Positions 1 through 48,718 of a stretch of DNA of 48,718 nucleotides are shown here, piece by piece (the first letter of the stretch is position 1; each line of letters starts with the position of its first letter). The DNA lies in assembly GCA_913020715.1 (NCBI GenBank), contig CAJVZH010000014.1:1-48718 (forward strand), written 5' to 3'. The position numbers were made by a program, and so were the translations under genes. This DNA is from an uncultured Gammaproteobacteria bacterium (GTDB lineage Bacteria > Pseudomonadota > Gammaproteobacteria > PS1 > Pseudothioglobaceae). Under the pieces are notes generated by a model. That model was not told where the DNA came from. It made no database searches and was given only the letters and a program-made list of their open reading frames with translations.

Positions 1-360
1 TATTATTTACCTTATCCAGAATATTACCCGATGCAAGTTTTACAGGTCGTAATTGGCGTCCTTACTATAGGACTTGGAAGTGGATTTTATTTAATATCAA
101 ATCTAGGTGCTGGACCAAGAGACGGTTTAATGATTGGTTTACAAAAAATAAGCAACCTACCTATATATTCAATTCGAACGGCGATTGAAATAAGCGTTGT
201 TGTCTTGGGATCAATTTGTCTGCTTAATAATATTGATAAATTATTGGGAGAAGTGGTTGGACTTGGAACGGTTATCTTTGCTTTGGGTATTGGCCCATCA
301 GTAGCATTAGGCCTTTACTTGGTCAACAAATTTTCAATGCCTGTAAAAAAATCCAATTGA
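1..360 (+). CDS. YczE/YyaS/YitT-family membrane protein, C-terminal part
   Basis: The reading frame is open to the first base of the window, so this is the C-terminal ~119 residues of a longer gene; family members are usually a little over 200 residues. The visible part has three hydrophobic segments and the motif GAGPRDGLMIGL about 40 residues in, which is the hallmark of YczE-like integral membrane proteins. It continues with a conserved RTAIE segment and a second glycine-rich helix (GTVIFALGIGP). Transport substrate and function are unknown for this family. The next gene lies on the opposite strand, so this gene ends its own transcription unit. The family assignment rests on motif recognition only. 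Confidence 0.75.
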   Translation, partial: YYLPYPEYYPMQVLQVVIGVLTIGLGSGFYLISNLGAGPRDGLMIGLQKISNLPIYSIRTAIEISVVVLGSICLLNNIDKLLGEVVGLGTVIFALGIGPSVALGLYLVNKFSMPVKKSN

Positions 361-392
361 TCAGCCCTAAATTAAGAGGAGGCAATTTTTAT

Positions 393-599
393 TCAACAGC
401 AGCTCTTATCCTCTTGAATCGGTGGGCAAGGATTAGTACCATAAGAACAATAAACGCAACAATCACCAGGCAGTGGTTTTAGCAAAGCCTTGCAAGACTT
501 GCACTCATAAAAGAACTGACAAGCATCGGTAGGCATTACCTCTTCAGCAGAAAATCCGCATTCAGGGCAGATAATAATGGACCCGGTGTTTACAGCCAT
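393..599 (-). CDS. GDCCVxC-domain small cysteine-rich protein
   Basis: A 68-residue protein with nine cysteines. An N-terminal CPEC and a central CKSC pair suggest a zinc-ribbon-like fold. They are followed by GDCCVYCSYG, a CPPIQ motif and a terminal CC, the pattern of the small GDCCVxC family whose function is unknown. I chose the ATG at 599; a TTG at 611 in the same frame would add four residues but has no better ribosome binding site. It is the last gene of a minus-strand group with two TM2-domain proteins. The cysteines suggest metal or redox chemistry, which is inference. The protein has no evident signal peptide when started here. Confidence 0.65.
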   Translation of the reverse strand: MAVNTGSIIICPECGFSAEEVMPTDACQFFYECKSCKALLKPLPGDCCVYCSYGTNPCPPIQEDKSCC

Positions 600-617
600 T
601 TTGTAAAACAAAAACTA

Positions 618-869
618 CTAATGGTTTTTGACAGGACGACCCTCTTTATCTTTAAAAGAGCCAACAATAATCATAATAAAATCAATTAAAGCCCATATCC
701 CTAAACCGCCAAAGGTCACCAGCATCAACAGCCCGGTGCCAATTTTTCCAACATAAAACCTGTGAGCACCGAGAGGCCCTAAAAAGAAAGCCAAAAGCGC
801 TGTTGGCACAAATCCTTTGTCGCTTATCTCCATGCTTGCATCTTGTACTGTTTTCTCGTTTTTTTCCAT
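618..869 (-). CDS. TM2 domain-containing membrane protein
   Basis: An 83-residue protein carrying one TM2 domain: two transmembrane helices joined by a tight turn. The diagnostic stretch (FLGPLGAHRFYVGK) is at residues 29-42, followed by a second helix containing WALIDFIMI. The N-terminal 20 residues are charged and probably cytoplasmic. TM2 proteins are widespread and of uncertain function. The gene is separated by fewer than 20 bases from both neighbours, so the three small genes between 393 and 1187 probably form one operon. The ATG at 869 is preceded by a purine-rich stretch that may serve as the ribosome binding site. Confidence 0.75.
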   Translation of the reverse strand: MEKNEKTVQDASMEISDKGFVPTALLAFFLGPLGAHRFYVGKIGTGLLMLVTFGGLGIWALIDFIMIIVGSFKDKEGRPVKNH

Positions 870-878
870 TTTTTTCTT

Positions 879-1187
879 CTATTTAAATTGCCCGGGGTAA
901 GGGACAATATTTCCATTGCCATCCCTATAAGCCCCAATCAACAACATAACGGTTATAACAAGAGTATGAATAATATCAACAACCAGAAGAGCAATGCCTA
1001 GGGGGTTATCCATCATTAACAATACAACCGCACCTATTGTCATCGACAAGTCAAGCAAGCCGTGCGCAAACCTTCCAAGGTAGAAATGATGAAAACCTAG
1101 CAAGCCAAAGATAGCGCAAAGACATACCGCAATTCCGTATTTTCTATCGGATGCCACATTAGAGCTCATATTTACTGTATTTTTCAC
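879..1187 (-). CDS. TM2 domain-containing membrane protein (second copy)
   Basis: A second TM2-like protein of up to 102 residues, with the motif GLLGFHHFYLGR followed by two more hydrophobic helices, so it is longer and more hydrophobic than its neighbour. The two proteins are clearly diverged and not a recent duplication. The frame opens with GTG at 1187; an in-frame ATG at 1169 (starting MSSN) is equally plausible and would give 96 residues. Neither has a strong Shine-Dalgarno sequence. It is the first gene of the small minus-strand group. A TATAAT-like sequence read on the minus strand at 1218-1223 could be its -10 element, although I found no convincing -35. Confidence 0.7.
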   Translation of the reverse strand: MKNTVNMSSNVASDRKYGIAVCLCAIFGLLGFHHFYLGRFAHGLLDLSMTIGAVVLLMMDNPLGIALLVVDIIHTLVITVMLLIGAYRDGNGNIVPYPGQFK

Positions 1188-1263
1188 TTTCTCAGTTTGG
1201 CCTCATACTCTCTAAATATTATAGGTCATAAAAGTCATAATAATTAGCAAAATCCAAGTCTAA

Positions 1264-2031
1264 CTATACAAAACGCATATCGTCTAAAAAGGGAAACTCT
1301 TTTCTAACTTTGGCAACTTCAGCAATATCCATCTCGCAAGTATCGTATTCGCTGGTTTTGCTGGTTTGCAGTAAAACCTCGCCCGAAGGATGAATGACCA
1401 TAGAGGATCCGTTGTACTTTAAACCCATGCCATCACCACCGGTACGATTAACACCGACAACGAAACATTGGTTTTCAATCGCTCTAGCGATAAGCAGTTG
1501 CTGCCAATGCAACTCTCGAGTATCTGGCCAATTGGCAATAACAAAAATTACTTCAACATCCTTTGCCACTTTGCGAAAAATCTCAGGAAAACGTAAATCA
1601 TAGCAAATAAAAACAGCACACTTGGTGTCGGCAATTTCAAAAGTGACCGTCTCATTCCCAGAAGCAAAGTACTTACCCTCGTTGGCATAATTAAACGGTT
1701 GCAACTTTGAATATCTTGCGACTTCCTGGCCATAATGATCAAAAACAAAGGCAAGATTATTGGCTTTTTTATTTGCGGGCTTTTCCGTTATTCCAGCAAC
1801 AACACCGATTAGGTGATTTAATGAAAACTGCTGCAGTGCTTGATGTGTCCTGCAATTAGGGGCTTCGCAATACTTACCCATATCAGCAATAAATCCGGTG
1901 TTAAACACCTCTGGAAAGACGACAACATCACAGCCATCTGCTTTGGCTTTGGTTACAAATTCTTCTGCACGCCTAAGATTCTCTTCAATGTCTTGCCAGC
2001 GAATATCAAGCGAAATAGTGGCTACTCTCAT
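1264..2031 (-). CDS. Nitrilase-superfamily (C-N hydrolase) omega-amidase-like enzyme
   Basis: A 255-residue carbon-nitrogen hydrolase. The Glu-Lys-Cys triad is visible as E41 (in FPEVFNTGF), K109 (in KLQPFNY) and C143 (in CYDLRFPE). The CYDLRFPE motif and the total length are typical of the YafV/Nit2 omega-amidase branch, which removes the amide from alpha-keto acid amides such as 2-oxoglutaramate. The exact substrate is inferred. The open frame extends upstream to 2202, but the ATG at 2031 gives the standard N-terminus (MRVATISLDI) and leaves room for the divergent moaE start, so I use it. The protein is cytoplasmic, and no partner gene is adjacent. Confidence 0.85.
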   Translation of the reverse strand: MRVATISLDIRWQDIEENLRRAEEFVTKAKADGCDVVVFPEVFNTGFIADMGKYCEAPNCRTHQALQQFSLNHLIGVVAGITEKPANKKANNLAFVFDHYGQEVARYSKLQPFNYANEGKYFASGNETVTFEIADTKCAVFICYDLRFPEIFRKVAKDVEVIFVIANWPDTRELHWQQLLIARAIENQCFVVGVNRTGGDGMGLKYNGSSMVIHPSGEVLLQTSKTSEYDTCEMDIAEVAKVRKEFPFLDDMRFV

Positions 2032-2123
2032 GATCTTTTTGATGTAATTAAGCTTGTAATTATAGTCCAATCGAAATTGTGCAAAATTAATTAAGCCGAC
2101 TATAAAAACGATAAAATTAACCA

Positions 2124-2576
2124 ATGGATAAAATAATTGTTCAAGAAGAGGACTTTGACCTCTCAACAGAAGTAGGGCTTGCTCGAGAAGGTAACTCAGC
2201 AACTGGTGCTATTGTTAGTTTTGTTGGTACGGTGCGCGACCTTGAAGGCGACTCACTAAGCTCTATGACACTCGAACACTATCCACAAATGACTGAAAAA
2301 TCCCTTAAGAGTGTCGCCTTAAAGGCGAGAGAGCGTTGGGAGATTCAGGCAATCACCATTATTCATCGCATTGGTGAGCTTCAAGTACAAGATCAAATCG
2401 TACTGGTTATCGCCACCAGCGAGCACCGAGGCGACGCTTTTGATGCGTGTCACTTTATTATGGATTACTTAAAAACAGACGCACCTTTTTGGAAAAAAGA
2501 ATCGGTCAATAATAAAGATAGATGGGTCGAATCTCGAGACAGCGACACCGATCAAAAAAATCGCTGGGAGCCTTAA
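2124..2576 (+). CDS. moaE: Molybdopterin synthase catalytic subunit MoaE
   Basis: A 150-residue MoaE. With MoaD it forms molybdopterin synthase, which puts two sulfurs into cyclic pyranopterin monophosphate to make molybdopterin. The family signatures GAIVSFVGTVRD (N-terminal) and EHRGDAFDACHFIMDYLK followed by PFWKKE are present, including the conserved lysines that contact the MoaD C-terminus and substrate. It lies just upstream of the rest of the molybdenum-cofactor genes but separated from them by the oppositely oriented mobA, whose stop it overlaps by 4 bases. It therefore has its own promoter in the 92-base gap shared with the divergent amidase gene. Confidence 0.93.
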   Translation: MDKIIVQEEDFDLSTEVGLAREGNSATGAIVSFVGTVRDLEGDSLSSMTLEHYPQMTEKSLKSVALKARERWEIQAITIIHRIGELQVQDQIVLVIATSEHRGDAFDACHFIMDYLKTDAPFWKKESVNNKDRWVESRDSDTDQKNRWEP

Positions 2577-3151
2577 AGCGCCAAATCTTCCACTCGATTG
2601 ATGTTTGTCAGCACTTCAAGATGATTAGAAACATCCACTCTAGCTAATTTTTGCCCTCTATACCACAATGCCATTTTTCGCTCGCCACTGGCCAAGAATT
2701 CATCAAGGTTAAGACCAAGATTTGATTTGATCAGTGCGAAGGTGGCGTGCATTATCTGCCCATCGTGAGCAACACATATTTCAGCCGATGAAGCCGTCAT
2801 TTTCAAAATAATTTCATCGATCAACTCACTAGTAACTAGTGGACTATCACAAGGCAATACCAGTAAATAAGGTGTTGAGCAAACATTAAGCGCGGAGGAA
2901 ATGCCAGATAAAGGCCCTTGAAAATCGGCCAAATTATCTTCAACCACTTCGCCATAAGTTTGATAAGCGCCGTGATTACGATTGGCGCTAATTAGAATCT
3001 TACCAACTTTCTCCCGAACAACATCGCAAGCATAGCCAATCATCGGTTTGCCACGAAATTCAATCAAGCCTTTGTCGTCACCACCCATTCTTGAGGATCG
3101 CCCGCCCGCTAGAATGACTGCTGTTATCTCATTTTTGCTGATTTTTTTCAC
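2573..3151 (-). CDS. mobA: Molybdenum cofactor guanylyltransferase MobA
   Basis: A 192-residue nucleotidyltransferase that joins GMP to molybdopterin-Mo to make the MGD cofactor of DMSO-reductase-family enzymes. The N-terminal signature LAGGRSSRMGGDDKGL, at about residues 14-29, is the GTP-binding loop of MobA, and the LPCDSP motif follows in the middle. The start codon is GTG at 3151; there is no in-frame ATG before the signature. The gene sits between moaE and moeA but on the opposite strand, overlapping moaE tail to tail by 4 bases. Its presence implies that the host makes at least one bis-MGD enzyme, although none is encoded in this window. Confidence 0.93.
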   Translation of the reverse strand: MKKISKNEITAVILAGGRSSRMGGDDKGLIEFRGKPMIGYACDVVREKVGKILISANRNHGAYQTYGEVVEDNLADFQGPLSGISSALNVCSTPYLLVLPCDSPLVTSELIDEIILKMTASSAEICVAHDGQIMHATFALIKSNLGLNLDEFLASGERKMALWYRGQKLARVDVSNHLEVLTNINRVEDLAL

Positions 3152-3206
3152 TTAAAGCCCGTGTTTTTATCAAGTTATTTGTAATGAGAAAAACCCACTG
3201 CAATTG

Positions 3207-3212
3207 TATAAT
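3207..3212 (+). promoter_or_regulatory. Candidate -10 element of the moeA-moaC-moaA-moaD-mogA operon
   Basis: A perfect TATAAT, preceded by TTG, lies 33 bases upstream of the moeA start in the 93-base gap between the divergent mobA and moeA. I could not find a -35 box at a proper distance, so this is only a partial promoter call. The remaining leader is too short to hold a Moco riboswitch. Confidence 0.35.
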
Positions 3213-3244
3213 ACACACATTAAAATCTTAAGCTATTAAAGCTG

Positions 3245-4507
3245 ATGAAAAATCAAACCCTTAACTGCGATTCACCGGTATTTAACCAATCGATGATGAG
3301 TGCCGGCTCCGCATTGGATTATTTGCTTGGAGCTGCACTCGCGCCAAACAAAACTGAAATCGTCAGCTTGGATGATGCGCTTGGCCGTATTTTGAGTAAT
3401 GACATCAACTCTTCAATAAACGTTCCAGGTTTTGATAATAGCGCGATGGATGGTTATACCATTGCTCTCGGCAACAAACATCTCGATAAAACAAATTTAT
3501 GTTTTTCTGTTGTCGATAGAATTCCTGCAGGCACAACCGGCAACGAGTTGAACGAAGGTTGTGCCGCTCGTATTTTTACCGGCGCTCCAATTCCAGAAGG
3601 TGCCAATACCGTCATCATGCAAGAAGAGTGTCAACTGTCTGAAGACGGCACTCAAATCACCATTGATCGCACAATTAATCTAAATGAAAACATTCGCCCC
3701 ACAGGAAATGATATTGTCGAAGGTGGCATCATTCTACAAAGGGGAAGACAACTGCAACCTCAAGATATTTCATTGGCAGCATCTGTCGGTGTTGGAGAAT
3801 TAAGGGTTTTTTCGAAAATTAAAGTCGGTGTCTTTTTTACCGGGGATGAATTGGTTGAGCCTGGCAACCCACTAACTGCAGGGAAAATTTACAACTCCAA
3901 TCGCTACGCGTTAGTAGCACTGTTAAAGCAAGTGGGTTGCGAAGTTATTAACCTCGGCAATATCGAAGACAAATTCGACTCAACTTGCACTGCCCTCTCA
4001 GAACTTTGTGGCAAATGTGATCTCATTATGACTACAGGCGGTGTTTCCGTTGGCGAAGAAGATCACGTCAAGGGCGCGGTAGAATCTCTTGGTGAATTGA
4101 ATTTGTGGAAAATTCGAATGAAGCCCGGCAAACCATTGGCTTTTGGCAAAGTCGGTAATACGGCGTTTATTGGCCTGCCTGGCAATCCGGTATCCAGCTT
4201 TGTTACTTTTGCTATTTTTGCCCTGCCTTTTATTAAAAAAATGCAAGGCAACAGCAAGTACCAAACAAACACCATTAAAGTTCAAGCAAATTTTGATTGC
4301 AAGCGCGCCAAGCCAAGACGCGAATACGCACGCGCTCGATTGGACTACTCAACAGGTAACGTCCAAGCAAACCTCTTTCCAAAACAAGGCTCTGATGTTA
4401 TGAGCTCTATTGTCTGGGCCGACGGTATTGTTGAAATTCCTGAAAACACCACATTTGAAGCAGGCAAACTGCTCAATTACTACCCACTAAGCGAGTTAAC
4501 ACGATGA
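3245..4507 (+). CDS. moeA: Molybdopterin molybdenumtransferase MoeA
   Basis: A 420-residue MoeA that inserts molybdate into adenylylated molybdopterin. The diagnostic [11 protein letters not shown] is at residues 61-71. It is followed by TGDELVEPG, the MPT-binding [14 protein letters not shown] and the [13 protein letters not shown] loop, then the C-terminal domain IV, so the protein is full length. It is the first gene of a tightly packed plus-strand operon, and its stop overlaps the moaC start as ATGA. Together with MogA, which makes the adenylylated intermediate, it catalyses the last common step of cofactor assembly in the cytoplasm. Confidence 0.94.
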
Positions 4508-4983
4508 GTAAATTAACCCATATTAACGATAAAGGCGAAGCGCAAATGGTTGATGTCTCTGGCAAAGCTAACACCTCTCGTGAAGCCAGTGCAAGTGCTG
4601 TCGTGCACATGAAAAAAGAAACACTGGATTTAATCACTTCTGGCTCACACAAAAAAGGTGATGTACTCGCTGTTGCTCGTGTTGCAGGCATTCAGGCGGC
4701 AAAAAAATGCTGGGAGCTTATCCCACTTTGCCACCCCTTAATGCTCTCAAAAGTCACTGTCGACCTCAATCCAAACGAGAAAGACTCAACAATAGAAATT
4801 ATAGCTATGGCCAAACTAGAGGGCAAAACCGGTGTGGAAATGGAAGCACTGACAGCTGCAAGTATCGCCGCACTGACTGTTTACGACATGTGCAAAGCAG
4901 TTGATCGCTTCATGCGTATTGACAAGGTGCAATTGTTAGAGAAAAAAGGCGGTAAATCCGGTCACTGGAAATTAGAATCATGA
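4504..4983 (+). CDS. moaC: Cyclic pyranopterin monophosphate synthase MoaC
   Basis: A 159-residue MoaC that converts the MoaA product, 3',8-cyclo-7,8-dihydro-GTP, into cyclic pyranopterin monophosphate. The active-site stretches [17 protein letters not shown] and DMCKAVDR are all present, and the length is normal for the family. It overlaps moeA at its start and moaA at its end, each by the ATGA arrangement, so translational coupling within the operon is likely. MoaC normally forms a hexamer in the cytoplasm. Confidence 0.95.
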
Positions 4984-5975
4984 ATCAACTGATTGACCCA
5001 TTTGATCGTCAAATTACTTATCTGCGCGTTTCAGTTACGGATCATTGCAACTATCGTTGCCACTACTGTCGTGATGAAGACCACCAAACTCACACTCGAC
5101 GCTCTGAAGTTTTGTCGTTTGAAGAAATTGCCAAAATCGTGCGGCTTTTTGCCGAGCTTGGAGTCACTAAAGTTAGGCTTACCGGTGGCGAACCATTGCT
5201 ACGAAAAGACATTTTGGATTTAACCAAAATGTTGGGGGAGATTCCTGGGTTAACTGACATTCCGCTCTCAACCAACGCCCACCTTTTGCCAGCAATGGCT
5301 AGCCAACTAAAAGATCACGGCATTAACCGACTTAATATCTCACTTGACACACTCAACCCCCAGCGCCATAAAGAAATTACCCGGGGCGGCGATTTGAAGA
5401 CCGTAATTCACGGCATTGACGCCGCCATTGCAGTTGGAATGAAGCCTATTAAGCTTAATATGGTGGTCATGAAAGGCATTAACGATGATGAAATCGAAGA
5501 CATGGTTGAGTTTGCCATTGATAGGGGACTGGACATTCGCTTCATTGAAACTATGCCCATTGGCCTAGCTGGTATTGAAGCTGTCGATAGACATTACTCT
5601 GAAGCAGAAATTCTTGCACGCATTCAAAAACGTTATGGCGACAAGCTTATCGCACAAAAAGCAAAACAAACCGATGGCCCAGCCAAGGCCCTATTAATCG
5701 AGGGGAGCAATACTCGTGTAGCTACTATTTCAGCGGTATCGAACCATTTTTGTGGCACCTGTAACCGCGTACGAATGACCGCCAAGGGTGACTTGGTTTT
5801 GTGTCTCGGTCAAGAGGATTCAGTCTCTCTGCGCGATGCGATTCGCTCAAGTATGACGGATGATGAAATTAAAGACCTCATTAGAAATGCGATTACCAAA
5901 AAACCGGAAAAACATGTCTTTAGCTCAGTGATTGACAATATCAGTAATCGACAAATGGTGGAGATTGGCGGATGA
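4980..5975 (+). CDS. moaA: GTP 3',8-cyclase MoaA (radical SAM)
   Basis: A 331-residue radical SAM enzyme that starts molybdenum-cofactor synthesis from GTP. The N-terminal iron-sulfur cluster ligands are C23, C27 and C30 (CNYRCHYC), followed by the SAM-binding [10 protein letters not shown] second, C-terminal cluster that binds GTP is supplied by FCGTCNRVR and a later cysteine in LVLCLG. The protein ends in GG, the conserved tail that acts in the active site together with SAM cleavage. The start overlaps the moaC stop and the end overlaps the moaD start. Confidence 0.96.
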
Positions 5976-6208
5976 ATATTCTCTACTTTGCCTCCCTTAA
6001 AGAGAATTTAAACACAGCCTCTGAAGCAATTACTATTGACGCAGACTCAACCGTTGCGTCAATTAAAAACCAGCTGATTAAAAGACACGGTGAAAAACAC
6101 TTCCCAAAAAACATACTTTGCGCGGTGAATCACGAAATGGCCGATGACACCACAACGGTTATCGCAGGCGACGAAGTGGCATTTTTCCCGCCAGTAACTG
6201 GTGGATAA
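5972..6208 (+). CDS. moaD: Molybdopterin synthase sulfur carrier subunit MoaD
   Basis: A 78-residue ubiquitin-fold protein ending in PPVTGG. The terminal GG becomes a thiocarboxylate and donates sulfur in the MoaE active site. The start overlaps the moaA stop by ATGA. The partner moaE is in the same locus but transcribed separately. No moeB-type adenylyltransferase, needed to charge MoaD, is present here, so that gene must lie elsewhere. Confidence 0.93.
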   Translation: MNILYFASLKENLNTASEAITIDADSTVASIKNQLIKRHGEKHFPKNILCAVNHEMADDTTTVIAGDEVAFFPPVTGG

Positions 6209-6217
6209 GGGGTTTTT

Positions 6218-6745
6218 ATGAACAATACAATCAAAATTGGTTTTTTAACCATCTCTGACAGGGCGTCTCGCGGTGAGTATGAAGATATTAGCGGTCCTGC
6301 CATGCAACAGTGGATATCTAGCGCCGTCACAACACCATACGAGAGCGTTGTAAGAGTTATTGAGGACGAACAAGAACTCATTGAAAAAACCCTCATTGAA
6401 CTGAGTGACGAGCTTGGTTGTAGTGTTGTACTCACTACCGGTGGCACCGGCCCAACTAAACGAGATGTTACGCCCGAAGCAACCACGGCAGTTTGTGAGA
6501 GAATTTACGATGGCTTTGCTGAGCAAATGCGAGCAGTTTCACTGCGCACTGTACCAACAGCCATTCTTTCACGTCAAATTGCCGGCACACGCGGTAATAG
6601 CTTAATCATCAATCTACCGGGAAAGCCGGTTGCGATTGCTGTTTGTTTGGGAGCGGTATTTTTGGCCGTACCAAAATGCTTAGAGCTGCTTGATAACTCA
6701 ATCATGCAAATCGATAAAGGTTTTGTCAAACAGGATTTTGGTTAG
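6218..6745 (+). CDS. mogA: Molybdopterin adenylyltransferase MogA/MoaB-type
   Basis: A 175-residue protein of the MoaB/MogA family, which activates molybdopterin with ATP before MoeA inserts molybdenum. The key motif TTGGTGPTKRDVTPEAT is in the middle of the protein and NLPGKPVA is near the C-terminus. It follows moaD after 9 bases and closes the operon. Its last 20 bases overlap the 3' end of the convergent cysteine-rich gene of the cbb locus. MogA and MoaB cannot be separated with certainty by eye; the operon context favours a Moco role either way. Confidence 0.88.
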   Translation: MNNTIKIGFLTISDRASRGEYEDISGPAMQQWISSAVTTPYESVVRVIEDEQELIEKTLIELSDELGCSVVLTTGGTGPTKRDVTPEATTAVCERIYDGFAEQMRAVSLRTVPTAILSRQIAGTRGNSLIINLPGKPVAIAVCLGAVFLAVPKCLELLDNSIMQIDKGFVKQDFG

Positions 6746-7136
6746 ACACCCTTCCCAATCCATAAGCCTCAATTAAGGCTTTTTTTACACCTTGGGTCAT
6801 CTCACTCGAATCAAGGTGTTTTTCGGCAACAATTTCAATTCGCTCTAGGCACAACGCTTGTTCATAACACTGCCTTAAACACCTCAAATCAAGAGATTGG
6901 TTTTCAATACAACCCTCAGCACAGCCCTGGGCATTGGAAAATTGAACAGTCTGATCCATCATGACTTCCAATTGATAAGAATACAAATCAATGCCATGAT
7001 CTTGCGCAAGTTGCAGATATATTGACTGATAAAAATCTTGGTGAAAGATGATATTTTCAATATTAATCACACTTTGCAGTGCGTAGCCCTTTCCTTGATA
7101 ATCAAAAGAAACAGAGGCGTGTAACGAATGCTTCAT
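6726..7136 (-). CDS. Unknown cysteine-rich protein downstream of cbbO
   Basis: A 136-residue protein I do not recognise. It starts 3 bases from the cbbO stop, so translation is probably coupled and the product is likely tied to RuBisCO activation. The central part contains five cysteines (C72, C76, C86, C90, C96), with two CX3C pairs separated by nine residues, a spacing seen in small helix-hairpin cysteine proteins and some metal sites. There is no signal peptide or transmembrane segment. The N-terminal half is predicted to be mixed beta/alpha. The C-terminal end overlaps mogA tail to tail by 20 bases. It may assist CbbQO or have an unrelated metal or redox role; both are guesses. Confidence 0.7.
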   Translation of the reverse strand: MKHSLHASVSFDYQGKGYALQSVINIENIIFHQDFYQSIYLQLAQDHGIDLYSYQLEVMMDQTVQFSNAQGCAEGCIENQSLDLRCLRQCYEQALCLERIEIVAEKHLDSSEMTQGVKKALIEAYGLGRVSNQNPV

Positions 7137-7138
7137 CG

Positions 7139-9385
7139 TTATTTTGTCAAAGACATGAAAAGTTTCGGTAATTCCTTGGGAAGCGATTCTATTCGATCAA
7201 TTACAGAATAGTGCGACCCAAAAATATCTGAGATATAACCATCCGCTTTATTGTCCAAACTAATGCAATACGGATACATGCCCTTTTGTTGGCACTCCTG
7301 AACGGCCTTATGAGTGTCTTTAATAAGCACTTTTGAATTGGACACATCGATATCAGAAGGCTCGCCATCGGTCAAAATCAACATCAATTTTTTATCACTT
7401 TGCTGCAAGTCAAGGTAATGCGCACCATGGCGAATTGCTGCCCCCATACGAGTGGAATATTCAGCTTTCAGATCCGCCAATCTTGACTTAACGGTGTCGT
7501 CCCAATGTTCGCTATAACCCTTAATGTGGTAATACATGACCCGCTCACGTGTATCTGAGTTAAACCCAGCAATGGCAAAGTTGTCGCCCAATTGCTCAAC
7601 GGCCCAACCCAACAAGGAAACCGCTTCCTGCAGCAGTTCCAAAATAGAGCGGCTTGTACCGGGGACAGTATCATTTAAAGACTCGGATAAATCAAGCAAA
7701 AGCAGCACCGAAACACTGCGTGAGTCGTGCTCAAAATCGGTGTTAATGCGAGTGTCTGGCTGTGAGCCGTTCTTATAATCAATGACGCTACGAAGGGCAA
7801 TATCCAAATCCAGCTCGGCGCCCTCTTCCTGATACCTTAAACGTTTTTTGTTTTGGGGTTTTAGAAGATCCAGCACTCGCTTGAGTTGTTTGACTAAATT
7901 AGCGTGCCTCTCTAATAACTTATCAATTTTAGATGGATCCGAATGCGAATGAAGGCGCTCATACACAGAGACCCAATCGGGCTTATAAGACTTGTGAAAA
8001 CAATCCCACTCATCATAATAGCGCGGTGGAATCGCCTCAACAGCAATGGGTTCCATATCGTTATACAACTCTGCAATAAACAGCTTCTCTCCCTCATCTT
8101 CCCTTTCAATAAACCGCCACATCATGCGATTGTCGTCGCGATAGGAAGCCTCGGTATTATCAAAATATAAGTCGGCGAGAGAGTCCGACGCCTTCTTGGT
8201 TTTGGCAAGAAACGAAATACCTAAGGCCAAACTGTCCCCAGTGCTCGTATTCTCTTTGCCTATCATTAGTGCTTTAAAACGAGCAGCATAATCCAAGATA
8301 TCTGTGTTTTTATAAGAATGATTATCATCAATTAATGCACGTGATAGCATTGCCGCACGATGTTTAACGCCAGATTGTTTGGTTTCATCACAGTCGAACT
8401 CATCCAACTCTGGCATCAAATTTCGCCAAATATCGACCAACCCTGGATAACGCTTTGCAGATAAATACTCGACGCGCGCATCTTCAAACACTTCTGCAAA
8501 TAGCCTTTGGTGTGGGCTTAAATTGTCCGCAATCACGGCTTTGGTGAACTGTTGATGGGCAATCAAATGCGATATCAAGGCCAAATATCGACGCAACGGT
8601 GTAACGCCATTTAGTTCGCTATAAACATCGGGTAAGCGAATAGTGCCGTCTTCGATATACGGGCGAAAAAACTGCAGTCGCTCAAAATCCGAAGAATAAG
8701 GGGCGTACACATAATCTTTACCCCATAAGGATTTCTGTAACAAGTAAAGCTTTCTTTCAACATCGATAAACAGCAAGCCTTTGCGCTGACGTTGAAAAAC
8801 TGCACGTGAATCCGAAGTCGATAAAGAGAAAAATGCCTCTTGTTGATCGGGGTGCCTTTTGAAATAACGCAAGCCATAATCAACCCAAGCATAGGCGCCT
8901 TTGTAGTCAAGTCGACCTAAAATCATGCCAATTTTTGACAATAACGCCTTAAATGAAGGCGAACTATGGGTTACATGAATACCGTGTACAGAATAAGTCG
9001 TCTTTGCCAAGTGATAGTCAATAAATGCTAAATACTCATCCAACTCATCGGACTTGGTGTGATTAATAACTTCCATGAAACTGAGAAGAAAATCCACCAA
9101 AAAATCCTTATTTGGGCTTCTTGCAATGGCCTGATAGGAGAAATCGGTGATTTTTTTAATAGACCCTTCCCCAAAATGCTCGCCTACCCAATACATCATA
9201 CTAATAAAGGTAATGGAAATTGAGGGGCCTTGGCCAATTTTTGCAAAGAACTCTACGCCATCGTAATACTCATCCAACAAGGTCGGACTCAATCTTTGAC
9301 GGGCTGTTTCAATTTGCTTGTTGAATTCAGTATGTACCGAATCAAAAGCGCAATGTAATTGGCGAGGCTGGAGTGACTTTGTCAT
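7139..9385 (-). CDS. cbbO: RuBisCO activase adaptor CbbO (VWA domain)
   Basis: A 748-residue CbbO/NorD-like protein. The C-terminal von Willebrand factor A domain carries the metal-binding DLSES at residues 565-569, a threonine in STRMG at about 645 and LTDGEPSD at about 672. CbbO binds RuBisCO through this domain and works with the AAA+ ring of CbbQ to remove inhibitory sugar phosphates from the enzyme. The N-terminal 500 residues are mostly helical, as in the family. It lies 18 bases downstream of cbbQ and 2 bases upstream of a cysteine-rich gene. NorD of nitric-oxide reductase loci is the main alternative, but the adjacent cbbM makes CbbO the better name. Confidence 0.9.
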   Translation of the reverse strand: MTKSLQPRQLHCAFDSVHTEFNKQIETARQRLSPTLLDEYYDGVEFFAKIGQGPSISITFISMMYWVGEHFGEGSIKKITDFSYQAIARSPNKDFLVDFLLSFMEVINHTKSDELDEYLAFIDYHLAKTTYSVHGIHVTHSSPSFKALLSKIGMILGRLDYKGAYAWVDYGLRYFKRHPDQQEAFFSLSTSDSRAVFQRQRKGLLFIDVERKLYLLQKSLWGKDYVYAPYSSDFERLQFFRPYIEDGTIRLPDVYSELNGVTPLRRYLALISHLIAHQQFTKAVIADNLSPHQRLFAEVFEDARVEYLSAKRYPGLVDIWRNLMPELDEFDCDETKQSGVKHRAAMLSRALIDDNHSYKNTDILDYAARFKALMIGKENTSTGDSLALGISFLAKTKKASDSLADLYFDNTEASYRDDNRMMWRFIEREDEGEKLFIAELYNDMEPIAVEAIPPRYYDEWDCFHKSYKPDWVSVYERLHSHSDPSKIDKLLERHANLVKQLKRVLDLLKPQNKKRLRYQEEGAELDLDIALRSVIDYKNGSQPDTRINTDFEHDSRSVSVLLLLDLSESLNDTVPGTSRSILELLQEAVSLLGWAVEQLGDNFAIAGFNSDTRERVMYYHIKGYSEHWDDTVKSRLADLKAEYSTRMGAAIRHGAHYLDLQQSDKKLMLILTDGEPSDIDVSNSKVLIKDTHKAVQECQQKGMYPYCISLDNKADGYISDIFGSHYSVIDRIESLPKELPKLFMSLTK

Positions 9386-9403
9386 GACTACTAAGTTCTT
9401 TTG

Positions 9404-10213
9404 CTAGCCAAAGATCGCCTCAATTGAAGTCTGCATTGTTTCGCGCACTTCGGCATCATCCGTAATGGGTTTTACCATTGCCATCTGACAAGCGTCCTTT
9501 ACACCAACACCGCCAACGATTAGTGTGCCCGCATAATTAAGCAGTCTTGTTGAAGCGCCCTCATCAAGTCCGTGACCCACTAGCGCTCGAGTGGTGCTGG
9601 CAAATTGTACCAACTTAGCAGCAATGTCTTGATCAACGCCAGACTCTTGAGCAACAATGATTGTCTCCAATTCTTCACTGGCAAAGTCAAAATCCATTGC
9701 GACAAAGCGCTGCTTGGTAGACTGTTTCAAGTCCTTCATTAACGACTGATAGCCAGGATTGTATGAAATAACCAATTGGAAATCGGGGTGTGCTTTTAAT
9801 AACTCGCCTTTTTTATCAAGCATTAACTCCCGCCTGTGATCTGTTAATGAGTGAATAACCACCATCGTATCTTGGCGCGCCTCCACCACCTCATCGAGGT
9901 AACAAATTGCACCATGACGTGCGGCCAACGTCAAAGGACCGTCAATCCATTTGGTGCCATTTGCATCCAACAAGAAACGACCAATCAAATCGGAGGCAGT
10001 AATGTCTTCATTACAAGAAACGGTAATAATAGGCTTTCCCAATTGATGCGCCATATGCTCAATAAAGCGCGACTTACCACAACCTGTTGGCCCCTTCACC
10101 ATCACCGGCAAGCGAGATTGGTATGCGGCAGTGTAAAGCTCAACCTCGTTGGATTGTGCTTGATAGTAGGGCAACTCCCCTACTTTGAACTGATTTATGT
10201 CGAAATTTGCCAT
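9404..10213 (-). CDS. cbbQ: RuBisCO activase AAA+ ATPase CbbQ
   Basis: A 269-residue MoxR-type AAA+ ATPase. Walker A is GPTGCGKS at residues 41-48 and Walker B is ICYLDE at about 103-108; the C-terminal CbbQ domain is present. CbbQ forms a hexamer that, with CbbO, remodels RuBisCO at the expense of ATP. I chose the ATG at 10213, which has GGAG seven bases upstream; a TTG at 10216 is also in frame. It heads the cbbQ-cbbO-unknown operon and is separated from cbbM by a gene in the opposite direction, so it probably has its own promoter in the 10214-10335 gap. Confidence 0.9.
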   Translation of the reverse strand: MANFDINQFKVGELPYYQAQSNEVELYTAAYQSRLPVMVKGPTGCGKSRFIEHMAHQLGKPIITVSCNEDITASDLIGRFLLDANGTKWIDGPLTLAARHGAICYLDEVVEARQDTMVVIHSLTDHRRELMLDKKGELLKAHPDFQLVISYNPGYQSLMKDLKQSTKQRFVAMDFDFASEELETIIVAQESGVDQDIAAKLVQFASTTRALVGHGLDEGASTRLLNYAGTLIVGGVGVKDACQMAMVKPITDDAEVRETMQTSIEAIFG

Positions 10214-10335
10214 CAATACACTCCGAGAATTTGTTTGTTAGATAATAGTAGCTATTTCTGCTATTTTAATGTGAAAATTAACTCTCCATTCGCCAAAGAA
10301 TTTGCCAAACACATAACTTAGAAAAGAGCCTTTTA

Positions 10336-11022
10336 ATGAACAATAGAGACCACTCCCTTGATCTAACGCGCGGCGTTGCCATCTTAATGATGATTGTCTT
10401 TCATCTGATTTACGATCTGAATGAATTCGGTTTTACGGACATTCCTCTTACTGGTTATTGGTTAACGACGTATTGGCGTTATTTAATTGTTTTTCTATTC
10501 CTAAGCTCCGTCGGTATCAGTCTTGTTTTGGCATACGGCCAAAAATTCAATATTGTTAAATTTAGTAAGCGGATGGCTCTTCTTGGTTTGGCCGCCTTGG
10601 TGGTGTCACTGGGCACCCATCTTATGTTTCCTAATGCTTGGGTTTATTTTGGTATCTTGCACTTGATTTGGGCCTCTTGCTTAATCGCCGTGCCTTTTGT
10701 TAGGGCGCCTAATACATCGCTGTTAATTGGGGTTGTTATTCTAGGTTTGGGGTATTTTAATCTCCCGGATTTATCCTTCTTAAGGGTCCTATTCTCGAAT
10801 AATCTCCCAAGCGCTAGTGTTGATTTCTACCCACTTTTCCCATGGCTCTCTCTTGTCTTTGTCGGTATTTACTTGGGCCACAATCCTTGGCATAAACGGA
10901 TCATCACCTTCCGCTCACCTTTTATCCAATATCTGGGGCAACACTCCTTGCTTATCTACCTTTTGCACCAAGTGCTGCTCTTTGGGTTGGTGGCTACGAT
11001 TTATACTTTAAACAATCTATAA
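10336..11022 (+). CDS. DUF1624 / heparan-alpha-glucosaminide acetyltransferase-like membrane protein
   Basis: A 228-residue polytopic membrane protein with about seven hydrophobic helices. The N-terminal signature D9...RGVAI...MIVFH22 matches the DUF1624 / HGSNAT-catalytic family, whose eukaryotic member moves acetyl groups across a membrane to a sugar. The bacterial substrates are unknown; cell-envelope or polysaccharide acetylation is a guess. The gene lies between cbbM and cbbQ but on the opposite strand, convergent with cbbM (22 bases apart) and divergent from cbbQ. It breaks up what is usually a cbbMQO operon and has no obvious link to carbon fixation. Confidence 0.8.
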   Translation: MNNRDHSLDLTRGVAILMMIVFHLIYDLNEFGFTDIPLTGYWLTTYWRYLIVFLFLSSVGISLVLAYGQKFNIVKFSKRMALLGLAALVVSLGTHLMFPNAWVYFGILHLIWASCLIAVPFVRAPNTSLLIGVVILGLGYFNLPDLSFLRVLFSNNLPSASVDFYPLFPWLSLVFVGIYLGHNPWHKRIITFRSPFIQYLGQHSLLIYLLHQVLLFGLVATIYTLNNL

Positions 11023-11044
11023 ATTACAACCAGCTCAACCGATG

Positions 11045-12424
11045 TTATTTATGAGCGCCCAACTTCTCTCTCCAGCCTGGATACAACAAATCTGCATCGC
11101 CTGGAAATGATTCAAAAGCTCTTGCAAACTCATTGTGATCTTTAGCAAACTCAATCGGATCAACACCAGCTTTCCAGCATTCAAACGCTTGACGCAGCGA
11201 CGTCGCGCCCGCTGCAGGTGAATCAATGTGACCATACGCGCCACCACCAGAGGTATTGATAACATTACCATGACCAAGATTTTCGAAAAAGCCCGGAAGG
11301 CGCAGTGCATTCATACCGCCTGAAATAATTGGCGTAGTTGGCTTCATACCAAACCACTCTTGATGGAAGAACGGCCCATCAGCACTATCACGCTCTATCA
11401 TATAGGCGATGTTTCTATCGTCGGCACCACCCTCCATCTTGCCGTAGCCCATAGTGCCTACATGGATGCCAGAGGCGCCCATTAAGCGTGAAAGCTTAGC
11501 CAGAACAAATGCTGTATAACCACGCACCGAAGATGGAGAGGTTATCGCGCCATGGCCCGCCCTATGGTAATGTAAATATTGGTTAGGGTAATTACGACGT
11601 GCAGTTGTTACCATGCCGCAACCACCCACATAGCCATCAACAAGGAAAGCTACGTGGTGAGCATTTTCACCAAAAGTTTCCAGAATGTAGTCTGCACGGG
11701 CGCACATTTCGTGGTGATCGTCTGCAGTGATATTAGCTGAGAATAATTTTGCTTCACCCGTTTCATCCTGCGCTCGTTTCATTGAATCAGCAACCAAAGG
11801 AGTTACGTCTTTCATGCGCGCATAAACTTGGTTGCCTTGAGGTTCATCGTTCTTAATAAAGTCACCGCCCAGCCAAAATTGATAAGCAGCCTCTGCAAAT
11901 GGCTTAGGGCGCAAACCCAGTTTTGGCTTAATAATCGTGCCTGCGATATAACCGCCATCTGTGCGTGAACGGCCTAATAAATTCCACAAATCTGTAATAT
12001 CTTTCGATGGACCATCAAAAATATCAAGCATTGCCTTTGGCACCCAGAGATCTTGCATTTGCGCACATTTCACGTCGCCCATACCCTGGTTGTTACCAAT
12101 AGCAAGGGTTAGGAATGAAACGACCATGGCACGCCCATCAATTAGGTTACGATCAAATAAATCGTTCGGATAGGCGAGCTTCATCCAGCCTTCGGCTTCG
12201 TTGATCTCATAAACCATTGCATCTAAGTTTTTGGTGAAGTCGTCCGTTGTCGAAACTTCGACGTTTGTACCTGTAGATGATTCTGCTGCAAAATGCGATG
12301 CAGTGGACAAATAACCGTAACCCTCTGCGGGCGTCATAGTATATGCAACCAATATGTGCTGGCCTTCTGCGATTAGCGTCTCTTCATCTAAAGACAAGTC
12401 AGCATATCTATTCGATTGATCCAT
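11045..12424 (-). CDS. cbbM: Ribulose-1,5-bisphosphate carboxylase, form II
   Basis: A 459-residue form II RuBisCO. Residue numbering matches the Rhodospirillum enzyme. The catalytic K166 is in GTIIKPKLG; the carbamylated K191 with metal ligands D193 and E194 is in [12 protein letters not shown]287 is in HYHRAGHG; and the mobile-loop K329 is in MGYGKMEGG. All catalytic residues are intact. The enzyme fixes CO2 onto ribulose bisphosphate and works as a dimer or dimer multimer without small subunits; form II is typical of low-oxygen or CO2-rich habitats. The gene is divergent from cbbR and has a good promoter in the gap. No carboxysome genes are present. Confidence 0.98.
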
Positions 12425-12456
12425 TGTGGATTTCCTATCTTTATAAAAATAGCTTG

Positions 12457-12485
12457 ATTATAGAAGAGTAATTAAATAATGTAAA
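12457..12485 (-). promoter_or_regulatory. cbbM promoter in the cbbM-cbbR divergent region
   Basis: On the minus strand, TTTACA (12480-12485) and TATAAT (12457-12462) are separated by 17 bases, a near-consensus sigma-70 promoter pointing at cbbM. The 95-base gap between cbbM and cbbR is almost pure A/T. LysR-type CbbR is expected to bind T-N11-A sites here, upstream of -35 (about 12486-12519). I see several candidates but cannot choose one. The ribosome binding site AGGA precedes the cbbM start. Confidence 0.65.
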
Positions 12486-12519
12486 ATAATAAACACTTTA
12501 TAAATAATAAGCTTTACTT

Positions 12520-13401
12520 ATGATTAATTACACCCTAAAGCAACTGTACAGTTTTGAGGCGGTGATTAGGCTCGCGAGCTACACTCTCGCAAGTAAAGAA
12601 CTCAATATAACTCAGCCCGCTGTTTACATGCAAGTGCAGCAACTACAAGAGAATATCGGCGTGCGCCTGCTTGATATTAGCGGTAAAAAAATCACCCCAA
12701 CCTTTGTTGGTAAAAAACTTCACCAAGCGGCAAGTAATATCATTACTATTACTGAAGCGTCTAAATTAGAAATTGAAAACGCGCTTAACCCCGACTCCGG
12801 CCATCTGCAAATAGCTGTTGCTACAACGGCAAATTCATTCACTTCCAGTTTACTTTCCAAGTTTAAACAGCACTATCCGAAAATGACTTTTTACCTAGAC
12901 GTAACCAACCGTCGAGCTCTGCTGGAAAACTTAAGGAAAAACAAAGCGGACTTAGTGATTATGGGTGAGCCGCCGAAAAACATTCCGTTAGCCTCTAAAG
13001 CGTTTATGGAAAATCCGTTAATTGCAATTGTCCATCCAGACAACATATTACTCAAGAAAAAGACCATTTCAATTAAAGACCTTGGTCAAGAAACTTTGTT
13101 GACGCGTGAGGTGGGTTCAGGAACGCGTATTACTATTGAGCGATTTACTGGGCTAGATTTCAACTCGGATATCGAAATTAACTCCAATGAAGCAATCGTA
13201 GAGGCGGTTCAAGCAGGTCTAGGTATTGGCTTTGTATCCAAACATTCGGTTAAATTACAATTGAAAAACAATATCATCAAACAACTCGATGTCGCACCCT
13301 TTCCAATTATTAGAAATTGGCATATCGTTCATCACAAAAATGCCGAACTATCGCCAATTGCTACGCGTTTTAAACAGTTTGTTATTGATAAATCGAACTA
13401 G
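12520..13401 (+). CDS. cbbR: LysR-family transcriptional regulator CbbR
   Basis: A 293-residue LysR-type regulator. The N-terminal winged helix-turn-helix covers about residues 4-62 and includes ASKELNITQPAVYMQVQQLQ, followed by the two-lobed effector-binding domain with the usual LLTREVGSGTR segment. It is divergent from cbbM, the classical arrangement for CbbR, which activates Calvin-cycle genes in response to metabolites such as NADPH or RuBP. The stop abuts the argJ stop without a gap. The name is based on context plus family; sequence alone would only give LysR family. Confidence 0.9.
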   Translation: MINYTLKQLYSFEAVIRLASYTLASKELNITQPAVYMQVQQLQENIGVRLLDISGKKITPTFVGKKLHQAASNIITITEASKLEIENALNPDSGHLQIAVATTANSFTSSLLSKFKQHYPKMTFYLDVTNRRALLENLRKNKADLVIMGEPPKNIPLASKAFMENPLIAIVHPDNILLKKKTISIKDLGQETLLTREVGSGTRITIERFTGLDFNSDIEINSNEAIVEAVQAGLGIGFVSKHSVKLQLKNNIIKQLDVAPFPIIRNWHIVHHKNAELSPIATRFKQFVIDKSN

Positions 13402-14586
13402 CTAACTTCTGTATTCGGCGTTTATTTTGACGTAGTCGTAAGAGAAGTCGGTCGTCCAAACACTCTCGGAAGTTAGAGTATTACCCATTTCTATGCAAAT
13501 CACAATATCAGCTTTTGCCATTTCAGCGCCACCTGCTTCCTCACTATAATCAACATCCGGCTCGCCAGCAGTAATAATCGGCAGCTCGTTTAAGTAAATA
13601 TTAATATCCTCAATAACCAGGCCATTAACTTTTGCCCGACCTACCGCCGCTAAAATTCGGCCCCAATTTGCATCGCTGGCAAATAGCGCTGTTTTCACCA
13701 ATGGCGAATGTGCCACAGTGTAGGCCACTTCCAAGCAATCCTCGTTTGTTGTCAAACCACTGGCACAAATCTCAACAAATTTGGTCGCACCCTCTCCATC
13801 TCTTACAATCTTATGCGCCAAATTTTGGGTTAGCTTATTAAGAACCTTTTGGAAAATCTCAAGGCAACTAGAGAGCTGAACACCCGATTGATTCGTTGCG
13901 CTCAAAGTGCAAGCGTCATTGGTTGAAGTGTCGCCATCAACGGTAATGCGGTTAAAAGATTGATTAACGGCTTGTGTTAAGCAGGCTTGCAACTGTTTTT
14001 GAGAGGCGCCTATATCAGTAACAATAAAACTGAGCATGGTTGCCATATCGGGACGGATCATGCCAGAGCCTTTGGCAATGCCAGTTAGTGTCACTGTTTT
14101 GCCGTCAAATTCAAATGTTTCTGAGTGACATTTATCAACCAAATCGGTGGTTAGTATTCCTTCCGACACTCGATTCATATTTTCTTCAGACAATTGCTCT
14201 GCCAGCTTTTCTGCATTCTCCTGAAAAGGCGCAAGAGGCAATAACTGCCCAATGACACCAGTCGAAAATGGCAGTATTTGTTCTGGCTTTAAATCAATAG
14301 CATCAGCAAATATCTGGCAACTCTGATACGCATGCTCAAAGCCCTTTTCACCCGTGCCGGCATTGGCATTGCCGCTATTAATCAGCAAAGCCCGAACATC
14401 GGATTGCAAATGATTTTTCGCCAATAGAACGGGCGCAGCACAAAAGACGTTTTGCGTAAAAACCGCAGCGGTTTTACTGTTCTCTGGCAAGGTGATAAGG
14501 GATAGGTCTAGCGCGTTATTCTTTTTGATGCCGCTGGCGATTGACGAGCACTTAACGCCGGCAACTTGAAGTAAGTCATTACGCAT
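13402..14586 (-). CDS. argJ: Bifunctional glutamate N-acetyltransferase / amino-acid N-acetyltransferase ArgJ
   Basis: A 394-residue ArgJ. It transfers acetyl from N-acetylornithine to glutamate, recycling acetyl in the cyclic arginine pathway; bifunctional forms also use acetyl-CoA. The autocleavage site is in the stretch GMIRPDMATML, where the new N-terminal threonine of the beta chain becomes the nucleophile. NSGNANAGTG and DGEGATKF are further family signatures. The gene stands alone, with cbbR converging on its 3' end and the iron transporter permease gene 64 bases upstream on the same strand. Confidence 0.95.
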   Translation of the reverse strand: MRNDLLQVAGVKCSSIASGIKKNNALDLSLITLPENSKTAAVFTQNVFCAAPVLLAKNHLQSDVRALLINSGNANAGTGEKGFEHAYQSCQIFADAIDLKPEQILPFSTGVIGQLLPLAPFQENAEKLAEQLSEENMNRVSEGILTTDLVDKCHSETFEFDGKTVTLTGIAKGSGMIRPDMATMLSFIVTDIGASQKQLQACLTQAVNQSFNRITVDGDTSTNDACTLSATNQSGVQLSSCLEIFQKVLNKLTQNLAHKIVRDGEGATKFVEICASGLTTNEDCLEVAYTVAHSPLVKTALFASDANWGRILAAVGRAKVNGLVIEDINIYLNELPIITAGEPDVDYSEEAGGAEMAKADIVICIEMGNTLTSESVWTTDFSYDYVKINAEYRS

Positions 14587-14650
14587 TGGAAAACAATAAA
14601 ATAATTAGGATAAATTGATTTTACCCAATTTGACAGTAGGCTCTACTTTA

Positions 14651-16249
14651 TTACAATCGCGAGCTGTCAAGCTTATTAAAGGCAAGCATCAAAACCGCAC
14701 CAAATATAACCATCATGAGCGCGGGCACTGCCGCTCGCTCAAACAACCCTTCCGCACTAAGTTCATATACTCTTATGGCGAGTGTGTCCCAGCCAAATGG
14801 TCGCAGAAGATAAGTAGCAGGCAATTCTTTCATTACATCAACAGCAACCAATAAAGCTCCTGCCATAATACCTGGTGTCATCATTGGCAGATACACCTGC
14901 CAAATCAAGCGAAAGCGTGAAGCACCTAAAAGTCGAGCGCTTTGCTCAAATACTGGCTTAATTTGCTCGCTTGAGGCGCTGGTTGAATTATAAGCAATCG
15001 CCATAAATCGAGAAACATAAGCAAACAACAACAAAGCAATGGAGCCAAATAGAAAATGATTTAAGGATGAACCGCCTAAATACCCACTCACTAAAGAAAT
15101 ATTTTGTACGCCATACATCAAGCCAACCGCCATTACTGAGCCTGGTAAGGCATAACCTAGGGTGGAAAGATGGATCAACATTTGTAATATCTTGCTCTGG
15201 TTTTTACAACGACTTGGTAAAGCCAATACCGTAGCAACCGTCACTGTTAATACCGCTGCGCTCAATGTTAGAATGGCTGTTGAGGCGAAAAAACTGGTGT
15301 ATTTTCCACTCCATTCTTTGGCAAAAACATCCACACTCCAAATAATTATTTGCAGTATTGGCATAGCAAACGAGAGCATAAAAACAGAAAAAACAAAGGC
15401 GAACAACAGCCAACCAATCCAGCCGTTGGCAGTATACGGTCTGATATGCGAAACATCGGTTGAATAGTATTTGGCCTTTCCTCGCGCCCTTCTTTCAAAG
15501 TAAATCAAAAAGAAGGCAACTAAAACCAAGAGAGATGCCAACTGAGCCGCGACTTCAATCGAACGAAAATCCCCCCAAGCCGAATAAATAGCGGTGGTAA
15601 ATGTCGAATAATTGAACAACGAAACAACGCCAAAATCCGCCAAAGTTTCCATTAATGTCACCAATAAACCCGCCGCAATAGCTGGGCGCGCGAGTGGTAC
15701 CGAAATTTTCCAAAATACACGAATAGGGCTAGCGCCGAGCATTTTCCCAGCTTCAATCATATGAATTTTTTGGCGCTTAAAGGAGGCGCGTGCCATCATA
15801 TAAACGTAGGGATAAAAAACTAAAATAAAGGTCAGAATAATAGCCCAATGGCCTGCACGAATATCAAAACCCGGCAAACCTAGAGTCTCTCTCATCCAAA
15901 CTTGGGCATAACCAGAATAATCAAAGACACCCAGATAAACAAAAGCCAAGACGTAAGCTGGAATTGCAAATGGCAAGAACAACGCCCACTCCAGCCAACG
16001 ACGCCCAGGAAACTCCACCATCACCACCAAGTACGCCAAAATCGTACCCAAAACACTAACACCAAGCCCAACACCGAGCAACAAAATAACGGTGGAAATA
16101 ACAAGATCTGTTAATAAAGTTTGGGCAAAATGTGCCCACAGTTCGCCACCAGGCAGTAGCCATGCAGAGGCAACGACAAAAATTGGCGTGGCTACGATGA
16201 GCGCAAGAAGCGCAATCCAGATGTTTGATTTAAAGCAGAATCGATCCAC
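14651..16249 (-). CDS. Fe(3+) ABC transporter permease (FbpB/SfuB type)
   Basis: A 532-residue double-length ABC permease with about 12 transmembrane helices and two BPD_transp_1 domains, one in each half. Each half carries an EAA-type loop (EAGKMLGASPIRVFWKISVP at about 172-191 and EQSARLLGASRFRLIWQVYLP in the second half) that docks on the ATPase. The fused architecture is typical of ferric-iron permeases of the FbpB/FutB group. It is the third gene of a minus-strand operon after the ATPase and the binding protein. A terminator-like hairpin sits between it and the binding-protein gene and may lower its expression relative to that of the binding protein. Confidence 0.9.
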   Translation of the reverse strand: MDRFCFKSNIWIALLALIVATPIFVVASAWLLPGGELWAHFAQTLLTDLVISTVILLLGVGLGVSVLGTILAYLVVMVEFPGRRWLEWALFLPFAIPAYVLAFVYLGVFDYSGYAQVWMRETLGLPGFDIRAGHWAIILTFILVFYPYVYMMARASFKRQKIHMIEAGKMLGASPIRVFWKISVPLARPAIAAGLLVTLMETLADFGVVSLFNYSTFTTAIYSAWGDFRSIEVAAQLASLLVLVAFFLIYFERRARGKAKYYSTDVSHIRPYTANGWIGWLLFAFVFSVFMLSFAMPILQIIIWSVDVFAKEWSGKYTSFFASTAILTLSAAVLTVTVATVLALPSRCKNQSKILQMLIHLSTLGYALPGSVMAVGLMYGVQNISLVSGYLGGSSLNHFLFGSIALLLFAYVSRFMAIAYNSTSASSEQIKPVFEQSARLLGASRFRLIWQVYLPMMTPGIMAGALLVAVDVMKELPATYLLRPFGWDTLAIRVYELSAEGLFERAAVPALMMVIFGAVLMLAFNKLDSSRL

Positions 16250-16284
16250 TGTTATCTAGCCTTTAAAAAGACAGTATTTTAATA

Positions 16285-16318
16285 CGAAAAAACCCAAGAC
16301 TCTTTCGTGCCTTGGGTC
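16285..16318 (-). terminator. Intrinsic terminator/attenuator between iron-binding protein and permease genes
   Basis: ACCCAAG (16292-16298) and CTTGGGT (16311-16317) form a perfect 7-bp stem. Read on the minus strand, it is followed directly by a run of six T. It lies 25 bases after the binding-protein stop and upstream of the permease, so it probably ends most transcripts after the abundant binding protein. Confidence 0.75.
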
Positions 16319-16341
16319 TCATTGTCGCTTTTTCCTGTTGA

Positions 16342-17361
16342 TTATTTATAACCAATCCTTTGCATCAACGCCACTGCATCTGCCTGCAAAATGCCAGCAA
16401 TCGAAAGATTCATATCATCTTGCTTGAAAGCACCCCAAGCTGATACGATCTCATCGGAAGCAATACTTTGATTCGCTGGATACTCTTTATTTAGCGAGCC
16501 ATAAATTGCTTGGGCTTTAGGCGATGACAACCATTCTAGCAATTGGATCGCACCTTCTGCATTAGAAGCGTGTTTTGTCACACCGGCACCAGATACATTA
16601 ACATGCACACCCGTTATTTCTTGATTCGCCCAGAAAAGACTTAGTGGTGCATCTGGCGTTTCTTCAATCAAACGACCAAAGTAGTATGTGTTTACTAAGC
16701 CAACATCACACTGACCAGCAAGAATTGCATTCATCACGTGAGAATCCTTTGCGTTAGGTGTGGCTGCAAGGTTATTTACCCAGCCGCTGACAATTACTTC
16801 AGCGCCATCTTCACCTTCATTGTGGATAATTGAAGCCACCAGAGATTTGGTATAAATCTTTTTGCTGGTCCTAAGGCAAAGTCTGCCTTGCCATTTGTCA
16901 TCAGCCAAATCCGCGTAAGTAGACAGTTCAGATGGCTCAACACGCTCTGTGCTGTAAACAATTGTTCTGGCACGAACAGAAAGGCCCGTCCATAAACCCT
17001 CGGGATCCCTTAAATGAGGTGAAATATTATTCTGAAGTGCGTCCGTCAAAACGGGGCGAAAAACATCTTGTGTCCCTGCATACCAAAGGTCTCCAGCATC
17101 AACCGTCATAAACATATCTGCCGGTGTATTTTTTCCTTCTAACTTCATGCGCTCTATCAAGTCGCCGCCCTTTCCGGTCAAATAATTAACTTCGATACCA
17201 GTATCTTTAGTGAACTGCTCGAATAAGGGCTGAATTAAATGCTCTTTTCTTGAACTATAAACGGTGACTACTTCACCCGCTGCAGCTTGAACTAAAGTGA
17301 TTGAACCCACGACAAGGGTTGTAAGTGCCAAAATAGACACGATAATACGTTTAGTAAACAT
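16342..17361 (-). CDS. Fe(3+) ABC transporter substrate-binding protein (FbpA/FutA type)
   Basis: A 339-residue periplasmic binding protein. A Sec signal peptide covers about the first 26 residues, ending near VQAAAGE. Mature-protein signatures are VTVYSSRKE at the start and a double tyrosine in NTYYFGRL, the pair that usually coordinates ferric iron in this family. The open frame begins at 17397, but the ATG at 17361 follows a GGAAAA ribosome binding site and starts cleanly at the signal peptide. A Fur-box-like sequence lies just upstream (17396-17418). With the flanking ATPase and permease it forms a complete ferric uptake system. Confidence 0.92.
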   Translation of the reverse strand: MFTKRIIVSILALTTLVVGSITLVQAAAGEVVTVYSSRKEHLIQPLFEQFTKDTGIEVNYLTGKGGDLIERMKLEGKNTPADMFMTVDAGDLWYAGTQDVFRPVLTDALQNNISPHLRDPEGLWTGLSVRARTIVYSTERVEPSELSTYADLADDKWQGRLCLRTSKKIYTKSLVASIIHNEGEDGAEVIVSGWVNNLAATPNAKDSHVMNAILAGQCDVGLVNTYYFGRLIEETPDAPLSLFWANQEITGVHVNVSGAGVTKHASNAEGAIQLLEWLSSPKAQAIYGSLNKEYPANQSIASDEIVSAWGAFKQDDMNLSIAGILQADAVALMQRIGYK

Positions 17362-17395
17362 TGGTTTTTCCAATATAAATAAGTAGTTTAATTTC

Positions 17396-17418
17396 AAATG
17401 ATAATCAATATCATTTGC
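17396..17418 (-). promoter_or_regulatory. Fur-box-like palindrome upstream of the iron-binding protein gene
   Basis: AAATGATA (17396-17403) and TATCATTT (17409-17416) are a perfect 8-bp inverted repeat with a 5-base spacer. Read from 17400, the 19-base window matches 14 of 19 positions of the GATAATGATAATCATTATC Fur consensus. A second small palindrome, TGATAC-ACA-GTATCA (17422-17436), runs into the stop codon of the ATPase gene. The site lies inside the operon, which suggests an internal iron-regulated promoter. Confidence 0.65.
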
Positions 17419-17433
17419 ATATGATACACAGTA

Positions 17434-18084
17434 TCAATTAATACGCAACTGTTTTTTATCAATTTGGCCTATTTTATCAGCAAAATTTTCAGCTTCATTT
17501 TGGTCGTGCGTTACCAAGATTGAGGTAACACCTTCTTTCTTTAAAATCTCCCTCACTTCCTTAACTAATTGGTCGCGATGGGATTTGTCCAAACTTGAAA
17601 AAGGCTCATCTAATAACAGTAACTTTGGCGAAGTTGCCAGTGATCTAGCCAAGCAAACCCGTTGCTGTTCACCACCGGAAAGCTGGTGTGGGTATTTTTC
17701 CTCTATTCCATCAAGACAAATTAGTTGCAACAATTCGCTAACTTTTTTTACCTTATTTTCTTTACTTAACTCATTGATTCCAAAACAAATGTTTTGAAAA
17801 ACAGTCATGTGTGGAAATAAAGCGTAATCTTGAAAGACCATGCCAATTTCTCTTTGCTCAGGGCGCATTTGATGCGTGCCATTACTGCTTAGGTCGTTGC
17901 CATCAAGTACAACGGCACCGCTCTGTGCAGATTCCAGTCCGGCAATAAAACGAAGTGCCGAACTTTTGCCGCTACCGCTGTCGCCGAGGAGTGCAAAAAT
18001 ATCGCCACTTTCAAGCACAAGATTAAATCCTTCCAATACTTGATTGTCATCAAATGAAATTGTGAGATCAGAGACGCTTAACAT
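17434..18084 (-). CDS. ABC transporter ATP-binding protein, ferric-iron type, short form
   Basis: A 216-residue ABC ATPase. Walker A is GDSGSGKSS at residues 34-42, the signature is LSGGEQQR at 135-142, Walker B is LLLLDEP at 155-161 and the switch histidine is H193. It is first in the ferric uptake operon and should energise the permease encoded downstream. FbpC-type ATPases usually have about 340-350 residues with a C-terminal regulatory domain; this one ends right after the nucleotide-binding domain. The stop is followed by palindromes rather than a continued frame, so it is probably a genuinely short form. A Fur-box-like site lies just upstream. Confidence 0.88.
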   Translation of the reverse strand: MLSVSDLTISFDDNQVLEGFNLVLESGDIFALLGDSGSGKSSALRFIAGLESAQSGAVVLDGNDLSSNGTHQMRPEQREIGMVFQDYALFPHMTVFQNICFGINELSKENKVKKVSELLQLICLDGIEEKYPHQLSGGEQQRVCLARSLATSPKLLLLDEPFSSLDKSHRDQLVKEVREILKKEGVTSILVTHDQNEAENFADKIGQIDKKQLRIN

Positions 18085-18097
18085 GCTAAATACAAAT

Positions 18098-18116
18098 AGT
18101 AATGATTCTCATTATT
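18098..18116 (-). promoter_or_regulatory. Fur box upstream of the ferric uptake operon
   Basis: The 19-base window agrees with the Fur consensus at 14 positions, with the core AATGAT-TCT-CATTAT nearly symmetric. It lies 14 bases upstream of the ATPase start and in the gap shared with the divergent cation exporter gene. Fur itself is encoded at 31226-31633 in this window. Confidence 0.7.
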
Positions 18117-18208
18117 ATATAAGAAAAACTTTTTTTTGCAATATACGCCAAATTAATCATTATCGAGTTTGACTGTAAGAACTAAGCAGATAACATAAAA
18201 TAGCCTTA

Positions 18209-19339
18209 ATGGATTCTATCACTCGCAGCAAAGCCAGCCAAAAAGTTACCCTAGTCGGAGCAGTAATCGATTTTTTACTGTCCATTCTTAAAATCTCTGT
18301 CGGCTTTATTGGCAACTCAGGGGCACTTATCGCAGACGGCATTCACTCGTTTTCTGACCTACTGTCTGACTGGGTTGTTTGGTATGCTGCCAAACACGCA
18401 GGCGAAGCACCTGATGCTGAACACCCCTACGGTCATGAGCGGTTCGAAACGGTTGCTACATTGGGGCTTAGTATTTTTCTTGCCATCATTGGTACGGGTA
18501 TTATTTTTGACGCCGCACAACGCCTATCGGATACAGGGCAATTAAGTCATGCCCCTTGGTTACTTGCCGTTGCCACCCTTTCGATTATCAGCAAAGAAGC
18601 TTTGTATTGGTATACATTAATTGTTGCCAAAAAAGTTAAATCCGATATGCTAAAAGCCAATGCTTGGCATCACCGCTCAGATGCATTTTCATCTATTGTG
18701 GTATTGATTGGCATTTATGGAGCCGCTCAGGGTTATTTTTATCTAGACTCTATTGCAGCGATAATTGTCGGCCTAATGATTATCTTTATCGCCTGGAAAT
18801 TGGGTATTGGCGCAACAAAAGAACTGGTAGATACCTCTATCGATGCTGAGGATATTACAAGGCTGCGCACTGCACTTTCTGAAATTAAAGGCGTCAACAG
18901 TGTGCATTCCTTACGCACAAGACGAAATGGCCATAAGATCTCAGCTGATGTTCACGTACAAGTCAACCCATTTTTGTCGGTTAGCGAAGGACATATCATT
19001 AGTGTCAGTGTCGAACGTGTTGCCAAGGATTGTGTTGAAGGCTTAAACGACGTGACTGTTCATATCGACCCTGAGGATGATGATGAAAGCACTCCTTACG
19101 AAAACCTTCCTGAACGCGCCCAAGCCAGAAGAATTCTGCAGCAAGCGTTAAAACTTGAGCAATGCGACTACGAAATCGAGCGCACACAACTCCATTATCT
19201 CGACGGCAAAATACTGGTGGACTTCTTCCTTTCGCTTGATTATTTACAAACTGTTGACGCACAAGAAATCAACAATCAGCTATCGAGCATCGTCGGAAAA
19301 TTACCTGGTTTTGGCGAAGTTAAGGTGTACTTCGGCTAG
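18209..19339 (+). CDS. Cation diffusion facilitator (CDF) family exporter
   Basis: A 376-residue CDF transporter with six transmembrane helices followed by a C-terminal cytoplasmic metal-sensing domain. The TM2 metal site is HSFSD at residues 46-50, next to the conserved ADG, and the TM5 site is HHRSD, so both are of the HxxxD type associated with zinc. The HPYGHERFE loop is the usual CDF signature. The protein is longer than FieF (300 residues), with an extra ~80-residue C-terminal segment after the sensing domain. It exchanges a divalent metal for protons at the inner membrane. Divergence from a Fur-regulated iron operon could suggest iron, but the metal cannot be fixed from sequence. Confidence 0.88.
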   Translation: MDSITRSKASQKVTLVGAVIDFLLSILKISVGFIGNSGALIADGIHSFSDLLSDWVVWYAAKHAGEAPDAEHPYGHERFETVATLGLSIFLAIIGTGIIFDAAQRLSDTGQLSHAPWLLAVATLSIISKEALYWYTLIVAKKVKSDMLKANAWHHRSDAFSSIVVLIGIYGAAQGYFYLDSIAAIIVGLMIIFIAWKLGIGATKELVDTSIDAEDITRLRTALSEIKGVNSVHSLRTRRNGHKISADVHVQVNPFLSVSEGHIISVSVERVAKDCVEGLNDVTVHIDPEDDDESTPYENLPERAQARRILQQALKLEQCDYEIERTQLHYLDGKILVDFFLSLDYLQTVDAQEINNQLSSIVGKLPGFGEVKVYFG

Positions 19340-19343
19340 CACT

Positions 19344-19814
19344 CTATAACGCGTGGTAAGCGTGGCAAATAGCGCCAGCTAACGCATCTGCAGCGTCCGC
19401 TTGTGGCGCCTTGTTAAGTTTTAATAATTGTTGCACCATAAAAGAGACTTGTTCTTTACCTGCATGGCCTTTTCCAACAATTGCCTTTTTGATTTGATTA
19501 GGACTGTAATCCACAATGGGTAGGTCTTGTGTGCCAACAGCTGAGATAATCGCACCTCGTGCATGCCCCAACTTAATCGCAGCATCCGGATTGGGGCGAT
19601 CTGGGCGCATAAATGCTCGCTCAATAACAACAATATCGACTTCGTTTTTTTCGAGTATTTCCTTAATGCCTTTAAAAATTGTAATAATTCGCTGATTAAA
19701 ATCACCCTCGGTGCGAATGCAACCGCTTGAAAGGTAGGTAAACTTAAGTTTGTTTGCAGTAATAAGGCCAAAACCGGTTATTCTCGAGCCTGGATCAACG
19801 CCAAGTATATTCAT
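19344..19814 (-). CDS. ruvC: Holliday-junction resolvase RuvC
   Basis: A 156-residue RuvC, the endonuclease that cuts Holliday junctions moved by RuvAB. The acidic catalytic residues are seen in the N-terminal GVDPGSR (D7), in VVIERAFM and in the C-terminal DAADALAGAICHA. The open frame extends to 19865, but ATG at 19814 gives the canonical MNILGVDPGSR beginning. It is separated from ruvB (26845) by several kilobases, and ruvA is not in the window, so the usual ruvCAB cluster is split in this genome. Confidence 0.94.
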   Translation of the reverse strand: MNILGVDPGSRITGFGLITANKLKFTYLSSGCIRTEGDFNQRIITIFKGIKEILEKNEVDIVVIERAFMRPDRPNPDAAIKLGHARGAIISAVGTQDLPIVDYSPNQIKKAIVGKGHAGKEQVSFMVQQLLKLNKAPQADAADALAGAICHAYHAL

Positions 19815-19867
19815 GATCGCTATTCTAACAGCTATAATCTGAGACCTTTGAATAAAAGGGACCACCC

Positions 19868-20230
19868 ATGGCCGTTATTGACTTATCGCAACACAATTTT
19901 GATGAAGCTATCTCTAATAACGAAATCATCATGCTTGATTTTTGGGCTCCCTGGTGCGGACCTTGCCTGCAATTTGCGCCTACTTTTGAACAGGCTTCAG
20001 AACAAATCGACGAGGTAGTGTTTGCCAAAGTCAATACCGAAGATGAACAATTCTTGGCGTCTCGCTTTGCCATTCGCTCTATTCCAACACTTATGATTTT
20101 TCGCCAAGGCATTGGGATCTTTTCACATTCCGGCACTCTGGCAATTGGCGATATTAAAGATTTAATTGCAAAAGCAAAAGACCTTGATATGGATGTCGTT
20201 AGAAAAGAAATAACCGCAGAAAGCAAGTAG
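19868..20230 (+). CDS. Thioredoxin-family protein
   Basis: A 120-residue thioredoxin fold with the active site WCGPC (C30, C33) inside FWAPWCGPC and the cis-proline in SIPTLMIF. It has no signal peptide, so it is a cytoplasmic dithiol reductase. It lacks the zinc-binding N-terminal extension of thioredoxin 2 but carries a slightly longer charged C-terminus than thioredoxin 1. It is divergent from ruvC and converges on the Spx-like gene with a one-base gap. Which reductase partner it uses cannot be told from the window. Confidence 0.9.
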   Translation: MAVIDLSQHNFDEAISNNEIIMLDFWAPWCGPCLQFAPTFEQASEQIDEVVFAKVNTEDEQFLASRFAIRSIPTLMIFRQGIGIFSHSGTLAIGDIKDLIAKAKDLDMDVVRKEITAESK

Positions 20231-20231
20231 T

Positions 20232-20573
20232 TTATCCAACAAACTGGTCGTATTTCTCTTCTGTAAATCCTACAACAACCACTCCCCCGCTGACAAGCAC
20301 TGGGCGTTTTATTATTGTTGGCTGTGCAATTAGTAGTTCAATTGTGATATTGCTTTTCTGCAATTCTGAAAGCGATCGATAAGTACTTGAGCGTTTGTTT
20401 ACCAAGGCCTCCCAGCCAATGGATTCAATCCAAACCTTAATCGTATCAACAGATAATGGCGTTTGCCTGAAGTCTATAAATTGATAATGGGCGTTGTGTG
20501 CGCTTAAATACTTACAGGCTTTTTTTACTGTATCGCAATTCTTAATACCATAAACTGTAATTTCAACACTCAT
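20232..20573 (-). CDS. ArsC/Spx/MgsR-family protein (YffB-like)
   Basis: A 113-residue ArsC-like thioredoxin-fold protein. The active site CDTVKKA has a single cysteine followed by the family's KK pair, as in YffB, rather than the CxxC of Spx. The conserved arginine in IIKRPVL is present. The ATG at 20573 gives the classic start MSVEITVYGIKNC; the open frame extends further upstream into the neighbouring gene. It is the last gene of the long minus-strand cluster that begins with ruvB. YffB-like proteins are thought to be glutathione-dependent thiol reductases, but their role is unclear. Confidence 0.85.
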   Translation of the reverse strand: MSVEITVYGIKNCDTVKKACKYLSAHNAHYQFIDFRQTPLSVDTIKVWIESIGWEALVNKRSSTYRSLSELQKSNITIELLIAQPTIIKRPVLVSGGVVVVGFTEEKYDQFVG

Positions 20574-20583
20574 AAGGCGCTCT

Positions 20584-20994
20584 TTAGCGATCGAAAGGAG
20601 GCTTCTTAAACTTTTCACGCATCCAATTAAGCGCTTTAAAAGTGACTTCATTCTCAATCATTTCTCGCTCAAGCCGTTTTTTTCCAGGAAACTCCATCAA
20701 AAACAAGCCGACAATAATGGCCAGAATCCCCTGGCCCGGAGTGAATAGCATAACAAGCCCCAAAAGAACTAGCACGAGTCCCAGGGCACTTCTGCCAACA
20801 ACGACAATCAAGCGGCCAAAATGCTTAATTTCTAATTTATGATATTTTGTATTAGTAAAGTAATCGTGTGGGATTTTGGACACCAAAAACGGCGTAAAAA
20901 GCAAACTAGCAACAAAAATTAATGCCGAAGCTGTGACGACGAGAATAATGTAGTCTTCAAATTGAGTGTAGATATTTAGGGCAAAGTCTAACAT
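20584..20994 (-). CDS. PGPGW-type transmembrane protein
   Basis: A 136-residue membrane protein with an N-terminal helix (about 15-38) and a helical hairpin (about 85-120) around the motif [22 protein letters not shown], a variant of the PGPGW signature. The C-terminus ends in KKPPFDR, similar to family members. Function unknown. Its start overlaps the dtd stop by 7 bases and the Spx-like gene follows after 10 bases, so it belongs to the same transcription unit. Confidence 0.8.
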
Positions 20995-21425
20995 GTTAAA
21001 AGAAAAGTAACGGGGCCATCATTAACAAGAGATACTTGCATATCAGCACCAAAAATACCCGATGCGACGTCAGTATGCTTGGACTTGAACGACTCCACCA
21101 TGTAGTCGTATAACCTTTCAGCCTCCATGGGGGGTTTCGCTGTAGAAAATCCCGGCCTTGTGCCAGACTTGGTGTCTGCCGCCAAAGTAAATTGAGAGAT
21201 AAGCAACACGCCGCCAGCAACATCGCTGACACTTAAATTCATCTTGTCTTGTGAATCAGCAAATACTCGATACGAAAGCAGCCTATTAATCATCTTATCT
21301 GCCTCAATTAAGGAGTCGTTTTTTTCAACACCAATAAAAACCAACAGGCCTTGATTAATCGCCCCAACAGTGTCGCCATCAACCACAACACTGGCGGATG
21401 ACACTCTTTGGATTAAGGCTTTCAT
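20988..21425 (-). CDS. dtd: D-aminoacyl-tRNA deacylase Dtd
   Basis: A 145-residue DTD, which hydrolyses D-amino acids (and mischarged glycine) from tRNAs. The two signatures that form the active site across the dimer, SQFTLAAD and NDGPVTF (with the Gly-cisPro), are both present, and the start [13 protein letters not shown] is canonical. It follows glyS by 9 bases. That pairing is functionally attractive because DTD edits glycine wrongly attached to tRNA-Ala. Confidence 0.95.
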
Positions 21426-21434
21426 ATTCTCTGT

Positions 21435-23468
21435 CTAGGACGACAGGTATGAGATATCAGCTACCGACAAAAACAACGCTCTAACACGGCCAATTAACGC
21501 TAACCTTGCCTTGCGTAGATCTGGATCTTCAGCATTCACCATGACATGGTCAAAGAATGAGTCAATCACAGCCTTCAAACCCACAAGAGAGGTCATAATC
21601 GCTTGATAGTCTTTCTGTCCACTGAGTTGATCGGATACAGCTTTAATGGCCTCAAAAAGAGCAATTTCAGAATCTTCGAGTAGCAAAGACACATCCACCT
21701 CAGCGTCAGATTCGCAATCCTTCAACATGTTGGCAATGCGCTTATTGGCCTCAATTAAGCTGGCAGATTCGCTTTGCTGGGTAAAGGCGTTTAACGCCTC
21801 AACCCTTTGATGGAAATCAAGTGGCGACTCTGGGCTAACCGCAAGCACTGCCTCAAATACGTTGCCATCGACCTTGTTATCTCGGTAATACGCCTTTAAG
21901 CGTTCCATCATAAATTGATAAATCTTCGGTGACACGGTCTTATCTACCGAGTCTGTGTGCAGATTTAAAGACGACTCAATCAACGTTTTTAAATTTAACT
22001 CAAGCTTTGCTTCGACAAATATTCTCAATAAACCAAGCGCCAGACGTCTGAGGGCATAAGGATCTTTCGAGCCTGTTGGCCCTTGACCAATGCCATAAAT
22101 TCCAGTAATCGTATCCAATTTATCAGCAATCGCCACCACGAGACCACTTGGTGTTGAAGGTAAATCATCGCCTGCAAATCTTGGCTGATAGTGCTCTTTA
22201 ATTGCACTCGATACTACGTCGGACTCGCCGTCATTTTTGGCATAATAGCCACCCATCACACCTTGTAAATCAGCAAATTCACCAACCATTTCACTCAACA
22301 AATCGGTTTTTGCTAGAAGTCCCGCTCTTGCGCAAGAATCCTCATCAACGCCAATCATTTCTGCAATGGTGCTACTCAACTTCGCGATGCGCTTTGCTTT
22401 GTCACCCATCGACCCTAATGACTTCATAAATAGCACTTTATCCAAATCAACCAACCTGTCTTCCAATCGCTTAGCTTTGTCTTGCTCCCAGAAAAACTCA
22501 GAATCAGCAAGTCGAGGGCGGATCACGCGCTCATTACCATTAATAATGACGGATAAATCACTTGACTCAATATTGGCGACCGATATGAATGCTGGCAGTA
22601 AATTACCGCTCGTGTCGGTCATATGAAAATATTTTTGATGCGATTTCATTGCCGAAATCAACGCCTCCTCAGGAACGTCTAAAAACTTCTCGTCAAAATT
22701 TCCAGAAAAGGCCCTTGGGTATTCAACTAAAGCACACACTTCATCCAGTAGAGACTCGTCAATAACCGCTGTTGCGTTATTATCTTTGGCAACTGTGTTG
22801 ATTTGTTCGCGAATCGTCTCCTTGCGAACAGTGAAATCAACCTCAATATCAGACTTTTGCTTTATTAAGCTTTGGTATTGGCTAGCGTGAGTGATCTCAA
22901 ACGACTGCTCGCCGGTGAATCTTAAACCTCGGGTGACATTGCCACTATCAAGCCCCATTATATTTGCAGGAACAACAACGTCATCCAGCAACATCACTAG
23001 CCAGTGCACTGGCCGAACAAAAGAATAATCAAAATCACCCCAGTGCATGGCACGAGTAATCGGGATATTGTTAATGGCTCTTTCTACGGCGACTGGTAGA
23101 AGATTTATTGTTTTATCGCCCGCTTTTTCAGACTTAAAAAAGTAATAGTCTTTATCGCCTAGCGTTTGCTTTTCAAGAGCAGACACATCAACACCATTTG
23201 AACGTGAAAAACCTTCAATTGCTTTCTCAGGAGCGCCAACTGCAGGACCTTTGCGCTCAATTAGCTGATCCTCTTGTTCAGACTGTAAATCAGCAATATA
23301 GACGGCCAAGCGTCTTGGGGTGCTGAACGCTTTGACCTCGCCCACGGTTAAATCAAGTGATTTAAGCTCAGCAACAAGATTATCTTTTAATGCGTTTGAT
23401 AGTTTTTTAAGAAGCTTTGGAGGGAGTTCCTCCGTGCCCAATTCCAATAAGAAGTCATGCGTTTTCAT
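21435..23468 (-). CDS. glyS: Glycyl-tRNA synthetase beta subunit
   Basis: A 677-residue beta subunit of the bacterial alpha2beta2 glycyl-tRNA synthetase, full length for the family. The start [12 protein letters not shown] and the internal RKGPAVGAP and HQKYF signatures are typical, as is the C-terminal anticodon-binding region. The beta subunit binds tRNA; the catalytic alpha subunit is encoded by glyQ. Here glyQ is not adjacent but at 41175 on the other strand, about 18 kb away. glyS sits instead between minC and dtd within a long minus-strand unit. Confidence 0.95.
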
Positions 23469-23505
23469 GCAGGGTATTTTAGCGTATTGGCGATTTTAGT
23501 TTTGT

Positions 23506-24183
23506 CTAGATCAGTCTAAATCTTAAACGACCTTTGTCGAGGTCAATCATCACCGTTTTGCCTTTCAGTTTATCGGGTGTTTGATCAAATTGCTTGTAAA
23601 CACCGCCAATGGAGATTAGTTGCGCATCGAAGTCTTGAATGTAGATAGTCGCCGCCTCATTTTCAATACCCGCTATAACTTTGCCGGACACCGATTGATA
23701 AGCCCAAACACTTTGTTTAGCAACCAATTCACTTTCTTTTTCGGCCACATCAAGTAGCACCAAGTCACCTTTATCAACAACCACTTGGTCCTCGCCGGTA
23801 AGTCGATGATAAACAACAGTAGGTGGTACCGTTTGTGTTACTGGTTTTGGCGCTTGAATACTTGACTTGACTTCTTTCGTTTTCATCGGTTTTTTTGCAT
23901 CTGGAAAATGCGCTAAACCAGAAAAATTAGCAAAATCAATAAGCTCTTGCTTGTTGGAGCGAATACCAATAACAACCACTTGATTTTGCACCAAAATTTC
24001 CAGCATGACCGCAAGTTCGTTAGCCTGAAGATCATCACCTTTAATATCGAGAATAACGGGCAAATCCTGCAATTCATCCTTAAAAGATTTTGACTCTAGT
24101 AGCGTCGAAAAACTATCACAATCGCTTGAATCCACATCGATATTCGCTATGGACTCAGAATTAGTGGAAAGCTTAAATGGCAT
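23506..24183 (-). CDS. minC: Septum site-determining protein MinC
   Basis: A 225-residue MinC, the FtsZ antagonist of the Min system. The N-terminal domain (about 1-100) is followed by a linker (about 100-125) and a C-terminal beta-helix domain with KGDLVLLD, SGKVIAGIE and AQLISIGGVY, all typical of MinC_C. The motif that normally reads RSGQ, which contacts MinD, reads TGEDQ here. The ATG at 24183 is preferred over an in-frame TTG at 24195. minD and minE are not in the window; the gene is embedded between tolA and glyS. Confidence 0.85.
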   Translation of the reverse strand: MPFKLSTNSESIANIDVDSSDCDSFSTLLESKSFKDELQDLPVILDIKGDDLQANELAVMLEILVQNQVVVIGIRSNKQELIDFANFSGLAHFPDAKKPMKTKEVKSSIQAPKPVTQTVPPTVVYHRLTGEDQVVVDKGDLVLLDVAEKESELVAKQSVWAYQSVSGKVIAGIENEAATIYIQDFDAQLISIGGVYKQFDQTPDKLKGKTVMIDLDKGRLRFRLI

Positions 24184-24241
24184 AGGATGTGCCAAGTGCC
24201 ATCAACGTGTTTATCGGAGACGACGATTGAACCACGGCTGA

Positions 24242-25321
24242 TTAGTTAACCCTAAAGAAGAACATAATTTCAGTGTCAAACACACTTTGATCAGGTGCCA
24301 CTGGCAATGGTGATGCCTTGTAAACAGCTCGCTCAATTGAGTTTCTGAACGATTCTGCTTTATCACTATCATCGATAGTACAGTCTTGAACATTAACGGC
24401 CTCAACATAGCCATCTTCGTCTTGAATAATATAAACGTCACAACCCCAATCATCTTCTGCACCCATATAACGCCATTCATCTTTAACTCGTGCAGCAATT
24501 AAACCGATGTAACTGGACTTCAATTTAGAGAATTGATCTTCAACCACCAGCTCTCTTTCTTGATCCTCTTCTGCTTGAATTTCTTGCGTCAGTGACCTTG
24601 CTTCTTGATCCTTCTCAAAGAGTTCAGCTTCAGCAGCGCGCTCTTTCTCCAGTTGTTCTTTTTTCTTACGCTCTTCTTCAGTAAGTTGCTTGGCGAGTTC
24701 TTCTTGCTCTTCTGCCTCTTTTGCCTTGGCCTCTGCCTCTTGAGCTTTGAGTTCAGCTTCAGCGGCTTTGGCTTCAGTCTCTTTTCTTACTTCGTCCGCC
24801 AGCTGTTTTTGCTTTTCAGCCTCCAGCGCATCCGCTTCAGCTAACTCTTTTTTCCTAGACGCCTCCGCTGCCTTGGCTTCCGTTACTTTTCTTTCTTTGT
24901 CGGCCACTTGTTTTTTCTTTATTGCTTCTTCAGCCTTTTCTTCCTCATCTTTTCGATGTTCTTCAGCGTGCTTTTGTTCTTTTTTAGCGTCCTCAGATTG
25001 CTGTATCTCGTTCTCTAATCTGTCTTTCTTTTTTTGCTCAAGATCAACCAGTCTTTGTCGCTCGGCCTTAATTACTTCAACATCAATAGTAACCGCCTTG
25101 GTTGGTACAGATTGCTGCGCGCCCGCTTTTTGTTCAGGCATCTCCCAGCTCTCCACTTTAGCGTAAAGCATGCCAACAGCCAAAGTAACATGAATAATCA
25201 CGGCAAAGGCAAAGGCAATTGGATGCTTGCGCGCAATTCTCACCATTGGGTGAACTACGGCAACGATCAAACCGGTAAATAAATTAACAATAAAATTTAA
25301 AAACTTTTTTAACTGTTCCAT
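24242..25321 (-). CDS. tolA: Cell-envelope integrity protein TolA
   Basis: A 359-residue TolA: one N-terminal transmembrane helix (about 34-54), a long Lys/Glu/Ala-rich helical stalk (about 85-255) that spans the periplasm, and a compact C-terminal domain with a cysteine pair (in DDWGCDVYI and NVQDCTID). TolA links the inner-membrane TolQR motor to Pal and TolB at the outer membrane during division. The low-complexity stalk creates a long meaningless open frame on the other strand. The gene follows tolR by 12 bases; tolB and pal, usually next, are absent here. Confidence 0.93.
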   Translation of the reverse strand: MEQLKKFLNFIVNLFTGLIVAVVHPMVRIARKHPIAFAFAVIIHVTLAVGMLYAKVESWEMPEQKAGAQQSVPTKAVTIDVEVIKAERQRLVDLEQKKKDRLENEIQQSEDAKKEQKHAEEHRKDEEEKAEEAIKKKQVADKERKVTEAKAAEASRKKELAEADALEAEKQKQLADEVRKETEAKAAEAELKAQEAEAKAKEAEEQEELAKQLTEEERKKKEQLEKERAAEAELFEKDQEARSLTQEIQAEEDQERELVVEDQFSKLKSSYIGLIAARVKDEWRYMGAEDDWGCDVYIIQDEDGYVEAVNVQDCTIDDSDKAESFRNSIERAVYKASPLPVAPDQSVFDTEIMFFFRVN

Positions 25322-25333
25322 AAAGGGTCTTAT

Positions 25334-25783
25334 TTATTCAGGGGTTTCAGTTACGATGCCGACTTTATCAACGCCGCTCTGTTGCAACAGAGCCATTAAT
25401 TGCACAACACTGCCATAATTCACGTCTTTATCGCCGCGAACAAAGACTTTCATTTGCGGATAAGTATCTAAGCGAGCCATGACGCGGCCAACAGCAACAC
25501 TAATAGAGACTTTTTCGCCTTCTTCAAGATCGGAAGAGGCGACATCGTCCAGTGAATTAATGTAGTAATTGCCCACCTTATCAATGGTAATAACCGTCGG
25601 TTGCTGTTCAGCATAGTCCACCATTTTTGCTTCGGCTTGAGGTAAATCCACCTCAACACCTTGCTCAATAATTGGTGTGGTCATCATAAAGATCACCAAC
25701 AACACCAACATGACATCGATGTAAGGCACGATGTTTATTTCGGCGTTAACTTTAGGTCTGGCGCGACTCGGTAATGCAATCAT
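25334..25783 (-). CDS. tolR: Tol-Pal system protein TolR
   Basis: A 149-residue ExbD/TolR protein with a short cytoplasmic N-terminus, one transmembrane helix containing the proton-carrying aspartate in PYIDVMLVLLVIFMM (D23), and a periplasmic domain. Together with TolQ it forms a proton-driven motor that energises TolA. It lies 2 bases downstream of tolQ and 12 upstream of tolA in the ruvB-ybgC-tolQRA operon. Confidence 0.94.
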   Translation of the reverse strand: MIALPSRARPKVNAEINIVPYIDVMLVLLVIFMMTTPIIEQGVEVDLPQAEAKMVDYAEQQPTVITIDKVGNYYINSLDDVASSDLEEGEKVSISVAVGRVMARLDTYPQMKVFVRGDKDVNYGSVVQLMALLQQSGVDKVGIVTETPE

Positions 25784-25785
25784 TG

Positions 25786-26457
25786 TTATTGCTGTCTTTG
25801 GAAGCTAACAAATAATTCTTCAATAAAGGCTGTGTATTTACTGCCTATTTCTTCAACTTGAGAAACCAATCGATTGTAGGCAATCGTTGCAGGAATCGCA
25901 GCAAACAAACCAAATGCTGTAGCGATTAACGCTTCCGCAATACCTGGCGCAACAACGGCAATCGTTGCCTGCTTAACGGATGCTAGTCCAATAAAGGAGT
26001 GCATTATTCCCCAAACGGTACCAAACAAACCAATATATGGGCTTGAAGAGGCAATCATCGCCAGTACGGATAAACTGCCGTCCAGACGATCAATTTCATT
26101 ATTTGCCGTGGTATTCATCGAGCGATAAGCGCGCTCAGAGTTCATAATCAATGCTTGATTCGATGTTGATTTTGAATGATTGAATTCTTTATAGCCAGAG
26201 CCAAAAATATCTTCCATTGCCGTCCTATCATCCACAATCGCAGGAAGTGCTTCGTATAGCACTGAGAGTTCAGCCTCGCTTTCAAAGCGATGGTGAAAAG
26301 TCTTAATATCCTTTTTGGAATCAATTAAAACTTTTTTCTTTGACATAATCACCGTCCAAGAATAGATTGACATTAACACCAATATGGCCATCACTACTTG
26401 CACCACAAAACCGGCACTGAGTATTAAACTGATGATTGATAAACTACTTTCTTCCAT
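25786..26457 (-). CDS. tolQ: Tol-Pal system protein TolQ
   Basis: A 223-residue ExbB/TolQ-family membrane protein with three transmembrane helices (about 12-35, 130-155 and 165-190). The conserved YIGLFGTVWGIMHSF and GIAEALIATAFGLFAAIPA segments of the second and third helices line the proton path. Five copies are expected to surround a TolR dimer. Its start overlaps the end of ybgC by 14 bases, the classical ybgC-tolQ order. Confidence 0.95.
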   Translation of the reverse strand: MEESSLSIISLILSAGFVVQVVMAILVLMSIYSWTVIMSKKKVLIDSKKDIKTFHHRFESEAELSVLYEALPAIVDDRTAMEDIFGSGYKEFNHSKSTSNQALIMNSERAYRSMNTTANNEIDRLDGSLSVLAMIASSSPYIGLFGTVWGIMHSFIGLASVKQATIAVVAPGIAEALIATAFGLFAAIPATIAYNRLVSQVEEIGSKYTAFIEELFVSFQRQQ

Positions 26458-26848
26458 TTAGCTTCTCCGAGATAGCTTGCGGCATTCCACAAGGCTTGAA
26501 ATTTTGCGTAAGAACAGAAACAACCTTAACTTCCGCATCAAATAATACCGTATTTTGCCTGATATTCATTATTTTCTGATAAAAAATCAGGCTTGCTTTG
26601 CCAGCCGCTTTAATTTCAGTTTGAACCTCAATTAAGTCGTCAAATTTAGCGGGGCTTAAATAGTTTGCTGTCACTTTTCTAACCACGAATAACACACCAA
26701 AATCCTTGTTAATTTGATCTTGCTCAAAGCCCGCTTCGCGCAACATTTCACTACGGCCGCGTTCAATATATTTTAAATAATTAGCGTAATAAACAACACC
26801 GCCTGCATCCGTATCTTCGTAATATATGCGAATGCTTAATTTACTCAT
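26444..26848 (-). CDS. ybgC: Tol-Pal-associated acyl-CoA thioesterase YbgC
   Basis: A 134-residue hotdog-fold thioesterase. The 4HBT signature [25 protein letters not shown] near the N-terminus contains the catalytic aspartate. YbgC hydrolyses acyl-CoA or acyl-ACP and is almost always encoded at the head of tol-pal operons in gammaproteobacteria. It overlaps ruvB by 4 bases and tolQ by 14. Confidence 0.93.
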
Positions 26849-27873
26849 TTGCCGTAAAGATCTTTTTGTTTTTCGTGGCGTGTCAATCCTAAATGGGCAA
26901 ATGCCATATCGGTAGCAATACGCCCTCGTGGCGTTCTCATAATAAAGCCTTGTTGAAGAAGATAAGGCTCTACCATATCTTCCAGCGTTACTCGCTCTTC
27001 ACTAAGTGCGGTCGCCAACGTGTCTAAGCCCACAGGTCCGGCTGAAAATTTAGTGATAATAAGATCAAGGTAATCTCGATCGAGTTGTTCCAATCCAGCC
27101 TCATCCACTTTAAGCGTTAACAAAGCCTCCTGTGCAATCTCTTTATGAATAACACCGTTTGTTTTAACATCGGCAAAATCCCTAACTCGGCGCAATAATC
27201 GATTGGCAATTCTGGGCGTGCCTCGTGAGCGCTTGGCAATTTCGTGCGCACCCTCCGGTACAATCGTAATACCCAATATTGAAGCTGAACGCTCAATAAT
27301 CATCTGCAAGTCTTTTAATTCGTAAAATACTAGGCGCTGAACAATGCCAAATCGATCCCTAAGAGGCGACGTAAGCATGCCAGCACGAGTCGTTGCGCCA
27401 ATTAAAGTAAACGGTGGCAAATCAAGTTGCACAGAATGAGCAGAAACGCCCTCGCCCACCATAATGTCCAATTTAAAATCCTCTAAAGCAGGATAAAGAA
27501 TTTCTTCGACAATTGGATTAAGGCGATGAATTTCGTCAATAAATAGAATGTCGTAAGGCTCAAGCTTGGTCAAAATAGCCGCCAAATCGCCAGAGCGCTC
27601 CAGCACCGGCCCTGCAGTTTGCTTTAAGCCTGCGCCCATTTGCTTTGCAATCACATTGGCTAGGGTGGTTTTCCCCAAGCCGGGAGGGCCGTAAATCAAG
27701 CAATGATCCAGCGCATCTCCTCGTGTTTTGGCAGCCTCGATAAAAAGCGCCATCTGAGATTTGACATCATTTTGACCAATATAATCATCGAAAGATGCGG
27801 GTCTAACCGAGTTGACTTTTATATCTTCGTTGTCTTGGTTTTCACCGCCGACTAGGCGATCTTCTTCGATCAT
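26845..27873 (-). CDS. ruvB: Holliday-junction branch-migration ATPase RuvB
   Basis: A 342-residue AAA+ helicase that drives branch migration with RuvA. Walker A is GPPGLGKTT at 62-70, Walker B is ILFIDEIHR at about 109-117, and sensor 1 is in GATTRAG. The C-terminal winged helix includes [12 protein letters not shown]. It is the first gene of the ruvB-ybgC-tolQRA-minC-glyS-dtd unit; ruvB directly upstream of ybgC is common in gammaproteobacteria. ruvA is not present and ruvC lies at the far end of the same region. Confidence 0.96.
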
Positions 27874-28004
27874 AAGGTGATGAATATTGACATGATTCGA
27901 CCTATTTTATCTTAATAGATTCACGAGTTTTATGAAGATAGTGTGAAGCATTAATGAATATTGTAGCTAAATACTATCAACAGGCCAAAATAAGGATGAC
28001 ACTG

Positions 28005-28010
28005 TATAAT
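28005..28010 (+). promoter_or_regulatory. Candidate -10 element for hemA-prfA
   Basis: A perfect TATAAT lies 30 bases upstream of the hemA start, in the 167-base gap between the divergent ruvB and hemA. No good -35 box is visible at 16-18 bases. Apart from this and A/T-rich sequence I see no further elements in the gap. Confidence 0.35.
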
Positions 28011-28040
28011 TGCCATCTGACTTTAATAGCCATAAATTGA

Positions 28041-29315
28041 ATGCCGCATATTGCCGTACTGAGTGTTAATCATCAGCTCGCGCCCGTAGAAATACGAGAG
28101 AAAGTGGCGTTTGCGCAAAACGAATTATCAAGCTCAGTTTCAAAGCTGCTTTCAGTGCCCGGTATTATTTCTTGCGTCGTATTATCCACTTGCAACCGTT
28201 CAGAGCTTTATGTCGCTTCGGAGTCAAGCCATGTTGAAGAGGTATTGGGTCAATATTTGGCCAACACACATGGCATCGACTATAAGAAACTGTCTCAATA
28301 TTTAAGCTATTTTGAAAACGATGATGCCATTAATCACATTTGCAGTGTGGCTGCGGGTCTTGACTCAATGGTATTGGGCGAACCGCAAATTTTTGGCCAA
28401 CTAAAAGATGCCTATCAATTTTCAAAAGAACATAAAGCGCTTGATAAAACACTCGAAAAATTATTTCAACACGCCTTTACAACGGCAAAGAAAGTTAGGA
28501 CAGATACTGCAATAGGTGCCTCGCCTGTCTCGGTTGCTTATTGTGCCGTCAAACTCAGTGAAAAGATTTTTACTAATTTAGCCGATCAAACAGTGCTTTT
28601 AATTGGTGCAGGTGAGATGATTGAGTTAAGTGCTCAACACCTCAAACAAAAAGGCGTCAGCAAGATAATTGTTGCTAATCGAACGATTGAAAATGCGCAA
28701 ACTATTGCACTCAATTATGATGCTGAGGCGATTAATCTTAAACAATTATCAGAACACCTTCACCGCGCCGATATTGTTATATCGTCCACAGCGGCACCAG
28801 TACCCATTCTGGGTAAAGGCCTGATAGAAACCGTCCTTGTGCAGAGAAAACACCAACCAATGTTGCTACTGGATTTAGCCATTCCCAGAGATATTGAGCC
28901 AGAAGTTGGCAAACTAGATGATGTGTTTCTCTACACGGTGGACGACCTACAGCAGGTTGTAGAAAACAATCTTGAAGGCCGCAAACAAGAAAAAATTGCC
29001 GCTCACGAAATCATCAAAAAGCAAAATATAGAATTCAAAGTCTGGCTCGATAATATTCCCAACGAAGAAATTATCAAGCAGTATCGCCAGCATGCAATGG
29101 ACCTTAAAGACGATGCAGTCAAAGGTGCCATAAAAAAACTATCTGCTGGAACGGATGCAAATGCAGTCATTCAAGAGCTTGCAGACCAGCTCACCAACAA
29201 GCTCTTGCATGCGCCATTTAAAAACATCAAACAAACATCAAACATTAACTTGGAGCAATGCAGGTCTTGCATCCCCAAGTCATCAACAAAACCCATTAAA
29301 GTCAATAATTCATGA
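28041..29315 (+). CDS. hemA: Glutamyl-tRNA reductase HemA
   Basis: A 424-residue enzyme that reduces glutamyl-tRNA(Glu) with NADPH to glutamate-1-semialdehyde, the first committed step of haem synthesis in the C5 pathway. The catalytic cysteine is C51 in [27 protein letters not shown] and the NADPH-binding LLIGAGEM follow. The C-terminal dimerisation helix is present, with a short variable tail containing CRSC. It overlaps prfA by ATGA, the standard hemA-prfA pair. Confidence 0.95.
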
Positions 29316-30400
29316 ACCAGTCCATCTTAAGTAAACTTGAGCAGTTATCCATGCGTCTCGAGGAAATCAACGCCATGCTTTCGGAGCAGGAAATTGCCTC
29401 AGATCCAAATAAATTCAGAGATTTGTCGATTGAACATTCTCAGCTAACGCCTGTTAACGATCAATATCAATACTATCTATCCACTCAAGAAAATATTGAA
29501 GCTGCCCAGCACATGCTTAGTGAGGATGATGCCGATCTTAGAGAAATGGCAGAGGAAGAAATTTCGGATGGCAAAGAGAAGCTAATTGAATTAGAACTCG
29601 CACTTAAAAAATCCCTACTGCCTAAGGATCCCAACGATTCTCGTAATATTATTATTGAGATTAGAGCGGGTACGGGTGGTGATGAAGCCAGCATCTTCTC
29701 GGGCGATCTTTACAGAATGTACAGCCGCTACGTTGAAAAAAACAAATGGCAAATGGAAGTGATGAGTTCAAACCTTGGCGAGCACGGTGGCTTTAAAGAA
29801 GTCATTGCGCGCATCAGTGGCGTCAATGTTTACTCAAAACTTAAATTTGAATCGGGCGCCCACCGAGTACAACGCGTGCCTGAAACTGAATCTCAAGGTC
29901 GTGTACACACATCTGCTTGCACTGTTGCTGTAATGCCAGAAGTGACGACAATTGAAGAAGTAAACATCAACATGAGTGATGTTAGAGTGGATACTTTCAG
30001 AGCCTCCGGCGCTGGCGGTCAGCACGTCAATAAAACAGACTCGGCGGTACGAGTTACACACATCCCAACCGGAACCGTTGTGGAATGCCAAGACGGTAGA
30101 TCACAACACAAAAACAAAGCGCAAGCTTTGTCGGTACTAGCCTCAAGGATTCTAGATGCACAACAACAAGTGCAGCATCAAGAGCAGGCCTCTCAACGCA
30201 AAGAATTGGTTGGAAGTGGCGATCGCTCACAGCGAATACGCACCTACAATTACCCTCAAGGCAGGATTACTGATCACCGTATCAACTTAACGCTTTATAA
30301 GTTAAGCGAAGTGATGGAAGGTGAACTGGAATCAGTTATTGAGCCGCTTATTGTTGAGCAACAAACCAACCAATTGACGGCCCTTAACGACAGCATTTAA
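29312..30400 (+). CDS. prfA: Peptide chain release factor 1
   Basis: A 362-residue RF1, which reads UAA and UAG stop codons and hydrolyses peptidyl-tRNA. The GGQ motif is at 235-237 in [10 protein letters not shown]. The stop-codon recognition loop has the PxT form (PET, 190-192), a common variant of the PAT seen in E. coli. It is translationally coupled to hemA and converges on znuB with a 14-base gap. hemK/prmC, which methylates the GGQ glutamine and often follows, is absent here. Confidence 0.96.
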
Positions 30401-30414
30401 CTCTAGAGAATTTG

Positions 30415-31200
30415 CTAAGCTCTCTTAGGCATTAACTGTGACAACACAAAAATAATACCCAGAGTAATAACGATAGCCGGTCCTGTTGCAATATCATACT
30501 GAATAGAGCTGTAAAGGCCCAACAATACGGATATCACCGAGACAACAATAGACCCAAAAATCATTGATGGCGGTGACCGGGAAAAGACCCGCGCAATGGC
30601 CGGAGGAATGATCAATAAAGAAGTAATTAACAACACCCCCACTATTCGCACAGAGACAGATACCGCAAGTGCGATTAGGAACATAAAGAGAAGTTCATAG
30701 GCGATTTTACTGATACCCTCTGCTCGAGCCAACTCTTCATTCAGAGTCAATAACAACAGCTTCTTCCAATTCATAATCAACAAACCAACAACAACAACCA
30801 TTACCGAATAAACCCAGAATAAGTCTTGCATGGTAATTGAGAGAATATCACCAAATAAATAGGCAAAGTAATCGGTATTTCTATCGCCAACAAACCCCAG
30901 CACAACAATACCAGCCGAAAGCGCGATATGAGAAAAAATACCCAAAATGGCGTCATTCGATAGGAATTGTTTTTGTTGTAGGGTCACAATCAAAGAGGCA
31001 AAAAGTGCGCCAACGATTAACAAGCCAAAATTAACCCCAAGACCACTAACAAGGCCAAGCGCAACACCAAGCAAGGCGCTGTGTGAGATTGAATCTGAAA
31101 AGTATGACAGGCGCTTCCAAATAACAAAACAACCCAGTGAGCCGGCAATCACCGACACACCAAGTGATGCTGCTAGTGCGCGAATAATAAAGTCTTCCAT
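30415..31200 (-). CDS. znuB: Metal ABC transporter permease (ZnuB-like)
   Basis: A 261-residue ABC-3 type permease with about eight transmembrane helices; the motif SDSISHSALLGVALG at about 36-50 and the loop EGISKIAYELLFM are typical of zinc/manganese permeases. ZnuB is the best match by length and by these motifs. It lies 25 bases downstream of fur on the same strand. The matching ATPase (znuC) and binding protein (znuA) are not in the window. Because of the fur link it could instead carry manganese or iron. Confidence 0.85.
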   Translation of the reverse strand: MEDFIIRALAASLGVSVIAGSLGCFVIWKRLSYFSDSISHSALLGVALGLVSGLGVNFGLLIVGALFASLIVTLQQKQFLSNDAILGIFSHIALSAGIVVLGFVGDRNTDYFAYLFGDILSITMQDLFWVYSVMVVVVGLLIMNWKKLLLLTLNEELARAEGISKIAYELLFMFLIALAVSVSVRIVGVLLITSLLIIPPAIARVFSRSPPSMIFGSIVVSVISVLLGLYSSIQYDIATGPAIVITLGIIFVLSQLMPKRA

Positions 31201-31225
31201 AGTGCCCTATTGAGCTTTAATTAAA

Positions 31226-31633
31226 TTACTGACAACGGCGACAAAGACCGTAAAGATACAAAGAATGATCTGTTAACTGAAAGCCGTGTTGTTTGGCAAT
31301 TTGTAATTGATGAGATTCGATCACATCGTCTTGAAACTCAACAATTTCGTTGCACTTCACGCAAACCAAATGATCGTGATGCTCGACATTGGAGAGCTCA
31401 TAAACACTCAGATTATTTTCAAAATTAAGCTTATTAACAATGCCCGACTCTTCAAATTGAGTCAGCACTCGATAAATAGTGGCAACACCCACTTCTTCGT
31501 TTTGCTCAATCAGCGCACGATAAATATCTTCCGCACTCAGATGATGATTCGGACTCTTTTCCAGCACTTCTAATATTTTCAATCTAGGCAGGGTAACCTT
31601 GAGGCCAGCGCTTTTTAAATCTTGTGCGTCCAT
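31226..31633 (-). CDS. fur: Ferric uptake regulator Fur
   Basis: A 135-residue Fur. The N-terminal winged helix includes LKVTLPRLKILEVLE and VGVATIYRVLTQFEESGIV. The metal sites are in the HHDHLVC region and the CxxC (CVKC) of the dimerisation domain, with a final CRRC at the C-terminus. The sequence is Fur-like rather than Zur-like. The divergent bamE upstream is the arrangement seen in many gammaproteobacteria. Two Fur-box-like sites lie in the ferric uptake operon of this window, and the znuB gene follows, probably in the same operon. Confidence 0.92.
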   Translation of the reverse strand: MDAQDLKSAGLKVTLPRLKILEVLEKSPNHHLSAEDIYRALIEQNEEVGVATIYRVLTQFEESGIVNKLNFENNLSVYELSNVEHHDHLVCVKCNEIVEFQDDVIESHQLQIAKQHGFQLTDHSLYLYGLCRRCQ

Positions 31634-31683
31634 TCAAAATCCTTCGGTAAAATCTATTCAATATTTTAATCGTTTAACGAATC

Positions 31684-32115
31684 ATGAAAAGACTAACTTT
31701 GCTTGTGCTGATTTTGCCTTTGCTAACAGGCTGTGGAGCATCCATGCCGAAAATGCCTTCAATATCAATGCCTGACTTTTCTAAGGCCTCAATGCCAAGT
31801 TGGCCGAGTTTCTTAACGCCTTCGTGGCCTAGTATTGACGTCCACAAACCCACTATTATTCAAGGGTCTGTACTCGAGATCGAAGCAGTTGAGCAACTGC
31901 AACTAGGCATGAATAAGAGTGCGGTGATGGGGCTTATCGGCTCGCCAAGCATAAGCGACCCCTTCCACCAAGATCAGTGGGACTACATTCATCATTCAAC
32001 AATCGATGGTGAAGAGGTGATTCACTACCGTTTGACGCTGATTTTTACAGATAACTTATTGTCGGTTATCGATGACAGCGGCCTAGGCGGCTTATTCAAT
32101 AGCGCAGAAGAATAA
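31684..32115 (+). CDS. bamE: Outer-membrane assembly lipoprotein BamE
   Basis: A 143-residue lipoprotein with a signal peptide and lipobox LLTGC (C17). The SmpA/OmlA domain at about 60-135 starts with LQLGMNKSAVMGLIGSP and includes DQWDYIHH. BamE stabilises the BamD-BamA beta-barrel assembly complex at the outer membrane. Unusually, residues 20-50 hold a run of Met-Pro, Ser-Trp-Pro and similar units (MPKMPSISMP, SWPSF, SWPSI) that form an extended linker. It is divergent from fur with a 50-base gap. Confidence 0.88.
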   Translation: MKRLTLLVLILPLLTGCGASMPKMPSISMPDFSKASMPSWPSFLTPSWPSIDVHKPTIIQGSVLEIEAVEQLQLGMNKSAVMGLIGSPSISDPFHQDQWDYIHHSTIDGEEVIHYRLTLIFTDNLLSVIDDSGLGGLFNSAEE

Positions 32116-32167
32116 CTGTAAATTCACCCTACTTGAGCGCCAAGAGTCAATCCAGTAAAATACCCCC

Positions 32168-32770
32168 ATGTCTGAATTAATCGTTAATGAACTAAGCTGT
32201 CAAAGGGGTTATAACAACCTTTTTAACGACCTTTCATTCTCACTAACCGCAGGTGAAATTTTAAGAATTTCTGGCACCAATGGTAGTGGCAAAACGTCAT
32301 TGTTAAAAATTCTTGCTGGCCTTAGTGGCGCCGAATACGGAAACGTCAGTTACAACCAAAACCAGGTAAGATCGAGTGAATACCAAAAAGATATTTTCTA
32401 CTTGGGCCACCTACCAGCTCTCAGTCCTGAGCTCTGTTGTCGAGAAAATTTGAGCTATTTGTCACACCTTCAAGGTGACAATGCCAATGATCATATAAGA
32501 GACGCCTTAATCGCTATTGGCTTAAAAGGTTACGAATATGAGTACGCCGCTAATTTATCGGCCGGCCAAAAAAGACGCGTTGTGCTTGCGTCACTTTTCA
32601 TTAACAAGGCCCCTGTTTGGCTTTTAGACGAGCCATTTACCGCACTTGATAGCAACGGCATTGCTATTCTCGAAAAGCAAATCAACAAACATTCAAACAA
32701 TGGTGGCATTTGTATTCTAACTACCCATCAAGATTGTAATTTGTCCGATATGAGGTCGCTCTCGCTGTGA
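32168..32770 (+). CDS. ccmA: Haem exporter ATP-binding protein CcmA
   Basis: A 200-residue ABC ATPase of system I cytochrome c maturation. Walker A is GTNGSGKTS at about 37-45, the signature is LSAGQKRRVVLA and Walker B is VWLLDEPFTALD. With CcmB, CcmC and CcmD it releases haem-loaded CcmE. It overlaps ccmB by 4 bases, and the rest of the ccm genes are not in the window. Confidence 0.92.
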   Translation: MSELIVNELSCQRGYNNLFNDLSFSLTAGEILRISGTNGSGKTSLLKILAGLSGAEYGNVSYNQNQVRSSEYQKDIFYLGHLPALSPELCCRENLSYLSHLQGDNANDHIRDALIAIGLKGYEYEYAANLSAGQKRRVVLASLFINKAPVWLLDEPFTALDSNGIAILEKQINKHSNNGGICILTTHQDCNLSDMRSLSL

Positions 32771-33432
32771 ATATTTTCATACAAACACTCGCGCGCGATC
32801 TGAAGATGGCGTTGAGAAACCCGTCAAGTTTTCTCAACCCTTTATTGTTTTTTGTCATCGCCATCTCTCTTTTTCCTTTGGCCATCAGCCCCGAAGCACA
32901 CACCCTCTCAAACATTGCCCCGGGCATTATTTGGGTCACCTGCATGTTGGCTGTACTACTTTCCCTAAACGCCTTATTCCACACCGATTACGACAACGGC
33001 GTTCTAGAGCAAATGGTGATTTCACACCACCCCCTGCCTTTGCTACTACTTGCTAAAACGACTGCGCATTGGTTGTTGACTGGCCTGCCTATAGTGTTGT
33101 TATCACCGCTTTTGGGCGCCGCACTTTTTCTTGATAGCGACAGCATTGGCGTATTAATGCTCACCTTGTTGCTCGCCACACCGAGTTTGAGCCTTATTGG
33201 TGCGATTGGCGCCTCTCTAATCGTCGGCATTAAAAACTCTGGCATGTTGTTGTCATTGTTGATTCTGCCACTTTATGTCCCTATTCTGATTTTTGCTTCG
33301 AGTGCTGTTTCACAAGCGCAATTCGATCTCTCCATTAGTGCTCAGCTTTATTTCCTTGCAAGCATTTTAATACTGAGCTTAATGGGCTCACCCTTTGTTA
33401 GCGCCCTTGCTTTAAAAACAAGCTTAGAATGA
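32767..33432 (+). CDS. ccmB: Haem exporter permease CcmB
   Basis: A 221-residue membrane protein with six transmembrane helices, starting with GTG overlapping the ccmA stop (GTGA). The N-terminal RDLKMALRNPSSFLNPLLFF and the C-terminal MGSPFVSALALKTSLE are family signatures. It normally precedes ccmC; here it is followed by a new promoter and the metK leader instead, so the ccm cluster stops after ccmAB. Confidence 0.92.
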   Translation: MNIFIQTLARDLKMALRNPSSFLNPLLFFVIAISLFPLAISPEAHTLSNIAPGIIWVTCMLAVLLSLNALFHTDYDNGVLEQMVISHHPLPLLLLAKTTAHWLLTGLPIVLLSPLLGAALFLDSDSIGVLMLTLLLATPSLSLIGAIGASLIVGIKNSGMLLSLLILPLYVPILIFASSAVSQAQFDLSISAQLYFLASILILSLMGSPFVSALALKTSLE

Positions 33433-33434
33433 CC

Positions 33435-33462
33435 TTTACTTTCTAAGAAACTACGTTATAAT
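33435..33462 (+). promoter_or_regulatory. metK promoter
   Basis: TATAAT (33457-33462) has a weak TTTACT -35 (33435-33440) 16 bases upstream. Transcription would start near 33469, which is exactly at the 5' end of the predicted SAM-II aptamer, supporting both calls. Confidence 0.6.
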
Positions 33463-33468
33463 TTCCTC

Positions 33469-33533
33469 ACACGCTGATTTGTCCCGATTGCTAGCGTTGT
33501 CACTTTAAGTGACTAAAACAAGCTAAAGTAGGC
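33469..33533 (+). promoter_or_regulatory. SAM-II (SAM-alpha) riboswitch aptamer in the metK leader
   Basis: P1 pairs ACGCT (33471-33475) with AGCGT (33493-33497). The loop between them carries GATTT (33476-33480) and CCGATTGC (33484-33491), both characteristic of SAM-II. The downstream strand has the conserved GCTAAA (33522-33527). GCT (33490-33492) can pair with AGC (33521-33523), and CC (33484-33485) with GG (33531-33532), which gives the H-type pseudoknot of this class. A 7-bp hairpin GTCACTT/AAGTGAC (33499-33513) is inserted in the linker that is short in the classic aptamer. SAM binding is expected to lower expression of metK. The match is by recalled consensus, not by a covariance search. 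Confidence 0.8.
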
Positions 33534-33547
33534 GTTTTCCTTACCCG

Positions 33548-33573
33548 AAACCCCACTTTTAAGGGTTTTTATA
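33548..33573 (+). terminator. Terminator-like hairpin in the metK leader
   Basis: AAACCC (33548-33553) pairs with GGGTTT (33563-33568), followed by T and an A/T-rich tail, between the SAM-II aptamer and the metK ribosome binding site (AAAGGA, about 33582). It could act as a transcription-attenuation platform; SAM-II elements usually act on translation. The stem is only 6 bp, so it may be weak. Confidence 0.45.
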
Positions 33574-33594
33574 TATTACAAAAGGAAAACAATC

Positions 33595-34728
33595 ATGATA
33601 TTTACTTCCGAATCCGTTTCAGCAGGTCACCCCGATAAGGTTTGTGACCAAATATCCGATGCCATTCTTGATGCAGCACTTACTCAAGATATCAATTCAC
33701 GCGTTGCCGTTGAGACTTTAGTTAAAGACAATCAAGTCGTGCTTGCGGGTGAAATCACCACGGGTGCCGACCTTGATTACGAGGCCATCGTTCGCAAGAC
33801 AATTGTAGAGATTGGTTACGACCAGGACGAATACGGCTTTAACGGCCATAATTGCTCTATCACGAATTTGCTCGGTGAACAATCGCAAGATATTGCTATG
33901 GGCGTTGATGAGTCAGGTGATCACGAGCAAGGTGCAGGCGACCAAGGTCTTATGTTTGGTTATGCCGATAACGCGACCGATGTATTGATGCCAGCGCCTA
34001 TTGTCTATGCTCATCGCCTAGTAGCGCGCCAAGCAGAATTGATGAAATCTGGCGCATTACCTTGGTTGCGTCCCGATGCCAAATCTCAGGTTTCTTGTAT
34101 TTACGAGGACAACCATGTTGTTGGTATTGATGCGGTCGTTTTATCCACCCAACACGATGAAAATATTTCGCTAGATGACTTACGCGAAGCAATATTTGAG
34201 GAAGTTATTAAACCCATTTTGCCAAGTGAATGGCTCAATAAAAACACTAAATATCACATCAATCCAACGGGTAATTTTGTTATTGGTGGCCCTGTAGGTG
34301 ATGCGGGCTTGACAGGCCGAAAAATTATCGTTGACACCTATGGCGGCATGGCTCGTCATGGCGGCGGCGCCTTCTCCGGTAAAGACCCTTCTAAGGTTGA
34401 TCGCAGTGCGGCTTATGCAACTCGCTACGTGGCAAAAAACATTGTCGCTGCAGGCTTAGCTGAAGTTTGTGAAATTCAGATATCTTACGCCATTGGCGTT
34501 GCAGAGCCAACCAGTATTAATATCAATACCTTTGGTACGGGCAAAGCAAGTAACCAAGAAATTGAACAATTAATCTCTGAGCACTTTGATCTTAGACCTA
34601 AAGGCTTGATTGCGATGTTAGACTTAAAACGACCTATCTACCAACAAACAGCAAGTTGTGGTCACTTTGGACGAACAGAGGATTCCATTAGCTGGGAAAA
34701 AACCGATAAAGCCCACCTGCTTGGCTAG
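33595..34728 (+). CDS. metK: S-adenosylmethionine synthetase MetK
   Basis: A 377-residue SAM synthetase that makes SAM from methionine and ATP. The start [20 protein letters not shown], the [11 protein letters not shown] phosphate-binding loop and [16 protein letters not shown] are all canonical, so the enzyme should be active. It is slightly shorter than E. coli MetK (384). The leader contains a SAM-II riboswitch match that would give product feedback. ahcY follows on the same strand after 145 bases with its own leader. Confidence 0.96.
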
Positions 34729-34748
34729 CAGAATCGCTGTGTTTTAGT

Positions 34749-34754
34749 TATAAT
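34749..34754 (+). promoter_or_regulatory. -10 element upstream of the SAH riboswitch
   Basis: A perfect TATAAT is placed so that transcription would start at about 34761, at the first bases of the SAH riboswitch. I found no clear -35 box, so the promoter may need help or use an atypical -35. Confidence 0.5.
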
Positions 34755-34760
34755 ACGACA

Positions 34761-34842
34761 CCCGCCAAGGAGCGTTGCATTGGGAATTCCCATCAGGCTT
34801 GGCACAAAGATGGTAATACCGTCTTTTATCAACGACGCTCAT
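34761..34842 (+). promoter_or_regulatory. S-adenosylhomocysteine (SAH) riboswitch upstream of ahcY
   Basis: The leader begins CGCCAAGGAGCGTTGCA, the hallmark 5' motif. P1 pairs GCCAAG (34764-34769) with CTTGGC (34798-34803), and the inner hairpin is TGGGAATTCCCA (34781-34792). A variable hairpin AAAGA/TCTTT with GGT/ACC lies at 34806-34826. The long-range pairing joins GAGCG (34770-34774) with CGCTC (34836-34840) and GTTG (34774-34777) with CAAC (34830-34833). This is the expected SAH-riboswitch layout, which turns on ahcY when toxic SAH accumulates. Confidence 0.88.
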
Positions 34843-34873
34843 TTATTTTTCAAACTAGTAATAGGAAAAACAA

Positions 34874-36259
34874 ATGAGCAACACCACTCTAGACAATAAC
34901 GACTACAAAGTAGCCGACATGACTCTTGCCGACTACGGTCGCAAAGAAATTGAGTTAGCAGAGGCAGAAATGCCTGCATTAATGGCACTTCGTAATCGAT
35001 ATTCCAATGAAAAACCCCTTGCAGACGCTAGAATTTTAGGCTGCATTCACATGACTATTCAAACTGCGGTCCTAATGGAGACGTTGGTTGAGCTTGGTGC
35101 CGAAGTTCGCTGGTCATCTTGTAATATTTTCTCTACACAAGATCACGCAGCTGCAGCAATGGTTGCGTCAAATATTCCAACTTTTGCCTGGAAAGGTGAG
35201 ACCGAAGAAGAATTCTTGTGGTGTATCGAACAAACAATCCTTGAAAATGGTAAGCCTTGGAATGCCAATATGGTGCTCGACGATGGTGGTGATTTAACGC
35301 AAATGTTGCACGAAAAATACCCGGAAATGCTCAATGGTATTCACGGCATTAGTGAAGAAACAACAACAGGTGTACACCGCTTAATCGAAATGATTGCCGC
35401 TGGTGAACTTAAGGTACCAGCGATCAATGTCAATGATGCAGTAACAAAATCAAAAAATGACAACAAATACGGCTGCCGCCACTCTCTAAACGACGCCATT
35501 AAGCGCGGCACAGATATGCTAATGTCCGGCAAGAAAGCACTTGTTATCGGCTATGGCGATGTCGGTAAGGGCTCAGCGCAATCACTACGCCAAGAAGGCA
35601 TGATTGTGAAGATCAGTGAAATCGACCCAATTTGCGCGATGCAAGCTTGCATGGACGGCTTTGAAGTAGTCTCACCTTACAATAATGGCATCAACACCGG
35701 CACAACTGCGGGTATCAACACAGTCTTGCTTTCAACAACGGACTTGATTGTAACCACAACAGGCAATATCAATGTTTGTGACTCTGCCATGCTACAAACA
35801 CTAAAACCCGGCTCAGTAGTTTGTAATATTGGCCACTTTGACAATGAAATTGATACGCAATTCATGCGTGACAATTGGCAGTGGGACGAAGTCAAGCCGC
35901 AAGTTCATCGCGTCTTTAGATCAGGTGATAAAAATGATTATTTAATCCTTTTATCCGAAGGTCGTTTGGTTAATCTAGGCAATGCAACAGGCCATCCAAG
36001 CCGTATTATGGACGGCTCTTTTGCCAACCAAGTGTTGGCGCAAATGTACCTGTTTGAACAGAAATTTGCCGACCTTCCTGATGCTGAAAAAACAGCAAAA
36101 ATCACCGTTGAACTACTTCCTAAAAAACTCGATGAAGAGGTTGCGGCCGGTATGGTTGGTGGTTTTGGCGGTGTACTGACCATAATGACTGACAACCAGG
36201 CAAGCTACATCAACACACCAAAAGATGGTCCATTTAAGGCCGAAACTTACAAATATTAA
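34874..36259 (+). CDS. ahcY: Adenosylhomocysteinase AhcY
   Basis: A 461-residue SAH hydrolase, which splits S-adenosylhomocysteine into homocysteine and adenosine using bound NAD+. The motifs [29 protein letters not shown] (NAD-binding) and the C-terminal [10 protein letters not shown] are all present, so the enzyme is complete. The start follows AGGA at normal spacing. Together with metK it covers two steps of the activated methyl cycle, and the SAH riboswitch in its leader matches its job. A terminator follows. Confidence 0.97.
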
Positions 36260-36277
36260 TCTTTACTAGTCTACTTG

Positions 36278-36310
36278 CAATGCGGGCACTGCTCGCATTG
36301 TTGTTTATTG
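36278..36310 (+). terminator. Intrinsic terminator after ahcY
   Basis: CAATGCGGGC (36278-36287) and GCTCGCATTG (36291-36300) form a 10-bp stem, with one G-T pair, and a 3-base loop, followed by TTGTTTATT. It lies 18 bases after the ahcY stop and ends the metK-ahcY region. Confidence 0.75.
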
Positions 36311-36375
36311 ACACAGCTATATTGTGAACGGATTAACCGTCATAGTTTTTTGCGCAATCAAGGGGCTTATTACTT

Positions 36376-38535
36376 CTATCTTTTTCGCGTTTTTTTGACA
36401 GTGATACGATGATGAAAATCGCTATTTTTTTTGTGTGGTGGCCTTGGTGTAAGCATGTCACTCATTTTAGAATAAGGCACCAAACATTCTTCGCCACTGC
36501 CAATCAAATCACTACGCCCCATACGCTTCAAGGCTTTTTGTAATACACCCCAATTCTCAGGATCATGGTAGCGCAAAAAAGCTTTATGCAACTTGCGTTG
36601 TTGTCCACTGCGTGGGGTTTGGACCGATTCCGATTGTCGAGTAATTTTCTTAAGCGGATTTAATTCGGTGTGATACATGGCGGACGCTATTGCCAAAGGA
36701 GTAGGGATAAAGGCCTGCACTTGGTCAGGCTTAAAGTCATTACGCTTTAACCAAAGCGCTAGATTTAGCATATCCTCATCACTGGTTCCTGGGTGAGAGG
36801 AAATAAAATAAGGAATTAAATATTGATCTTTTCCTGCTTGCTTAGAATAACGATCAAACAATTTTTTAAATTGATGATAAGAGCCAATACCCGGCTTCAT
36901 CATCTTGGACAAGGTGCCCTCCTCAGTATGCTCTGGCGCAATTTTTAAACGCCCACCCACATGATGAGTTACCAGCTCTTTAATGTATTCCGGATCCTTG
37001 ACAGCCAAATCATAGCGCAAACCTGAAGCAATAAAAACACGCTTAACCCCTTTTAAGTTTCGAGCACGTCGATACAATTTGGTCAGCGGCTTATGGTCCG
37101 TCCCCAGATTTGGGCAAATACCAGGATAGACACAGGAAAGGCGACGACAAGCGGCTTCAATTTTAGTATCTTTGCATTGCAGGCGATACATATTGGCCGT
37201 AGGGCCGCCAAGGTCAGAGATATTGCCTTTAAACTCTTCATCTGTATCGCGGATGGTTTCAATTTCACGAATCACAGAGTCTTCAGAACGGCTTTGAATA
37301 ATACGCCCTTCATGCTCGGTAATAGAGCAAAAAGTACAGCCACCAAAGCAACCACGCATAATATTAATTGAAAAACGAATCATATCAAAGGCAGGAATTT
37401 TCAGCTTGCCATAAGATGGATGCGGTTTGCGCGTATAGGGCATCTCAAAAACACTGTCAAATTCTTCAGTTGACAAAGGAATCGGGGGTGGATTTAACCA
37501 AACATCGCGCTCACCATGACGCTGCACTAAAGCACGAGCATTACCCGGATTTGTCTCTAGATGAAAAACGCGTGACGTGTGTGCATACAGATAGCGATCT
37601 GCTGCCACCTGCTCAAAAGAAGGTAGGCGAATAACTGTGTTTTCTCGCTTTAACCCTTTGGTGCGATGGTCAAAATCAATCACCTGAACCGCTCCCTGAT
37701 TTGGGTCAATTTTACTAGGACTAGCCTGACTACTCTTGTCACCACAACCCTGCCTATCTTTGGCAGATGTATCTGCGTAAGGGTCTGTTTGTGGATAAAC
37801 CAAACTCTTATCAGAATCAATTTCACTTGAATCTAGCACCGTCCATCCTTCAGGAATGCCTTGTCGCATATAAGCCGTACCACGAATATCGGTGATTTCC
37901 TTAATATTTTCACCCGCTGCAACCCGGTGTGCAACCTCAACGACAGCGCGCTCAGCATTGCCAAAAAGTAATAAATCTGCCTTGGAGTCAGGAAGAATGG
38001 AACGACGAATCGTTTGCGACCAGTGATCGTATTGCGCAACACGTCTTAAACTGGCCTCAATGCCGCCAATAATAACAGGAATGCCTTTGTAAGCCTCCTT
38101 GGCGCGCTGAGTATAAACAGTGGTCGCGCGATCAGGGCGCTTTCCCGCCATAGCACCAGCAGTATAAGCATCATCAGAACGCGGTCTTTTCTCAGCCGTG
38201 TAATGATTCACCATAGAATCCATATTACCTGATGCGACAGCAAAGAATAAACCTGGCTTTCCTAGTTGACGGAAGGCATCCGCTGAATGCCAATCAGGCT
38301 GAGAAATAATCCCCACACGAAACCCTTGAGACTCCAATAAGCGGCCAATAATCGCCATACCAAAACTGGGATGATCGACATAAGCATCTCCTGTAATGAT
38401 AATAATATCACAGCAATCCCACCCCAGCTGGTCCATCTCTTTACGAGACATTGGTAGCAATGGCGCAGGAACAAGCCCTTTCTTATGAGGCCAAAATTTG
38501 GGGTAAGAATGGAGATTTTTAGGCGGTAACGACAT
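36376..38535 (-). CDS. YgiQ family radical SAM protein
   Basis: A 719-residue radical SAM protein. The cluster motif CFGGCTFC has C396, C400 and C403, and the N-terminal region contains the UPF0313 domain ([29 protein letters not shown]). The C-terminal segment with [21 protein letters not shown] belongs to the same family. Cellular substrate unknown; the family resembles B12-binding-type radical SAM enzymes. It stands alone, with ahcY convergent and a structured gap before the next gene on the same strand. Confidence 0.92.
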
Positions 38536-38657
38536 GGGGCTAAATTATACAGTAACAGACCAATCGTTTAATCAGCCTGAGATAAATGAACCCGACTCAA
38601 TACAGCTGCAAATACCGAACAAGGTATCAACTCAAGGGCGAAATGAATGTGCGGTCA

Positions 38658-39107
38658 TTAACTCTGGTAAATACCCACCTCTATCGTCACCGATTGCACC
38701 TCCGGGTGTTTTTGCTGCAACCGACGAGTTAGGTCTTCAACAATATGATCAATGCGGCCCACGGTAGCAAATACCGCGGAACGCTCGTCCCGAAACTCAA
38801 CGTTGTCTGCAATGTTGGATTTTATATGTTCAATATCGGATTGGATATTGTCAATTAACGCCTCCTCCCTAACCTCTACCTCGGCAACAAGAACAATGTT
38901 GCTTTCATCCATAACAATGGATTTGACATCATGACAAAGCTCAACTTCATTGTGCGCTTTACAAATATTGATGAACACCTCTTCAATTTCCAAATGGCGA
39001 ATGTCGGATAAATAAATCATATTCACCCTACCCAAAAATACTGCTGCGACACCAAGTAGCATGGCAATGAGAGATGAGAACAATTTTTTTACTGCTTGAT
39101 GACACAT
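38658..39107 (-). CDS. Small membrane-anchored protein resembling the C-terminal domain of CDF transporters
   Basis: A 149-residue protein with one N-terminal transmembrane helix (about 12-26) and a soluble domain. The pattern ICKAHNEVELCHDVKSIVMDESNIVLVAEVEV, followed by a helix and VQSVTIEVG at the end, resembles the cytoplasmic metal-binding domain of SLC30A9-like cation diffusion facilitators. The transporter part with the six transmembrane helices is missing. A strong AAGGAG ribosome binding site precedes the ATG at 39107, so it is likely an expressed small protein, not only a relic. The family link is my inference; it could also be an unrelated ferredoxin-like domain. Confidence 0.6.
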   Translation of the reverse strand: MCHQAVKKLFSSLIAMLLGVAAVFLGRVNMIYLSDIRHLEIEEVFINICKAHNEVELCHDVKSIVMDESNIVLVAEVEVREEALIDNIQSDIEHIKSNIADNVEFRDERSAVFATVGRIDHIVEDLTRRLQQKHPEVQSVTIEVGIYQS

Positions 39108-39160
39108 TAACTCCTTGAGTTTTCAATATTGGTGCACTTCATGGGTTAATCAAAGCTCAT

Positions 39161-39237
39161 AAATGAAGCCTATCTCACCTGCCTTCATTTGTCACAATAT
39201 TATATTTATTTAGGGGCGGTTACCCCCCCTTTATTTA
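39161..39237. repeat. Two inverted repeats in the gap upstream of the SLC13-type permease gene
   Basis: AAATGAAG (39161-39168) and CTTCATTT (39183-39190) are a perfect 8-bp inverted repeat. A second, GC-rich hairpin, AGGGGCGG/CCCCCCCT (39212-39231) with one mismatch, is followed by TTATTT. The 193-base gap separates a minus-strand and a plus-strand gene. A TATAAT at 39261-39266 is the likely -10 of the permease gene. Confidence 0.5.
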
Positions 39238-39300
39238 AGCTTGCATGGGCTTCAATTCGCTATAATGACTTTCTACTTAAACGGAAGTAATTGAGTAAAT

Positions 39301-41091
39301 ATGAGTGATCAGACCCTTGTTTTTTTACTGATTTCCGCCACCTTTGTTTTGTTTATTTGGGGCAAAGTTCGTTATGACATGGTCGCCTTCGGCGCCCTTA
39401 TTGCTGGCACACTCATTGGCGTTATCCCCACTCAAGAAGTGTTTTCTGGCTTTGGCCATCCAGCGGTTGTTATTATTGCTCTAGTCCTTATTATTAGCAG
39501 AGGCTTGGTTCGTTCCGGCTCTGTTGAGCTGATTAGCTCAAAGCTCGCCCATCTTATCAGCGGCGTTAAAACCCATATTGCGGTGATGGGAACTGTCTCA
39601 GCAATGCTCTCAAGCATTGTTAACAATGTTGCAGCCTTGGCCATACTCATGCCCGCAGATACCGCACTGAACAAGAAAGCCAACAGAAAACCCTCTGCAA
39701 CACTCATGGCGCTTGCCTTTACTTCAATATTGGGTGGCATGGTAACAATGATTGGCACCGCCTCAAATGTTGTTATTGCCACCTATCGAGAGGGTGTACT
39801 GAATACGCCGTACTCAATGTTTGACTTTGCCCCGGTTGGCTTGATTGTCGCCCTTTCCGGCGTTATTTTTATCGCCTTATTTGGCTGGCGACTAATGCCC
39901 AGCCCCAAAGGCTCGAACAAGCTAGACGCTCGACCAGAAGACATCCGACAATATGTGTCCAATGTTGTGATTGCCGAAGACTCAAATTTTGTCGGCCAAT
40001 ACCTGTCTCATTTGGATGATATTTGCGACGAAGCCAACGTTTCGATTTTGGGCCTTATTAGGAATAATGAGCGACTGGAGGGTGAGGGTTTTATTCGTAA
40101 TTTTATTATTAATGTTGACGACCTGCTGATTCTAGAAGGCTCCGTTCAAGGCATTGATGAGTTTATGAAGCAAACAAAAACTCATTATATTAGCGAAACA
40201 GCATCCGACTTTGAATTCACCCACACCTCTCTTATAGAGGCCGTTGCACCGCCCTTCTCACGCTCAATCGGTAGAACCGCCACCCAACTCAGTCTGCTAA
40301 AGCTCAGACAAATTTCACTGCTAGGCATTTCTCGCTCTGGCCGATCCATTATTCACCAAGTAAGAAAAACTAAAATCCAACCGGGCGATGTGTTGCTTTT
40401 GCACGGCAACAGCGAGCACCTAGAAAGTGCCGTTCAGTGGATGGAGTGCCTCACTCTTGAAAGAAAGGATTTGCAAATCCCCCAAAGAAAAAAGGCTTGG
40501 ATGGCTGTTTTTTCTTTCTTGATTGCTATTATCGCCTCCAGCCTAGGCTATATCAATTTACCGATTGCACTGTCTCTGGTTGTTGTTTTCTATATTGCTG
40601 CAAATGTTATCCCTACGATAGAGGTTTATCGCTCCATCAGTTGGCCTGTTATCGTGCTCTTAGGGGCAATGATCCCCATTGGCCAAGCCCTGCAAAGCAG
40701 TGGTGGCGCCGAGACCATTTCCAATAGTTTGCTCACCATTGCAAGTGGCGTATCGCCAGTGGTGATTCTCACCATGATGCTTCTAATCACCATGCTGCTT
40801 AGCGCAGTACTCAACAACGTTGCTACCGTACTTGTTGCCGCGCCAATCGGCTTCGAAATAGCCAAAACTCTAGGTGTTAATCCCGATACATTTTTAATGG
40901 CGGTTGCGATTGGCGCCTCGTGCGCCTTCCTAACACCTATCGGTCATCAAAACAACACCTTGGTGATGGGTCCCGGAGGGTATCGATTTGGGGATTATTG
41001 GAAGCTAGGGCTGCCGCTTGAAATCATTATTACCATTGTCGCCATTCCAGCGCTGCTTTACTACTGGCCACTCGACGCTTTGCCGCTATAA
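39301..41091 (+). CDS. SLC13/DASS-type anion permease with RCK_C domains
   Basis: A 596-residue permease of the divalent-anion/sodium symporter type. Two membrane halves of about five helices each (about 5-200 and 400-590) carry similar NNVAAL and NNVATV motifs; the central cytoplasmic region (about 205-385) contains two TrkA-C/RCK_C domains. This architecture is known for sulfate and other anion transporters and for Chlamydomonas SAC1-like sensors. Substrate is not certain; sulfate or a dicarboxylate is likely. It has its own promoter and precedes glyQ by 83 bases. Confidence 0.88.
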   Translation: MSDQTLVFLLISATFVLFIWGKVRYDMVAFGALIAGTLIGVIPTQEVFSGFGHPAVVIIALVLIISRGLVRSGSVELISSKLAHLISGVKTHIAVMGTVSAMLSSIVNNVAALAILMPADTALNKKANRKPSATLMALAFTSILGGMVTMIGTASNVVIATYREGVLNTPYSMFDFAPVGLIVALSGVIFIALFGWRLMPSPKGSNKLDARPEDIRQYVSNVVIAEDSNFVGQYLSHLDDICDEANVSILGLIRNNERLEGEGFIRNFIINVDDLLILEGSVQGIDEFMKQTKTHYISETASDFEFTHTSLIEAVAPPFSRSIGRTATQLSLLKLRQISLLGISRSGRSIIHQVRKTKIQPGDVLLLHGNSEHLESAVQWMECLTLERKDLQIPQRKKAWMAVFSFLIAIIASSLGYINLPIALSLVVVFYIAANVIPTIEVYRSISWPVIVLLGAMIPIGQALQSSGGAETISNSLLTIASGVSPVVILTMMLLITMLLSAVLNNVATVLVAAPIGFEIAKTLGVNPDTFLMAVAIGASCAFLTPIGHQNNTLVMGPGGYRFGDYWKLGLPLEIIITIVAIPALLYYWPLDALPL

Positions 41092-41174
41092 ATTCCCCCA
41101 CTTAACAGTTTATTGAAAAGATTCAAAGCAAGAGGTTGATGCGGTAAAATTTTTGTTATTTTTCAGCTGCTTTC

Positions 41175-42071
41175 ATGTCACTTTTAGACTTAGATGCAAC
41201 CGCATCATTTCAAAATTTAATCCTTAAATTACAAGCATTCTGGGCTGAAAAAGGTTGCGCCGTAATGCAACCTTTTGACATGGAGGTTGGCGCCGGCACA
41301 TTTCATCCCGCAACATTTCTGCGCTCGATTGGTCCTGAACCTTGGAAAGCCGCCTACGTTCAACCTTCTCGTCGTCCGACCGATGGCCGTTACGGTGAAA
41401 ACCCAAATCGCCTGCAACACTACTACCAATTTCAAGTACTAATGAAGCCTTCACCGAGCGACATCCAAGACCTCTATCTTGAATCCCTTTCAACCATTGG
41501 CATCGATCTCAGTGTTCACGACGTGCGTTTTGTTGAAGATAACTGGGAATCGCCGACATTGGGTGCCTGGGGTTTGGGTTGGGAAGTTTGGTTAAATGGC
41601 ATGGAAGTTTCACAATTTACTTATTTTCAGCAAGTTGGCGGCCTAGCTTGTAAGCCAATTTCAGGTGAGCTTACTTATGGCCTTGAAAGGCTGGCGATGT
41701 ATCTACAAGGTGTTGACAGTGTTTATGATCTTGTTTGGACACAAGGTTTAAGCTATGGCGATGTATTTCATCAAAACGAAGTGGAGCAGTCAGAATACAA
41801 CTTTGACATTGCCGATACCGAAGTGCTTTTTCGACAATTCGATGAAGCCGAGGTGATGAATTCACAACTAATTGAAAAAGAATTACCCTTTCCTGCTTAC
41901 GAACAAGTAATGAAAGCCTCGCATTTGTTTAATTTACTCGATGCAAGACACGCCATTAGTGTTACTGATAGAGCGCGTTTTATACGTCGCGTTAGAGCAA
42001 TGAGTCAAAAAGTAGCGCAAGCGTATTACGACTCAAGAGAACGACTTGGCTTTCCACTTCTCAAGGAATAA
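41175..42071 (+). CDS. glyQ: Glycyl-tRNA synthetase alpha subunit
   Basis: A 298-residue catalytic alpha subunit that activates glycine and passes it to tRNA(Gly) together with the beta subunit. The motifs [31 protein letters not shown] and [12 protein letters not shown] are all canonical. It lacks its usual neighbour glyS, which lies about 18 kb away on the other strand. It heads a tight plus-strand series with yqaA, a LytM lipoprotein, mscS and miaB. Confidence 0.97.
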
Positions 42072-42083
42072 CAAACATTTTTA

Positions 42084-42662
42084 ATGAGACTTTTTCATTA
42101 CCCCTACCAAAAAGTACTTAAATACTCAAAGAGTCAATTTGCTATTTACTGGCTATGTGCCATCAGCTTTATAGAGTCCTTTATATTACCCCTGCCGTTG
42201 CAAGATGTTTTGCTGGCGTCAATGTCACTGCAAAAACGAAACAAAGCCTACTACTACGCACTTTTTTGCACACTAAGCTCCGTTTCCGGCGCCATGATCG
42301 GCTACTACCTAGGTGTTTACTTCATTGATTTATTACTGCCATTTATAGAGAAATTTGGCTATCTTTCTCAACTTAATCAAGCCGAGAGTTGGTTTATCAA
42401 GTACGGTATTTGGATTATTTTGATTGCTGGCTTTAGCCCCGTGCCTTATAAAATTTTCACCATCGCCGCAGGCATGCTCTCAATGGCACTTGTACCTTTT
42501 ATTCTCTTCTCGCTCATTGCCAGAGCTGCGCGTTATTTCCTAATTGCCTTTCTCGTAAGAAAATTTGGCAAACAGTGTGATGCATGGTTAAATAAAAACA
42601 TCGACAGATTGGGTTACATCTTAATCGTCATTATTGCAATAGGACTTTGGTATGTCTACTAA
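42084..42662 (+). CDS. YqaA family VTT-domain membrane protein
   Basis: A 192-residue SNARE-associated/VTT-domain (DedA-like) membrane protein. The re-entrant-loop region FIESFILPLPLQDVLLASM and the second loop GFSPVPYKIFTIAAGML are characteristic of the YqaA branch. DedA-type proteins move lipids or support membrane potential; YqaA itself has no assigned substrate. It lies 12 bases after glyQ and overlaps the next gene by 11 bases. yqaA next to an nlpD-like gene is a common gammaproteobacterial pairing. Confidence 0.85.
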   Translation: MRLFHYPYQKVLKYSKSQFAIYWLCAISFIESFILPLPLQDVLLASMSLQKRNKAYYYALFCTLSSVSGAMIGYYLGVYFIDLLLPFIEKFGYLSQLNQAESWFIKYGIWIILIAGFSPVPYKIFTIAAGMLSMALVPFILFSLIARAARYFLIAFLVRKFGKQCDAWLNKNIDRLGYILIVIIAIGLWYVY

Positions 42663-43215
42663 ATTACTGATCGCTACACTGTGCTTATTCCTCTCAGGGT
42701 GTTTTACCAACGACCCAAACAAGGTTGTTGTTGAAGACCGATCATTTAACAAAGAAAATGCCGTAAGTTCGTTCGAAGTTGAAGATGCTCGAACCATTAT
42801 CGAGCCAACCGAACCCGTAAAAGTAGGTACAGCCAAGGCCAAGACAGTAAAGAAACTAGCGAAACAGAAAAGCAGTTGGTTCATTCCTGTGGATGCTGAA
42901 ATCTTAAAAAAATACTCACCAGACGATCAACACCTGGGCATTACTTTTGCCACCGAACCAGGCCAAGAAGTGCGTGCAATTCGTGATGGCACAGTGGTTT
43001 ATAGTGGAAGCAAGATGAAAAGTTACGGAAAAATGATTATTATTAAGCACGCTTTTGGCTTTTACAGCTCTTACACTCAAAATCAATTACTTCGCACTCG
43101 TGAAGGTGACCACGTAGAGAAAGGGCAAGTGATTGCTTTAACAGGAAAAAATCCTTTCTATTTCGAAATGAAAAAATACTCAGACCCCATTAATCCATTA
43201 AAATACTTGAAATGA
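42652..43215 (+). CDS. NlpD-like LytM (M23) lipoprotein, probably non-catalytic
   Basis: A 187-residue lipoprotein with lipobox LSGC (C17), a Lys/Ala-rich linker and a LytM domain at about 85-187 (HLGITFATEPGQEVRAIRDG... VYSGSKMKSYGKMIIIKH). In active M23 enzymes a histidine in a YAH motif binds zinc; here the spot reads YTQ, and other zinc ligands also appear to be missing. NlpD-type proteins with degenerate LytM domains activate amidases during septum cleavage. It has no LysM domain, so it is shorter than classical NlpD. It overlaps both yqaA (11 bases) and mscS (4 bases). Confidence 0.8.
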   Translation: MSTKLLIATLCLFLSGCFTNDPNKVVVEDRSFNKENAVSSFEVEDARTIIEPTEPVKVGTAKAKTVKKLAKQKSSWFIPVDAEILKKYSPDDQHLGITFATEPGQEVRAIRDGTVVYSGSKMKSYGKMIIIKHAFGFYSSYTQNQLLRTREGDHVEKGQVIALTGKNPFYFEMKKYSDPINPLKYLK

Positions 43216-44243
43216 GCGAATTCATCCAAAACATCACCCCGATTCAAATGACCGGCGTCCTTTTCATGGTGGCGCTTGTTGCCCACTTTAGTCTAGGCGT
43301 TGCGCTTAAATTAATTACCAAACACACAGGAAAAACCAAAACACAAATAGATGACTATTTAATTGCGTCTCTTTCGGCGCCGCTAAAAGTACTGATTTGG
43401 TTTGGTTGGGTTTACTTCTCAGCGATTGCACTTAAAGATGAAAACCCGGTGCTCGTCCAGATTATTGACTATATCGATATCATTCCAATCCTCATTCTAA
43501 CTTGGGCGGTGATTAGACTGATTTCAAGCATTGAGAGTTTTATGCTGGAGCGAGAAGGTAGTGTCGATAAAGACTCCGTCCGACTCTTTACTCGCCTTTT
43601 CAAAATGTTGGTTGTCTTTGCCATCATTCTTGGTGTGGCACAGTATTTCGGTTTTGCAGTCTCCTCAATTATCACTTTTGGTGGTGTCGGTGGTATTGTT
43701 ATTGGCTTCGCTGCAAAAGACATGCTTGCCAATGTATTCGGTGGCTTAATGATTCAAATGGACAAACCATTTTCCACCGGTGATTGGATTCGCACAACAG
43801 ATTCCAGTATTAAGGGCATGGTGGAAAAAATCGGCTGGCGGATGACTCGTATTCGCACCTTCACCAAAAACCCGGTATACGTACCCAACTCTATTTTTGC
43901 GACGATTCCGATCGAAACACCTTCCCGTATGACCAACCGTCGCATCAATGAAATTATCGGCATTCGTTATGATGACATCGCACAAATGCCAAGCATTATT
44001 GAAGAGGTTGAGGAGTTGATGAACAATCACGAACACATTGACCACAGCGAAGCTTGTCGTGTTTATTTTGATGTGTTCAACGCCTCATCACTCGACTTTG
44101 TTATTTACGCCTTCAGCTCGGTGACCAACTCCACGGAGTTTAAGCGCATTAAAGGTAAATTGTTGCTTGATATTGCCGCCATCATCGCCAAACATGGTGC
44201 GGAAATTGCCTATCCAACGCAAACTCTGCATATACAAAAATAA
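43212..44243 (+). CDS. MscS-family mechanosensitive channel
   Basis: A 343-residue membrane protein with four or five transmembrane helices. The pore-lining TM3 is followed by the beta-domain with [37 protein letters not shown], the MscS hallmark. It opens on membrane tension to release osmolytes during osmotic downshock. The start overlaps the LytM lipoprotein stop by ATGA and miaB follows after 5 bases, so it is part of an operon. Confidence 0.92.
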
Positions 44244-44248
44244 ACGTT

Positions 44249-45595
44249 ATGACCATCTCTAAATTACACATTCGCACCTTTGGGTGTCAAATGAACGAGT
44301 ACGACTCCAATAAAATGAGCGACGTGCTCAAGCACTCTCATGGCCTTGCGCTAACCGATGACGCTAAAGAAGCTGACGTGTTATTGCTTAACACCTGCTC
44401 CATCCGAGAGAAGGCTGAAGAAAAGTTATTTCACCAATTGGGTCGTTGGAAAAAATTCAAAGACAAAAACCCCAACCTGGTGATTGGCGTTGGTGGCTGC
44501 GTAGCCTCCCAAGAAGGTGAATTGATTCTCAAAAGAGCGCCTTATGTGGATCTTATTTTTGGCCCGCAAACACTGCACAGACTGCCCAATATGCTCAATA
44601 ACGTGCTTGAAAAGAATCAGGTAAGTATTGATATCTCTTTCCCAGAAATTGAAAAATTTGACCACCTTCCAGAGCCTGAAGTTAAAGGCGCGTCTGCCTT
44701 TGTCTCTATTATGGAAGGCTGTAGCAAGTATTGCACTTTTTGTGTTGTGCCCTACACTCGCGGCGAAGAGGTTTCTCGTCCGTTTAATGACGTCATTCAC
44801 GAAGTGGAAGTATTAGCGGCGCAAGGCGTAAAAGAAGTTAATCTATTAGGGCAAAATGTTAACTCTTACCAAGGCTTAATGGACGATGGTGAAATGGCTG
44901 ACCTAGCCCTTCTCATCACTATTGTTGCCCAAATTGACGGCATTGAACGCATTCGTTTCACCACATCACACCCAGTAGAATTTAGCGATCGACTGATTGA
45001 GGCCTATCGAGACGTACCAGAGCTTGTTTCGCATTTGCATCTACCAGTGCAAAGCGGCTCGGACAAAATTCTCGGTCTAATGAAGCGCGGCCACACAGCG
45101 ATAGAATACAAATCCAAACTGAGAAGACTCAAAGAAATTCGCCCAGATATTTCGTTCTCATCGGATTTTATTATCGGCTTCCCAGGCGAGAGCGAAGACG
45201 ACTTTATTCAAACCATGAAGCTTATCAACGATGTTGGTTTTGACAAATCCTTCAGCTTTATTTACTCTAAACGCCCCGGCACCTTGGCAGCAAGCTTTCC
45301 TGATGACGTTAGTGAAGAAGTTAAAAAACAGCGCCTGGCCATTGTGCAAGACACGCTCAGTGAAAGCACCGACTCGATATCCAAATCAATGATTGGCAGC
45401 GTACAAAAAGTGCTCGTTGAAGGAAAGTCTAAAAAGGGAAATACCTTAAGCGCTCGTACAGAGAATATGCGTACCGCACATTTTGCTGGCGATGAAGGTC
45501 TTATTGGTCAGATCGTTTCAGTGAAAATTACAGACGGCACTGGTAACTCTCTACAAGGTGAGTTGGTTAGTCAGCCTGCACTAACCACAGTTTAG
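44249..45595 (+). CDS. miaB: tRNA-2-methylthio-N6-isopentenyladenosine synthase MiaB
   Basis: A 448-residue methylthiotransferase that adds a methylthio group at A37 of tRNAs. The N-terminal cluster ligands are C13, C50 and C84; the radical SAM cluster CSKYCTFC has C158, C162 and C165; and a C-terminal TRAM domain begins near 375. It uses SAM, linking it to the metK/ahcY cycle. Its last 29 bases overlap the end of a convergent deacetylase gene. phoH, usually next, is cut off from it by that gene. Confidence 0.96.
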
Positions 45596-46610
45596 AGTAC
45601 CAATAATAACGCCCTTTCTGCTTAGAGGGCACGGTGCAATTATAACGACTTCTGCCTTTCGATAAAGGCCCAACGGCCTGTACTGTCACCTCATCCACAC
45701 CTACCCAATGAATCTCTGGGGCGCTTTGCCCTGCAACAAAACAAGCGAACTGATAACGCTCGTTGGCATTCATGGGCCTTGTAAATTTCAACGTTAATAA
45801 AGGCCTATCATCCTCACTAATAAGCATTAATTTTGGCTGTTCAGAAGCAATCGGCATTGGCAACGAGTTGACCTTCAAGGTAAAGCTGCTCATTTTTGCG
45901 TAAGACCCTGCCATAGCATAACGTGGCAAATTCAGCCAATCACTATGTACACCGATAGCGCCAGACTGTTGGCCAAAACTCACATAATCCAACGCTTGCA
46001 ATTGACTATAAGTAGCGTCATCAAACTCCCCATAAGGGTATGCGAAGAATTTGGTTTGAACGCCCAATTCCGCCTCGAGTCTTTTTTGTGCGCCAGTGAT
46101 TTCCGCAGCAATCACTTCACTCTTTTTACCCACTAGGTGTGAATGACTAACGCCGTGATTGTAGGCAGCAATTAAATCCGACATTTCATCAAGCCGCTGC
46201 CACGACATCATCGCTGGAAAGTGATTATCTATCGCCTCTGTTGCAACAAATACAGCCATCGGCATTTGAAACTCTTTGAGTAAAGGATAGGCATTGTCGT
46301 AAATCGATTGATAACCATCATCAGCCGTCAAGCTCACGCATTTATCAGGCAAGACTCTCCTTTCCTGCAGTGCACTGATAACCTCGTCTAAAGGCAATAC
46401 CTCAAAGTCATTGTCTTGCAAGTAGCTTAAATGCTCGCGAAAAAGCTCCGGCGATACACTGGTGGATTTTGGGCCATCATCAGTAAAACGATGATAAACC
46501 AGTAAAACACAATGATCATCCCCAGCAATAGCTTGCTGTGGAAAAACACTGAACAAAGAACATAGCGCGGCCAGTAAGATTTTTCGATAATAACGCATCT
46601 GAAACATCAT
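45567..46610 (-). CDS. Secreted polysaccharide deacetylase
   Basis: A 347-residue NodB-domain protein. It has an N-terminal signal peptide ending near QQAIAG, then VYHRFTDDG and [21 protein letters not shown], the motif with the catalytic and metal-binding aspartates. The N-terminal half resembles PgaB-type poly-GlcNAc deacetylases; the C-terminal ~120 residues are unassigned. It probably removes N-acetyl groups from an exopolysaccharide or peptidoglycan. The start is the first of three in-frame ATGs (46610, 46607, 46598), none with a good ribosome binding site. It overlaps miaB tail to tail by 29 bases and is divergent from phoH. Confidence 0.85.
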
Positions 46611-46642
46611 AAATGAAACTCAACAATAGTTTGTGTAAATTA

Positions 46643-46671
46643 TTGTTGTTTACAGCTCAAAGCAGTAAAAT
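46643..46671 (+). promoter_or_regulatory. phoH promoter with possible leaderless start
   Basis: TTGTTG (46643-46648) and TAAAAT (46666-46671) are 17 bases apart and would start transcription at about 46678-46680, which is the phoH ATG. An overlapping TTTACA...TATAAT pair (46649-46676) would start even later. No Shine-Dalgarno sequence is visible. Confidence 0.4.
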
Positions 46672-46678
46672 ATAATTA

Positions 46679-48593
<1,915 letters not shown>

Positions 48594-48623
48594 GTCTCTA
48601 GCCTTAACTGATAAATAGAATAC

Positions 48624-48718
48624 TCACGAATTTCTTAAATTATCTAACTTTAAGAGTAATTTTTCGCCGAGCCAAACCGCTTGTAAGGAATGGTTGTCCA
48701 AATCATGTCCAGTTTCGG
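48624..48718 (-). CDS. Possible C-terminal end of a gene cut by the window edge
   Basis: A frame open from the right edge to a TGA at 48624-48626 encodes 30 residues ending in AVWLGEKLLLKLDNLRNS. The leucine-rich helical look suggests a real C-terminus, and it would lie 30 bases upstream of the TPR-like gene on the same strand. Another frame is open for 23 codons over the same stretch, so this is tentative and nothing can be said of its function. Confidence 0.3.
   Translation of the reverse strand, partial: ETGHDLDNHSLQAVWLGEKLLLKLDNLRNS

Follow-up and report, generated by a model that had tools for sequence, protein, structure and literature searches.

A candidate SAM riboswitch of the SAM-II/SAM-V superfamily with an inserted hairpin in the metK leader of a gammaproteobacterial family

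The metK leader and its scores against Rfam models

The window analyzed here (the whole stretch of 48,718 nucleotides of contig CAJVZH010000014.1, from an uncultured gammaproteobacterium; all features below lie on its forward strand unless stated otherwise) contains a complete metK frame at 33595–34728, encoding a SAM synthase of 377 aa with three S-AdoMet_synt Pfam domains that is 96% identical to that of the nearest relative, and, downstream, ahcY at 34874–36259, encoding a SAH hydrolase of 461 aa (Pfam AdoHcyase and AdoHcyase_NAD). Between the two genes, at 34761–34847, lies a SAH riboswitch (RF01057; 54.4 bits, cut-off 37), and this is the only element that current Rfam models (release 15, gathering thresholds) detect at the metK–ahcY locus. 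Does the metK leader contain a SAM sensor of its own and, if so, why is it missed? A preliminary description had placed a full SAM-II pattern at 33469–33533 and proposed a search with the RF00521 covariance model as the check.

The leader contains a SAM-II-type pseudoknot aptamer (33468–33540, with a 3' limit at about 33532) directly upstream of metK, starting 5 bases past the TATAAT of a sigma-70-like promoter. This promoter, TTTACT-16-TATAAT (33435–33462; 10 of 12 consensus matches, with TATAAT at 33457–33462 preceded by TTTACT), was the only one found by a promoter scan for which 0.4 were expected in shuffles; the -10 element previously noted just upstream of the aptamer was thus recovered along with its -35 partner, and TATAAT lies 3–17 nt upstream of the aptamer in all 74 parsed leaders (68 distinct). 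Stem P1 pairs 33471–33475 with 33493–33497 and closes loop L1 (33471–33497 with the stem; GAUUU and AUUGC), in which GATTT occupies 33476–33480 and CCGATTGC occupies 33484–33491. A hairpin of 15 nt, P3 (GUCACU-UUA-AGUGAC, 33499–33513), is inserted between P1 and the 3' pseudoknot strand GCUAAAG-UA-GG (33522–33532; GCTAAA at 33522–33527). This strand would supply the 3' side of both pseudoknot helices, P2 (33488–33491 with 33522–33526) and P2a (33484–33485 with 33531–33532). The motifs reported earlier (P1, GATTT, CCGATTGC and GCTAAA, in this order upstream of metK) are all in place; by way of correction, the aptamer extends to about 33532 and includes the hairpin at 33499–33513, which had gone unmentioned. 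Together with the SAH riboswitch, the leader would give one gene cluster separate SAM (SAM-II-like) and SAH sensors.

The proposed RF00521 search lists no match at the aptamer site at E-values up to 10 (gathering score 36 bits), so that this criterion alone would have rejected the aptamer; genome-wide, the model yields 14 weak matches, none over the cut-off and none at this site. At a permissive threshold, the sole SAM family listed at the site is RF01726, with 17.0 bits against a cut-off of 44 and a 16-nt insertion; it exceeds its cut-off in none of the 58 genomes searched, the window's own included. RF01826 (SAM-V, gathering score 41 bits) has no match at the site. Elsewhere in the same genome, a SAM_V match of 30.5 bits (G000:C7) is probably due to chance, its flanking frames lying on the other strand (L123). 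A SNORD46 match on the reverse strand of the scanned site, below its cut-off, was likewise taken as chance. Across 20 family loci, the window's included, gathering thresholds return the SAH riboswitch in 20 and a SAM riboswitch in none. The likely reason that the Rfam models miss the metK-leader aptamer is the conserved P3 inserted between P1 and the 3' pseudoknot strand; in this way, an inserted hairpin can keep a known riboswitch out of sight of Rfam throughout a family.

Recurrence and covariation in the family

For comparison, metK was collected from 58 genomes, the window's own included (53 with a match), and from a genome collection. We infer from named relatives (L039, L040, L042 and L057) that the host genome belongs to the SUP05/Thioglobus group; the named neighbors comprise a Bathymodiolus symbiont, Thioglobus metagenome-assembled genomes and a SUP05 genome. 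In 33 of the 35 family loci (L009–L042 and L057), comprising 32 distinct sequences, the P1/loop core is followed by a hairpin that varies in sequence and then by the GCUAAAG strand; the other two are L020, which is truncated, and L038, which is divergent. The 32 distinct sequences were aligned with MAFFT, not fitted to any model (alignment A1), and the covariance model R1 was trained on these relatives' sequences.

R1 finds one strong match each in 74 of 83 family genomes (weakest E = 6e-9), 42 of the 74 sequences being outside the training set, and scores the window aptamer at 92.4 bits. In 73 of the 74, metK lies downstream, and for the remaining one (L198) the contig ends first. Among the nine family genomes without a match, G004, G026 and G027 lack a metK match, G005 has a metK match of 59%, in G032 the contig ends at metK, and G036 is divergent, its metK leader (L038) sharing AUUGC and GCUAAAA with no clear P1 seen; the others are G077, G093 and G103. 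Conversely, G007 has an R1 match yet no metK match. A further 18 weak R1 matches in the family were considered as second copies; four were opened (L210–L213), of which three lie inside an open frame and the fourth at the border of two frames, and we therefore claim no second copy. A search of viral contigs for the exact family pattern returned none.

In the 74-row alignment fitted to the model, 95.9% of the cells are paired, and the covariation score of the whole structure (0.262 vs 0.156 in shuffles) is reached by none of 500 shuffles; 16 of the 500 attain the observed count of eight pairs with changes on both sides. With the unfitted A1, 0 of 500 shuffles reach the covariation score and 105 of 500 the both-sides count. 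In P3, all six pairs are changed on both sides, also in A1, and 90.7% of the cells are paired; in P1, 99.5% of the cells are paired and two of five pairs changed on both sides. RNAalifold applied to A1 recovers P1 and P3 unaided. In P2a, 94.6% of the cells are paired, with variation on one side only, and the P2 letters are compatible in 74 of 74 and never vary, so that covariation lends this helix no support; its pairing is predicted by analogy with known structures. AUUU, UUGC and GCUAAA are identical in all 74 sequences. Columns 14 and 19 (GG in 71, AA in 2 and AG in 1 of the 74) are taken to be the homopurine pair, G-G or A-A, that was predicted for SAM-II from covariation (PMC2258182), the placement being that of the present analysis. 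Because strong copies occur in 74 of 83 family genomes and show compensatory changes, the recurrence of the aptamer far exceeds chance. Comparison of the leaders thus establishes an aptamer that includes P3 and is very probably a SAM-sensing member of the SAM-II/SAM-V superfamily.

Leader parsing covered 81 loci, of which seven are off-pattern (L038, L190, L197, L200, L204, L208 and L209); all of these except L038 were kept in the 74-row alignment. From the 68 distinct leaders, L141 (which has an N) and L198 (cut off) were excluded, leaving 66 for the folding and pairing tests described below.

Expression platform, proposed mechanism and alternatives

Just after P2a, a putative anti-Shine-Dalgarno (anti-SD) sequence, GUUUUCCUU (33534–33542), is complementary at 9 of 9 positions to the Shine-Dalgarno (SD) region of metK, AAGGAAAAC (33582–33590), before the start of the gene. 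Across the 66 leaders, anti-SD:SD pairing has a mean energy of -10.4 kcal/mol when each anti-SD is tested with its own partner, -8.6 when partners are swapped between leaders and -4.8 when they are shuffled; none of 20,000 permutations, which ignore shared ancestry, reaches the own mean, and the own partner has a median rank of 16.5 among 66, as close relatives share sequences. Nested between anti-SD and SD is a terminator-like hairpin (33548–33568) that is weak in the window (-4.7 kcal/mol), with a broken U tail (UUAUAUAU), and is not called as a terminator by a stricter scan. In relatives, strong U-tailed hairpins occupy this position (-13.6 kcal/mol in L174 and -15.2 in L157), and such terminator-like hairpins occur in 56 of 66 leaders under loose criteria vs 93 of 264 dinucleotide shuffles, in 52 vs 43 at -3 kcal/mol or below, and in 39 vs 15 at -5 kcal/mol or below. 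The anti-SD:SD pairing and the terminator-like hairpins of the family are thus, like the aptamer, borne out by the comparison of leaders.

The GCUAAAG...GG strand is also able to pair with the 5' arm of the terminator-like hairpin. When the window leader is folded only as far as the hairpin loop, GCUAAAGnnGG pairs downstream with a mean probability of 0.67, and in folds stopped at this point the pairing probability exceeds 0.5 in 51 of the 56 leaders evaluated (neither value has a shuffled control); own partners show no significant advantage over swapped ones, since 1348 of 20,000 permutations are as good. At equilibrium, the SD of the full window leader stays closed whether the aptamer is present (unpaired 0.01) or absent (0.00), and the SD opens by more than 0.2 without SAM in only 11 of the 66 leaders. 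The OFF-state architecture is therefore well supported, and switching between the states is a model that would need co-transcriptional kinetics.

Six SUP05-like leaders (L025, L032, L147, L148, L152 and L202) lack the anti-SD at this position (-2.1 to -4.9 kcal/mol) and also lack the second P2a pair. In a SUP05-like subgroup (L025, L028, L029, L030 and L032, where L028, L029 and L030 are the same leaders as L148, L147 and L152, respectively), the aptamer is kept while neither the usual anti-SD nor a second P2a pair is present, and a CUUUAGC further downstream matches GCUAAAG at every base in four of five and at 6 of 7 bases in L030. Folding opens the SD of this subgroup by more than 0.2 without SAM in four of five, the exception being L148. 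These sequences suggest a lineage-specific change of expression platform.

The metK leader is probably an OFF switch that senses SAM, belongs to the SAM-II/SAM-V superfamily and has a terminator-in-anti-SD:SD platform. Transcription would start at the aptamer, and SAM would stabilize the P1/P2 pseudoknot, holding GCUAAAG(UA)GG in P2/P2a, with P3 probably forming, as in SAM-V, a peripheral strut that spans P1 and the A-rich segment. In the SAM-bound state, GUUUUCCUU would be free to pair with the SD region of metK, and the stretch between anti-SD and SD would fold into the terminator-like hairpin, so that transcription and/or initiation would fall. In the absence of SAM, the newly transcribed GCUAAAG...GG would pair with the 5' arm of the hairpin, forming an antiterminator that would also trap part of the anti-SD, and metK would be made. 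Within this scheme, SAM binding, the sign of regulation, P2 pairing and the antiterminator state are the parts that we infer.

A purely translational switch with the same SAM aptamer, in which SAM lets the anti-SD take the SD and the inner hairpin is a mere spacer, is a possibility that we hold to be on the doubtful side. Such control would draw on the best-supported part of the platform, the anti-SD:SD complementarity, and would accommodate the weakness of the window hairpin, its broken U tract and its absence from the stricter scan; however, the strong U-tailed hairpins of relatives such as L174 and L157, and their greater frequency than in shuffles, speak for a terminator, and most SAM-II riboswitches are reported to be transcriptional (PMC6061858).

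It is quite improbable that the leader, while of the same ancestry, has come to respond to a different ligand, such as SAH, or to SAM and SAH alike. The metK context alone leaves the ligand unfixed, and SAM/SAH riboswitches located before metK are described as discriminating only weakly (PMC2864571); against this, the gene downstream has a SAH riboswitch of its own, and the invariant uridines of the GAUUU and UUGC segments, with the UAA segment, include those that contact SAM in SAM-V. In the SAM-V structure, the contacts with SAM comprise a U of the segment matching GCUAAA for the adenine, a U:A.U triple opposite the sulfonium and an A for the amino-acid end (PMC6061858); as mapped in this analysis, the invariant U and A positions of the leader would match these contacts. 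A protein- or DNA-level site (an operator or the target of a leader-binding protein) instead of a riboswitch would suit the long invariant stretches but is hardly credible, as the P3 sequence changes freely with its pairs kept (6/6), the invariant letters are those of SAM-II, and no MetJ was found in any of the 31 family genomes searched (the E. coli control was positive).

The SAM-sensing OFF switch, if true, would close a gap in regulation for a lineage of marine sulfur oxidizers in which MetJ was not found (0/31 genomes).

Related elements and known SAM riboswitch classes

The occurrence of a SAM-II-type element on metK in a gammaproteobacterium, which had been put forward as notable, holds up as an observation, but gammaproteobacterial SAM-II is already in print (PMC2258182, PMC2704228), with Coxiella named in a SAM-II figure legend (PMC1273637), and so are SAM-II riboswitches for which terminators are predicted and tandem arrangements that mix platforms (PMC9373788, PMC9481103, PMC1273637). 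Because SAM-II in gammaproteobacteria is known, the novelty lies in the P3 variant; in the portions of the literature covered on SAM-II in SUP05, Thioglobus or Bathymodiolus or with P3, we recognized no description of this metK leader.

When 369 genomes of the class were searched, R1 matched 22 at E-values up to 0.1; four of these matches are strong, and all four are in the family. Of the 18 weak ones, RF00521 lists L158, L160, L161, L162 and L173, with L162 alone over the cut-off of 36 (36.4 bits) and L173 at 31.0 bits, and L165 resembles SAM-II by eye; P3 was seen by eye in none of these six. Downstream are metK (L160, L161 and L173), a Cys/Met PLP enzyme (L162), an ABC ATPase with a NIL domain (L158) and a homocysteine S-methyltransferase (L165). 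In the metK leaders of two further families of this class (L160 with L161, and L173), canonical SAM-II is supported by RF00521 at scores under the cut-off. At L160, L161 and L173, a SAH riboswitch also lies between metK and ahcY, there with canonical SAM-II. The weak matches L159, L163, L164 and L167 lie, by eye, in unrelated open frames. In SAR86 metK leaders (L054, L055 and L056), SAM-II/SAM-V-like GATTT...TTGC...GCTAA strings occur just upstream of metK (3001); Rfam at E-values up to 1 gives no match at L054 and L056, which look SAM-II-like by eye.

A search of 398 genomes of the phylum added one R1 match, L214, a P3-bearing element upstream of a gene for a metX-like alpha/beta hydrolase. 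The order of this genome is apparently a betaproteobacterial one, and in 250 of its genomes R1 has 12 matches: L215 likewise carries P3 and lies upstream of a Cys/Met PLP enzyme, L216, L217, L221 and L222 are RF00521-like without P3, and the other six look like chance.

In 200 genomes of the same order, 39 match RF02424 (Bp2_287, described as a Burkholderia sRNA). At 27 of the 30 opened loci, a SAM-II-like sequence overlaps the match on the opposite strand, and at the other three (L229, L236 and L242) the SAM-II-like pattern lies outside it, although in L229 an RF00521 match (29.1 bits) does overlap the RF02424 match. The opposite-strand arrangement was observed among loci L226–L255 and also at L173 (1456–1593). 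RF00521 lists 12 of the 20 loci scanned (L214 and L215 included) at E-values up to 1, five of them over the cut-off, and a P3-like hairpin is present in 7 of 32 parsed elements (L214, L215, L226, L233, L248, L252 and L254); the row of L231 (an AT case with a long loop) is a mis-parse, and this locus also has an ordinary short match. At the seven loci checked with Pfam, the downstream genes encode Cys/Met PLP enzymes (L215, L226 and L227), metX-like alpha/beta hydrolases (L214, L233 and L254) and MetK (L234); L238 also precedes metK. RF02424 looks like wrong-strand SAM-II. It has already been placed upstream of metX and metZ and called a likely cis element (PMC3521395), and a metXZ RNA element of betaproteobacteria, a pseudoknot with a terminator before metX or metZ, has been described (PMC4239095); the latter is probably SAM-II that Rfam scans of that time missed. 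L248 (1380–1451 and 1568–1623) and L255 (1531–1587 and 1628–1684) each hold two SAM-II-like sequences on the same strand, probably tandem SAM-II.

SAM-V has been described from marine alphaproteobacteria and Bacteroidetes (PMC6061858). SAM-V riboswitches were also observed in SUP05-like family genomes at L119 (1012–1079; 44.7 bits, over the cut-off of 41), L120 (987–1055; 36.8 bits, before a homocysteine S-methyltransferase), L121 and L122.

How, then, does the metK leader relate to the known classes? The earlier assignment to SAM-II stands for the core, which recurs in 74 of 83 family genomes, and not for the full pattern, as P3 is present and the gathering scores of RF00521 and RF01726 are not reached. 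With SAM-II (RF00521) the leader shares P1 closing a GAUUU...UUGC loop, the GCUAAA 3' strand, the homopurine position, a promoter directly upstream and a terminator-like platform with complementarity between its 5' arm and GCUAAAG; unlike SAM-II, it has P3, adds an anti-SD, is unlisted by the RF00521 model and has a P2a of only 2 bp, compared with 5 bp in 60% of SAM-II (PMC6061858). With the SAM-II long-loops model (RF01726; Bacteroidetes and marine, according to a table in PMC2864571) it has GAUUUG, GAUUGC and GCUAAAG in common, whereas that model has an extra stem inside the P1 loop and no P3 columns. Most metXZ/RF02424 elements differ from the leader in lacking P3, and some have a P3-like hairpin.

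The cores of SAM-II and SAM-V superpose, and P3 is described as a SAM-V feature absent from SAM-II (PMC6061858). Like SAM-V (RF01826), the leader has P1, P3, an A-rich segment and the 3' P2 strand in this order, a 2-bp P2a and, likely, a translational element; in contrast, the RF01826 consensus, as read by eye, differs from it in the sequences and lengths of P1 and P2, and the SD lies inside P2a in SAM-V (PMC6061858), whereas that of the leader starts 50 nt downstream of P2a. On these sequence features, the metK leader is best described as a SAM-II core with a SAM-V-type P3, a new variant and not a new class. We tentatively suggest that the family leaders could be intermediate between SAM-II and SAM-V, with one aptamer driving two nested platforms, an intrinsic terminator inside an SD:anti-SD helix. 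An intermediate between two separately named SAM riboswitch classes would make the role of P3 testable and, if true, would, together with the P3-bearing betaproteobacteria-like SAM-II, make P3 an optional, recurrent module and SAM-II and SAM-V the ends of one continuum.
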